DNA of 45,820 nucleotides from Chloroflexota bacterium (GTDB lineage Bacteria; Chloroflexota; Anaerolineae; JAAYEA01). The notes beneath the pieces are model-generated. The model ran no database searches and had not been told where the DNA came from. It saw only the letters and a list, made by a program, of their open reading frames with translations. This document shows, one piece after another, positions 1 to 45,820 of this stretch. Each line of letters begins with the position of its first letter. The first letter of the stretch is position 1. The stretch spans positions 1 through 45,820 of the forward strand of contig JAAYEA010000018.1 of the NCBI GenBank assembly GCA_012689325.1. Reading direction: 5' to 3'. The position numbers and the translations under genes are program-made.

Positions 1-1
1 G

Positions 2-208
2 GACGCCACCGACTATCCCGGCACCGTCTTTTTGCCCGAGGTGCAGGGGCGGCTGGGCGGCGTCTATCGTGACCAGGTGGAGCACTTTGTGGACTGTATC
101 GCCCGGGGCCGCACGCCTGCCTGCACAGCCGAGGAAGGGCTGGAGGCGGTGCGCGTGGCGGCGGCCATCGAGCGCTCGCTGCGCGAGGGCGTCGAGGTGG
201 ACGTATGA
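2..208 (+). CDS. Gfo/Idh/MocA-family oxidoreductase, C-terminal fragment
   Basis: Only the last 68 codons are inside the window; the gene begins upstream. The visible part reads through DATDYPGTVFLPEVQGRLGG and VYRDQVEHFVDCIARGRTP to a TGA at 206-208. The pattern of an aromatic-rich strand, then 'H-F-x-D-C-I-x-x-G-R-x-P' and an 'A-x-x-A-x-x-I-x-x-S' helix, is typical of the C-terminus of Gfo/Idh/MocA NAD(P)-dependent sugar oxidoreductases. These oxidise or reduce sugars or inositols in the cytoplasm. The stop overlaps the ATG of the next gene (ATGA), so the two are translationally coupled. The substrate cannot be deduced, because the Rossmann domain and catalytic Lys/His lie outside the window. 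Confidence 0.7.
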   Translation, partial: DATDYPGTVFLPEVQGRLGGVYRDQVEHFVDCIARGRTPACTAEEGLEAVRVAAAIERSLREGVEVDV

Positions 209-696
209 GCGAGCTGACCATCCGGCAGGGCCGCCCGGAGGACCGCCAGCGCGTGCTGGAGATCCTCATCGACGGCTTTCGCGGGCGCACGGTGCACCAT
301 TGGCTGGAAGAGCGCTGCGGCCCCATCGGCGGCCGGCCCTGGCAGGATTGGAAGCGCCGCGAGCTGAGCGGCTTCCTCGACCAGCACCCCGACCAGCTTT
401 GGGTGGCCGAGCGGGATGGGGCCGTCGTCGGCTTTGTGACCTACACCATGGATCCCGAGCGCGAGGTGGGCGAGATTCGCAACAACGCCGTGGACCCGGC
501 CGAGCACGGCCAGGGCATCGGCACCGCCCTCTACCAGCGTGTCCTGCAGGTTTTCCGCGAGCGGGGCATGAAATACGCGTGGGTCGAGACGGGGCTGGAG
601 GAAGCCTACGCCCCCGCCCGTCGCGCTTATGAAAAAGCGGGGTTCGAGCCCTTCCACCAGGCCGTCTATTACGTGCAAAAGCTGGGCGAGGAGTGA
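205..696 (+). CDS. GNAT-family N-acetyltransferase
   Basis: A 163-residue single-domain acetyltransferase, the normal length for GNAT enzymes. The acetyl-CoA-binding motif A is visible around residues 97-113 (VDPAEHGQGIGTALYQ, with the Q/G-x-G-x-G/A pattern). It is followed by a helix and the C-terminal 'A-R-R-A-Y-E-K-A-G-F' segment (about 136-145) that closes most GNAT folds. The protein is soluble with no signal peptide. Its ATG overlaps the stop of the upstream oxidoreductase, and its TGA overlaps a GTG of the cupin gene, so it belongs to the same transcript. The acceptor substrate is unknown; a small amine or amino sugar is possible, but that is a guess from context. Confidence 0.8.
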   Translation: MSELTIRQGRPEDRQRVLEILIDGFRGRTVHHWLEERCGPIGGRPWQDWKRRELSGFLDQHPDQLWVAERDGAVVGFVTYTMDPEREVGEIRNNAVDPAEHGQGIGTALYQRVLQVFRERGMKYAWVETGLEEAYAPARRAYEKAGFEPFHQAVYYVQKLGEE

Positions 697-1094
697 GCGC
701 GATGTCCGACCTGGTGCGCTGCAGCGAGGTCACCCCCAAGGTCTTTGCCACCCGCGAGACCCGCGTCCTGGCCGGGGCGGGCGGCCTGCCCGCCGAGCGG
801 TTCGTGCTGGGCTATGTGGTGGTGCAGCCCGGCGGCGAGGTCCCCGGCCACGCGCACGAGCAAGAGGAGGTCTATCTCGCCCTGGAGGGCCGCGGCGAGA
901 TCGTCGTGGGCGAGGTAACCCATCCCCTGGACGCGCTCTCGGCGGTCTATATCCCCTCCGGCGCCTACCACTGCCTGACCAACACGGGCGAATCGGTGCT
1001 CAAGTTCGTTTTCGTCTATGCCCCCGGCGGCGAGGTGTCGCATTGGGCGCAAGAGGCGGCCGCGCTGCAGAGCCCCGGGGAGCCCGGCATATGA
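693..1094 (+). CDS. small single-domain cupin protein
   Basis: A protein of about 130 residues with one cupin barrel. The metal-binding first motif is visible as GHAHEQEEVYLALEGRGEI (G-x-H-x-H-x-E-E type) and the second as IPSGAYHCLTNTG, giving the usual His/His/Glu/His set. The GTG at 693 overlaps the GNAT stop (GTGA); an ATG at 702 is an equally reasonable start. The gene ends in an ATGA overlap with the HAD gene. Stand-alone cupins of this size include sugar-phosphate isomerases, dioxygenases and sugar or metabolite sensors. Nothing in the sequence separates these, so no reaction is assigned. Confidence 0.8.
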   Translation: MSAMSDLVRCSEVTPKVFATRETRVLAGAGGLPAERFVLGYVVVQPGGEVPGHAHEQEEVYLALEGRGEIVVGEVTHPLDALSAVYIPSGAYHCLTNTGESVLKFVFVYAPGGEVSHWAQEAAALQSPGEPGI

Positions 1095-1798
1095 CCAAGG
1101 CGCCCAAGTCGGCGCTGGCCGCGCCGCTGAACGTGATCTGGGATTTCGACGGCACGCTCTTGCCCTATGATAGCGAGCAGGCCCTCTTGCGCAGCTTGCT
1201 GCGCCCCCCGCTCCAGGTGGGCTTGCACAAGGCGCTGCTGGCCCGCGCGCTCTCCTGGGCGGACCGCCACAACCTGATGGAGCGCTCCTTCAAGCGCTGG
1301 TACGTCCGTTGCCTGCGCGGCTTGCCGGTGGAGGCGTTGGACCGGCTGGCGCGCCAGGTGGCCCGGGACATCTCGGACGCGGACCGGCGGGCCATCGACG
1401 AGATACGGGCGCTGGGGGCGCGCATGTTCGTGGTGAGCTGCGGCACCGGCGACCTCAGCCAGCGGATCCTCGAGGCAGCCGGGGTGGCGGCGGGGTTTCT
1501 GGCCATCGAGGCCAACTGGTTCACGTTCTGGGGCAACCGCATCGAGGGCATGGACCTGAGCATCCACCTGCCCGCGGACAAGCTGGCGGCGGTCAAGGGG
1601 CTGGGCATCTCGATCTCCCACGCCGTGATGGTGGGCGACGGCATCACCGACCTGCCCTTGCTGGACGAGGCCGCCTATCCCATCCTGCTGGATCGCGCCG
1701 GCCGCAAAGCGACGCTCATCCGGGAAAACGGCTATCTTGGCGCCGCGAGCCTGCCCGAGGTGGCCCGGCTGCTATCGAACATCGTGGCTAATCCATAG
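1091..1798 (+). CDS. HAD-family phosphatase (phosphoserine-phosphatase-like)
   Basis: A 235-residue HAD-superfamily hydrolase. Motif I is DFDGTLLPYDS (residues ~19-29, nucleophile Asp plus acid/base Asp). Motif II is the Ser/Thr in VVSCGTGD (~115-122). The motif III lysine is probably in ADKLAAVKG (~160), and motif IV is VGDGITDLPLL (~182-192). The helical cap between motifs I and II is about 85 residues, as in subclass I enzymes related to SerB. The start is the ATG at 1091, which overlaps the cupin stop; a longer reading from 629 only runs through the cupin in another frame. It probably removes phosphate from a small metabolite in the cytoplasm. The substrate is not identifiable. Confidence 0.8.
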   Translation: MTKAPKSALAAPLNVIWDFDGTLLPYDSEQALLRSLLRPPLQVGLHKALLARALSWADRHNLMERSFKRWYVRCLRGLPVEALDRLARQVARDISDADRRAIDEIRALGARMFVVSCGTGDLSQRILEAAGVAAGFLAIEANWFTFWGNRIEGMDLSIHLPADKLAAVKGLGISISHAVMVGDGITDLPLLDEAAYPILLDRAGRKATLIRENGYLGAASLPEVARLLSNIVANP

Positions 1799-1813
1799 CC
1801 CAGGAGGCAATCG

Positions 1814-2890
1814 ATGAACGACCGCGAGAGGTTCCGCAACTGGATGAACTATGGCAAGGTGGACCGCTGCCCCTGGTGGGAGATGTGGTACTGGCGGGAG
1901 ACGTTGGAGCGCTGGCACGATGAGGGGCTGCCGGAGGACGTGCACCTGGCCGAATACCTGGACGTGGACCGCCGGGAGAACGTCGGCGTCTCGCTGGGGC
2001 TGCTCCCCACTTTCAAGCAAGAGACCCTCGAGGAGACCAACGAGTACCGCATCTATCAGGACACCGAGGGGCGCATCCGCAAAGAGTTCAAGGAAAAGGG
2101 CGACACCACCATGCCCCAATGGCTCCGCGCCCCGCTGGAAACGCGCGAGGATTGGGAAAAGAACATCAAGCCGCGGCTGAACCCCCACAGCCCTTGCCGC
2201 TACCCCATCTATTGGGAAGACAAAAAGCGCGCCTGGCAAGGCCGCGACTATCCCCTCAGCATCGGTGGGGGCAGCATCTTTGGCTGGATCCGCAACTGGA
2301 TGGGCTTTGACCGCGTCTGCACCACCATGTACGACGACCCCGACTGGATCCACGAGATGATGGACTACCTCGCCGACTTTGTGGTGGCCACGGTCAAGCG
2401 CGCCGTGGAAGAGGTGGATATCGACTATGTGACCATGTGGGAGGATATGGCCTACAAGGCCGGCCCCATCATCTCGCCCCGGATGTTCCGCGAGTTCATG
2501 CTGGAGCCGTACAAAAAGATCACCTCCCAGTTCCACGATCACGGCATCCACCTGATCTTTGTGGATAGCGACGGCGATTCCGGGCCGCTGCTGCCGCTCT
2601 GGCTGGAGGGCGGCGTGACCGGCTTTTACCCCGTCGAGCGGGCGGCAGGCATGGATGCCGTGGCGCTCCGGAAAAAGTACGGCCACCAGTTGCGGCTGTT
2701 GGGCGGCATCGACAAGCGGGCCATGGCCGCCGGGCCAGCCGCCGTGGACGCCGAGCTGGAGAACATCCGGCCCTTGCTCCGCGACGGCGGCTATATCCCC
2801 TGGTGCGACCACCTGGTGCCGCCCGATGTGCCGTTCCAAAACTATATGTACTATGTGCGGCGGATGAAAGAGCTGACGCTTAACCCATAA
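1814..2890 (+). CDS. URO-D-family protein, not HemE
   Basis: A 358-residue TIM-barrel protein of the uroporphyrinogen decarboxylase superfamily, preceded by an AGGAGG-like site (caggaggcaatcg). Family signs include the YVTMWEDMAYKAGPIISP segment (~213-230), the DHGIHLIFVDSDGD strand (~241-255), LLGGIDKRAM (~296-305) and a C-terminal GGYIPWCDHLVPPDVPF element (~320-336). It lacks the RQAGR porphyrin-binding motif near the N-terminus that true HemE needs. Where corrinoid methyltransferases of this superfamily carry His-x-Cys for zinc, it has V-D-S-D. It is therefore neither a clear decarboxylase nor a clear zinc methyltransferase. Such proteins are common in sugar-catabolism clusters of Chloroflexota. 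It lies between a HAD phosphatase and a GH172 gene. Confidence 0.8.
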   Translation: MNDRERFRNWMNYGKVDRCPWWEMWYWRETLERWHDEGLPEDVHLAEYLDVDRRENVGVSLGLLPTFKQETLEETNEYRIYQDTEGRIRKEFKEKGDTTMPQWLRAPLETREDWEKNIKPRLNPHSPCRYPIYWEDKKRAWQGRDYPLSIGGGSIFGWIRNWMGFDRVCTTMYDDPDWIHEMMDYLADFVVATVKRAVEEVDIDYVTMWEDMAYKAGPIISPRMFREFMLEPYKKITSQFHDHGIHLIFVDSDGDSGPLLPLWLEGGVTGFYPVERAAGMDAVALRKKYGHQLRLLGGIDKRAMAAGPAAVDAELENIRPLLRDGGYIPWCDHLVPPDVPFQNYMYYVRRMKELTLNP

Positions 2891-2952
2891 CGGCGAGACG
2901 GCGCGGAAGGCGGCATTCCATGACGCGCCCACCACGAATAGGAGGAACCGAC

Positions 2953-4251
2953 ATGTCCAGCGGACCCAAAGGCGGCCTCTTGGCCAATCTCACGCGGGTG
3001 CGGGACGCCCGCACGGCGCGCGTGTCCAGTTGGGAGCAGAACGGTCGCAACGGCGACGCCTGGGTGATCATGCCCGGCGAGACGGCAGTGCTGGCCGACC
3101 TGGAGGGACCGGGGTGCATCACCCACATCTGGATGACCCAGTACACCCGCTTTGTCCAGGGAGCCGACTGGGACATCACCGACCCCGACTATTACCGCAA
3201 GGTGCTGATCAAGATCACTTGGGATGACCAGGAGCACCCCAGCGTGCTGGTGCCCCTGGGCGACTTTTTCTGCCTGGGGCATTCCATCTGCTCCAATTTC
3301 GCCACTATCCCCTTCACCAGCTCGGCCCACGAGGCGCAGCGGCTTAAATTCGGCGGCAACGCCGCCCTCAACTGCTACCTGCAGATGCCCTTCAACAAGC
3401 GGGCGCGCATCGAACTGGAGAACCAGGGCGAGTATCCCCACCGGCAATACTATTACGTCGATTACGAGCTCTATCGCGAGCCGCTGGGCGACGACGTGGC
3501 CTATTTCCACGCCCAGTGGCGCCGCGAGAACCCCTGCGACGGCTGGGATCCGGACGTCAAGGTCAACGTTCCTGAGGCCAACATCGTCAACCTCGATGGC
3601 GCGGGCAATTACGTCATCCTGGAGGCGGAGGGCCGCGGGCACTATATCGGCTGCAACCTCTCCGTGACCAATTTCCAGGGGACCTGGTGGGGCGAAGGCG
3701 ACGACATGTTCTTTATCGACGGCGAGACCTGGCCCCCCAGCCTGCACGGCACCGGCAGCGAGGATTATTTCAACCAGGCCTGGGGGATGCAAGGCAACGC
3801 CTTCCCCATGAACGGCTCGTCGTTGTGGGAGGGGGACAAGCCTGGCTATCAGGTGAGCTATCGTTTCCACCTGGTGGACCCGGTGCGCTTTAGCCAGAGC
3901 ATCCGCGTGACCATGGAGCACGGCCACGGCAACCACCTGCTGAACGACTGGGCCTCCACCGCCTATTGGTATCAGACGCTGCCGCACAAGCCCTTCGACA
4001 TCCTGCCGGTGGAGAAGCGGCTGCCGCTGCGCCTGGGCAACCTCGGCGTGATCCCCATCCAGCCGCCGGCGGCGGCGCACCCCGCCACGCTCAACGACGA
4101 GATGCGGCAGAACAGCGAGGCCTGGCGCGTACGCAGCGAGGAGTATCGCCAAGCGCGGCTCAAGACGATGGCGGACGCCGCGGAAAAGAGCCGCGAGTTC
4201 GCCAAGGCCAGCGCCGAGCAGGCGGCCAAGCTGCGCAAGGAGTTCAAGTAG
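2953..4251 (+). CDS. GH172 / DUF2961-family glycoside hydrolase-like protein
   Basis: A 432-residue protein. The start at ATG 2953 is chosen because it follows a strong AGGAGG (2939-2944); an in-frame ATG at 2920 has no such site. The opening SWEQNGRNGDAWVIMPGETA and GPGCITHIWMT segments, and the GTGSEDYFNQAWG segment at ~265-277, are hallmarks of DUF2961, now glycoside hydrolase family 172. Characterised members act on fructofuranosides and arabinofuranosides, including difructose anhydride. There is no signal peptide, so a cytoplasmic location is likely. Residues ~375-432 form a highly charged Ala/Glu/Lys/Arg helix that looks like a coiled coil, an addition after the catalytic jelly-roll. 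Linkage specificity cannot be read from the sequence. Confidence 0.8.
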   Translation: MSSGPKGGLLANLTRVRDARTARVSSWEQNGRNGDAWVIMPGETAVLADLEGPGCITHIWMTQYTRFVQGADWDITDPDYYRKVLIKITWDDQEHPSVLVPLGDFFCLGHSICSNFATIPFTSSAHEAQRLKFGGNAALNCYLQMPFNKRARIELENQGEYPHRQYYYVDYELYREPLGDDVAYFHAQWRRENPCDGWDPDVKVNVPEANIVNLDGAGNYVILEAEGRGHYIGCNLSVTNFQGTWWGEGDDMFFIDGETWPPSLHGTGSEDYFNQAWGMQGNAFPMNGSSLWEGDKPGYQVSYRFHLVDPVRFSQSIRVTMEHGHGNHLLNDWASTAYWYQTLPHKPFDILPVEKRLPLRLGNLGVIPIQPPAAAHPATLNDEMRQNSEAWRVRSEEYRQARLKTMADAAEKSREFAKASAEQAAKLRKEFK

Positions 4252-4258
4252 AGCATCC

Positions 4259-5086
4259 ATGGCCTATATTCCAAACACTCAAATCGAGATCGTCCGCGAG
4301 GTGCCCCGAGGGCGCATCCAGCACGCCCTCTTTGATTTCGACGGCACCATCTCGCTCATCCGCGAGGGCTGGCAGCAGGTCATGATCCCCCTGATGGTGG
4401 AGGTCCTGCTGGAGACGCCGCAACACGAATCCGAGGCCGCGCTGACCGAGGTCGTCACCGAGTTCGTGGACCGCCTCACCGGCAAGCAGACCATCTATCA
4501 GATGCTGCAACTGGTGGAGGAAGTCGCCAAGCGCGGCGGCCAGCCCAAGGAGGCCCTGGACTACAAGTGGATGTACCTGGATCGCCTATGGGAGCGGATC
4601 AAGCACCGCGTCGCCGGGTTGAAAGAGGGCGCCCTCCATCCACCCGAGCTGGTGGTCCCCGGCGCGCTGGAGCTGCTCGAGATGCTGCGGCAGCGGGGCA
4701 TCACCTGCTACCTCGCCAGCGGCACCGATCACAAGTACGTGACCGACGAGGCGGGCGCGCTCGGCGTGACCCCCTATTTTGCCGGGGGCGTCTATGGCGC
4801 GCTGGACAACTATCAGGACTTTTCCAAGGCCAAGCTCATCGAGCAGATCCTGCGCAACCATGACCTGCAAGGGCCCGAGCTGGTGGTCTTTGGTGACGGC
4901 TTTGTGGAAATCGAGAACGCCAAGGCCGTGGGCGGCATCGCCGTGGGCGTGGCCTCAGATGAGGAGCGGCGCGTCGGGATCAACGACTGGAAACGCCACC
5001 GCCTGCTGCAGGCCGGCGCGGATATCATCATCCCGGACTTTCGCGAGGGGCCGCGGCTGCTGGACTACCTGTGCGGGGAGGAGTGA
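4259..5086 (+). CDS. HAD-family hydrolase
   Basis: A 275-residue HAD phosphatase. Motif I is FDFDGTISLIREGW (~24-37), motif II is in CYLASGTDH (~151-159), a lysine lies in FSKAKLIEQIL (~190-200), and motif IV is VVFGDGFVEIENAKAVGG (~209-226). An unusually long helical cap of about 120 residues separates motifs I and II. The C-terminal extension ends ADIIIPDFREGPRLLDYL, which resembles sugar-phosphate phosphatases more than phosphoserine phosphatases. It starts 7 bases after the GH172 stop and ends 1 base before the next gene, so it is tightly co-transcribed with the DHS-like protein. A phosphosugar substrate is an inference from this neighbourhood. Confidence 0.8.
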   Translation: MAYIPNTQIEIVREVPRGRIQHALFDFDGTISLIREGWQQVMIPLMVEVLLETPQHESEAALTEVVTEFVDRLTGKQTIYQMLQLVEEVAKRGGQPKEALDYKWMYLDRLWERIKHRVAGLKEGALHPPELVVPGALELLEMLRQRGITCYLASGTDHKYVTDEAGALGVTPYFAGGVYGALDNYQDFSKAKLIEQILRNHDLQGPELVVFGDGFVEIENAKAVGGIAVGVASDEERRVGINDWKRHRLLQAGADIIIPDFREGPRLLDYLCGEE

Positions 5087-5087
5087 G

Positions 5088-6074
5088 ATGCCCGAGCGCC
5101 AGCGCTATCCGCAATTCGACCGCAGCCGGATGCGCAGCCGCCCACTTGCGGAGCGCGAGCATGACCTGACGCTGGATAGCCTTCTGCGCCTGGATGATCC
5201 TTTGCCGCCCTACGACGACCCCGATCTGGCCGCGATCGCGCAGCGGATCGTCGCCGCGCGGCGGGAGGGCCATCCGGTGATCCTGATGATGGGCGCGCAC
5301 GTGATCCGCTCGGGCCTCTCGCGGCAGATCATCGACCTGATGGAACGGGGCCTGATCACCCACGTGGCGGGCAATGGCGCCTGCGCCATCCACGATTGGG
5401 AGCTGGCGCTCATCGGCGCGACCACGGAAAGCGTGGCGCGCTATATCCGCGACGGCGCCTTCGGCAACTGGGCCGAGACGGGGCGGATCAACGACGTGAT
5501 CTCGCAGGCGGCTCAATGTGAGCTGGGGCTGGGCGAGGCGGTGGGCGAGGCGATCACCAAGGGGGCCTTCCCCCACCAAGAGATCAGCATCTTGGCGGCG
5601 GGCTATCGGCTGCGCGTGCCGGTGACCATCCACGTGGGCATTGGCTACGACATCATCCACCAACACCCCAACTGCGACGGCGCGGCGCTGGGCGCGGCCT
5701 CCTATCGCGACTTTCTGATCTTTGCCGAGGCGGTCAACCACCTGGAGGGCGGCGTGTTCCTCAACTATGGCACCGCCATCATGGGGCCGGAGGTCTACCT
5801 CAAGGCCCTCTCCATGGCCCGCAACGTGGCGACCCAGGAGGGGCGCGAGATTCGCCACTTTACCACGGCGGTCTTTGACCTGCATGACCTGGGGGTGGAT
5901 ATCCACCAGGAGCGGCCCAAGAGCGACGCGCTGTACTACTATCGCCCCTTCAAGACCATCCTGGTGCGCACGGTGCAAGATGGCGGCGAGAGCTTTTACG
6001 TGCGCGGGCCGCACCGCGTCACCTTTCCACACCTCTATCGCGAGATCGTTTCCACGCTGGCCGTGCAGCGGTAA
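5088..6074 (+). CDS. deoxyhypusine-synthase-like protein of unknown function
   Basis: A 328-residue protein with deoxyhypusine-synthase fold signatures. These are a GAHVIRSGLSRQIIDLMERG nucleotide-loop segment (~68-87), NGACAIHDWELALIG (~95-109), IHVGIGYDIIHQHPN (~183-197), and a C-terminal DALYYYRPFKTILVR segment (~285-300) where the real enzyme carries its active-site lysine region. True DHS modifies eIF5A in eukaryotes and archaea. Bacteria lack eIF5A, so this is a paralogue with a different reaction, plausibly NAD-dependent. The HAD stop and this ATG are one base apart. A 70-base palindromic repeat separates it from the PfkB kinase. Family membership is fairly clear; function is unknown. 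Confidence 0.65.
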   Translation: MPERQRYPQFDRSRMRSRPLAEREHDLTLDSLLRLDDPLPPYDDPDLAAIAQRIVAARREGHPVILMMGAHVIRSGLSRQIIDLMERGLITHVAGNGACAIHDWELALIGATTESVARYIRDGAFGNWAETGRINDVISQAAQCELGLGEAVGEAITKGAFPHQEISILAAGYRLRVPVTIHVGIGYDIIHQHPNCDGAALGAASYRDFLIFAEAVNHLEGGVFLNYGTAIMGPEVYLKALSMARNVATQEGREIRHFTTAVFDLHDLGVDIHQERPKSDALYYYRPFKTILVRTVQDGGESFYVRGPHRVTFPHLYREIVSTLAVQR

Positions 6075-6081
6075 GGATTTG

Positions 6082-6150
6082 CACCGCCGAGACGCAGAGG
6101 CCGCAGGGATTTTGTAATCTTCCCTCTGCGCTCTCTGCGTCTCAGCGGTG
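6082..6150. repeat. palindromic dispersed repeat, copy 1
   Basis: This is a near-perfect inverted repeat. The left arm begins CACCGCCGAGACGCAGAG and the right arm ends CTCTGCGTCTCAGCGGTG, with a short AT-rich centre around 6109-6120. It lies 7 bases after the DHS-like stop and 20 bases before the PfkB start. It belongs to the same family as the element at 41237-41306. Translated spuriously, it gives the 'AETQRAQRE' and 'HRRDAEAA' peptides seen for this widespread class of intergenic hairpins. As RNA it would form a long hairpin and could affect readthrough or stability within the operon. Confidence 0.75.
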
Positions 6151-6170
6151 AGTCTCTTTTGAGGAGTCAC

Positions 6171-7214
6171 ATGAACGAGGCAATGCTGAGAGAGTATCTG
6201 GCTCGCTTCCCCCGAGTGCGGGCGCTGGTGGTGGGCGACTTTTTCCTGGACAAGTACCTGATGCTGGAGCGCGCGCTGAGCGAGATGTCGCTCGAGACCG
6301 GGCTGGAGGCCTACCAGGTGGTGGAGGTGCGCTGCAGCCCCGGCGCGGCGGGCACGGTGACCTCCAACCTGCGGGCGCTGGGCGCGCAGGTGACCGCGCT
6401 AGGCGCCATCGGCGACGACGGCGAGGGCTACGAGCTGCGTCGCGGCCTGGCCCAGCGCGGCGTGGAGGCGGCGCCGCTGGTCATGGATGGCGGCCTTTTC
6501 ACCCCCACCTATACCAAGCCCATGATGCGAGAGGCGGATGGCCGCGCCCACGAGCTGAACCGGCTGGACATCAAGAACCGGGCGCCGCTGCCCGTCGCCG
6601 TGGAAGACGAGCTGATCCGGCGGCTGCGCGACCTGGCGCCGCGGATGGACGCGGTGATCGTCGCTGACCAGGTGCAAGAGCGCAACTGCGGCGCAATCAC
6701 CGACCGGGTGCGGGAAGAGCTGGGACGCCTGGCTCAGCAGCACCCCGACAAGGTCTTTGCCGTCGACTCGCGAGAGCGGATCGGCGAATATCGCCACCTC
6801 ATCACCAAGCCCAACCGTCGGGAGGCGGCGCGCGCCATCGTGCCCGGCTGGGCAGGCGACGACACGGCCCTGCCCCTGGAAACGATGCTCGAGCACGGGG
6901 CCCGGCTGCGGGAGCGCACCGGCCGGCCCGTCTTCCTGACCCTCTCCGCCGACGGCATCCTGGTCTTTGACCAGGGGCACACCCACGTTCCCGCCGTGCC
7001 CGTGCGCGGCGAGATCGACCCGGTGGGGGCCGGGGATAGCACCATGTCCGGCATCGCGCTGGCGCTGTGCGCCGGGGCCAGCCCGGAGGAGGCCGCGTTG
7101 ATCGGCAACCTGGTGGCTTCCATCACCATTCAGCAGATCGGCACCACGGGCACGGCCTCGCCGGAGCAGGTGCTGGCGCGTTTTCGGGAGACCATATCGG
7201 GAGGGATAGCATGA
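6171..7214 (+). CDS. PfkB/ribokinase-family sugar kinase, RfaE-like
   Basis: A 347-residue kinase. The ATG at 6171 follows GAGGAG (6161-6166); an in-frame TTG at 6159 lies upstream of this site and is not used. The N-terminus VVGDFFLDKYLMLERALSEM matches the ADP-heptose synthase (RfaE/HldE) kinase-domain style. 'SPGAAGTVTSNLRALGA' (~58-74) is the first PfkB signature region. The catalytic signature DPVGAGDSTMSG is at ~283-294, with the Asp base in GAGD. It has no nucleotidyltransferase domain. It probably phosphorylates a sugar or sugar phosphate with ATP in the cytoplasm. Its stop overlaps the start of the M55 peptidase. The pairing with a HAD phosphatase and a DHS-like protein is discussed in the findings. 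Confidence 0.8.
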   Translation: MNEAMLREYLARFPRVRALVVGDFFLDKYLMLERALSEMSLETGLEAYQVVEVRCSPGAAGTVTSNLRALGAQVTALGAIGDDGEGYELRRGLAQRGVEAAPLVMDGGLFTPTYTKPMMREADGRAHELNRLDIKNRAPLPVAVEDELIRRLRDLAPRMDAVIVADQVQERNCGAITDRVREELGRLAQQHPDKVFAVDSRERIGEYRHLITKPNRREAARAIVPGWAGDDTALPLETMLEHGARLRERTGRPVFLTLSADGILVFDQGHTHVPAVPVRGEIDPVGAGDSTMSGIALALCAGASPEEAALIGNLVASITIQQIGTTGTASPEQVLARFRETISGGIA

Positions 7215-7978
7215 AGATCTATATCATGACGGATATCGAGGGAGTGGCCGGGGTCAGCGAGTGGGAACATGGCAGCCCGGCCGGGGTCTATTACGAGCGC
7301 TCCAAGCGCCTGCTGACGCTGGAAGTCAACGCGGCCGTGGAGGGAGCGCTGGAGGCGGGCGCCACCGAGATCCTGGTCTGGGATGGGCATGGCCCCGGCG
7401 GCATCGACCCCGAACTGCTGCACCCGGAGGCTCTGTTGCTGGCGGGCAAAGAGGACCCCAAAGGCTGGGGGCTGGACGAGACCTTTGACGCCATGTTCTT
7501 CGTCGGGCAGCACGCCATGAGCCTGACCCCCGACGCCGACCTCTGCCACAGCTATAACTCGCGCGGGGTCTATCGCATGACCCTTAACGGCCAGGACATC
7601 GGCGAGCTGGGCATGCGCACCATCCTGGCCGGCTATTTCGACGTGCCCGTGGTGCTGGTGACGGGCGATGACAAGGTCTGCGCCGAAGCCCAAGTGCTAG
7701 TCCCCAACGTCGAGGCCGTGGCCGTCAAGAAAAGCACCAGCCGCCAATCGGCCATCGCCATGCACCCCACCAAGGCGCGGGAGGCCATCCGCGAGGGGGC
7801 CAAGCGAGCGTTGCAGCGCCTGTCCGAGATCAAGCCCTGCTTTGTCCCCGGCCCCTACGAGTTCGTGGTGGAGCCTTACGACATGGCGCACAGCCTCCCC
7901 GACGACCGCTCCTACGACCGGCCCAAGGGCGCACCCACGGTGCAACGCGCCGAGGATTTCTGGGATGTCGCGCGCTGA
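7211..7978 (+). CDS. M55-family D-aminopeptidase (DppA-like)
   Basis: A 255-residue metallopeptidase of family M55. The zinc-ligand N-terminus MKIYIMTDIEGVAG (Asp8-x-Glu10) is characteristic. Further ligand regions are WDGHGPGG (~58-65) and the VGQHAM histidine (~98-103). The HSYNSRGVYRM segment (~114-124) and the VTGDDKVCAEA segment (~150-160) are also typical. Family members cleave D-amino-acid-containing dipeptides and related amides; B. subtilis DppA is the reference. It has no signal peptide, so it acts on imported or internal substrates such as peptidoglycan fragments. The ATG overlaps the PfkB stop (ATGA). It is the last gene of this plus-strand string, followed by a terminator hairpin. 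Confidence 0.85.
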   Translation: MKIYIMTDIEGVAGVSEWEHGSPAGVYYERSKRLLTLEVNAAVEGALEAGATEILVWDGHGPGGIDPELLHPEALLLAGKEDPKGWGLDETFDAMFFVGQHAMSLTPDADLCHSYNSRGVYRMTLNGQDIGELGMRTILAGYFDVPVVLVTGDDKVCAEAQVLVPNVEAVAVKKSTSRQSAIAMHPTKAREAIREGAKRALQRLSEIKPCFVPGPYEFVVEPYDMAHSLPDDRSYDRPKGAPTVQRAEDFWDVAR

Positions 7979-8002
7979 GCGCGATTCGTCAGAGATAACC
8001 AA

Positions 8003-8027
8003 GCCCCTCCGAGCAGATCGGAGGGGC
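8003..8027. terminator. hairpin terminator between converging genes
   Basis: A perfect 10-bp stem, GCCCCTCCGA (8003-8012) and TCGGAGGGGC (8018-8027), has a 5-base loop. It lies between the plus-strand M55 gene (ending 7978) and the minus-strand vapC gene (ending 8052). A short T-rich stretch follows on the plus strand (aggttt) and on the minus strand (ggcttggtt), so it can serve both directions. Confidence 0.65.
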
Positions 8028-8051
8028 AGGTTTCGCAGAGACGCCGCGCGC

Positions 8052-8510
8052 TCATTCCGCGTCCGCAGCCAGGCGCGCCAAGCGCCCTCGGATGCGCAGC
8101 ACCAGCTCGCCCGGCGATAGTACCGCAACGGACGCATGCCCGGGCTGAAAGTGTCGCGCATTGAAAGTGGCCAGCCAAGCACAGCCTTCCCTGATGGCGG
8201 CAACCAGAATAGGCAAATCCTTGGGGTCCGCCAGGCCCGCATAAGCGTCCAGGTCGGCCGGCTGGGGGTCCGCAATCACCCTGAGGCTACGGCTAACCAG
8301 CAGCCGGAAGGCGGGCAGCGCACGAGGCAGCTTGTCCTCGAGATTGCGTTCCACCTCATCGATGACCTGCTGAGAGGTAACCGCATCGATCAGCGTGATC
8401 TCGCCCAGGCGAAGGATCACCAAGCTGGCACCATGTTCGCTGGGAGAGGCCGCCCCCGCAAAGAGCACATCCGCATCCACAAAGACGCGCGGCTTAGGAG
8501 GTGGAGCCAT
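8052..8510 (-). CDS. PIN-domain toxin, VapC-type
   Basis: A 152-residue PIN-domain protein. The conserved acidic residues are visible: Asp in VFVDADVLF (~9-17), Glu in VIDEVERN (~49-56), and Asp in ADPKDLPILVAA (~92-103). The LATFNARHF segment (~111-119) occupies the usual fourth-acid region. PIN toxins are ribonucleases that cut tRNA or rRNA. The gene overlaps the 3' end of the antitoxin gene by 17 bases, the usual order and coupling for vapBC. It is slightly longer than a typical VapC (about 130). A PIN protein in a housekeeping role cannot be excluded, but the AbrB partner argues for a toxin. Confidence 0.75.
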   Translation of the reverse strand: MAPPPKPRVFVDADVLFAGAASPSEHGASLVILRLGEITLIDAVTSQQVIDEVERNLEDKLPRALPAFRLLVSRSLRVIADPQPADLDAYAGLADPKDLPILVAAIREGCAWLATFNARHFQPGHASVAVLSPGELVLRIRGRLARLAADAE

Positions 8511-8766
8511 AGCGCTCCTGATATGCTTTCTCGCGCTGCGCGCGCAGGCTGTCCAGCATCTCTTCCACGCTCAGCCCTGCGTCCAGGCGCAGGCGCTCGA
8601 TCTCGCGCGCCAGCTCGGGAACCATCGGAACCATCGGCGTCAGCACAAGAATCCCGTCGAGGTCAACTAGCCGGAAACTATCGCCCTCTTCGATGCCGTA
8701 TTTGTCCCGCAGGCTGGCGGGCAGGGTCAACACGCCTCGCTTGCGAACCTGGATCGTTGCATCCAT
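8494..8766 (-). CDS. AbrB/MazE-type antitoxin, VapB-like
   Basis: A 90-residue protein. The start at 8766 is chosen because GGAGGT lies 7 bases upstream; an in-frame ATG at 8799 has no such site. The N-terminal half, MDATIQVRKRGVLTLPASLR followed by DKYGIEEGDSF, is a SpoVT/AbrB DNA-binding domain (about 1-45). The C-terminal half, with REIERLRLDAGLSVEEML, is helical and charged, and would wrap the toxin. VapB antitoxins of this type bind and repress their own promoter and neutralise the PIN toxin. The promoter at 8811-8839 lies 45 bases upstream and probably contains the operator. Confidence 0.8.
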   Translation of the reverse strand: MDATIQVRKRGVLTLPASLRDKYGIEEGDSFRLVDLDGILVLTPMVPMVPELAREIERLRLDAGLSVEEMLDSLRAQREKAYQERYGSTS

Positions 8767-8810
8767 ATCGCCTACCTCCGGCAGCTTTTCAGCTTGCACC
8801 GATTTTCTGC

Positions 8811-8839
8811 ATTATACCACCGAGCTCCCAGATCGGCAA
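8811..8839 (-). promoter_or_regulatory. sigma70-type promoter of the vapBC pair
   Basis: On the minus strand, TTGCCG (8839-8834) and TATAAT (8816-8811) are separated by 17 bases. Transcription would begin near 8804, about 38 bases before the antitoxin ATG. The -35 end lies just 12 bases from the stop of the upstream minus-strand gene, so the pair has its own promoter. Confidence 0.65.
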
Positions 8840-8851
8840 GCGGCCGATTGT

Positions 8852-9964
8852 TCAGAGCGCCTTGGTGTATACCCGGTAGGTCTTGATGTGCTTCACGCCC
8901 AGCTTGGCCAGCGGCGCGAGCATCTTGATGTTGTCCTCCAGCACATAGTTGACCTCGACGCGCGCCTGGCGGGCCTGCGCCGCCTGGAAAGTGCGGTAGT
9001 AGAGCAGCGCGTCGATCCCTTTGCCGTGGTACTCGGGCAACAGGCCCAGCGCCCAGCAGCGATAGTTGCGCACGCGCTTCAGGCCAAAGGCCAGCCGCCA
9101 GATGAGCCGCGGCGTCAAGCGCCCGTCCAGGCCCTTTAGCAACTGGTTGAGGTCCGGCAGGGTTAGGCAGAACCCGATGGGGCGGCCCTCCACCTCGGCG
9201 ATGAGGGCGAATGCCGGATCGATGATCTGCTTGAGGTCTTTGGCCAGCCGCCTGCCCTCCTCCTCCGTGACCGGGTACGCGCCCCAATTATAGGCCACCG
9301 AGTGGTTCATGATGTCCACCACGATCAGGGCGTCGCGCTTCAGATGCTTCATCTCGACCGGCCGCACCGTGACGTGGTAGCGCTGCGCGACGCGTTCCAG
9401 GGCGCGGGTAAAGCGCTCGGGGATGGCGTACCCCTCCCCGATATCCCCATAGAAGGCCAGCAAGTCTTTGGCTTTGCGCATACCCAGAGCCTCCATCTGG
9501 GTGTTATAGTAAGCAGGATTATAAGGGCTCATGAGCACCGGCGGGTATTCGAAACCCTCCGTCACCAAGCCCCACTCGGTGACGGTGAAATTGATGGGGC
9601 CGCGCATCTCGGCCATGCCCTGCTGGCGCAAAAAACCCTCCGCCGCATCCAGCAAGAGCCGCGCGCCCTCGAGGCTATCGACGCATTCATAGGAACCCCA
9701 GAAGCCTACCCGCTCCTGCCAAAAGTCGATCGCCAGGTGATCGACGAAAGCGGCGACGCGCCCGACCACGCGGTTGTCATCCCAGAGCAGGAACAGCGCG
9801 TAATCGCAGTGGGCCAGCAAGGGGTCTCCCCGGGGCGTGAACAGCTTGGCCTGCTCGCTGCGCAGCGGGGCGATCCAGCCGGGGTCGTCTCGATACAGCG
9901 CATAGGGAAGCGCGATGAATCGCCGGAGGTCGGCGCGGCTCTGCACGGAGGAAACGCGCAACAT
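8852..9964 (-). CDS. GNAT-like acetyltransferase-fold protein
   Basis: A 370-residue protein. The ATG at 9964 follows AAGGAG by 7 bases and is preferred over the ATGs at 9988 and 9982. The opening segment RRFIALPYALYRDDPGWIAP (~13-32) is typical of a family of large GNAT-like proteins often annotated only as 'N-acetyltransferase'. A motif-A-like segment, ALGLLPEYHGKGIDALLYY, lies at ~305-323. A second partial acetyltransferase-like half lies in the N-terminus, which makes it longer than standard GNATs. It is monocistronic, reading away from the sigma-factor gene, with its own promoter at 10015-10042. The substrate is unknown. Confidence 0.7.
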   Translation of the reverse strand: MLRVSSVQSRADLRRFIALPYALYRDDPGWIAPLRSEQAKLFTPRGDPLLAHCDYALFLLWDDNRVVGRVAAFVDHLAIDFWQERVGFWGSYECVDSLEGARLLLDAAEGFLRQQGMAEMRGPINFTVTEWGLVTEGFEYPPVLMSPYNPAYYNTQMEALGMRKAKDLLAFYGDIGEGYAIPERFTRALERVAQRYHVTVRPVEMKHLKRDALIVVDIMNHSVAYNWGAYPVTEEEGRRLAKDLKQIIDPAFALIAEVEGRPIGFCLTLPDLNQLLKGLDGRLTPRLIWRLAFGLKRVRNYRCWALGLLPEYHGKGIDALLYYRTFQAAQARQARVEVNYVLEDNIKMLAPLAKLGVKHIKTYRVYTKAL

Positions 9965-10014
9965 GGGCAGGCTCCTTGTCATGGTCAATCAAATAGCGGA
10001 ATGACAATGCGCGC

Positions 10015-10042
10015 ATTCTACCAGATGTCGCGCAATGGTCAA
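10015..10042 (-). promoter_or_regulatory. promoter of the GNAT-like gene
   Basis: On the minus strand, TTGACC (10042-10037) and TAGAAT (10020-10015) are 16 bases apart. The predicted start near 10008 gives a 5' leader of about 45 bases with an AAGGAG site. It is divergent from the rpoD promoter; the two -35 boxes are 20 bases apart. Confidence 0.55.
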
Positions 10043-10062
10043 GTTATTTCGGCTCCGAAGCC

Positions 10063-10091
10063 TTGACAAATGTGAGCAGCGGATGTATAAT
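10063..10091 (+). promoter_or_regulatory. consensus promoter of the sigma-factor gene
   Basis: TTGACA (10063-10068) and TATAAT (10086-10091) are both perfect consensus boxes with the ideal 17-base spacing. The predicted transcript starts near 10098, about 255 bases before the rpoD start codon, so a long untranslated leader is expected. Confidence 0.8.
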
Positions 10092-10097
10092 ACGATG

Positions 10098-10352
10098 CGG
10101 GGAAGGTATGTAGCGCAGACTCGGCGCCGGCCTGCGGGCCCGGCTTGCGAGTTCGGCGCTTTTATGATTTTGCCCCACCGAGCCACCCAAACAGGTCCTT
10201 TTTTGTCCTTCGCCCCACATCGTTTGCCCTAAACGAGAGGTAGAGTCGTCCCCCTTGTCTGCACGGCGAGCTGGAACAAAAGGAGGTTCGGGAACGCCAG
10301 AGCAAACCGATAGCCGACACATCTAAATTGGAAGGAGGCTGGAGGAGACAAG
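10098..10352 (+). other. long structured leader of the sigma-factor transcript
   Basis: No gene was found in these 255 bases. Two overlapping hairpins are possible near the 5' end. One pairs ACTCG (10119-10123) with CGAGT (10148-10152) and GCCGG (10126-10130) with CCGGC (10140-10144). The other pairs GCGCCG (10124-10129) with CGGCGC (10154-10159) and runs directly into TTTT (10160-10163). The second resembles an intrinsic terminator, so the leader could act as an attenuator. A run of six T follows at about 10179-10184. Two purine-rich Shine-Dalgarno-like stretches (GAAGGAGG and GGAGGAG) precede the TTG start. Confidence 0.4.
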
Positions 10353-11540
10353 TTGCAAAGAGAGGCTCAGAAAACAGCTCAGGCCTGTAAGAACCTTGTC
10401 CTGGAGCGCGCCCGGGTTCGCGGTTTTATCACCGTTAGCGAAATCCTGGAAGCGCTTCCAGAAGAGGAGCGGCATTCCCGCCGCGTGAACGAGTTCTTCC
10501 TTTCCCTCTTTGAGGAGGGTGTCGAGGTGATCAACGACGAGGCGATCGACTGCGCAGAGCAGGCTGCTGACTCGCTTGATGGCGACAATGAACAGGCGCC
10601 AGGCGGTAAAGAGGGATACGACCTGGCCGCAATCCCCAGTGATGACACGATCAGCTTGTATTTGGGCGAGATGGGCCGGGTGCCGCTGCTCAAGCCAGAA
10701 GAGGAGCGCGACCTGGCTCAAAAGATCCAGCGGGGGCAGATTGCACAACGCAAGCTGAGCGATAATGGCCAAGACCCCGACGAGGTGGCGCGTCTGGCCG
10801 AGGATATCAACCGGGCCGACGAGGCGCGCGCCCACCTTATCAAAGCCAACACCCGCCTGGTGATCAGCATCGCCAAGCGGTACATGGGGCAAGGCGTCCC
10901 CTTCCCCGATTTGATCCAGGAGGGCAACCTAGGGCTGATCCGCGCCGTGGAAAAGTTTGACTATCGGCGCGGCTTCAAGTTCAGCACCTATGCGACCTGG
11001 TGGATTCGCCAGGCCGTGACGCGCTCCCTGGCCGAGCAAGGCCGGCTGATCCGCCTTCCCGTGCACATGGGCGAAAAGATCCGCCGGTTGCAGCGCACCG
11101 CCCGTCAGATGGAGCAGGAAGAGGGCCGGCGCCCGACCATGACCGAGCTGGCCGAGGCCGTGGGCCTCAAGCCGCGCAAGGTCAAGCTGCTGCTGCGCAT
11201 GGCCCAGCGCCCAACCTCCCTGGAAAAGCCGGTGGGCGAGGATGAGGATAGCGTCTTTGGCGATTTCCTGCCCGATGAAGACGCCGAAAGCCCCTCCGAT
11301 TCGGCCTACCAGCAGTTGCTCTCCGATAGCCTGGAGGATATCCTCAACACACTCTCGCCGCGGGAGGCCCGCATTCTGAGGCTGCGCTTCGGCTTGCAGG
11401 ATGGCCGCAGCTATACCCTGCGCGAAGTGGGCGAAAAGTTTGGCCTGACGCGAGAGCGCATCCGCCAGATCGAGCGCGACGCGCTGCGCCGGCTGCGCCA
11501 CCCCACCCGCAGCAGGCGGCTGAAAGAGTATTTGCGCTAG
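10353..11540 (+). CDS. rpoD: primary RNA polymerase sigma factor (sigma70 family)
   Basis: A 395-residue sigma70 factor. The start is TTG at 10353, 5 bases after GGAGGAG (10341-10347); no in-frame ATG serves better. The domains are a short region 1.1-like N-terminus (~15-60, [14 protein letters not shown]), region 1.2 (~90-125, [14 protein letters not shown]), and region 2 (~165-235). Region 2 includes the core-binding [19 protein letters not shown] and the -10-recognising [15 protein letters not shown]. Regions 3 (~245-320) and 4 (~325-395) follow, region 4 with the helix-turn-helix [20 protein letters not shown]. All regions of a housekeeping sigma are present. It directs RNA polymerase to promoters such as the TTGACA/TATAAT pairs seen here. 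A hairpin follows the stop. Confidence 0.9.
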
Positions 11541-11570
11541 TGATCAATGGCGCGCTGCCCAGTATAAAAC

Positions 11571-11606
11571 CCAAGCCCTCGGCCCGACACTGTGCCGAGG
11601 GCTTGG
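11571..11606 (+). terminator. terminator-like hairpin after the sigma-factor gene
   Basis: A perfect 13-bp stem, CCAAGCCCTCGGC (11571-11583) and GCCGAGGGCTTGG (11594-11606), has a 10-base loop and starts 30 bases after the rpoD stop. There is no immediate T-run, so termination may need help. The next promoter begins at 11653. Confidence 0.6.
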
Positions 11607-11652
11607 CTGTCCGCGTCACGTCCGCGCGGGCGGAAAGAGCCTTTTTCGATAT

Positions 11653-11681
11653 TTGACAGCGCCCCCAACTTGTGCTATACT
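11653..11681 (+). promoter_or_regulatory. promoter of the lysW operon
   Basis: TTGACA (11653-11658) and TATACT (11676-11681) are separated by 17 bases. The predicted start is near 11688, which places about 209 bases of leader in front of lysW, including a small reading frame and a terminator-like hairpin. Confidence 0.75.
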
Positions 11682-11710
11682 CGCCGAAAAGGTCACTTGG
11701 AGAGTTCAGC

Positions 11711-11800
11711 GTGCACTCAATCGCTTGCGTGGCGATCCGACGATCCCGATCCAGCTCGTCCTCGAGTCCGGAGGAAGAGATCGTGTCGTCGTGTGACTGA
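11711..11800 (+). CDS. candidate leader peptide of the lysW operon, 29 codons
   Basis: A GTG start at 11711 lies 6 bases after GGAGAG (11699-11704), and the frame runs to TGA at 11798-11800. The peptide is MHSIACVAIRRSR followed by six serines, then PEEEIVSSCD. Codons 10, 11 and 13 are all CGA arginine, a codon rarely used in the neighbouring GC-rich genes, which prefer CGC and CGG. The frame lies wholly inside the predicted leader RNA, upstream of a terminator hairpin. This is the arrangement of an attenuation leader peptide. It is very short, so chance is possible. The Ser-richness means arginine is not the only candidate signal. Confidence 0.4.
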   Translation: MHSIACVAIRRSRSSSSSSPEEEIVSSCD

Positions 11801-11828
11801 ACGCTCGCTGATACCAGCTTGCAGCCAC

Positions 11829-11875
11829 AGCCGGCCCTCTGGACTAGAACCAGCCAGGAGCCGGCTATTTTATTG
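11829..11875 (+). terminator. candidate attenuator hairpin upstream of lysW
   Basis: AGCCGG (11829-11834) pairs with CCGGCT (11861-11866). The upper stem pairs CTCTGG (11837-11842) with CCAG-AG (11854-11860, one bulged G). ATTTTATTG follows immediately. It lies 10 bases before the lysW Shine-Dalgarno, so it would stop transcription before the operon. The left arm CCTCTGGACT (11836-11845) can instead pair with AGTCCGGAGG (11765-11774), giving nine Watson-Crick pairs and one G-U. That would act as an antiterminator. Confidence 0.5.
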
Positions 11876-11896
11876 CACCAGCACAGGAGGAACAGA

Positions 11897-12064
11897 ATGA
11901 AAACAGAATGCCCGGAATGCGTCGCCGAGCTTGAACTGAGCGAAACCCTGGAAGAGGGCGAGATCATCGTCTGCCCCGATTGCGGCGTCGAGCTTGAGGT
12001 GATCTCGGTGGACCCCTTGGTCCTGGAGATGGCCCCCGAAGAAGCTGAGGACTGGGGAGAATAA
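11897..12064 (+). CDS. lysW: LysW amino-group carrier protein
   Basis: A 55-residue acidic protein. The ATG at 11897 follows CAGGAGG by 6 bases; the frame extends upstream to 11819 but without a ribosome site. It has a small zinc ribbon with Cys pairs CPEC (5-8) and CPDC (26-29), and it ends in the diagnostic EDWGE. The gamma-carboxyl of the C-terminal Glu55 is joined to the amino group of alpha-aminoadipate or glutamate by LysX, keeping the amino group blocked through the later steps. It is the first gene of a complete lysW-X-Y-Z-J-K set, which makes the assignment secure even at this length. Confidence 0.92.
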
Positions 12065-12079
12065 TCCCTGGAGGATTAG

Positions 12080-12925
12080 ATGAAGATCGGCGTTCTGCTT
12101 TCGCGGCTGCGCATCGAAGAAAAGTTGATCTTCCAGGCCCTGCGAGATCGCGGGGTCGATTTCGAGCGCATCGAGGACGGCGACCTGGCCCTCGATCCCG
12201 CCCAACCTCGCTTCACCGAATATGACGCCGTCTGGTGCCGGTCGCTGAGCCACAGCCGCGCCCTGTACGCGCTAAGCGTCATGGAAAGCTGGGGGCTCAA
12301 GACGATCAACACGTACGAGGTGATCAGCGCCTGCGGCGACAAGATCATCACCACCACGGCCCTGGTCAAGGCAGGCATCCCCTCGCCCAGAACCGTCGTC
12401 GCGTTCAGCATCGAGTCCGCCCTGGCCACGCTGGACGAGATGGGCTATCCCGCCGTCCTCAAGCCGGCGGTAGGGTCCTGGGGGCGGCTGCTCGCCAAGG
12501 TGAACGACCGCGACGCCGCGGAGGCGATCCTGGAGCACAAGCAGACCCTGGGCGGCTACCAGCACTCGATCTTTTACCTCCAGGAGTACGTCGATAAACC
12601 CCAACGCGATATCCGCGTCATCGTGATCGGCGATGCGGCCATCTGCGCCATCTATCGCCAATCGCCCCACTGGATCACCAACACGGCCCGCGGCGGCGAG
12701 GCGATGCTCTGCGAGCTATCGCCCGAGCTCAACGATCTGGCGGTGCGCGCGGCCCAGGCGATGGGCGGCGGCATCCTGGCCGTGGACCTGCTGGAAGATA
12801 GCGATGGCCGCCTGTTGGTGAGCGAGGTCAACCACACGCCCGAATTCCACGGGGCCATCCAGGTGGCGGGCGTGGATATCCCCGCCAAAATGGTGGATTA
12901 CGTGCTGCGGGTGGCGGAATCCTAG
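12080..12925 (+). CDS. lysX: LysX, LysW-alpha-aminoadipate ligase (ATP-grasp)
   Basis: A 281-residue ATP-grasp ligase of the RimK/LysX group. The N-terminal domain begins MKIGVLLSRLRIEEKLI. The ATP-binding central part has AVLKPAVGSWGRLLAKV (~131-147) and LQEYVDKPQRDIRVIVIGD (~168-186). The catalytic end has MGGGILAVDLLED (~231-243) and EVNHTPEFHGAI (~251-262). From memory of Thermus LysX, the EVNHTxEF signature looks like the aminoadipate-type ligase rather than the glutamate-type ArgX, but a bifunctional enzyme is possible. It joins the amino group of the substrate to the LysW C-terminal glutamate using ATP. It follows lysW by 15 bases with a GGAGG site. Confidence 0.9.
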   Translation: MKIGVLLSRLRIEEKLIFQALRDRGVDFERIEDGDLALDPAQPRFTEYDAVWCRSLSHSRALYALSVMESWGLKTINTYEVISACGDKIITTTALVKAGIPSPRTVVAFSIESALATLDEMGYPAVLKPAVGSWGRLLAKVNDRDAAEAILEHKQTLGGYQHSIFYLQEYVDKPQRDIRVIVIGDAAICAIYRQSPHWITNTARGGEAMLCELSPELNDLAVRAAQAMGGGILAVDLLEDSDGRLLVSEVNHTPEFHGAIQVAGVDIPAKMVDYVLRVAES

Positions 12926-12977
12926 CCCCCTCCGCAACGCCCGAGTGGATCAAGAAGCCTATTACGGAGGAAAAGCT

Positions 12978-14015
12978 ATGCTCAAGGTTGCCATCGCCGG
13001 CGGCTCCGGCTATGCAGGCGGGGAGCTGTTGCGGCTCCTGCTCCAGCACCCGCAGACCGAGGTCGTCGCCGCCACGTCCCAATCCTACTTTGGCCAGCCC
13101 ATCTATCTGGTGCACCCCAACCTGCGCGGGCGCACCGAGCTCAAGTTCTGCCTGCTCGAGGACCTGCCCAAGGTGGACGTGCTTTTCGTCGGCTTTCCCC
13201 ATGGCGAGGTCGCCCCGCGCATCGAGCAGTTCGCCGCGCTGGCGGATCGCGTGGTGGACCTGAGCGGCGACTTTCGCCTGCATGACCCCGCCCTCTATGC
13301 CAAGTGGTACGAGCACCAGCACCCCTGCCCGGAGTGGCTGCCCCGCTTCGTCTATGGCCTCCCCGAGTTCCATCGTGAGGAGCTGCGCGGCGCCAAGTAC
13401 GCCAGCGGCGTGGGCTGCAACGCCACCGTGGTCAACCTGGCGCTCTATCCCCTCTTCAAGGCCGGGATCGTCGAGCGCGCCGTGACCGAGGTCAAGGTTG
13501 GCTCGTCCGAGGGCGGCAACAAGGAAACCCCTGGCTCGCATCACCCGGAACGCGCCCATGTCGTGCGCTCCTATGCCCCCACCACCCACCGCCACGTCGG
13601 CGAGTTGGAGCAAGAGCTGGCCTTCCATGGCCAGACGCCCAAGATCCACATGTCCATCACCTCGGTGGAGCTGGTGCGCGGCGCCATGGCCACCTCCCAT
13701 TGTTTCCTGAAGCAAGACCTGGAGGACCGCGACGTCTGGAAGCTCTATCGCGAGGCCTATGGCAGCGAGCCGTTCATCCGCATCGTCAAGGTCCGACGCG
13801 GCCTCTATCGCTACCCCGAGCCCAAGATCCTGGCGGGCTCTAACTATTGCGACATCGGCTTTGAGAAAGAGACCGGCACGGATCGGCTGGTGGTCATGTC
13901 CGCCATCGACAACCTGATGAAGGGCGCGGCGGGCACGGCGGTGCAAGCGATGAACGTGATGTGCGGCTTCCCCGAGGTCGCCGGGTTGGAATTCCCCGGC
14001 TTGCACCCCATTTAG
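12978..14015 (+). CDS. lysY: LysY/ArgC-type LysW-aminoacyl-phosphate reductase
   Basis: A 345-residue NADPH-dependent semialdehyde dehydrogenase. The ATG at 12978 follows CGGAGG, and MLKVAIAGGSGYAGGELLRL is the NADP-binding Rossmann start. The catalytic cysteine is Cys147 in ASGVGCNATVVN. PHGEVAPR (~76) and SSEGGNKETPGSHHPER (~176-192) match the ArgC/LysY family. It reduces the LysW-bound aminoadipyl (or glutamyl) phosphate to the semialdehyde. Homology alone does not separate it from ArgC, but the flanking lysW, lysX and lysZ indicate the carrier-bound version. Confidence 0.9.
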   Translation: MLKVAIAGGSGYAGGELLRLLLQHPQTEVVAATSQSYFGQPIYLVHPNLRGRTELKFCLLEDLPKVDVLFVGFPHGEVAPRIEQFAALADRVVDLSGDFRLHDPALYAKWYEHQHPCPEWLPRFVYGLPEFHREELRGAKYASGVGCNATVVNLALYPLFKAGIVERAVTEVKVGSSEGGNKETPGSHHPERAHVVRSYAPTTHRHVGELEQELAFHGQTPKIHMSITSVELVRGAMATSHCFLKQDLEDRDVWKLYREAYGSEPFIRIVKVRRGLYRYPEPKILAGSNYCDIGFEKETGTDRLVVMSAIDNLMKGAAGTAVQAMNVMCGFPEVAGLEFPGLHPI

Positions 14016-14072
14016 GACAAGAGGCTGGCGCGGCCCCTGGGCCGCGAAGGCTTGACAGGAGGGATAGGGCGT

Positions 14073-14876
14073 ATGCTAGTTGTCAAGGTAGGCGGCGGCG
14101 AAGGCATCGGCTTTGATGCGCTGTGCCAGGACGTGGCCGCCCTGGTCAAGAGCGGCCAAAAGCTGGTCCTGGTCCACGGCGGCTCCCACGAGACCAACGT
14201 GATCTCGACCGCGCTGGGCAAGCCCCCGCGCTTTGTGACCTCGATTTCGGGCTATCAGAGCCGCTACACCGACCGCGAGACGCTAGAGATCTTTGCCATG
14301 GTCACCGCGGGCAAGATCAACAAGCTGCTGGTGGAAAAGCTGCAACAGGTGGGCGTCAACGCGGTGGGCCTTTCCGGGGCCGATGGCCGCTTGGTGCAGG
14401 CCGCCCGCAAGTCGGTGCTCAAGATCGTGGAGGACGGCAAGCGCAAGGTGCTGCGCGGCGACTGGAGCGGCACGCCCGAAGCCGTCAACACGGACCTGCT
14501 CAACCTCTTGCTGGAGCAGGGCTACACGCCCGTGATCGCGCCGGTGGCCCTGAGCGCCGAGTCCGAGATGGTCAACGTGGACGCCGACCGCATGGCGGCG
14601 GTGGTGGCCATGGCCATGAAAGCCGAGGCGCTATTGCTCCTTTCCAACGTGCCCGGGCTCCTGGCCAATTTCCCCGATGAAAGCTCGCTGGTGACCAACC
14701 TGCCGCGGCACCGCCTGGCCCAGGGCCTGGAATACGCCCAAGGCCGGATGAAGAAAAAGATCATGGGCGCGCAGGAAGCGCTGGAAGGCGGCGTGGGCAA
14801 GGTCATCATTGCCGACGCTCGCGTGGAATCGCCCATCTCGGGCGCCATGGCTGGAAAAGGAACGGTGATCCAATGA
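14073..14876 (+). CDS. lysZ: LysZ, LysW-aminoadipate / LysW-glutamate kinase
   Basis: A 267-residue amino-acid kinase of the N-acetylglutamate kinase family. The ATG at 14073 follows AGGAGGG by 9 bases; the upstream in-frame TTG at 14052 is rejected. MLVVKVGGGEG (1-11) is the ATP-phosphate lysine loop and LVHGGSHETN (~37-46) is the substrate loop. NVDADRMAAVVAMAM (~169-183) and the C-terminal RMKKKIMGAQEALEGGV segment (~226-242) complete the fold. It phosphorylates the side-chain carboxyl of LysW-bound substrate before the LysY reduction. Its stop overlaps the lysJ start (ATGA). Confidence 0.9.
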   Translation: MLVVKVGGGEGIGFDALCQDVAALVKSGQKLVLVHGGSHETNVISTALGKPPRFVTSISGYQSRYTDRETLEIFAMVTAGKINKLLVEKLQQVGVNAVGLSGADGRLVQAARKSVLKIVEDGKRKVLRGDWSGTPEAVNTDLLNLLLEQGYTPVIAPVALSAESEMVNVDADRMAAVVAMAMKAEALLLLSNVPGLLANFPDESSLVTNLPRHRLAQGLEYAQGRMKKKIMGAQEALEGGVGKVIIADARVESPISGAMAGKGTVIQ

Positions 14877-16063
14877 GCATGACCCCCCTGCCCACCACCA
14901 ACCAGGAAACCTATGAGCTAGAGATGCGCCATGGCAGCGGCCTCTATCAGACGCGGCCGGTGGCCCTGGTGCGCGGCCTGGGAGCGACCCTCTGGGACGC
15001 CGACGGCAACGAGTACCTCGATTGCATCGGCGGGCATGGCGTGGTCAACGTCGGGCACTGCAACCCCGACGTGGTGGCGGCGATCCAGGCCCAGGCGGCC
15101 AAGCTGATCACCTGCCCGACCAGTTTTCCCAACGAGCACCGCGCGGCCCTCATGGCCGACCTGGTGAGCATCGCCCCCGGCAAGATGGAACGCGTCTTTT
15201 TCTGCAACTCGGGCGCCGAGGCGGTGGAAGCGGCGTTCAAGTTCGCGCGCATGTCCACCGGACGCACCGGCATCATCGCCGCCAAGAACGCCTTTCACGG
15301 GCGGACCATGGGCGCGCTCTCGGCCACCTGGAACTCGGCCTATAAAAAGCCCTTCGAGCCGCTGGTCCCCGGCTTTAGCCACGTCGCGCCCAACGACATC
15401 GCCGCCCTGGAAGAGGCCATCACCGACGACACCGCGGCGGTGATCCTGGAGCCGGTGCAGGGCGAAAGCGGCGTCCGCCCGCTGGACGGCGATTACCTGC
15501 GGGCCGCGCAAGCGCTCTGCCGCCAGCGCGGCGCGCTCTTTATCGCCGACGAGATCCAGACCGGCTTTGGCCGCACCGGCAAGATGTTCACCTGCGAGCA
15601 TTACGGCCTGGAGCCCGACCTGCTGTGCATGGCCAAGTCCATCGCCGGCGGCGTGCCCATGGGCGGCGTGCTCATCGGGCCGCGGGTCGGGGAGCTGGCC
15701 AGCCAGTCCCACGGCACCACCTTTGGCGGCAGCGCCCTGGCCTGCGCCGCGGCGCGGGCGGCCATCAACTATATCGTCAGCCACAAGCTGCCGGAGCGGG
15801 CCGCCGAGATGGGCGCCTATTTCCTGGAGCAGCTGCGCCGGATCGACTCGCCGGTCATCCGCGAGGTGCGCGGCCTGGGGTTGATGATCGGCGTCGAGCT
15901 CAAAAAGCGCTCCGGCGAGTACCTCGCCAAGCTGATGCAGGAGCACCGCGTCCTGGCCCTGGCCGCCGGCCCCCTGGTCATCCGCTATCTGCCGCCGCTG
16001 GTGATCAGCAAGGAGCAGATCGATCGCGCGGTGGAGGCCACGGCCCATGTCCTCGCAGAGTAA
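14873..16063 (+). CDS. lysJ: LysJ, LysW-semialdehyde aminotransferase
   Basis: A 396-residue class III PLP aminotransferase (acetylornithine aminotransferase family, the usual length). [15 protein letters not shown] (~109-123) is the phosphate-binding region, [14 protein letters not shown] (~223-236) has the PLP-contacting Asp, and the Schiff-base lysine is about residue 255 in [29 protein letters not shown]-type residues follow at ~283-296. It aminates the LysW-bound semialdehyde to LysW-lysine (or LysW-ornithine) with glutamate as donor. It overlaps lysZ by 4 bases and lysK by 17 bases, so the three are coupled. Confidence 0.9.
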
Positions 16064-17096
16064 CGCCGACGAGATCATGCTCCTGCGGGAGATGCTCGAG
16101 ATCTATAGCCCCACCGGGCAGGAAGAAGAGATCTCGGCCTATCTCGTGGGTAAGTTCAGGGCGCTGGGCTTTCGCGCCCACCAGGATTCCGTGGGCAACG
16201 TCATCGGCAGCCTGGGCAACGGCGATTCCGAGATCGTGCTGCTGGGCCACATGGACACCGTGGGCGGCTTTCTCCCCGTCCGGCAATTGGAGGGGCAGCT
16301 CTACGGGCGCGGAGCGGTGGACGCCAAGGGGCCGCTGGCCGCGTTCATCGCCGCGGCGGCGCGGGTGGGCGCGCTGCCGGGCAAGCGCATCACCGTCATC
16401 GGCGTGGTCGAGGAGGAGTCCAGCTCGCGGGGCGCGCGGTCGCTGGTGGGCAACTATGCGCCTCAGTGCGTGATCATCGGCGAGCCAAGCCATTGGGAGC
16501 ACATCACCCTGGGCTACAAGGGCCGCCTGCTGGTGCGCTACCTCCTCTCCTCGCGGGTGCGCCATAGCTCCGCCGAAGGGCCGTCCGCCTCGGAGCGGGC
16601 CGTCAACTTTTGGAACGCCATGGTCCAGTACATCGACGAGCTGAACGGCGGCGAGCGCAACCGCTTTCACACCCTGGACCCCTTCCTCAAGCGCATCACC
16701 TCCAGCGACGGCGCCTTTGCCGAAGAGGTGGTGATGGACATCTCGCTGCGCGTCCCCTTTGGCGTGGACATCCCCGCCTTTAAGGAAAAGATGCGCTCGC
16801 TGGCCGGCGAAGCGGCGGTGGGGTTCAGCGGCGAGGACGTGCCCTATCGCGAATCCAAGAACAACCCCCTGGTGCGGGCCTTTCTCAAAGCCATCCGCAA
16901 AGGGGAAGGCGAGCCGATGTTCAAGCTCAAGCTCGGCACCTCGGACATGAACACCGTGGGGCCAGTGTGGCAGTGCCCCATCGTCGCCTATGGCCCCGGC
17001 GATTCCTCCCTGGACCATACGCCCGACGAGCATGTGGATATCGGCGAGTACATGAAGGCGATCGACGTGCTCAGCGAAGTGTTGAGGACGCTCTAG
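16047..17096 (+). CDS. lysK: LysK, LysW-lysine / LysW-ornithine hydrolase
   Basis: A 349-residue M20-family zinc carboxypeptidase. Metal and catalytic residues are in [11 protein letters not shown] (~66-76, His and Asp), [16 protein letters not shown] (~86-101, bridging Asp) and [12 protein letters not shown] (~118-129, general base and metal Glu). VIIGEPSHW (~139-147) matches the family, and GTSDMNTVG (~296-304) replaces the usual C-terminal ligand area. It releases free lysine or ornithine from the LysW carrier, the last step of the pathway. The gene begins inside the end of lysJ. The first enzymes of the aminoadipate route (homocitrate synthase, homoaconitase) are not in the window. Confidence 0.9.
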
Positions 17097-17147
17097 CGCA
17101 GGTCGCTCCCATCCATAGGACCAAATGACCACCAAAGGAGCAACGAC

Positions 17148-18392
17148 ATGTCCAAGCTGGCTATCCTGGGCGGCGCCCCCGTGCGCACCGCCCCCTTCCC
17201 TTCCTGGCCGGTGCGCGACGAGCGCGAGGCTGAGGCCGTCGCCGAAGTGGCCCGCAGCGGGCAGTGGGGCTTTTTCAGCGGCACGCGGCAGTTCGACTTT
17301 GCGTCCCAGTTCGCCGCCTATCAGGACGTGAAATACGGCTTTCCCGTCATGAACGCCACCTGTGGGCTCGAGATCGCCCTCAAGGCGGCGGGAGTGGGCG
17401 CCGGCGACGAGGTGATCGTCCCGGGGTTCACCTGGGTGGCCACCGCCTCTTGCGCCCTCACCATCGGCGCGGTGCCCATCTTTGTGGATATCGACCCCGG
17501 CACGTATTGCCTGGACCCCAAGGCCCTGGAGGCGGCCATCACGCCCCGCACCAAGGCCGTCATCCCCGTGCACCTCTATAGCTGTATGGCCGACATGGAC
17601 GCCATCATGGAGATCGCCAACCGCCACGGCCTCGTGGTCATCGAGGACTGCGCCCACGCCCACGGCGCGCGCTGGCGCGGCAAAGGCGCGGGCTCCTGGG
17701 GCCACATGGGCGTCTTTTCCTTCCAAGAGGGCAAGACCATGAGCAGCGGCGAGGGCGGCCTGGTGGTCACCAACGACAAGCGCTATGAGGCGCTGGTGCA
17801 TGCCTATGCCAACTGCGGCCGCGTCCGCGAGGGCGACGATCTCGCGGAGGGCATCATCGGCTGGAACTATCGCATGACCGAGTGGCAGGCGGCGATCCTG
17901 TTGGCCCAGTTCTCGCGGCTGGAGGAGCAGACGGCCAAGCGCAACGAGGCCATGGGCTACCTGGACAAGTACTGGGAGCAGATCGATGGGCTGGCTCCCA
18001 TGCGCGTGGACGTCCGGCAGACGCGGCGCGGGGCCTACGTCTATACCTTCCGCTACGACGCCGCCAAGTTCAAGGGCGTGTCGCGGAGCGTCTTTGTGGC
18101 CGCCATGCAGCGCGAGGGCATCCCGCTCAGCGCGCCCTACACGCCCGTCTATCGCAGCCCGCTTTTTGTGGTCAGCCCCGCCGAGTTTCCGGCCGCGGCG
18201 GCACGCTGCGATTATGCGGGGCTGCGCCTGCCCGTCACCGAGCACGCCGTGACGGAGGAGTGCCTCTCCATGCGGCACAGCCTATTGCTCTCCGAGCCCA
18301 AGGACCTGGCGGATATCGTCACCGCCGCGCTCAAGGTCCGGGAGAACCTGGGTGAATTGGCGGGCAAAACGGTGGAAGAGCTGACCGCCTAG
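17148..18392 (+). CDS. DegT/DnrJ/EryC1/StrS-family aminotransferase
   Basis: A 414-residue PLP enzyme. The ATG follows AAAGGAG by 7 bases. AILGGAPVRTAPFPSWP (5-21) is a hallmark start of sugar or cyclitol aminotransferases of this family (AHBA synthase/StrS style). VPGFTWVATASCAL (~86-99) and VIEDCAHAHGARW (~164-176) give the PLP site, and the Schiff-base lysine is near residue 196 in FQEGKTMSSGEGG. It would aminate a keto-sugar or keto-cyclitol, for example a UDP- or dTDP-4-keto sugar. It lies 51 bases after lysK and is the last gene before a bidirectional terminator. It is not a known part of the LysW pathway, so it may use a shared promoter only. Confidence 0.85.
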   Translation: MSKLAILGGAPVRTAPFPSWPVRDEREAEAVAEVARSGQWGFFSGTRQFDFASQFAAYQDVKYGFPVMNATCGLEIALKAAGVGAGDEVIVPGFTWVATASCALTIGAVPIFVDIDPGTYCLDPKALEAAITPRTKAVIPVHLYSCMADMDAIMEIANRHGLVVIEDCAHAHGARWRGKGAGSWGHMGVFSFQEGKTMSSGEGGLVVTNDKRYEALVHAYANCGRVREGDDLAEGIIGWNYRMTEWQAAILLAQFSRLEEQTAKRNEAMGYLDKYWEQIDGLAPMRVDVRQTRRGAYVYTFRYDAAKFKGVSRSVFVAAMQREGIPLSAPYTPVYRSPLFVVSPAEFPAAAARCDYAGLRLPVTEHAVTEECLSMRHSLLLSEPKDLADIVTAALKVRENLGELAGKTVEELTA

Positions 18393-18417
18393 GCCGAACA
18401 GTCGACAGGAAACACAA

Positions 18418-18470
18418 ACGCCCGATGGAATCAAGCGCAGCAGGCGCTGCCGCCAGATTCCACCGGGCGT
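18418..18470. terminator. bidirectional terminator between the lys operon and the glycan operon
   Basis: ACGCCCG-A-TGGAATC (18418-18432) pairs with GATTCCA-C-CGGGCGT (18456-18470), 14 bp with one A-C mismatch. A 23-base loop carries an inner GCGC hairpin. On the minus strand it is followed by tttgtgttt, a good U-rich tail for the glycan operon. It lies between convergent stops at 18392 and 18496. Confidence 0.75.
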
Positions 18471-18495
18471 TGCCACTTGGGGGACGATGGTCGCC

Positions 18496-20421
18496 CTATT
18501 TGACCCGCACTTGGCCCAACGACATGTGATCCCCCAGCGCCTTGTCCGCCGCATCCGTGACGGGCAAGCGCTCGATGCTGGGCCAGCGATACATCCCCGC
18601 CACCAACTGGTACGTCCCCGCCGGGCCGCTGGGATCCACCGTGATCGTGTAGCGGTCCACCAGCCGCTCGCCAACCTGCCAAGCGGAGGTGAGGTACGCG
18701 CCGCCAAAGGGCGGGCTATCCTGCTGCCCGCGCAAATAGCCCGTGGGGTCCAGGAGCTGGACAAAGACGGTGTAATCCTCGCCTATCTCGGCCAGCGGCT
18801 CCCAGTAGAGCGTCACCACGAGCTGGCCCCCCAGGGCCACCCCATCCCCCTCCAGGCGCTCTCCCTCGACGCGCAGGTCGTACCCCAGTAGCCGGATCGC
18901 GCCGCCCAGGTCCAGGCCCACCGGGCGCATGGTCTGCGTGTAACGCTGGGCGGTGTGATAGAGCCGCGCCTCCAGCCCTTGAAAGCTCTGCACCCGCTCC
19001 AGATCGGCGTAGCGGTCCAGCCAGCCTTGCACCAACAGATCGCGGTCCCAATTCCCCGCGCGGACGGGGACCAACCAAAGCCGCGGGTGTTCCTCCGCCA
19101 GCCGCGCCAGCTCGGCCAGCGTGTCCGCCACGTCCACCGGGTATTCGGCAGGCAAGAGGGCATAGTCCAGGCGCCCGCCGTTATAGTATTCCTGGGTGGG
19201 GTCGGGATAGTTGATCAGCAGCAGGTCGCCCGGCCGGGCCTGCGCCACGACATATTCCACCAGGCCGCGCCAGTCAGAGCTCTTGGCGTGTTGCGGCGCG
19301 TAATGATACTGATAGATGGAATAGGCAGAGCCCAACGCGATGAACGCCGCCAGCGCCCAGGCGGCCCAGCGCCGCCGCTGCCCCACCCAGGCCAGCCCCC
19401 GCGCCACGAAAAGGAGATAGATCGGCGCGCAGCCGATCAGGTAGCGCTCGTCAAAGGCGGGACGCCACAAGGAGAGGATAAAGGTGATGCCGAGGGGCAC
19501 CCACAGCGCCGCCCAAAGCATCGCGGAGGCGATGAGCGGCTCGGCTGCTCCCCGCTCGCGCCGCCGTCCGAGGCCCAGCGACCAGGCCAGGCCCACCAGC
19601 AGCAACGCCCCCATGATCAGGAGCCAGGGCCAGGCGTGGCGCATCTCAATGGTCGTGCCCAGGCTAAAGGCGAGGGCCAGCCGCCTGGCGTACTCCCACA
19701 AGCTCACCGCCGGGATCCAGTCCTTGGCATGGCCGAGCATGGCGCCGCCAGCAAAGAGCAGCCACGGCAAGATCAACAGCGCCATGACGGCCTGCGCCGC
19801 CAGCCAGCGCAGCGTCGTCCGCCGCCCATGCCAGCCGCGCACCCAGGAGAGCAGAAAGGCCAGGTTCTCGGCCAACACCAGGAACAGCGCGTAATAGTGC
19901 GTGGCCGCCGCCAGCAGCGTCGTCAGGACGTAGCCCAGCCAAAGGCCCCTTGCCCGCGGCCGGTCCTCCAGCAGGCGCACGGCGAACCCGACCGAGGCCA
20001 GGCTCGTCGCCGCGAGGATGGCGTACATGCGCGCGTCCTGCGCGTGCCAGAGCAAAAAGGGGTTGAGCGCGGCCAGCGCCGCCGCCCAAAGCCCCGTCCG
20101 CTCGCCGGCCCAATGGCGGCCCGTCGCATAGCAGAGCGGCGCCACCAGCACGCCGGCGACGAGGGAAGGCCAGCGCAACACCAGGTCGCTGCCTCCCAGC
20201 AGGGCGACCCAGCCGCGCATGAAAAGGTGATACAGGGGTGGATGCGGGATGATGGTGCGCAGCCCCTCCACGATCGCCGGCAGCGACCACTGCGCGCAAA
20301 GCGCGGTAAAGCCCTCATCGCCGCGCAGGGAAGCCGCGTCCAGGCGAAAGGCATAGAGGGCAGCGACGCCCAGGGTCAAGGCGAACATGGCGAACAGGCC
20401 CTGCTGCTTGCGCACGCTCAC
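18496..20421 (-). CDS. GT39-like membrane glycosyltransferase with C-terminal beta-sandwich
   Basis: A 641-residue polytopic membrane protein. The GTG start at 20421 overlaps the stop of the previous gene (GTGA) and lies 9 bases after GGAGGT. The N-terminus has a transmembrane helix and then RGDEGFTALCAQW (~33-45), where the Asp-Glu of the first outer loop is the expected GT-C catalytic site. About ten membrane helices follow to residue ~390. PHPPLYHLFMRGW (~64-76) is the 'PPLY' motif shared by the cluster. A soluble part ends in one beta-sandwich module (~505-630, LLGYDL to GTYQLVAGMYRW). GT39 enzymes transfer sugar from a polyprenyl-phosphate donor outside the membrane. Acceptor and sugar are unknown. 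Confidence 0.8.
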   Translation of the reverse strand: MSVRKQQGLFAMFALTLGVAALYAFRLDAASLRGDEGFTALCAQWSLPAIVEGLRTIIPHPPLYHLFMRGWVALLGGSDLVLRWPSLVAGVLVAPLCYATGRHWAGERTGLWAAALAALNPFLLWHAQDARMYAILAATSLASVGFAVRLLEDRPRARGLWLGYVLTTLLAAATHYYALFLVLAENLAFLLSWVRGWHGRRTTLRWLAAQAVMALLILPWLLFAGGAMLGHAKDWIPAVSLWEYARRLALAFSLGTTIEMRHAWPWLLIMGALLLVGLAWSLGLGRRRERGAAEPLIASAMLWAALWVPLGITFILSLWRPAFDERYLIGCAPIYLLFVARGLAWVGQRRRWAAWALAAFIALGSAYSIYQYHYAPQHAKSSDWRGLVEYVVAQARPGDLLLINYPDPTQEYYNGGRLDYALLPAEYPVDVADTLAELARLAEEHPRLWLVPVRAGNWDRDLLVQGWLDRYADLERVQSFQGLEARLYHTAQRYTQTMRPVGLDLGGAIRLLGYDLRVEGERLEGDGVALGGQLVVTLYWEPLAEIGEDYTVFVQLLDPTGYLRGQQDSPPFGGAYLTSAWQVGERLVDRYTITVDPSGPAGTYQLVAGMYRWPSIERLPVTDAADKALGDHMSLGQVRVK

Positions 20422-22835
20422 GGCTCACGCACCTCCAGGCGCGCCAGGGCCAGCTCCTCCACCGTCCAGGGCTGCCACCACCGCCGCCGGATCGGCAAGG
20501 CATCGCCTGTCTGGGCCTCCACCAACTGCGCCTGGAGCTGGTAGGTTCCGCGGGCTAGGTTGGCAGGGAGGGTCAGGTTGGCCTGCCCGCGCACCAGGTC
20601 GCCCGCAGGCCAGGCCGAGGTGGGCAGCGCCGCAAACACGGGCGTGGCGGTGCTCGTGTCCACGGTCAGGCCCTGCTCATTCACAAGCCGCAAGCGCAGG
20701 TCATAGTCGAGGATAGGCTGGCGCAAGGCGCGCCAGTACAAGTCGATGTGCACCACGCCGCCGGGGACATACACCCCATCGGCGCGGGTAAACCCGTAGA
20801 GCTGGATCATGTCGGCGAACCGGGCTTCCGCTTTGTCGTGCGGCGGCAGCGCGCCGAGGTCCTCAGCGCGGATCGCCGGGCCAACCTCCACCGCGCCGAG
20901 CGCGAGCGGCTGGGCCGGGCCATCGGCGTGCAGATAAGGGATCGAGAGCGACTCGCCGGTGTCGGCGCGATAGACCCATAGCTCGACCTGGTAACGTCCC
21001 GGCGGCGTGCCCGGCGGCAAGAGCACATCCTGGACCTGCTGCACCGGCCGCCCCACGGGCCAAGCGGCCATGGGCATAAAGTAAAAGAACTCGCTATCGG
21101 TCTGCGCCCAATAGCTCCCATCCGGCCCAACCAGCCGCGCCGAGACCTTGTACTCTGCCTCGGCAGGTCGCGTCAGCCACCAATAGAGGGTGATCGGCAG
21201 CGCGTCGCCGGAGGGCGTAGGGCCATCCGGCAGGGCATAGCGCAGCAAGGCCAGCGGCGAGCCATCCGCCGGCAGGCTCGCGAGCCAGGACTGGGCAGCC
21301 TCCGAGGGTGATTGGTCCAAGATCGGCGGCGCGGAGGAAAAGCCAGACACCCCCACCTCGGTGCCATACCCGGGAAACTGGCGAAAGTCCAGCCGAAAGA
21401 GGTTGTCCTGGAACCAGTCGCCGACGATCTGCTGCGGGTCATAAAAGGTGGAAGGGGGGGCATGGACGAACCAGATCCGCTCATAGATCTCGGAGAGCGC
21501 CTGGCATTCGCGCAGCGTCTGCTGGCCAGCCTGCTGCCCGTAGCTCGGCTGCGCGGTGAGGTTCAGGTCGGGAGCATAGTAGCCGAACACCTCGTCGAGC
21601 ACGGCATCGTTCAGGACCACCACATCGTCGGGACGATAGCGCTGGCGCACATAACGGGCCAGGGAGCGCAGATCGTCCTTGACGTAAGCCGGATCGTGAA
21701 AATAGTTGTTCGTAGCATAGACATTGCCGCCGAGCAAGACGGCGCCCACCAACAAGGCAACCCAGCGGGTCTTGGGCCGTAAGAGATAGTCCAAGGCCGC
21801 CGCCGCGGCGAGATAATAGGCAGGCGAGACGATGATCAGGTGGCGCACGCCCATGTACATCGGCTTGATATGCGAGACGCCAAAGAGCGCCAGAATTGGG
21901 ATGAGGTAGTAGCCGAGCAGGAGCAGCGGCTTGCCCCAGCGCCCCCACACGCCGTCTTTCCGCAGAACCAAAAGCCCCAGGATGAACACCACCAAGCCCA
22001 AGGCGTCCAGCCAGACCGTGTTGGAGAGGTCCACCGAGATGCCCACCGCAAAGCCGTTAAGCAGGTCCAGCAGGATGATATCGAGCGGCACGAAGGAAAA
22101 GTCCCGCTCGGCGCCGGCGGCCAGCCGCCTCAGGGCAAAGGGGATGAGCGGGGACGCCGCCGCCAGCGCCAGGCCCATCAGCGCCATCATTCGGTAGCGC
22201 CGCGAGCGGATAATAAAAGCGGCGATCAGCGCGCCTTGAAAGAGCAGCAGAAAGAACCCCGAATAGTGGGTATAGATCATGGCGCCCGTGGCCAGCAGAT
22301 AAGCCGCCAGCTTGGCCACCTTGGAGCGGCGCCAGCCCACCGGCTCGTCCAGCAGGCGCAAGAGGCAATAGACCGAGAGCAACGAGATCAAGACGAGCAT
22401 GGTATACATGCGCATCTCTTGGGCATACCACAGGTAGGTGGGCGAGGCCGCGGCCAACAGCGCGGCCAACCATCCCGCTCGCGGCGAGATCAGGCGCTTG
22501 GCCACGACGTAGAGCAAGGGGACGATCAGGGCGGCGAAACAGGCCGAGAGGAAGCGAAGGGCGAACTCGGTCTCCCCGGCCACGCCGCGAACCAGATGCA
22601 GCAGGACAAAGTACAGCGGGGGCTGGGTGTCCTTGGTAACGACGTTCTGGATCACGATCTTGTTGGTCACGATGAAGGGGATGCTCTGCCGCGCGCGATA
22701 GACGCTCAGCCCCTCGTCCGACCAGATGCTCTTGCCATCCAGGCTGTGCAGGCGCAGGGCCCAGGAGAGCAACAGAAACAGGACGATGAGGCCCAGGGCT
22801 GCAGGTGGGTTTCGGGGTTTCGACTCTCGGCGCAT
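20418..22835 (-). CDS. GT39-like membrane glycosyltransferase with two beta-sandwich modules
   Basis: An 805-residue protein, the largest in the cluster. A signal-anchor helix at ~12-28 precedes SIWSDEGLSVYRARQ (~36-50), carrying the GT-C Asp-Glu. TQPPLYFVLLHL (~69-80) and YLWYAQEMRMYTML (~134-147, a GT39 loop motif) follow, with about ten more helices to residue ~380. The periplasmic or outer part carries a stretch resembling a nucleotidyl-free linker (~390-510) and then two copies of the 'LYW...GxYQ' module (~525-635 and ~678-792). The ATG at 22835 is 10 bases after the preceding gene's stop. It is more divergent from the three DPLFEA-type paralogues downstream of GT4, but clearly the same fold. 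Confidence 0.8.
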   Translation of the reverse strand: MRRESKPRNPPAALGLIVLFLLLSWALRLHSLDGKSIWSDEGLSVYRARQSIPFIVTNKIVIQNVVTKDTQPPLYFVLLHLVRGVAGETEFALRFLSACFAALIVPLLYVVAKRLISPRAGWLAALLAAASPTYLWYAQEMRMYTMLVLISLLSVYCLLRLLDEPVGWRRSKVAKLAAYLLATGAMIYTHYSGFFLLLFQGALIAAFIIRSRRYRMMALMGLALAAASPLIPFALRRLAAGAERDFSFVPLDIILLDLLNGFAVGISVDLSNTVWLDALGLVVFILGLLVLRKDGVWGRWGKPLLLLGYYLIPILALFGVSHIKPMYMGVRHLIIVSPAYYLAAAAALDYLLRPKTRWVALLVGAVLLGGNVYATNNYFHDPAYVKDDLRSLARYVRQRYRPDDVVVLNDAVLDEVFGYYAPDLNLTAQPSYGQQAGQQTLRECQALSEIYERIWFVHAPPSTFYDPQQIVGDWFQDNLFRLDFRQFPGYGTEVGVSGFSSAPPILDQSPSEAAQSWLASLPADGSPLALLRYALPDGPTPSGDALPITLYWWLTRPAEAEYKVSARLVGPDGSYWAQTDSEFFYFMPMAAWPVGRPVQQVQDVLLPPGTPPGRYQVELWVYRADTGESLSIPYLHADGPAQPLALGAVEVGPAIRAEDLGALPPHDKAEARFADMIQLYGFTRADGVYVPGGVVHIDLYWRALRQPILDYDLRLRLVNEQGLTVDTSTATPVFAALPTSAWPAGDLVRGQANLTLPANLARGTYQLQAQLVEAQTGDALPIRRRWWQPWTVEELALARLEVREP

Positions 22836-22844
22836 GGCCCTATT

Positions 22845-25130
22845 CTACCACTGGACCGCGATGGGCCCTAATACCGCGTGGTCCGCCCCATCCGCAGCGC
22901 TCAGGCGTTGCCCCGTCTCCAGCCGGTACAGGCCCACCAGCAACTGGTATGTCCCTGGCGCGGCCTCGGGGCGGATGGTGATCTGGCGCACGTCTCGCAC
23001 CACGTCACCCGCCCGCCAGGCCCAGGTAGGGTAATCGCCGCCCATCGGCTGCCCGTCGCCCTGCCCGGCCATCCCCGCAGCGCCGGCCACGTGGGCAAAG
23101 ACGGTATAGTCGGCATCGGGAACTCGCAGCGCACGCCAATACAGGGTCAGGGTCAGCGTTTCCCCTGGCTTGGCCTGGTTTCGCTCCAGGTCATAGCCCA
23201 CCAGCGCGATCTGCTCGCCAAAGGTGACCGATAGCGGATAGGCCATGGCGTAGGAATCCGGCTCCTTCGCCGCCACGCGCGCCCGGCTCGCCACCGGGCT
23301 GCTCAGCGGCCGTCCCTCACCATCGGCCATGGGCAGCCGCTCCGGCTCGGCGCTCCCCAGCAGGTACGGGCCGATCTCGATGCGCGCCAGGGTCGGCGTG
23401 TCGGCTTCCGGCGTGATGGACACGGCATAGCGGTCCTCGATCACCTGCCCCGCCCGCCACAGGCTCGTGGGGTAGCTCCCCTGGCCGGGGTAGGTATCCA
23501 CCTGGCCCAGGGCCTGGCCCTCGCGGCCATAGAGGTGCACATAGATGCTGTAATCGCGCTCCACCTCGGCCAGGCACTCCCAATAGGCGGTCAGGCGCAG
23601 CGTCTCGCCCGGCGACAGGGAATCCCGCTCCAGGGTGGTGGCCACCAATCGAAAGGTCTCGCCGTAGGTGATCTGGGCCGGCTGCGCCGTGGCGGGGATG
23701 TCGCTCAGCGCCAGGATGGGCGGGCGGGCGTAGGCCGGGGCGATGTGCAGGAAGGGGCAGAGCGCCGCCCAAAGCCCCAAGCCGAGGGCGATGGCCCCGG
23801 CCAGGTGCCGCGCGGGATCGCCGCCGCGGGCCGGGTAGCTCGCTTCCGGATCGGACTCTCGGCGCGGCAACCAGCAGCTCAGGCCATAGACGACCAGCCC
23901 CGAGATGGCCGAGATGGCCGGGAAGAGGAGCCGCCCCTGCGTCCCGGAGGTCATCCGCGTCCACCGCACCAGCGCCACCAAGAGGACGACGAACCATCCC
24001 GCCGACAACCAACCCCAGGCCGCGAGCATCTCGCCGCGCCGCCGGCCCCGGAGCGCCCCATAGACCAGGCCCGCCACCGCCACGAGCAAGAGCACGTCCA
24101 GCAGCTTGTAGAGGAGCGGGTAGCTGAGGATGTTGAACCAGCCAAAGATGGCCCAATACGAGATGCGTAGCCCCTCGGCCTCGCCCAACAACGCCGCCAG
24201 CCCCGGCGTCACCTCACGCCAGCCAAAGACCTCCAGCATGGCGCTGAGCCCGGTCAGGTCGCCATAGAGCCGCAGGTTGCGCAGAAACCACCATCCCGCC
24301 ACCAGCGCCGTCACCGCGCCCGCCGCCGCGCCGAGAGCCAGCAGGGTGCGCCAGGGGCGGCCTTGCCGCCAGAGAAGGAAGAGCGCCAGAGCGATCAGGC
24401 CCCATAGGCCCAGCCCGCTCAGCTTGGCCAGGGTCGCCAGCCCGGCCAGCAGGCCCAGCCCCAGCCCCGCCTGCCAGCGCAAGGGCCGCGCCCACAGCCT
24501 CAAGACGGCATAGAGCGTCCAGGAGGCCAGGAGGGTCACCAGGTTGTCGTTGTTCACCGCGCTGCTGATGAACAGAAATTGCGGCGCCAGGGCGTTGAGC
24601 GCGGCAGCCCCGGCGGCCAGGGCGCGCTCCCGCGGAAAGACCAGCCGCATGATGCGATAGGTCGCCAGCACCGTGCCCGCGCCCATGAGCGTGGAAAGCA
24701 GGCGCACCAGGTGGACGGCCAGCGCGGTCCCGCGCCAGGGAAATCGCTCGCGCTCGGTATGGATATAGACGTTCTTGTTGCCCTCTTTGAGCGGCACGCC
24801 CATGTTGACATGCGGGTTGCGCCAGAGCAGATCCTCGGCGTCGTCGGTGTCGATCAGCGCCACCAGCGGGGCGCTCAACAAGTAATAGAGGGGCGGCTGG
24901 CTCCCTTCCTGCGCCCAGGTCTCCAGGCCCTGCTCGCCCTGCACCGGCAACGCGCCGTGGTCGGCCACGTGCTTGATGAACCAAAAATGCTGCGGCTCGT
25001 CGGGGGCCTCAAAGAGGGGGTTGACCAGCCCATAGGTCACGGCCAGCGCCAGGTAGGCGGCAAGGATCGCCAGGATCGGCCACTCCCGGCCTGCCGCCGC
25101 CCGCCATCGCGAAATCGCGCGCCTCTCCAT
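22845..25130 (-). CDS. GT39-like membrane glycosyltransferase, DPLFEA-type paralogue with two modules
   Basis: About 761 residues from the ATG at 25130, which follows GAGG; the GTG at 25145 overlapping the previous stop is an alternative. The first helix is followed by NPLFEAPDEPQHFWFIKHVA (~41-60 from the GTG), with the catalytic-type Asp-Glu. GSQPPLYYLLSAPL and SSAVNNDNLVTLLASW follow, and these elements are shared with the genes at 25142 and 29241. About eleven helices extend to ~450. Two C-terminal modules follow (~498-603 and ~648-755), each with a pattern of L-x-x-Y/T-x-L, LTxYW, YSIYVHL/YTVFAHV, a Gly-Tyr-Pro-Thr step, and YQLLVGLYR. It is probably a polyprenyl-phosphate-sugar transferase, product unknown. 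Confidence 0.8.
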   Translation of the reverse strand: MERRAISRWRAAAGREWPILAILAAYLALAVTYGLVNPLFEAPDEPQHFWFIKHVADHGALPVQGEQGLETWAQEGSQPPLYYLLSAPLVALIDTDDAEDLLWRNPHVNMGVPLKEGNKNVYIHTERERFPWRGTALAVHLVRLLSTLMGAGTVLATYRIMRLVFPRERALAAGAAALNALAPQFLFISSAVNNDNLVTLLASWTLYAVLRLWARPLRWQAGLGLGLLAGLATLAKLSGLGLWGLIALALFLLWRQGRPWRTLLALGAAAGAVTALVAGWWFLRNLRLYGDLTGLSAMLEVFGWREVTPGLAALLGEAEGLRISYWAIFGWFNILSYPLLYKLLDVLLLVAVAGLVYGALRGRRRGEMLAAWGWLSAGWFVVLLVALVRWTRMTSGTQGRLLFPAISAISGLVVYGLSCWLPRRESDPEASYPARGGDPARHLAGAIALGLGLWAALCPFLHIAPAYARPPILALSDIPATAQPAQITYGETFRLVATTLERDSLSPGETLRLTAYWECLAEVERDYSIYVHLYGREGQALGQVDTYPGQGSYPTSLWRAGQVIEDRYAVSITPEADTPTLARIEIGPYLLGSAEPERLPMADGEGRPLSSPVASRARVAAKEPDSYAMAYPLSVTFGEQIALVGYDLERNQAKPGETLTLTLYWRALRVPDADYTVFAHVAGAAGMAGQGDGQPMGGDYPTWAWRAGDVVRDVRQITIRPEAAPGTYQLLVGLYRLETGQRLSAADGADHAVLGPIAVQW

Positions 25131-25141
25131 GTCCGCTCGCC

Positions 25142-26956
25142 TCACGGGGCCGCTGGGCGCACGTCGACCCAGCCCAGCTCGATGGCGCCCTGCTCGTGCA
25201 CGGCCTCGCCGGTCACGGGCAGGCGCTGCATGGTGGAAAGCAGGTACATCCCCGTCAGGATCCGCAAGCGCGCCGGGGCGTCCGCCGGGACCGGCACGGG
25301 GTAGCTATCGGCGATGATCTCGCCGGGCTTCCAGCGCACCGTCGCATAGTTGCCCAACCCCGGATAGCTGTCGCGCTGCGCCGCCAGCCGCCCATCCGGC
25401 CCCACCACGTGAAGGAACACGCTGTAATTCTCCTCGAACCGCTCCAGGACCTGCCAATAGAGCGTGATCGTCATCTTGGAGCCCGGCGCCACCGGCCCCT
25501 CCGGCAGCTCATAGCCGATGAGCCGCGCCTTGCCTCCCAGCTCGGCATCGAGCGAGTGGGCAATGGGGGGCAGGCTGGCCTCGCTATAACGAGGAGGCGG
25601 GGCATAGATCGGGCGGATATAGCGAAAGGGCGTGACCGCGGCCAGCAGGAACAGCGCGCCGCCGAAGGCAGCCGCCAGCCAGGCCGCCTGCCGTCGCGGC
25701 AGCCGCCAGGTCCACCCCCACAGCAGCAACAACATGATGCAGGCGATGGCGGGAAAGAGGTGCCGGCCCACGGCCGCCTCGGTATAGATCATCCAGCGCA
25801 CAAAGGCGGCGGCCACCGCCGCCACCCAGGCGGCCAGCAACGCCCAATGGGCCCAAGGCACCGCCTCGCGCCGTCGCCAGGCTCGCCAGACCTGCGCCGC
25901 CAGCCCGAGCAGCCCCACATAGACAAAGGCGCGCAGCACCCCGTACATCCAATCCGCGATATAGACGTTCTCCCAGCCAAAGCAGGCCCAAAACGAGATC
26001 TCTTTGCGCGGTATCTCGCGGATCAGGTCCAGCCAGGTCGGGCGGGGGGAACGCGGTGGAAAAATCTCCCACTTGGCGCCGAGGCCCAGGGGGTCAGTAT
26101 AGAGCACCTGGTTGCGCACGAAGCTCCAGCCGGAGAGGAGCGCGGCCAGGCCGAAAACCAGCGCCCCCTCGTGCAGCAACTGGGCCCAAGAGCGGCTGCG
26201 CCAGGCGCGGTAGCCCAAGGCCAACCCTGCCAGCGGCAAGAGCGCCAGCGCGGTCCACTTGGTGAGGAGCGCCAGGCCCATGAGCGCTCCCAAGGCCACC
26301 AGCCGCTTGGAGCTGGCCTTGCCGCGTAGCAAACCCGCCAGCAGCCAGACGACCAGGGTGCAGAGCGGCGCGATGAGGTTGTCGTTGTTCACCGAGCCGC
26401 TTAGGTAGAGGAACTGGGGCGTGAAAGCCACCAGTGCCGCGGCGCCCCAGGCCATATAGCGCCGCTCAGGCCAGATCTCCAGGCCCAGCAGGTAGGCGCC
26501 CCACACGGTGAGCGCGCTCAGCAGCACCGAAAGCCAGCGCGCCAGGCGGATGGCCAGCACGGCGCCGCGGTAGGACCACTCCTCTCGCTCGGTGTGCACC
26601 AAGATGGTCTTGTTGTCCGCCGTCGCTGCGCGCGCCTCATAGCCCCAATACGGATTGGGCGTCGTCAGCTCGGAGAGGTCGTCCGTGGCGATGGGAGCGG
26701 TGACGAGAGCCATAAGGGCATAATACAGCGGCGGCTGAAAGAACTCGGATTTCTCGCCCTCCTGTGACAGGCGCGGTAGCCCCTTGCCGTCGGCGATGTG
26801 CTTGACGTAGGGATAGTGCCACATCTCGTCGGGAGCTTCCAGCAGCGGCGTGCTCTGGCTGTAGAGCAGGCCCAGCACGACGAACGCCGCCAGGACCAGC
26901 GCGATGGGGCCGTGCCTGCGCCACAGGCCCGTGCTGCCGACAGGGCCGCCGTTCAT
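25142..26956 (-). CDS. GT39-like membrane glycosyltransferase, DPLFEA-type paralogue with one module
   Basis: 604 residues from the ATG at 26956, which overlaps the YfhO-like stop (ATGA); the longer reading to 27040 runs through the end of that gene. STPLLEAPDEMWHYPYVKHI (~37-56) and SEFFQPPLYYALMALV (~72-87) match the cluster signature. TPNPYWGYEA replaces the WRNPH loop of the paralogues. SGSVNNDNLIAPLCTLVVW and about ten helices follow. A single C-terminal beta module spans ~475-585 (LIGYELPEGPVAPG to LRILTGMYLL). It is shorter than its paralogues because it lacks the first module. Confidence 0.8.
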   Translation of the reverse strand: MNGGPVGSTGLWRRHGPIALVLAAFVVLGLLYSQSTPLLEAPDEMWHYPYVKHIADGKGLPRLSQEGEKSEFFQPPLYYALMALVTAPIATDDLSELTTPNPYWGYEARAATADNKTILVHTEREEWSYRGAVLAIRLARWLSVLLSALTVWGAYLLGLEIWPERRYMAWGAAALVAFTPQFLYLSGSVNNDNLIAPLCTLVVWLLAGLLRGKASSKRLVALGALMGLALLTKWTALALLPLAGLALGYRAWRSRSWAQLLHEGALVFGLAALLSGWSFVRNQVLYTDPLGLGAKWEIFPPRSPRPTWLDLIREIPRKEISFWACFGWENVYIADWMYGVLRAFVYVGLLGLAAQVWRAWRRREAVPWAHWALLAAWVAAVAAAFVRWMIYTEAAVGRHLFPAIACIMLLLLWGWTWRLPRRQAAWLAAAFGGALFLLAAVTPFRYIRPIYAPPPRYSEASLPPIAHSLDAELGGKARLIGYELPEGPVAPGSKMTITLYWQVLERFEENYSVFLHVVGPDGRLAAQRDSYPGLGNYATVRWKPGEIIADSYPVPVPADAPARLRILTGMYLLSTMQRLPVTGEAVHEQGAIELGWVDVRPAAP

Positions 26957-29226
26957 GCGGGCGTCTCCCCCGCGCGACGGGATGTGAGTGGCCGGCCCTT
27001 GTAGATCAGCGATACGACGGCGCTGATCAGCAGCACCCACGCGATGATGGAAAGCGCCAGGCCGAGATAAAAGCTGATGGGCACGTAGCGAAACTCGACG
27101 AACGACCGCCCCGCGGGCAAGAGCACCGCGCGCAGGATGCCATTGGCCTCATGGATGGGAGTCAGCTTGCCATTGACGTAGGCGCGCCAGCCGGGATAGG
27201 TCACCTCGCTGAGGACCAGCAGCCCCTCGCTAGGCAACTCGGCGAGAATCTGGACACGCAGCGGCGTCTGCCGCACAAAGCTGAGGCTATCCGCGCCGCC
27301 GCTGGCCGCCGAGGAGAGCAAGATCTGCTCCTGGAGCACCGCGCCCCGCGCCGGGTCAAAGAGCGGGCTGCGCATGTACTCGTACACCTGGTCCGCGTCG
27401 CGCGCCTGATAGACGCCGCGTACCACCCAGGCGCGCGGGCCCGGCTCGCGCAGGCGATGGACATAGAGCGCTTCCTTGCCCTCCCCCTCGGTGTGGACCA
27501 CGTCCGCAGGGACCGCCTGGCCTTCGCGGCTCACCAGGCTGCCGCGCCAACTGACCACATACTTGACATTGAGCAGCGCCCAGCGCACCGCCTCCGGGGC
27601 CTCCTCCAGGAATCGCTCATAGTGGGCCGGGCGGATCGGCGCGATGCCCGTGACCTCCTCCAGGTCGAGCACGCAAGCGCTCTGCGGCGGCAGGCGATAG
27701 TCATCCTGGAAGCGAAATTGGCTCTCGTCCTCCGCCATGAGCTGGGTCGCCGGCGCCGGCGGGTACACGGGGTCCACCGGCGCCTGGTTCACCGCGCGGT
27801 TGAGCGAAAAGAGGTTGACCACCACCAGGGCAATGGACAGGACATTCCAGCCCAGCCGCCGCGTTCCGTTGTATAGGCGCGCGGAGAGCAAAGCCAGGCT
27901 TCCCACCGCCATGAGGAGCAGGATCGCCAGGTGGTTGGGGAGCTCGCCGCTGTCGCTCGGATCGATGCCCTGCCGGTGCAGCCAGATCGCCGCCACCAAA
28001 GCCGCGCCCGTCGCCAAGATGCCGCCGCGGATCAGGCGGGCGAGGCCGCGCAACCAGAGGCGCTCCCGCCGCATGAGCGCGCCCCAGAGAACGTCCGCGC
28101 CCTCGGCCGCCAGCACGCTCAACGCCAGGCTCACCAGCAGGGCCAGCCGCTCCTGGCCGCGAAAGAGATGATACCCCGGCAACAGAAGGTAGGCGAGCTC
28201 GAACCCGAACAGGTGGCGTCCGAAGGAGAGCACCAGCGCGACCACGGCGACCCCGAGCCAAAAGAGGGTGTCGCCGCGACGGCGCTCATCCAGGGCGCGG
28301 GTGCGCAGCGCCACGGCGGCCAGCAGCAAGGGCCAGATGCCGATATACAGAGGCTGCCACAGGCTCACCAGCCCCGTCAGGACGAACTGCACCAGATCCA
28401 GCGGCGGAAAGCCGGTCCCCGCCTGATCCACCGGCAGATCGGCCCGGGTGGAATAGCGGGCGTACTCGAGCGAAGGGAGGGCCTGCACCGCCCCCAGCCC
28501 GCCCGCGATCACCAGGACGAACAGCAGGTCGCGCAGGCCGCGATGCCAGGGCGTGCCGGTGCGCCAGGCCTGGTAGACCATGTAAGCCAGGGTAGCATAG
28601 ACCACCAGCATGCTGGTCTGCGTGTGCCCGGCGAGGATGGTCATGCCAAAGGCAAAAGCCACCAGCCAGAGGTAGCTCCGCTTCTGCTCCTGATAGAGCG
28701 CGCGGGCGCCCAGGAGCGCCAGAGGCAGCCAGGCGGCGCTCTCCACGATGGCCACCTGCAACAGCGGGTAGCTGGTGAGGTAGCCGCCATAGGCAAAGGC
28801 CACGCTGCCCAGCAAGGCGCTCAGCCGGCGCTTGAGCTGGCTGCGCAGGAAGGCATAGGTGAAGACGCTGGTCAAAAAGACGTGGGCGATGACCTCCCAC
28901 TCCAACAGGCGGAACGAGAAGGTCTTGAGCCCGGCCACCCAATTGGCCAGGTAAGTTACCAGGGCGGGAGGGTAAAAGAGCGCCGATTGCGGGTCAGCTT
29001 GCAGGGGATAGCCGGAATAGATGCAGTTCGTCCACAGCGGAAAGCGCCCCTGCCGCAGCTCGCGAAAGGCCATGGCGCGCCAGGAGTAGAACTGGTAGGA
29101 GAAATCGCCCTTGGGGAACATGACCCGGCTGGTGGCGCTGGGGGTCAGGAACCGCCAGAAAAAGAGCGCGCACAACACCACGAGCAAGAGAACGACCAAC
29201 AGGTCTTTGCGATCAGGCTTGAACAT
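26953..29226 (-). CDS. YfhO-like polytopic membrane protein
   Basis: 757 residues from the ATG at 29226, which follows AAGGAAG; a GTG at 29244 overlapping the previous stop is also possible. The N-terminus LLVVLLLVVLCALFFW is a membrane helix. The segment FPKGDFSYQFYSWRAMAFRE, then GRFPLWTNCIYSGYPLQADP (~45-85), is the classic YfhO signature; it places an Asp and aromatic cluster in the first outer loop. About twelve helices extend to ~480. An outer beta-rich part follows, ending VTYPGWRAYVNGKLTPIH and a last helix, also typical of YfhO. YfhO proteins glycosylate lipoteichoic or other surface polymers in Gram-positives. Here it is presumably a related GT-C transferase. Confidence 0.8.
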   Translation of the reverse strand: MFKPDRKDLLVVLLLVVLCALFFWRFLTPSATSRVMFPKGDFSYQFYSWRAMAFRELRQGRFPLWTNCIYSGYPLQADPQSALFYPPALVTYLANWVAGLKTFSFRLLEWEVIAHVFLTSVFTYAFLRSQLKRRLSALLGSVAFAYGGYLTSYPLLQVAIVESAAWLPLALLGARALYQEQKRSYLWLVAFAFGMTILAGHTQTSMLVVYATLAYMVYQAWRTGTPWHRGLRDLLFVLVIAGGLGAVQALPSLEYARYSTRADLPVDQAGTGFPPLDLVQFVLTGLVSLWQPLYIGIWPLLLAAVALRTRALDERRRGDTLFWLGVAVVALVLSFGRHLFGFELAYLLLPGYHLFRGQERLALLVSLALSVLAAEGADVLWGALMRRERLWLRGLARLIRGGILATGAALVAAIWLHRQGIDPSDSGELPNHLAILLLMAVGSLALLSARLYNGTRRLGWNVLSIALVVVNLFSLNRAVNQAPVDPVYPPAPATQLMAEDESQFRFQDDYRLPPQSACVLDLEEVTGIAPIRPAHYERFLEEAPEAVRWALLNVKYVVSWRGSLVSREGQAVPADVVHTEGEGKEALYVHRLREPGPRAWVVRGVYQARDADQVYEYMRSPLFDPARGAVLQEQILLSSAASGGADSLSFVRQTPLRVQILAELPSEGLLVLSEVTYPGWRAYVNGKLTPIHEANGILRAVLLPAGRSFVEFRYVPISFYLGLALSIIAWVLLISAVVSLIYKGRPLTSRRAGETPA

Positions 29227-29240
29227 GGCGTTCTTCCTTT

Positions 29241-31487
29241 TCACGGGCGCACGATGCGCACCTTGCCCAGCAGGATACGGTTATCTTGGGCATGGCCGCC
29301 CTCGCCCAGCAAGTTCAGCCGCTTGGGCTCGCCCTCCGCGGCATACATGCCCACCTGCAGGTCCCAGACCCCCGCGGGGGCCTCGGGTCTGACCACCAGC
29401 TCATAGGGGTCGCGGATGAGCTGGCCCTTGCGCCAGGTGGCGGTGGGGGCGAGGCCGTCTTGCGGCCAGGCGTCCTTTTGCGCCCATATCTCGTGATTCT
29501 CTCCCACGACCTGGGTAAAGACGGCATAGTTGGCGTCGATATCCCGCAGGGCGCGCCAATAGAGCGTCAGATGAAACGCCTCCCCGGGCCGGGCCGAGGT
29601 GCGGTCCAGTTCGTAGCCCACCAGGGCGATCCGGTCGTCCAGGTTGAACATCACTGGGTTGGGCACGTCCCCCTGGCGCGGCTGGATGGCGAGCTCGCCA
29701 AAGCGGGCATTGTCGCCCATGGGCTGGCCCTGCGAGTCCCGCGCCGGAAGGCGCTCCCCCGTCTCCAGCAGGTACAGCCCCACTTCGACGGTTGCTGTGG
29801 CCGGGGTCAGCGTAGCCGGCAGGATAGGCACCACATAGGTGTCGGCCACCATGTCTCCGGGCTGCCAGAGGGTAGTGGGAAAGGTCCCTTGCCCCGGGTA
29901 CATGTCGCGCTGGCCGATGATGAGATCGTCGCCGCTCAGGAGGTGGACAAAGACGCTATAATCCTGCGCCATGGGCGCGCGCGCGCGCCAATAGAGCGTG
30001 ATCGGCGCGTCCTCCCCCGGATGCGCCTCCTGGTCCGGCATGGCGTAGCCCACCAGCTCCATGCGCTCGCCAAAGACGATCCCCAGGCGCTGGATGCCCG
30101 CGGGGAGATCGGCCTCCGTCAGCAGCGGCGGGCGGGCGTAAGCAGGCGCAATATAAGCCCCGGGGGCGACCAGGCCCAAGACCAGAAAAGCCACGGCGAT
30201 CACGACGGCGGCGACGGCCCGTCCCCGGCGAGGGACCAGGGCCAGCCAGCCCCAGACGAGCAGCACGGCGATGGCCGAGATGGCGGAGAACATCAGCCGC
30301 CCCTGGGTGGCGATGGTCATCAACGTCCAGCGGATCAGCGAGACGAAAACGATGGCGGGCGCCGCCGCCACCAGCAGCCAGCGCGCGCGCTCGTCCCAAG
30401 CCCAGCCCCGCCACCAGCGCGCGAGGCCCGTGAGCAGGCCCAGCCCGCCCACCCCCGCGGCGATATCCAGCAGGCGATAGAGCCACCCCGACATGGGCAC
30501 GTTCATGCCGCCGAAAAAGCCCCAGAAAGACATGGTAAAGCCAACGCGCTCCCCCCAGAGCTGGCGCAGCGTCGGCACCGGATAGCGGGCGCCCACGATG
30601 GCCACAAACGTGTTCAGCCCGGAGGGGTCGCCATAGAGCCGCCAGTTGCGGACGAACCACCATCCGGCAATGAGGACGACGAGGCCATAGACCACCGCGC
30701 CGCCGCGGATCAGCGCCGCCCAGGAGCGCCGGCGATAGGCCGCATAGGCCAGCGCCGGGCCAGCCAGCGCCAGGAGGCCCAGGGCGCTGGACTTGGCCAG
30801 CGCGGCCAGCCCCAACGTCACGCCCAACCAGGCCAGGTCCCGCAGCCGGTCGACGCCCTTGGTCAGGCGCAGGAGAAGCCAGAGGGCCAGAGACGAGAGG
30901 GCCGTGGCCAGGTTGTCGTTGTTCACCGAGCTGCTGATAAAGAGGAACATGGGGTTAAAGGCGACAAACGCCGCCGCGCCGGCGGCCAGGGCGCGGTCGC
31001 CGGGGCAGAGCTCCAGGGCGATGGCGTAGGTCAGAAGCACCGCGCACGCGCCCAATAGCACCGAAAGCCAGCGCACGATGCGCACCGCCAAGGCCGCGCC
31101 GCGCCAGGGCCAGCCCTCGCGGGCGGTGTGGATGACCATGTTGGCGTTGCGGTCGGGCTTGGGGATGCCCATATCCGCATGAGGGTTGCGCCAGAGGATC
31201 TCGTCCAGGTCGTCGGTGTCGATCCAGCAGGTGGCCAGCGCTCCCAGGGCATAATAGAGCGGCGGCTGGCTGCCCTCCTGCCGCCAAGGCTGCTCCACAC
31301 CCGGCTGCTGCACCGGCAGGCCGTGCCCGTCGGCCAGGTGCTTCACGAACGGATAGTGCCACAGCTCGTCGGAGGCCTCGAACAGCGGGTCGACCAGGCT
31401 ATAGGTGATCCCTAACAGAATGTAGGCGGCCAGGACAACCGAGATCGCCCTATGCGTTCGCGCCGCCCTCAGGAACGCCGATTTCAT
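29241..31487 (-). CDS. GT39-like membrane glycosyltransferase, DPLFEA-type paralogue with two modules
   Basis: 748 residues. The ATG at 31487 follows TTGGAGC and lies 38 bases inside the end of the GT4 gene. LVDPLFEASDELWHYPFVKH (~31-50), EGSQPPLYYALGAL (~70-83), WRNPHADMGIP (~97-107) and FISSSVNNDNLATAL (~190-204) are near-identical to the gene at 22845, indicating duplication. About eleven helices extend to ~430. Module 1 (~476-589) and module 2 (~620-742) are the paired C-terminal beta-sandwiches. It is likely an outer-face sugar transferase using polyprenyl-phosphate donors. Confidence 0.8.
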   Translation of the reverse strand: MKSAFLRAARTHRAISVVLAAYILLGITYSLVDPLFEASDELWHYPFVKHLADGHGLPVQQPGVEQPWRQEGSQPPLYYALGALATCWIDTDDLDEILWRNPHADMGIPKPDRNANMVIHTAREGWPWRGAALAVRIVRWLSVLLGACAVLLTYAIALELCPGDRALAAGAAAFVAFNPMFLFISSSVNNDNLATALSSLALWLLLRLTKGVDRLRDLAWLGVTLGLAALAKSSALGLLALAGPALAYAAYRRRSWAALIRGGAVVYGLVVLIAGWWFVRNWRLYGDPSGLNTFVAIVGARYPVPTLRQLWGERVGFTMSFWGFFGGMNVPMSGWLYRLLDIAAGVGGLGLLTGLARWWRGWAWDERARWLLVAAAPAIVFVSLIRWTLMTIATQGRLMFSAISAIAVLLVWGWLALVPRRGRAVAAVVIAVAFLVLGLVAPGAYIAPAYARPPLLTEADLPAGIQRLGIVFGERMELVGYAMPDQEAHPGEDAPITLYWRARAPMAQDYSVFVHLLSGDDLIIGQRDMYPGQGTFPTTLWQPGDMVADTYVVPILPATLTPATATVEVGLYLLETGERLPARDSQGQPMGDNARFGELAIQPRQGDVPNPVMFNLDDRIALVGYELDRTSARPGEAFHLTLYWRALRDIDANYAVFTQVVGENHEIWAQKDAWPQDGLAPTATWRKGQLIRDPYELVVRPEAPAGVWDLQVGMYAAEGEPKRLNLLGEGGHAQDNRILLGKVRIVRP

Positions 31488-32691
31488 GGAATAGCTCCAA
31501 CGTCTGTTTGGCGATCTGCGGCCAGCTAAACCGCTCCGAGAGCGCCTGGGCCTCCCGCCCGAGATGCTCGCGCAGGTGGGGCGAAGCGATCAGCCGCGAG
31601 ATGGCGTTGGCCAAGAGCGCCTCATCATCGGGCGGGACCAGCAGGATATTGCTGCCCCCCTTGAGCTCCGCGGGCTGCCACCGCTCCGCGGGGTTGGGGA
31701 TATGGGACTTGGCCACCGGGTAGCGCGTGCTGACGATGGGCAGGCCGTGCGCCAGGGCGGCCATGAACGTCCCGCGCCGCAGCGACACGCCGTCGCGGTA
31801 GGGCAGGACGCAGATATCCGAGGCCAGCAGGCTGGCCGAGACCTCCTGCTCGGGGACAAAGCCGGTGGACAGCACGCGGTCCTTCAAGTTGAGCTGCTCG
31901 ATCAGCCCCTGGATGTGCTCCGCATAGCGGAGGTTGTTCGGGTCGCTAGAGCCCACCTGCCCGCCCACCATGATCAGCTTGACGGGCAGTCCCTGCCCAG
32001 CCAACTGCCCCAGGGCGCGGATCAGGTTCTCGCCGCCCTTGCTCTCGTTCAGGAAGCCAAAGTAAGCCAGCAAGACGTCGTCGGCTTGCACCCCCCACTT
32101 GGCGCGCCAGGCGTTGCGGTCATAGCCGGGCGGCGGCACCGGCGCGATATTGCTGCCGATGGGCACGCGGGCCAGGCAATGGATGAACTTGTGCTGGGCC
32201 AACACGGCCTCATCATCCGCGTTGGTGACGATCACTCCGTCGCTCCAGCGGGCCAGGGCCAAAACAGCCTGCCAGCGCAGCGGCCCCGCCTTGGGGAAAA
32301 GATAGGGAACCCGGAGATCGTGATAGGTGATGACGACCTTGGGATGCTCTTTCAGCGAGCGCAGGCGCAGCGGCAAGAGATGGATGGAGGCGCGCATCCC
32401 GTAGGCCGCCGCCTGATACTGGATGTTGACCACATCCGGCCGCTCCGCGCGGATGGTGCGAAGCGCCTTCCCCGGGCCGATCAGCCTCCACTTGGTGGCC
32501 ACGGGCCGCACCGCGATAGCCTGGTCTGCAGGGGTGACCTCTTCATAGGCATACTCGCCGGTTCCTTGCACACTGGTGAGCACGACCACCTGGTGCCCCA
32601 GCTCGACGTAGGCTTTGGCCAGTTCGTGGGTATAGTCGCCGACGCCGCCTTGCATCGGCGGGTACTCGCCGGTGATCAGGCAGATTTTCAC
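31450..32691 (-). CDS. GT4-family glycosyltransferase (GT-B fold)
   Basis: 413 residues from the GTG at 32691, 5 bases after GGGGAGG and overlapping the GT2 stop (GTGA). The longer open frame to 33327 only overlies the GT2 gene. The N-terminal domain has ITGEYPPMQGGVGDYTHELA (6-25), the usual Gly-rich acceptor loop. The C-terminal nucleotide-sugar domain has LLAYFGFLNESKGGENLIRA (~215-234) and LLASDICVLPYRDGVSLRRG (~305-324), ending with the helix REAQALSERFSWPQIAKQTL. It is cytoplasmic and probably uses a GDP- or UDP-sugar. The Gmd/Rmd products encoded upstream are plausible donors. Confidence 0.85.
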   Translation of the reverse strand: MKICLITGEYPPMQGGVGDYTHELAKAYVELGHQVVVLTSVQGTGEYAYEEVTPADQAIAVRPVATKWRLIGPGKALRTIRAERPDVVNIQYQAAAYGMRASIHLLPLRLRSLKEHPKVVITYHDLRVPYLFPKAGPLRWQAVLALARWSDGVIVTNADDEAVLAQHKFIHCLARVPIGSNIAPVPPPGYDRNAWRAKWGVQADDVLLAYFGFLNESKGGENLIRALGQLAGQGLPVKLIMVGGQVGSSDPNNLRYAEHIQGLIEQLNLKDRVLSTGFVPEQEVSASLLASDICVLPYRDGVSLRRGTFMAALAHGLPIVSTRYPVAKSHIPNPAERWQPAELKGGSNILLVPPDDEALLANAISRLIASPHLREHLGREAQALSERFSWPQIAKQTLELFHEIGVPEGGANA

Positions 32692-33650
32692 GATATCCTC
32701 CCCGCACTCTTGAGCCCCGAGCGCATGACCTGCTCGTAGGTGCGCAGACGCGGCGCCCGCATGGAACGCTTGTGGCCGATCAGCCACTTGAGCCCCTCGC
32801 GGAGCCATTGGTAAGCGTAGGTGCCCAACAGGAACCAGCGCAGCGCCTCGCCCGCCGCGGCGCCATGGTGCTTGCGGAAAAAGTGGACCTTGCTGCTTTG
32901 AAAATAGATGTGCTGCGCCGCCACCACCTGGGAGCTGCTCTGGCCGCCATGGTGGATCACCTGCGCGGCAGGCAGGTAGGCCACGCGCCAGCCCGCGCCC
33001 TTGATGCGATAGGCCCAGTCCAGTTCTTCCGAGTACATGAACAGCGCCTCGTCCAGCAGCCCGACGCCGGCAAAGGCCTCCCGCCGCACGAGAAAGCAGG
33101 CGCCGGTGACCCAATCCACTTCTTGGGTCTCGTCGTCGGAGCGATCGCTCACATAGTATCGGCGCAGCAGGGGATGCTTGGGAAACCACTGCTGCAAGAC
33201 CGTGCTTTCGATAAAGGCGGTGGCCAGCGTGGGAAAGCGCCGTCGGGAAGGCTGCACGCTGCCATCGGGGTTCAGCAGCTTGGGGCCGACAATGCCCACC
33301 TCCGGGTGAGCGCGCAGATACTCCCACAGCGCCGCCAACGCCCCGCCCACCACCTCGGTATCCGGGTTCAGCAGCAGGATGTGCTGGCCGCGGCTGCGGC
33401 GGATGCCCAGGTTGTTGGCGCGGACAAAGCCGATGTTCTCGTCCTGAGCCAAGAGCAGCGCTTGCGGATAGCGCTCCCGGACCATCTCGGCGCTGCCATC
33501 CGCCGAGGCGCTATCCACCACGATCACCTCGCCGGCCAGGGGCGCCGCAGCCAAGCTCGCGTACACGGAGCGCAGGCACGCCTCCAGCAGCGTCCTGACG
33601 TTCCAACTCACGACGACGATGGACAGGTCCATCGCGGCCTCACTGGCCAC
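32688..33650 (-). CDS. GT2-family glycosyltransferase (rhamnosyltransferase-like)
   Basis: About 320 residues. The start may be the GTG at 33650, three bases after the tatD stop, or the ATG at 33632; neither has a strong ribosome site. LSIVVVSWNVRTLLEACLRS is the GT-A start. VDSASADGSAEMV (~45-57), NIGFVRANNLGI (~71-82) and LLLNPDTEV (~91-99, DxD-like metal site) form the nucleotide-sugar site. VTGACFLVRREAF and FMYSEELDWAYRIKGAGW (~206-223, catalytic base region) complete it. This subgroup includes many rhamnosyltransferases of surface polysaccharide clusters. It is presumably at the inner membrane face. Confidence 0.85.
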   Translation of the reverse strand: MASEAAMDLSIVVVSWNVRTLLEACLRSVYASLAAAPLAGEVIVVDSASADGSAEMVRERYPQALLLAQDENIGFVRANNLGIRRSRGQHILLLNPDTEVVGGALAALWEYLRAHPEVGIVGPKLLNPDGSVQPSRRRFPTLATAFIESTVLQQWFPKHPLLRRYYVSDRSDDETQEVDWVTGACFLVRREAFAGVGLLDEALFMYSEELDWAYRIKGAGWRVAYLPAAQVIHHGGQSSSQVVAAQHIYFQSSKVHFFRKHHGAAAGEALRWFLLGTYAYQWLREGLKWLIGHKRSMRAPRLRTYEQVMRSGLKSAGRIS

Positions 33651-33653
33651 GTC

Positions 33654-34451
33654 CTATACCTCCAGCCCGAACAGGCGCGCGGCGTTGGCTGACGTAACGG
33701 AGGCGATCCAGGCCAGGCTCACCTCCTTGATCTCGGCGATGCGCTGGGCGATCAGGGGCACATAGGCGGGCTCGTTGCGGCGCCCTCGATGGGGATGCGG
33801 CGTCAGGTAGGGGCAATCCGTTTCGAGCAACAGCCGATCGGCGGGGAGTTGGCGCACCAACTCGACCAGGCGGCGCGCGTTGTTAAAGGTCACCGGCCCG
33901 TCCACGCCGATATAAAAGCCCAAGTCCAGCACCCGCCGAGCCAGCGCCAGGTCGCCCGCAAAGCAATGCATCACGCCCGCGCGCGACGCCCCGCCGCGGG
34001 CCCACTCGCTCAGCAACCCCACCGTCTCGTCGTGCGCCTCGCGGTCATGGATCACCACCGGCTTGCCCAGCGACGCGGCCAGGTCGAGCTGCGCCGCAAA
34101 GGCCTCCCGCTGCTGGGGGCGCGGTGAGAGGTCCCGGTAATAGTCCAGGCCGATCTCGCCGATGGCCACGACGCGCGGGTGCTGGGCCAGCCGCCGCAGC
34201 TCGTCCAGCGCGCCCCGGTCCACCGTGGCGGCGTCATGAGGATGCACCCCCACCGTCGCATAGAGGCCAGGGCTGCCTTCGGCCAGCTTGACCGAAGCCC
34301 GGCTGGAGGCCAGGTCCGCCCCGATATTGATGATCGTCGTCACGCCGGCCCCCATGGCGCGCTGGATCACCTCTAGCTGGTCCGCCTGGTATTTGCGATC
34401 ATCCAGGTGGGCGTGGGTATCCACCCATCGTAAGTCGGCGCGCTCGGTCAT
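33654..34451 (-). CDS. tatD: TatD-family metal-dependent deoxyribonuclease
   Basis: 265 residues, normal for TatD. The amidohydrolase-fold metal residues are all visible: WVDTHAHLDD (9-18, His-x-His), AIGEIGLDYYRD (~95-106, Glu), VVIHDREAHDE (~130-140, His), VMHCFAGD (~157-164, His) and LLLETDCPYLTP (~206-217, Asp). TatD enzymes are 3'-5' exonucleases of DNA repair and turnover, working in the cytoplasm. The ATG overlaps the phosphohexomutase stop (ATGA). Its place inside a polysaccharide operon has no obvious functional link. Confidence 0.88.
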   Translation of the reverse strand: MTERADLRWVDTHAHLDDRKYQADQLEVIQRAMGAGVTTIINIGADLASSRASVKLAEGSPGLYATVGVHPHDAATVDRGALDELRRLAQHPRVVAIGEIGLDYYRDLSPRPQQREAFAAQLDLAASLGKPVVIHDREAHDETVGLLSEWARGGASRAGVMHCFAGDLALARRVLDLGFYIGVDGPVTFNNARRLVELVRQLPADRLLLETDCPYLTPHPHRGRRNEPAYVPLIAQRIAEIKEVSLAWIASVTSANAARLFGLEV

Positions 34452-35881
34452 GCCAATCCCGCGAGTCGTTTCCCGGCCTGCAGGATATCCTGCACCTTGT
34501 CCAGATGCGTCGTCTCGGTATAGACGCGGATGATCGGCTCCGTGCCGGAAAAGCGCACCAGCAGCCAGCCGCCGTCCTCCATGTTGAACTTGAAGCCGCC
34601 TTCGGTATCGCGCCCAATGACCTTGATGCCCGCCACCTCGGCGGGGCGCGCCTGTTCCATGCGGGAAACCACCTTCACGCGCTGCTCCGCGGGGAAGGTG
34701 ATGTCCAGCCGGTCGTAATAGTGGCCGCCCACCTGGTCATAGAGGTGCGTGACCAGCTCGGAGGGCTTTTTGCCCAGCTTGACCATCATGTCCAGCAGGA
34801 AAAGCCCCGCCACGATGCCATCGCGCTCCGGCAGGTGGCCTTGGAAAGCAAAGCCGCCGCTCTCCTCGCCGCCGAACAGGGCGTCCACCGCCAGCATCTT
34901 GGGGCCAACGAACTTGAAGCCCACCTGCGTCTCATAGACCGGCAGGCCATAGAGCTTGGCCAGCTTGTCGGCCATGACCGTGGTGGTAATGGTCTTGACC
35001 ACGGGGCCGCGCCGCTTGCAGACCTCCAGCAGATAGAGCAGCAAGAGCGCATAGACTTGGAGCTGGTTGATGAAAACCCCGTTCTCGTCCATAAAGCCCA
35101 CGCGGTCGGCATCGCCGTCATTGGCGAGACCGGCGTCGGCATGGTGCTCGGCGATGGCCCGCTGCAAGGCGGTCAGGTTGCGCTCGATGGGCTCGGGGTT
35201 GTGCATGCCGGGGAAGAGGGGGTTGCGCACGTTGTTGATCTCGATAATGCGCGTCTTGCCGCCCGCCAACAGGGTGGGGAAATAGCCGATGCCCGCACCG
35301 AACATGGCGTCCACCACCACGTTCAGCCCGGCGTCCTTGATCGCCTGCAAATCCACCAGGGAGGCCACCTGCTTGAGGTAGGGCGTCACCGCGTCGATCA
35401 TGACGATGGACCCCTGGGCCAGGCCCTGCTCCAAGGGCACGCGCTTGATCTCAATGCCCTTGGTCTGGGCATCCTCGAGATAGGCCTCCACCTTGGCCGT
35501 GATCTCGGGCGAGGCCGCGCCGGCGTACTCGGGGCGATACTTGAAGCCGTTCCAGATGCCCGGGTTGTGGCTGGCCGTGATGATGATGCCGCCCGCGGCC
35601 TTGTGCGTCAAGATGGCAAAGGAGGTCGTCGGGGTCGGGATGGTCCGGTCCGATAGGTAGGCGACGATGCCATTGCCCGCAAAGACCTCGGCCACCGCGG
35701 CCGCAAAGCTCTCCGACTGGAAGCGTGTATCGTAGCCGATCACCATGCCACGCCCGGCCATGCCGGTGCTCTTGACGTATTCGGCCACCGCCTGGGCGCA
35801 GAGGCGCACGTTATCGAAGGTATAGTCTTCGGCGATGATCCCGCGCCAGCCGTCGGTCCCAAACTTGATCTGTGTTGCCAT
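34448..35881 (-). CDS. phosphoglucomutase/phosphomannomutase
   Basis: 477 residues from the ATG at 35881, 4 bases after GGGGAGG; the open frame beyond to 36457 lies over gmd. FGTDGWRG (7-14) begins domain 1. The phosphoserine loop is TASHNPGIWNGFKY (~99-112), the magnesium loop DGDADRVGF (~245-253), the sugar loop GEESGGFAF (~335-343) and the phosphate loop RFSGTEPIIRVYTE (~445-458). It interconverts hexose-6-phosphate and hexose-1-phosphate. With Gmd next door, supply of mannose-1-phosphate for GDP-mannose is the likely job, though a glucose or glucosamine form cannot be excluded. Confidence 0.88.
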   Translation of the reverse strand: MATQIKFGTDGWRGIIAEDYTFDNVRLCAQAVAEYVKSTGMAGRGMVIGYDTRFQSESFAAAVAEVFAGNGIVAYLSDRTIPTPTTSFAILTHKAAGGIIITASHNPGIWNGFKYRPEYAGAASPEITAKVEAYLEDAQTKGIEIKRVPLEQGLAQGSIVMIDAVTPYLKQVASLVDLQAIKDAGLNVVVDAMFGAGIGYFPTLLAGGKTRIIEINNVRNPLFPGMHNPEPIERNLTALQRAIAEHHADAGLANDGDADRVGFMDENGVFINQLQVYALLLLYLLEVCKRRGPVVKTITTTVMADKLAKLYGLPVYETQVGFKFVGPKMLAVDALFGGEESGGFAFQGHLPERDGIVAGLFLLDMMVKLGKKPSELVTHLYDQVGGHYYDRLDITFPAEQRVKVVSRMEQARPAEVAGIKVIGRDTEGGFKFNMEDGGWLLVRFSGTEPIIRVYTETTHLDKVQDILQAGKRLAGLA

Positions 35882-35928
35882 CTTGCCTCCCCTTTGAGCG
35901 AACGTTTCAGACGCCAGTCCCCACCGCC

Positions 35929-36999
<1,071 letters not shown>

Positions 37000-37050
37000 T
37001 CAAACAACATATACCGGGGCAACGCCGTGTTGGCGTCCCGATGCGATTTC

Positions 37051-38130
37051 CTAGAACGGATAATAGCGCGCGGCGGTGTCGAACAGGGCCAGGATATTCT
37101 CCGGCGGAGTGCCCGCCTGGATGGCGTGGGATGGCCCCAAGATGTAGCCGCCGCCCTGGCCCAAGATGGCGACGCGTTCCTCGACCTCTCGCCGCACATC
37201 CTCCGGGCTGCCGTAGGGGAGCGTCTTTTGCACGCTGACCCCGCCCTCGAAGCAAAGGCGATCGCCGAAGTCCTTCTTTAGCGCCACCGGGTCCATGCCC
37301 CGCGCGTCGAACTGGAGCGCTTGCAGCACATCGATGCCCATCTCGATGAGCCCCGGCGCCGCCTCCATCACGGCGCCGTCGCTGTGATAGATGACCTTGG
37401 CCCCGAGCTCGTGGATCACCTGGTTCAGCCTGGCGTGGCAGGGCTTCAGACAACGCTCCCACATGGGCAGCGACATGAGCAGCCCGTTCTGGCCGCCAAT
37501 GTCGTCGGCGGTAAAGACCAGGTCCACCTCGCCCCGAGCCGCCTCCAGCATACGCCGGAAATGGTCTATATAAAAGGCAGTCACCCGCTCCAGGATGCCC
37601 TGCGCCAGGTCGGGATGCAGCGCCAGATCCTCGAACATGCGCTCGAACCCGCGCATGTACCAGGAGCTCTCGAAAATGTTGCCGTTGGTCACCATGATGC
37701 AGCGCTCGCCCTGGGCCTGCGCAGCGGCGATGCGCTCCGGGAGCACAGCATAGTCGAACCAGGCCGTGCTGGGCCAGCGATGCGTTGCCAGATCGGCCGC
37801 GTCACGGGCCTCGGCCAAGGGATAGTGCGCGATCTCGTCGTAACTCCCCTCGCCATAGCTCACCGCGGCCCGCCGAACGCCCCAGATGTCCTCGCCGGGC
37901 GCCAGCGGCGGCCCGATGTAGCGCGGCCCCACCTGGACGATGTCGATCAGCGGGTCCAGGTACTCGCGCACGGTCAGCCCGCGCTCCCGGCCGAGATGGG
38001 CCTCCAGCGCGCGATAAGCAGGCGGATTGATTCCCGCGCAGACCATGGCGATGGGAATGCGATCCGTTTCCTGATGCGCCAGGGCCAGGCGCACGCGCTG
38101 CCGGCTCGTCAGAACCTCTCGAAGACCCAT
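37051..38130 (-). CDS. URO-D-family protein inside the GDP-deoxysugar cluster, not HemE
   Basis: 359 residues of the uroporphyrinogen-decarboxylase superfamily. RVRLALAHQETDRIPIAMVC (12-31) is a superfamily N-terminus without the porphyrin-binding RQAGR. VDLVFTADDIGGQNGLLMS (~202-220), AKVIYHSDGAVMEAAPGLIE (~246-265), LCFEGGVSVQKTLPYG (~293-308) and the GGYILGPSHAI end (~328-338) outline the barrel. At the place where zinc methyltransferases carry His-x-Cys it has His-Ser-Asp. It is therefore neither HemE nor a standard corrinoid methyltransferase. It lies 15 bases after the reductase gene and 60 bases before gmd on the same strand. Function unknown. Confidence 0.8.
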   Translation of the reverse strand: MGLREVLTSRQRVRLALAHQETDRIPIAMVCAGINPPAYRALEAHLGRERGLTVREYLDPLIDIVQVGPRYIGPPLAPGEDIWGVRRAAVSYGEGSYDEIAHYPLAEARDAADLATHRWPSTAWFDYAVLPERIAAAQAQGERCIMVTNGNIFESSWYMRGFERMFEDLALHPDLAQGILERVTAFYIDHFRRMLEAARGEVDLVFTADDIGGQNGLLMSLPMWERCLKPCHARLNQVIHELGAKVIYHSDGAVMEAAPGLIEMGIDVLQALQFDARGMDPVALKKDFGDRLCFEGGVSVQKTLPYGSPEDVRREVEERVAILGQGGGYILGPSHAIQAGTPPENILALFDTAARYYPF

Positions 38131-38145
38131 CGCCGCTTCCGCTCC

Positions 38146-39102
38146 CTAGGCCGCGAGCTTGTGACGCCAGTAATCCAAGGTATCCCGCAGGCTGGTTGCC
38201 AGGGGGATCTCGGCGCGCCAGCCGGTGCGCTGGCGCAGCTTGGAGCTATCCCCCACGATCTCGGGCACGTCGGAAGGGCGCAGCCGCTCCGGGTCCTGTT
38301 CCACGCGGAAAGCGACCCTGCTCATAGCCAGCAACTGGTCCAGGATGCTCTGGACCGAGTAGGACCGCTCCGCGGCCATGTTGTACACCTGCCCGGGCTC
38401 GCCCAGCGTGAGCGCCAGGTGGTAGCCCCGCACGATATCTCGCACGTCGCTAAAGTCGCGCTGGCTTTCCAGGTTGCCGACGCTCAGCACCGGCTCCTGC
38501 AAGCCGGCCTCCGCCGCGGCGATCTGCCGGGCAAAGGCGGGGACGACGAAGGAGGGCTGCTGGCGCGGCCCGATATGGTTGAAGGGGCGCACGCGCACCA
38601 CCGGCAACCCATAGCCCAGGTAATACTGATAGCCCAACATATCCTGGCTGATCTTGCTGACAGCATAGGGGTTGTTGGGGCGCAGCGGCGTCTCCTCGTC
38701 GATGGGCAGCTCTTCCGGCCGGACCAGGCCGTACTCGTCCGCCGAGCCCACCACCAGCGTGCGAGGCATGGGGTCCAGCTCGATGAGGGCCTGAAGCAGG
38801 TTCACCTGTCCCATGATGTTGGTGATCAACGTGGGGCCGGGGTTGCGATAGGCCGCGGGGACCGAGGCCAGCGCCGCCAGATGAAAGGCGTAATCGGGCT
38901 TGGCCTGCGCCGCCGCCTCGCGGATGGAGGCCTCTTGGCTGATGTCGCCGGGGATGATGTGCAGGCGCTCCCGGGCGGGGAGATGCTCCAGGTTATCCTT
39001 CACCCAGACGTAGGCATACAGGTCCCAATCGGTGTGGGCCAGCAAATAGTCCACCAAGTGGCTGCCCGCGAAACCCGCTGCGCCTGTGATCAATGCCCGC
39101 AC
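38146..39102 (-). CDS. rmd: GDP-4-keto-6-deoxy-D-mannose reductase-like NAD(P)-sugar reductase
   Basis: 318 residues from the GTG at 39102, preceded by GGAGG. LITGAAGFAGSHLVDYLLAH (4-23) is the Rossmann motif, FHLAALASVPAAYRNPG (~73-89) the substrate loop, VVGSADEYG (~115-123) the catalytic Ser/Asp region, and YAVSKISQDMLG (~147-158) the Tyr-x-x-x-Lys pair. FNHIGPRQQPSFVVPAFARQ (~174-193) and SQRDFSDVRDIVRGYHLAL (~212-230) match GDP-4-keto-6-deoxymannose reductases. Paired with Gmd, this would make GDP-D-rhamnose. A fucose-type epimerase-reductase is less likely but not excluded. It is the first gene of the minus-strand glycan operon. Confidence 0.82.
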   Translation of the reverse strand: MRALITGAAGFAGSHLVDYLLAHTDWDLYAYVWVKDNLEHLPARERLHIIPGDISQEASIREAAAQAKPDYAFHLAALASVPAAYRNPGPTLITNIMGQVNLLQALIELDPMPRTLVVGSADEYGLVRPEELPIDEETPLRPNNPYAVSKISQDMLGYQYYLGYGLPVVRVRPFNHIGPRQQPSFVVPAFARQIAAAEAGLQEPVLSVGNLESQRDFSDVRDIVRGYHLALTLGEPGQVYNMAAERSYSVQSILDQLLAMSRVAFRVEQDPERLRPSDVPEIVGDSSKLRQRTGWRAEIPLATSLRDTLDYWRHKLAA

Positions 39103-39154
39103 GCCACCCGCCTCCCCTCGCGATTAACGCGGCATGGAATCTCCGATTCGCACC

Positions 39155-39183
39155 ATTATACCCGGACTTGGCTGCGACGCCAA
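39155..39183 (-). promoter_or_regulatory. promoter of the glycan operon
   Basis: On the minus strand, TTGGCG (39183-39178) and TATAAT (39160-39155) are separated by 17 bases, with a G-rich spacer end. Transcription would start near 39148, giving a 46-base leader before rmd. No other good promoter was seen on this strand down to 18496, so the whole set may be one transcript. Confidence 0.6.
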
Positions 39184-39205
39184 CTCTTCAGGCCTGAGCG
39201 CTTGA

Positions 39206-39226
39206 GGCATCACCGCGAGGTGTGCC
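39206..39226 (-). terminator. small hairpin after the alpha/beta-hydrolase gene
   Basis: GGCA-CACC (39206-39214, one bulged T) pairs with GGTGTGCC (39219-39226) around a GCGA tetraloop, 7 bases downstream of the hydrolase stop. There is no T-run, so termination strength is uncertain. It separates this gene from the glycan promoter. Confidence 0.4.
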
Positions 39227-39233
39227 AGGCGGT

Positions 39234-41201
39234 TCAGCGACCGGCCAGCCAATTCAGGAGCGCATCCGCATCCAGGGGCTCGGCCCGCACGGCGAGCTGG
39301 GCCGTCGCGCCCATCGCCTGGTACGCGGCGCGCGCCCAGTCGGCGGCAAAGCGTCCCGCCGTATCGGCCAGCAGCAGCGGCCGGGGCGCGACCAGCGCCG
39401 CCGCCACGGGCAATCCCCCATAGGCGCCCAGCAGCGGCGCGACAAGCTCACCCCTATAGTCCGCATCGTCGACGCCGGAGAGCGCCCGCACATCCGCCGC
39501 GACGGCGCAGCCCGTCGGGCTGAGCGCGCCGGCCAGCAGGCACCAGGGCCCCGCCCCGCGCAGGCCCAGCAGCGCCGGGTGGCGGTCCCCGCGCCCCTGC
39601 AGATAGGCCAGGCCAGTGAGGATATCCTGTACGCGCTGGCCCACCAGGGGCGCATTAAAGGTGGCCCAGAACCAGTCGTGGTCGTCGCGCGCGATGGCGC
39701 CCTCGGGCAGCGAGCCCGTCTGGAAGGGCGCCAAGGCCAGCACCCCATAGCCCTGGCTCAGCAGCGCGCGGAGCAGCGCGTTCGGCTCGCCCAGGGTGTC
39801 CAGCCACCCATCCAGCCCCGCCTCGCTAACGGCCAGGAGGGTCCGGCCAGGCTGTCCCGCCGGCAGATACTCTGTCGCCGAGATGCGGTCCGCGGCGCGC
39901 CTGCGCCCCAGCGCCAGCGTCCGCGAGCGGCCCCAGGCTGTTTCGACCATCTCGCCCGCCTCGGCGACGATCTCTTCCGGCTTGGGCGCGGCCGCGCCCA
40001 GCACGTGCTCCAGCCGCGTGCGGGTGACGCGCGCGAGCTCGTCCAGCGCGGCGGGCGCGGCAGGCCAGAGCGCCCGCAGGCGCGCTTCCGCGCCCTGGCG
40101 CAGCGCGGTCTCCAGCGCCGGGCCAGCGGGCAGCTCCTTGGGCAACGCGCCGGTCGGGAAGAGGCGCATCCGCTCGTCCGGCTCGACGGCGAACTCGCGC
40201 TCGGCGTCGCGGCCCCGCTCTTCATCGCCCAGGAACCAGCGCGCGAACCAGCGATAGACATGGGCGCGGCTATCGGCGTTATAGTTGTGCGGGGCATCGA
40301 TCTGCGCCCAGGCCAGCCGGTCATCAGCGCCATAGAGCTGATAGATGGAACGGACGGCGGGGTACTCGATGGTGGGCGTGTTCACGGTCCAATCGCCGGT
40401 GGCGGAGACCATCAACAGCGGCCGGGGCGCCGCCAGCGCGCCGATTTCGACGTTATAGGTCTGCGTGCGCAGGCCGGGGATGTTCTCGCAGACGCAGCCG
40501 CCCTGCATGTGCGCCGAGATCATGTTCACCGGCGCGGCGACCTTGATACGCGGCTCGATGGCAGTGACGATAAAGGTCTGCGTGCCGCCGCCGGAGGCGC
40601 CGGTGCAGCCGATCCGCTCCGGGTCCACCCCCTCCAAGCTCTCCAGGAAATCCACGGCGCGGATGCTGTTCCAGGTTTGCAGCGCCATGGGCGAGATGCC
40701 CCACAGCGCCCCCGCCGGCGTGGCAAAGCGGTGGGCCGGAACCTGGAGGCTGTCGTTATAGCCCACCATGTCGTAGGCAAAGGCGACCATGCCCATGCGC
40801 GCAAAGGTGATGCAGCGGGCGCGGATGGAGCCGAGCGCCTGGTGCTCCAGGCGCCCGCGCCCCCAGTGTCCGTGCGGGTTGAGGATCGCGGGGACCGGCC
40901 CCGCGGCCTGCCGAGGTCGGTAGAGATTGCCAGTGCAGAGAAAGCCCGGCCAGCTCTCAAAGGCGACGTTTTCGATGACATAGTCGTCGTATTCGAGGCG
41001 GCCCAGGACGCGAGGGTTGAGCGGGGGCTTGGCCGGGGTGGGCCACAGGCCCATCACGACGGCGATATGCTCCCGCAGCCAGGCGGCGCGCGCCTCCCAC
41101 GCTGCCAAGGTGTCATAGCTGGGAAATTGGAAATGCATCTGTCCGCTGCGCGCCGTGAGGTAACGCCCATCCACCAGCGGCAATTTCGCTTCCTGGCTCA
41201 T
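39234..41201 (-). CDS. two-domain alpha/beta hydrolase (acetyl-esterase-like)
   Basis: 655 residues from the ATG at 41201, 5 bases after GGAGG; ATGs at 41213 and 41243 lie within or before that site. Residues ~90-340 are an alpha/beta hydrolase. NPHGHWGRG (~105-113) is the oxyanion region, the nucleophile elbow is GCTGASGGGTQT (Ser at ~202), the acid is probably Asp in SATGDWT (~270), and His is in DAPHNYNADS (~303). This resembles acetyl-xylan-esterase and 'DUF-hydrolase' proteins of sugar-degrading bacteria. Residues ~430-650 form a second, weaker copy of the fold with GLRGAGPW where the serine elbow should be, so it looks catalytically dead. There is no signal peptide, so it is probably cytoplasmic. 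Confidence 0.75.
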   Translation of the reverse strand: MSQEAKLPLVDGRYLTARSGQMHFQFPSYDTLAAWEARAAWLREHIAVVMGLWPTPAKPPLNPRVLGRLEYDDYVIENVAFESWPGFLCTGNLYRPRQAAGPVPAILNPHGHWGRGRLEHQALGSIRARCITFARMGMVAFAYDMVGYNDSLQVPAHRFATPAGALWGISPMALQTWNSIRAVDFLESLEGVDPERIGCTGASGGGTQTFIVTAIEPRIKVAAPVNMISAHMQGGCVCENIPGLRTQTYNVEIGALAAPRPLLMVSATGDWTVNTPTIEYPAVRSIYQLYGADDRLAWAQIDAPHNYNADSRAHVYRWFARWFLGDEERGRDAEREFAVEPDERMRLFPTGALPKELPAGPALETALRQGAEARLRALWPAAPAALDELARVTRTRLEHVLGAAAPKPEEIVAEAGEMVETAWGRSRTLALGRRRAADRISATEYLPAGQPGRTLLAVSEAGLDGWLDTLGEPNALLRALLSQGYGVLALAPFQTGSLPEGAIARDDHDWFWATFNAPLVGQRVQDILTGLAYLQGRGDRHPALLGLRGAGPWCLLAGALSPTGCAVAADVRALSGVDDADYRGELVAPLLGAYGGLPVAAALVAPRPLLLADTAGRFAADWARAAYQAMGATAQLAVRAEPLDADALLNWLAGR

Positions 41202-41236
41202 CTCGCCCTCCATCTCGCGACATACTCTGCAGCGAA

Positions 41237-41306
41237 AATCCACCGCGGAGACGCCGAGGGCGCAGAGGAAAACTCCGCCGCACGCTCAGCGCCTCTGTGG
41301 TGGATT
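41237..41306. repeat. palindromic dispersed repeat, copy 2
   Basis: Inverted repeat with outer arms AATCCACC (41237-41244) and GGTGGATT (41299-41306). Inner arms are CGCGGAGACGC and GCGCCTCTGTGG, with mismatches, around a GC-rich centre. It belongs to the same family as 6082-6150; in translation it gives the 'HRGDAEGAE' signature. It lies between the ahcY stop (41313) and the hydrolase start (41201). As RNA it could act as a processing or termination hairpin. Confidence 0.75.
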
Positions 41307-41312
41307 CGTATT

Positions 41313-43563
<2,251 letters not shown>

Positions 43564-43578
43564 CGCAACATCCCTCAC

Positions 43579-44616
43579 TCAGTATCCATAGCGGCTGCGC
43601 ATGGCCGACGACACGCCGGCGGTCAGGGCGAAAACCTGCTCCGCCAACTCGACCGAGAGCGCGCCGGCCCCGCACGAAGGCGTGATCATGCCGCGCTTGA
43701 CCATCGCCTCCTTGGGCACGCCCTTTTCCTCCAACAGGCTCATCGCCGCCTCCAGCCGCGCCAGCAACGTCTCCACCGTCTCGGCGGCCGCCCGATCCCC
43801 GGCCGGCACGATGCCCCAGGCGAGGATGCCGCCCCGTTTGAGGAACGCATCCACCTCCTGCGCATAGTTGGCCAGCGAGGCGGCGTGGCTATAGGCATCA
43901 AGGCTGAGGATATCCACCGAAGTGGATAGCAGGATCGACCAGTCGGCGTCGCCGCAGCAATGGATGCCCTTCAGCCCCGTGATGCCCGCCAGGACCTCCT
44001 CCAGCAGGGTGACCACCTGGTCGCGGCTGATCGCCGCCACCCCGGGGCCAAAGGAGCTGAGGTGCGGCTCGTTGAGCATGATGATGGTCCGCTCGCAAAA
44101 GCGCCGCAGCCCCTGCTCCTGCCAAGCGGCCTTGAGGTACAGCAGGTGGGAGAGCGCCTCGGCCAGCAATTCGTCATAGAGGATCGGCCGCCGATTCTGG
44201 TCCACCACCGCCAGCCCCCAACTGATCGGCCCGGTCACCTGGCCCTTGAGGGCTTGCATCGGCTGCATGAAGGGCACCTGGTTCTCCAAGAGATGGAACA
44301 GTCCCTCCGCATAGTCCGGCCCGATGGCGCCATAGCCGGTATCGCCGTTGAGATAGGCGATGAAGAGCCGGTCCAGCGCCGCATCCAGGCCTTGCTCCCG
44401 GTCGATGTACAGGCGATCCCCCCGGATGACCGCGCCGGGAAACCGTTCGCTAAACTGGGCATAGGGGCTCTCGGGATAGCTCTTTCGCTCCAGTTGCGGC
44501 CACGCCGGCACGTCGGGGAAATAGGTCAGGACGGCATTCCAGGCCTCCGTCACCCGGGCGTGAGGGACGCCGCCGGTCATGGTGGCGAGCCAAGCGGGGT
44601 CGAAATCAGGGCTCAT
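43579..44616 (-). CDS. core-MetE-like methionine synthase
   Basis: 345 residues, corresponding to the C-terminal barrel of cobalamin-independent methionine synthase. Zinc ligands are visible: H219 and C221 in [10 protein letters not shown], an acid (Asp) in LSLDAYSHA (~238-246), and Cys315 in [25 protein letters not shown] (~124-137) and [11 protein letters not shown] (~178-188) are family motifs. The N-terminal domain of full-length MetE (about 400 residues) is missing, so it is a core-MetE. From memory of published work on Dehalococcoides, such proteins can take the methyl group from a methylcob(I)alamin protein instead of folate. It overlaps mtnA by 11 bases and precedes the kinase and ahcY genes. 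Confidence 0.75.
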
Positions 44617-45658
44617 GCCGTTCCGCCAGCTCTTTCACACGGCGCAGCCCCGGACCAAAGGGCGGATAGACGATCCCCTGTTCGGTGATGATCCCAGTCA
44701 CGTAGCGGTGCGGCGAGACGTCAAAGGCGGGATTGGCCACGGGAACGCCCTCGGGCGCGATGGGCAGGTCCCGAATGTGGGTCACCTCGCGGGCGTTGCG
44801 CTGCTCGATGGGGATGTCCTTGCCGGAGGCGATGTTCAGGTCGATGGTGGAGGTGGGCACCACGGGGTAGAAGGGCACGCCGTTCTCCTGGGCCAGCACC
44901 GCCAGGCTATATGTGCCGATCTTGTTGGCGACATCGCCATTGGCCGCCACGCGATCCGCGCCCACCAGCACGATGTCCACCTTGCCCTGGGACATGAAAT
45001 AGCCCGCCATGTTATCCGTGATCAACGTGAGCGGGATGCCGTCGCGATGCAGCTCCCAGGCCGTCAGCCGCGCGCCCTGCAGGAAGGGCCGCGTCTCGTC
45101 CACATAAACGTGGATGTGCTTGCCCTCCTCATGCGCCGCGCGGATCACCCCCAGGGTGGTCCCATAGTCCACCGTCGCCAGCGCGCCAGCGTTGCAGTGG
45201 GTTAGGATGTTGTACCCATCCTCGATCAGCGCCGCGCCATTCCGGCCCATGCGCCGGTTGATCGCCACATCCTCATCGGCGATGCGCTGGGCCTCGGCGA
45301 TGAGCAGCTCTTTGAGCGCTACCACATCGCTCGCCTGGCCCTGGCGCGCCACCCGCAACATGCGCGCGGTGGCCCAAAAGAGGTTGACCGCTGTGGGGCG
45401 CGTGGCGTTCAGCGTCTGCGCCGCCGCCTCCAACTCGCCCAGCCAGGCCTCCCGCGTGGTCGCCCGGCTGTTCAGGCTCGCCAGGGCCATGCCAAAAGCG
45501 GCAGTGGCGCCGATGGCCGGCGCGCCGCGCACGCGCATCTCTTTGATCGCCGTGGCCACCTCGCGATGGTCGCGGTATTCCAGGATGATCTCCTGGTGCG
45601 GCAACAGGGTCTGGTCGATCATCTTGACGACGCCCTGATCCCATTCGACAGTTCGCAT
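44606..45658 (-). CDS. mtnA: S-methyl-5-thioribose-1-phosphate isomerase
   Basis: 350 residues, the usual length. [21 protein letters not shown] (~29-49) is the family's substrate loop (Arg-Gly-Ala-Pro). The catalytic cysteine is about 155 in [17 protein letters not shown], and the catalytic aspartate about 235 in [20 protein letters not shown]. The VVPTSTIDL end (~262) is also typical. It isomerises methylthioribose-1-phosphate to the ribulose form in methionine salvage. Relatives include eIF2B-like proteins and ribose-1,5-bisphosphate isomerases, but the Cys/Asp pair and the neighbouring methionine genes support MtnA. It is the first gene of this operon; the stop of the RfbB-like gene is 40 bases upstream. 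Confidence 0.9.
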
Positions 45659-45698
45659 GGTCCCTCGCTCCCAGGCGCTGGCCGCCCGGCGCCTCTCC

Positions 45699-45820
45699 CT
45701 ACCCAGCCTTGGCCTGCCCCGTCAGCTCGCGCCCGGCATAGTTCTTCTTATAGTACTCTTGCCACCGCTCGCCCGACTTGATCTTGCGCCACCACCACTC
45801 GTTGTCGACATACCAGCGCA
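45699..45820 (-). CDS. dTDP-glucose 4,6-dehydratase-like, C-terminal fragment
   Basis: Only the last 39 codons lie in the window; the gene continues beyond 45820. The visible end [20 protein letters not shown], followed by [12 protein letters not shown] and TGQAKAG*, matches the conserved C-terminus of RfbB (W-Y-x-x-N-x-x-W-W...Y-x-x-x-Y). RfbB converts dTDP-glucose to dTDP-4-keto-6-deoxyglucose for rhamnose and other deoxysugars. No promoter was seen in the 40 bases before mtnA, so the two may share a transcript. Confidence 0.65.

Follow-up and report, generated by a model that had tools for sequence, protein, structure and literature searches.

The genes of LysW-dependent pathways are hard to assign to lysine or to arginine by sequence alone, because the two routes have a common ancestry. 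The stretch of DNA analysed here (45,820 nucleotides, contig JAAYEA010000018.1 of a Chloroflexota bacterium, called the window below) is a case in point: a small reading frame and a hairpin lie between a promoter and lysW. Is this leader an attenuator, which amino acid does it sense, and what does the operon behind it make? From its sequence, its modelled folding and comparison with relatives, we consider it very probable that the leader works by ribosome-mediated transcription attenuation, with charged tRNA-Arg as its signal and a LysW/ArgX operon for ornithine and arginine as its target.

Parts of the leader and their modelled folding

The leader and the operon consist of the following features, all on the plus strand:

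11653-11681, plus: sigma-70-type promoter TTGACA-17-TATACT with extended TG (read directly; spacing and TTGTGCTATACT also present in the relative G001)
11699-11704, plus: Shine-Dalgarno sequence of the leader peptide, GGAGAG (read directly)
11711-11800, plus: leader peptide frame VHSIACVAIRRSRSSSSSSPEEEIVSSCD, 29 codons from a GTG start to a TGA stop at 11798-11800 (read directly; counterpart MACSLVNLIVRRRKPALVLEGLDFAAD in G001)
11738-11749, plus: putative sensor codons CGA CGA TCC CGA (Arg Arg Ser Arg), CGA being a rare codon
11739-11790, plus: protector hairpin, pairing 11739-11744 with 11785-11790, 11747-11751 with 11779-11783 and 11759-11763 with 11771-11775 (minimum-energy fold)
11765-11774, plus: antiterminator strand AGTCCGGAGG, with its partner CCTCTGGACT at 11836-11845 (nine Watson-Crick pairs and one G-U)
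11829-11874, plus: intrinsic terminator, hairpin 11829-11866 and tail ATTTTATT (counterpart in G001)
11885-11891, plus: Shine-Dalgarno sequence of lysW, AGGAGGA (read directly)
11897-12064, plus: lysW, amino-group carrier protein with C-terminal EDWGE (NCBIfam TIGR01206, above cut-off)
12080-12925, plus: lysX/argX ligase with the ArgX-type motif TPEFHGA (LysX family match; motif compared with 3vpb and 1uc8/3vpd)
12945-14015, plus: argC/lysY-type reductase (TIGR01850, above cut-off)
14052-14876, plus: lysZ/argB-type kinase (NF010659, above cut-off)
14873-16063, plus: lysJ/argD-type aminotransferase (TIGR00707, above cut-off)
16047-17096, plus: lysK/argE-type [LysW]-hydrolase (NF003367, above cut-off)

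The promoter, with TTGACA at 11653-11658 and TATACT at 11676-11681, is the single sigma-70-like site between 11540 and 11900 (shuffled sequences 0.0 ± 0.2), and it is followed by a short frame with a ribosome site; G001 keeps both. Promoter, ribosome site, frame, protector, antiterminator and terminator were all read directly at the positions that a first-pass annotation had given them. The CGA codons it had located at 11738-11749 are present three times, but the span includes one TCC.

The choice of codon is exceptional. In 11 window genes CGA accounts for 10 of 315 arginine codons (3%), in the leader for three of three (P = 3e-5). The pair CGA CGA does not occur in the 4333 codons of these genes, which gives an expectation of 1.5e-4 per 29 codons. 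CGA usage is 11/11 in Arg-type clusters versus 3/29 in Lys-type leaders. The clustered codons of the window leader specify the presumed product of an operon with an ArgX-type ligase.

Two further features lie just upstream of the leader: a gene for a primary-type sigma factor (10353-11540, plus strand) and, after it, a strong inverted repeat (11571-11587) whose T-run is confined to the minus strand. Elsewhere in the window, a PIN-domain protein adjoins a MazE/AbrB-like protein (8052-8799, minus strand), probably as a toxin-antitoxin pair.

The hairpin ahead of lysW, the first gene, has a folding energy of −21.6 kcal/mol and is followed by a U-run, although this tail is interrupted (AUUUUAUU); the hairpin was missed by a simple terminator scan. 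The pairing of AGTCCGGAGG with CCTCTGGACT, proposed in the first-pass annotation, was borne out and scores p = 0.02 against shuffles; its antiterminator strand lies mid-frame, 23 nt ahead of the stop codon. The pairing of TCCTC (11759-11763) with GAGGA (11771-11775) likewise stands, as part of a protector that is longer in the minimum-energy fold of the whole leader than had been described, so that the CGA codons themselves form its 5' strand.

Folding of the whole leader at equilibrium was rejected as a model of the switch: the terminator nearly always wins, and the antiterminator reaches at most 0.17, at codons 13-14 only. The switch must therefore depend on the order of folding, and it was instead modelled on transcripts cut short ahead of the terminator's 3' arm, with the region under the ribosome masked. 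On these truncated transcripts the antiterminator forms with a probability of 0.92-0.99 if the A site holds any of codons 10-13; the value is about 0 at codons 16-26 and 0.00-0.04 when no ribosome is present. A modelled stall at codons 14-15 (TCC, AGC) frees the antiterminator as well. The two states anticipated earlier both appear, dependent on the ribosome, in truncated transcripts, whereas full-length equilibrium yields almost only the terminator. None of 200 shuffles of 11750-11828 reproduced the stall-dependent switch, for which the native sequence gives about 0.96 stalled at CGA and 0.04 ribosome-free. By folding, protector, antiterminator and terminator are mutually exclusive and are predicted to respond to ribosome position. 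A ribosome with the stop codon in its A site is also predicted to free the antiterminator (0.76-0.99), so that fast release of the ribosome must be assumed. In the fold, the lower protector stem (11739-11751/11779-11790) is opened by a ribosome that stalls on the first CGA codons; contrary to the earlier suggestion, such a ribosome need not cover TCCTC, and covering would be a partial contribution to the mechanism.

We propose that transcription starts near 11688. With sufficient arginine, the ribosome would clear the CGA codons and depart, the protector (11739-11790) would hide the antiterminator at 11765-11774, the terminator at 11829-11866 would form, and RNA polymerase would halt ahead of lysW. 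When Arg-tRNA is scarce, a ribosome stalled at codons 10-13 would deprive the protector of its 5' strand and so release AGTCCGGAGG, which would capture 11836-11845 while the terminator's 3' arm has yet to be transcribed. The resulting antitermination would allow read-through into lysW-argX-argC-argB-argD-argE.

Ligase type, pathway and leaders of the same cells

The residues after EF place the window ligase (PEFHGA) on the side of Sulfolobus ArgX (PEFKGF) as opposed to Thermus LysX (MEFKNS), if glycine at this site marks ArgX and Asn-Ser marks LysX. A five-residue motif at this site is reported to govern substrate choice in these enzymes, Sulfolobus LysX having Asn-Thr there and ArgX Gly-Phe; in a haloarchaeal ArgX, a swap left specificity unchanged (PMC10433800). 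The window genome has a second ligase of LysX type (MEFRNS) within a lysine cluster, which has its own LysW, LysX and hydrolase and is without a kinase of its own in the stretch read. Only one LysZ/ArgB-type kinase matched in each of the window genome and G001, in the former within the window operon, and neither genome gave a match to ArgJ or DapB, searches in which control genomes gave the expected results. With no ArgJ or DapB found and a single kinase, the window operon is the most likely source of ornithine and arginine, in agreement with the earlier suggestion, also favoured by the ArgX motif, that the pathway makes arginine or ornithine at least in part. Judging from the draft genomes, the kinase, reductase and aminotransferase of this operon probably also serve lysine synthesis.

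G001, the sole genome of the same family in the comparison, belongs to a different genus and is a metagenome bin with 7% contamination; its lysW is 75% identical to that of the window. Upstream of it we find TTGACA-17-TATACT, where TTGTGCTATACT recurs, followed by GGAG, a leader carrying CGA CGA CGA AAG, a terminator hairpin (AGCCGGCCTCTCTGGACT...GAGCCGGCTTTTC) and an antiterminator pairing that exceeds shuffles (p 0.03). Promoter, frame, tandem CGA, antiterminator and terminator are thus retained, while the sequence between the parts has mostly changed and the ten serines of the window peptide are not conserved. Nor is the outer stem 11700-11709/11797-11806, which the first-pass annotation had described and which does exist in the window.

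The same two cells contain further leaders. Ahead of argG, the window genome has MTKQASPKLTVQRSAIRRGRTGPVRRSG, in which IRRGR is encoded by ATC CGA CGA GGC AGG, and G001 has MQTPQITRRRESAVRGT, each followed by a terminator before argG. These leaders with tandem CGA, one per genome, lie at L170:1304-1460 and L169 about 1100-840 (minus strand), and each is a candidate second arginine attenuator of its cell. The lysine clusters of both genomes begin with homocitrate synthase, and their leaders end in EGKKPGP and QGKKPRR, each with a terminator; that of the window genome reads GKKP, with Lys-Lys. Within the same cells, arginine operons therefore carry tandem CGA and the lysine operon AAG AAG. Between the promoter and the frame of the lysine clusters (L160 about 3910-3600 in the window genome, L032 about 7090-6790 in G001, both minus strand) there is an extra hairpin with a U-run, GCGCTC...GAGCGC-TTTTT, possibly an additional terminator ahead of the Lys-Lys leader. 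G001 has two homocitrate synthases of 94% identity (L032 and L156, the latter on a 3 kb contig), which probably reflect a strain mixture in the bin.

Leaders across the Anaerolineae

A search of 160 genomes of the class Anaerolineae found LysW in 108 and yielded 51 leaders, each combining a terminator with a short reading frame that contains an Arg/Lys cluster. Directly before lysW lie 46, three head clusters farther upstream and two precede homocitrate synthase. Operon-internal lysW sites had no leader before lysW; in ArgX-only clusters of one family the leader is farther upstream, as in G013, where the order argG-argH-lysW was read and the leader precedes argG.

Ligases were typed by the residues after EF, with the structures of Sulfolobus ArgX (3vpb) and Thermus LysX (1uc8/3vpd) as anchors. 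The sensor clusters are Arg-rich where ArgX is present and Lys-rich where LysX occurs alone: ArgX-only leaders contain IRRSR (the window), VRRRK, DNRRRPKEP or FKCRRPGKEP, LysX-only examples are TKKQVKKQMPDPGVW, FKKQSKKQKPDRRVW and NKKKCKKQPYSRSG, and two-ligase operons have mixed clusters such as RNSRRARPKRS or RVRKRAKRGQ. Averaged by family, K/(K+R) separates the 6 groups with ArgX completely from the 15 with LysX only (46 leaders typed by motif; U = 0, p = 5e-4), although the gap is narrow, with two Lys groups at 0.44 and 0.50 against an ArgX-group maximum of 0.40. Some loci without a ligase motif, at first called Lys-type, were re-typed with a looser motif, and repeating the test on 46 leaders gave the same result.

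Since choosing frames by ribosome site alone loses some of them, the 51 leaders were picked by visual inspection for frames rich in K/R, which biases the presence of K or R and should not bias K against R. An unbiased frame pick clearly enriched Lys alone (2.3-fold); Arg was not enriched, since Lys-type operons form the majority and Arg also arises in GC-rich shuffles. Pairing of antiterminator and terminator arm reached p<0.05 against shuffles in 32 of 50 leaders (combined p 8e-30, relatedness not removed), and placing the ribosome at the Lys/Arg cluster gave a higher modelled antiterminator than placing it at other positions of the frame (51 leaders, p 5e-9, relatedness not removed). The row for L165 is unreliable, its two candidate terminators (a farther and a nearer one) differing between analyses.

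The comparison, with G001 and about 50 leaders of the class whose codons follow the ArgX/LysX type, supports both the attenuator and the arginine signal of the first-pass annotation. More broadly, we lean towards one attenuator layout across the LysW-pathway operons of the Anaerolineae, in which Lys, Arg or mixed sensor codons follow LysX/ArgX specificity and report the product, and in which the arginine switch of the window lineage would at the same time control enzymes that lysine synthesis uses too. If leader codons do follow the product, selection has in effect annotated the operon in its own leader, in a form readable from uncultured genomes.

Two loci with other affiliations came up as well. 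In CP036434.1 (Planctomycetes bacterium Poly30, outside Chloroflexota; L050:3496-3826) a Lys-rich frame, KSKGKAK, and a terminator lie upstream of lysW, and in DYIS01000018.1 (labelled Ktedonobacter racemifer; L052:3035-3318) a T-box (RF00230, 98.5 bits) precedes lysW in place of a leader peptide.

Alternative readings and known systems

The same attenuator might sense serine, or translation speed in general, as the window peptide has ten Ser codons and modelled stalls at codons 14-15 free the antiterminator too. Yet the G001 leader has a single Ser and keeps CGA CGA CGA, modelled stalls at codons 16-26 leave the antiterminator hidden, and it is R, not S, that the leaders of other Arg operons have in common. 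This largely removes the earlier caveat that the sensed amino acid is uncertain: serine sensing by the window leader is unlikely, and we give this reading as a whole hardly any credence. A leader sensing arginine and lysine together would suit an operon that probably lends its kinase, reductase and aminotransferase to lysine synthesis, given the single LysZ-type kinase found in the genome and the lysine cluster without one of its own in the stretch read. Lys codons lie close to Arg codons in G001 (RRRK), G048 and G013, and two-ligase operons have mixed leaders; the window peptide, however, contains no Lys codon, which makes dual sensing here very improbable.

The frame could also be spurious and untranslated, the terminator then causing a fixed partial termination or being controlled by an ArgR-like protein or a riboswitch. 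In favour of this reading, the total folding energy of the leader is ordinary (z = -1.4). Against this stand the codon bias, the conservation and the class-wide sensor codons. Rfam searches gave no T-box or lysine riboswitch in 11000-12500 at E up to 10, and hence no riboswitch or T-box in the window leader; L002, L160, L169 and L170 likewise have no T-box. We therefore hold a spurious frame to be very improbable and retain the arginine attenuator.

Ribosome-mediated attenuators are classically known from amino-acid operons of the trp, his, thr, ilv, leu and phe types. The window leader resembles the trp/his type in its leader peptide with tandem product codons, protector, antiterminator and intrinsic terminator before the first gene. 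It differs in its proposed arginine sensor, its carrier-protein (LysW) operon, its occurrence in Chloroflexota, where it is predicted from sequence and folding, and its antiterminator, which lies within the frame ahead of the stop codon. The lysine cluster of Thermus thermophilus, also a LysW-pathway cluster, is reportedly subject to leader-peptide attenuation; it makes lysine, whereas the window has an ArgX-type ligase and Arg codons in its leader. The attenuation mechanism is thus textbook; the new part is the arginine/lysine-switchable leader family.

The literature searched contained no report of transcription attenuation by arginine codons in an arginine biosynthesis operon, nor of leader-peptide attenuation from Chloroflexi. 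A comparative survey of Actinobacteria assigns arginine to T-boxes and lysine to a riboswitch, naming attenuators for neither (PMC1262725). T-boxes share control by tRNA charging with the proposed mechanism, and one lysW locus, L052, has one; the window leader does not. Closest in its sensor is orf34 in the Salmonella speF leader, a small upstream frame in which two consecutive Arg codons sense arginine via ribosome pausing (PMC6386406). The window leader likewise has adjacent Arg codons in a short frame ahead of its operon; orf34, however, controls an ornithine decarboxylase via Rho termination, translation and RNase G (PMC6386406), whereas the window leader combines a predicted intrinsic terminator with a probable operon for arginine biosynthesis.
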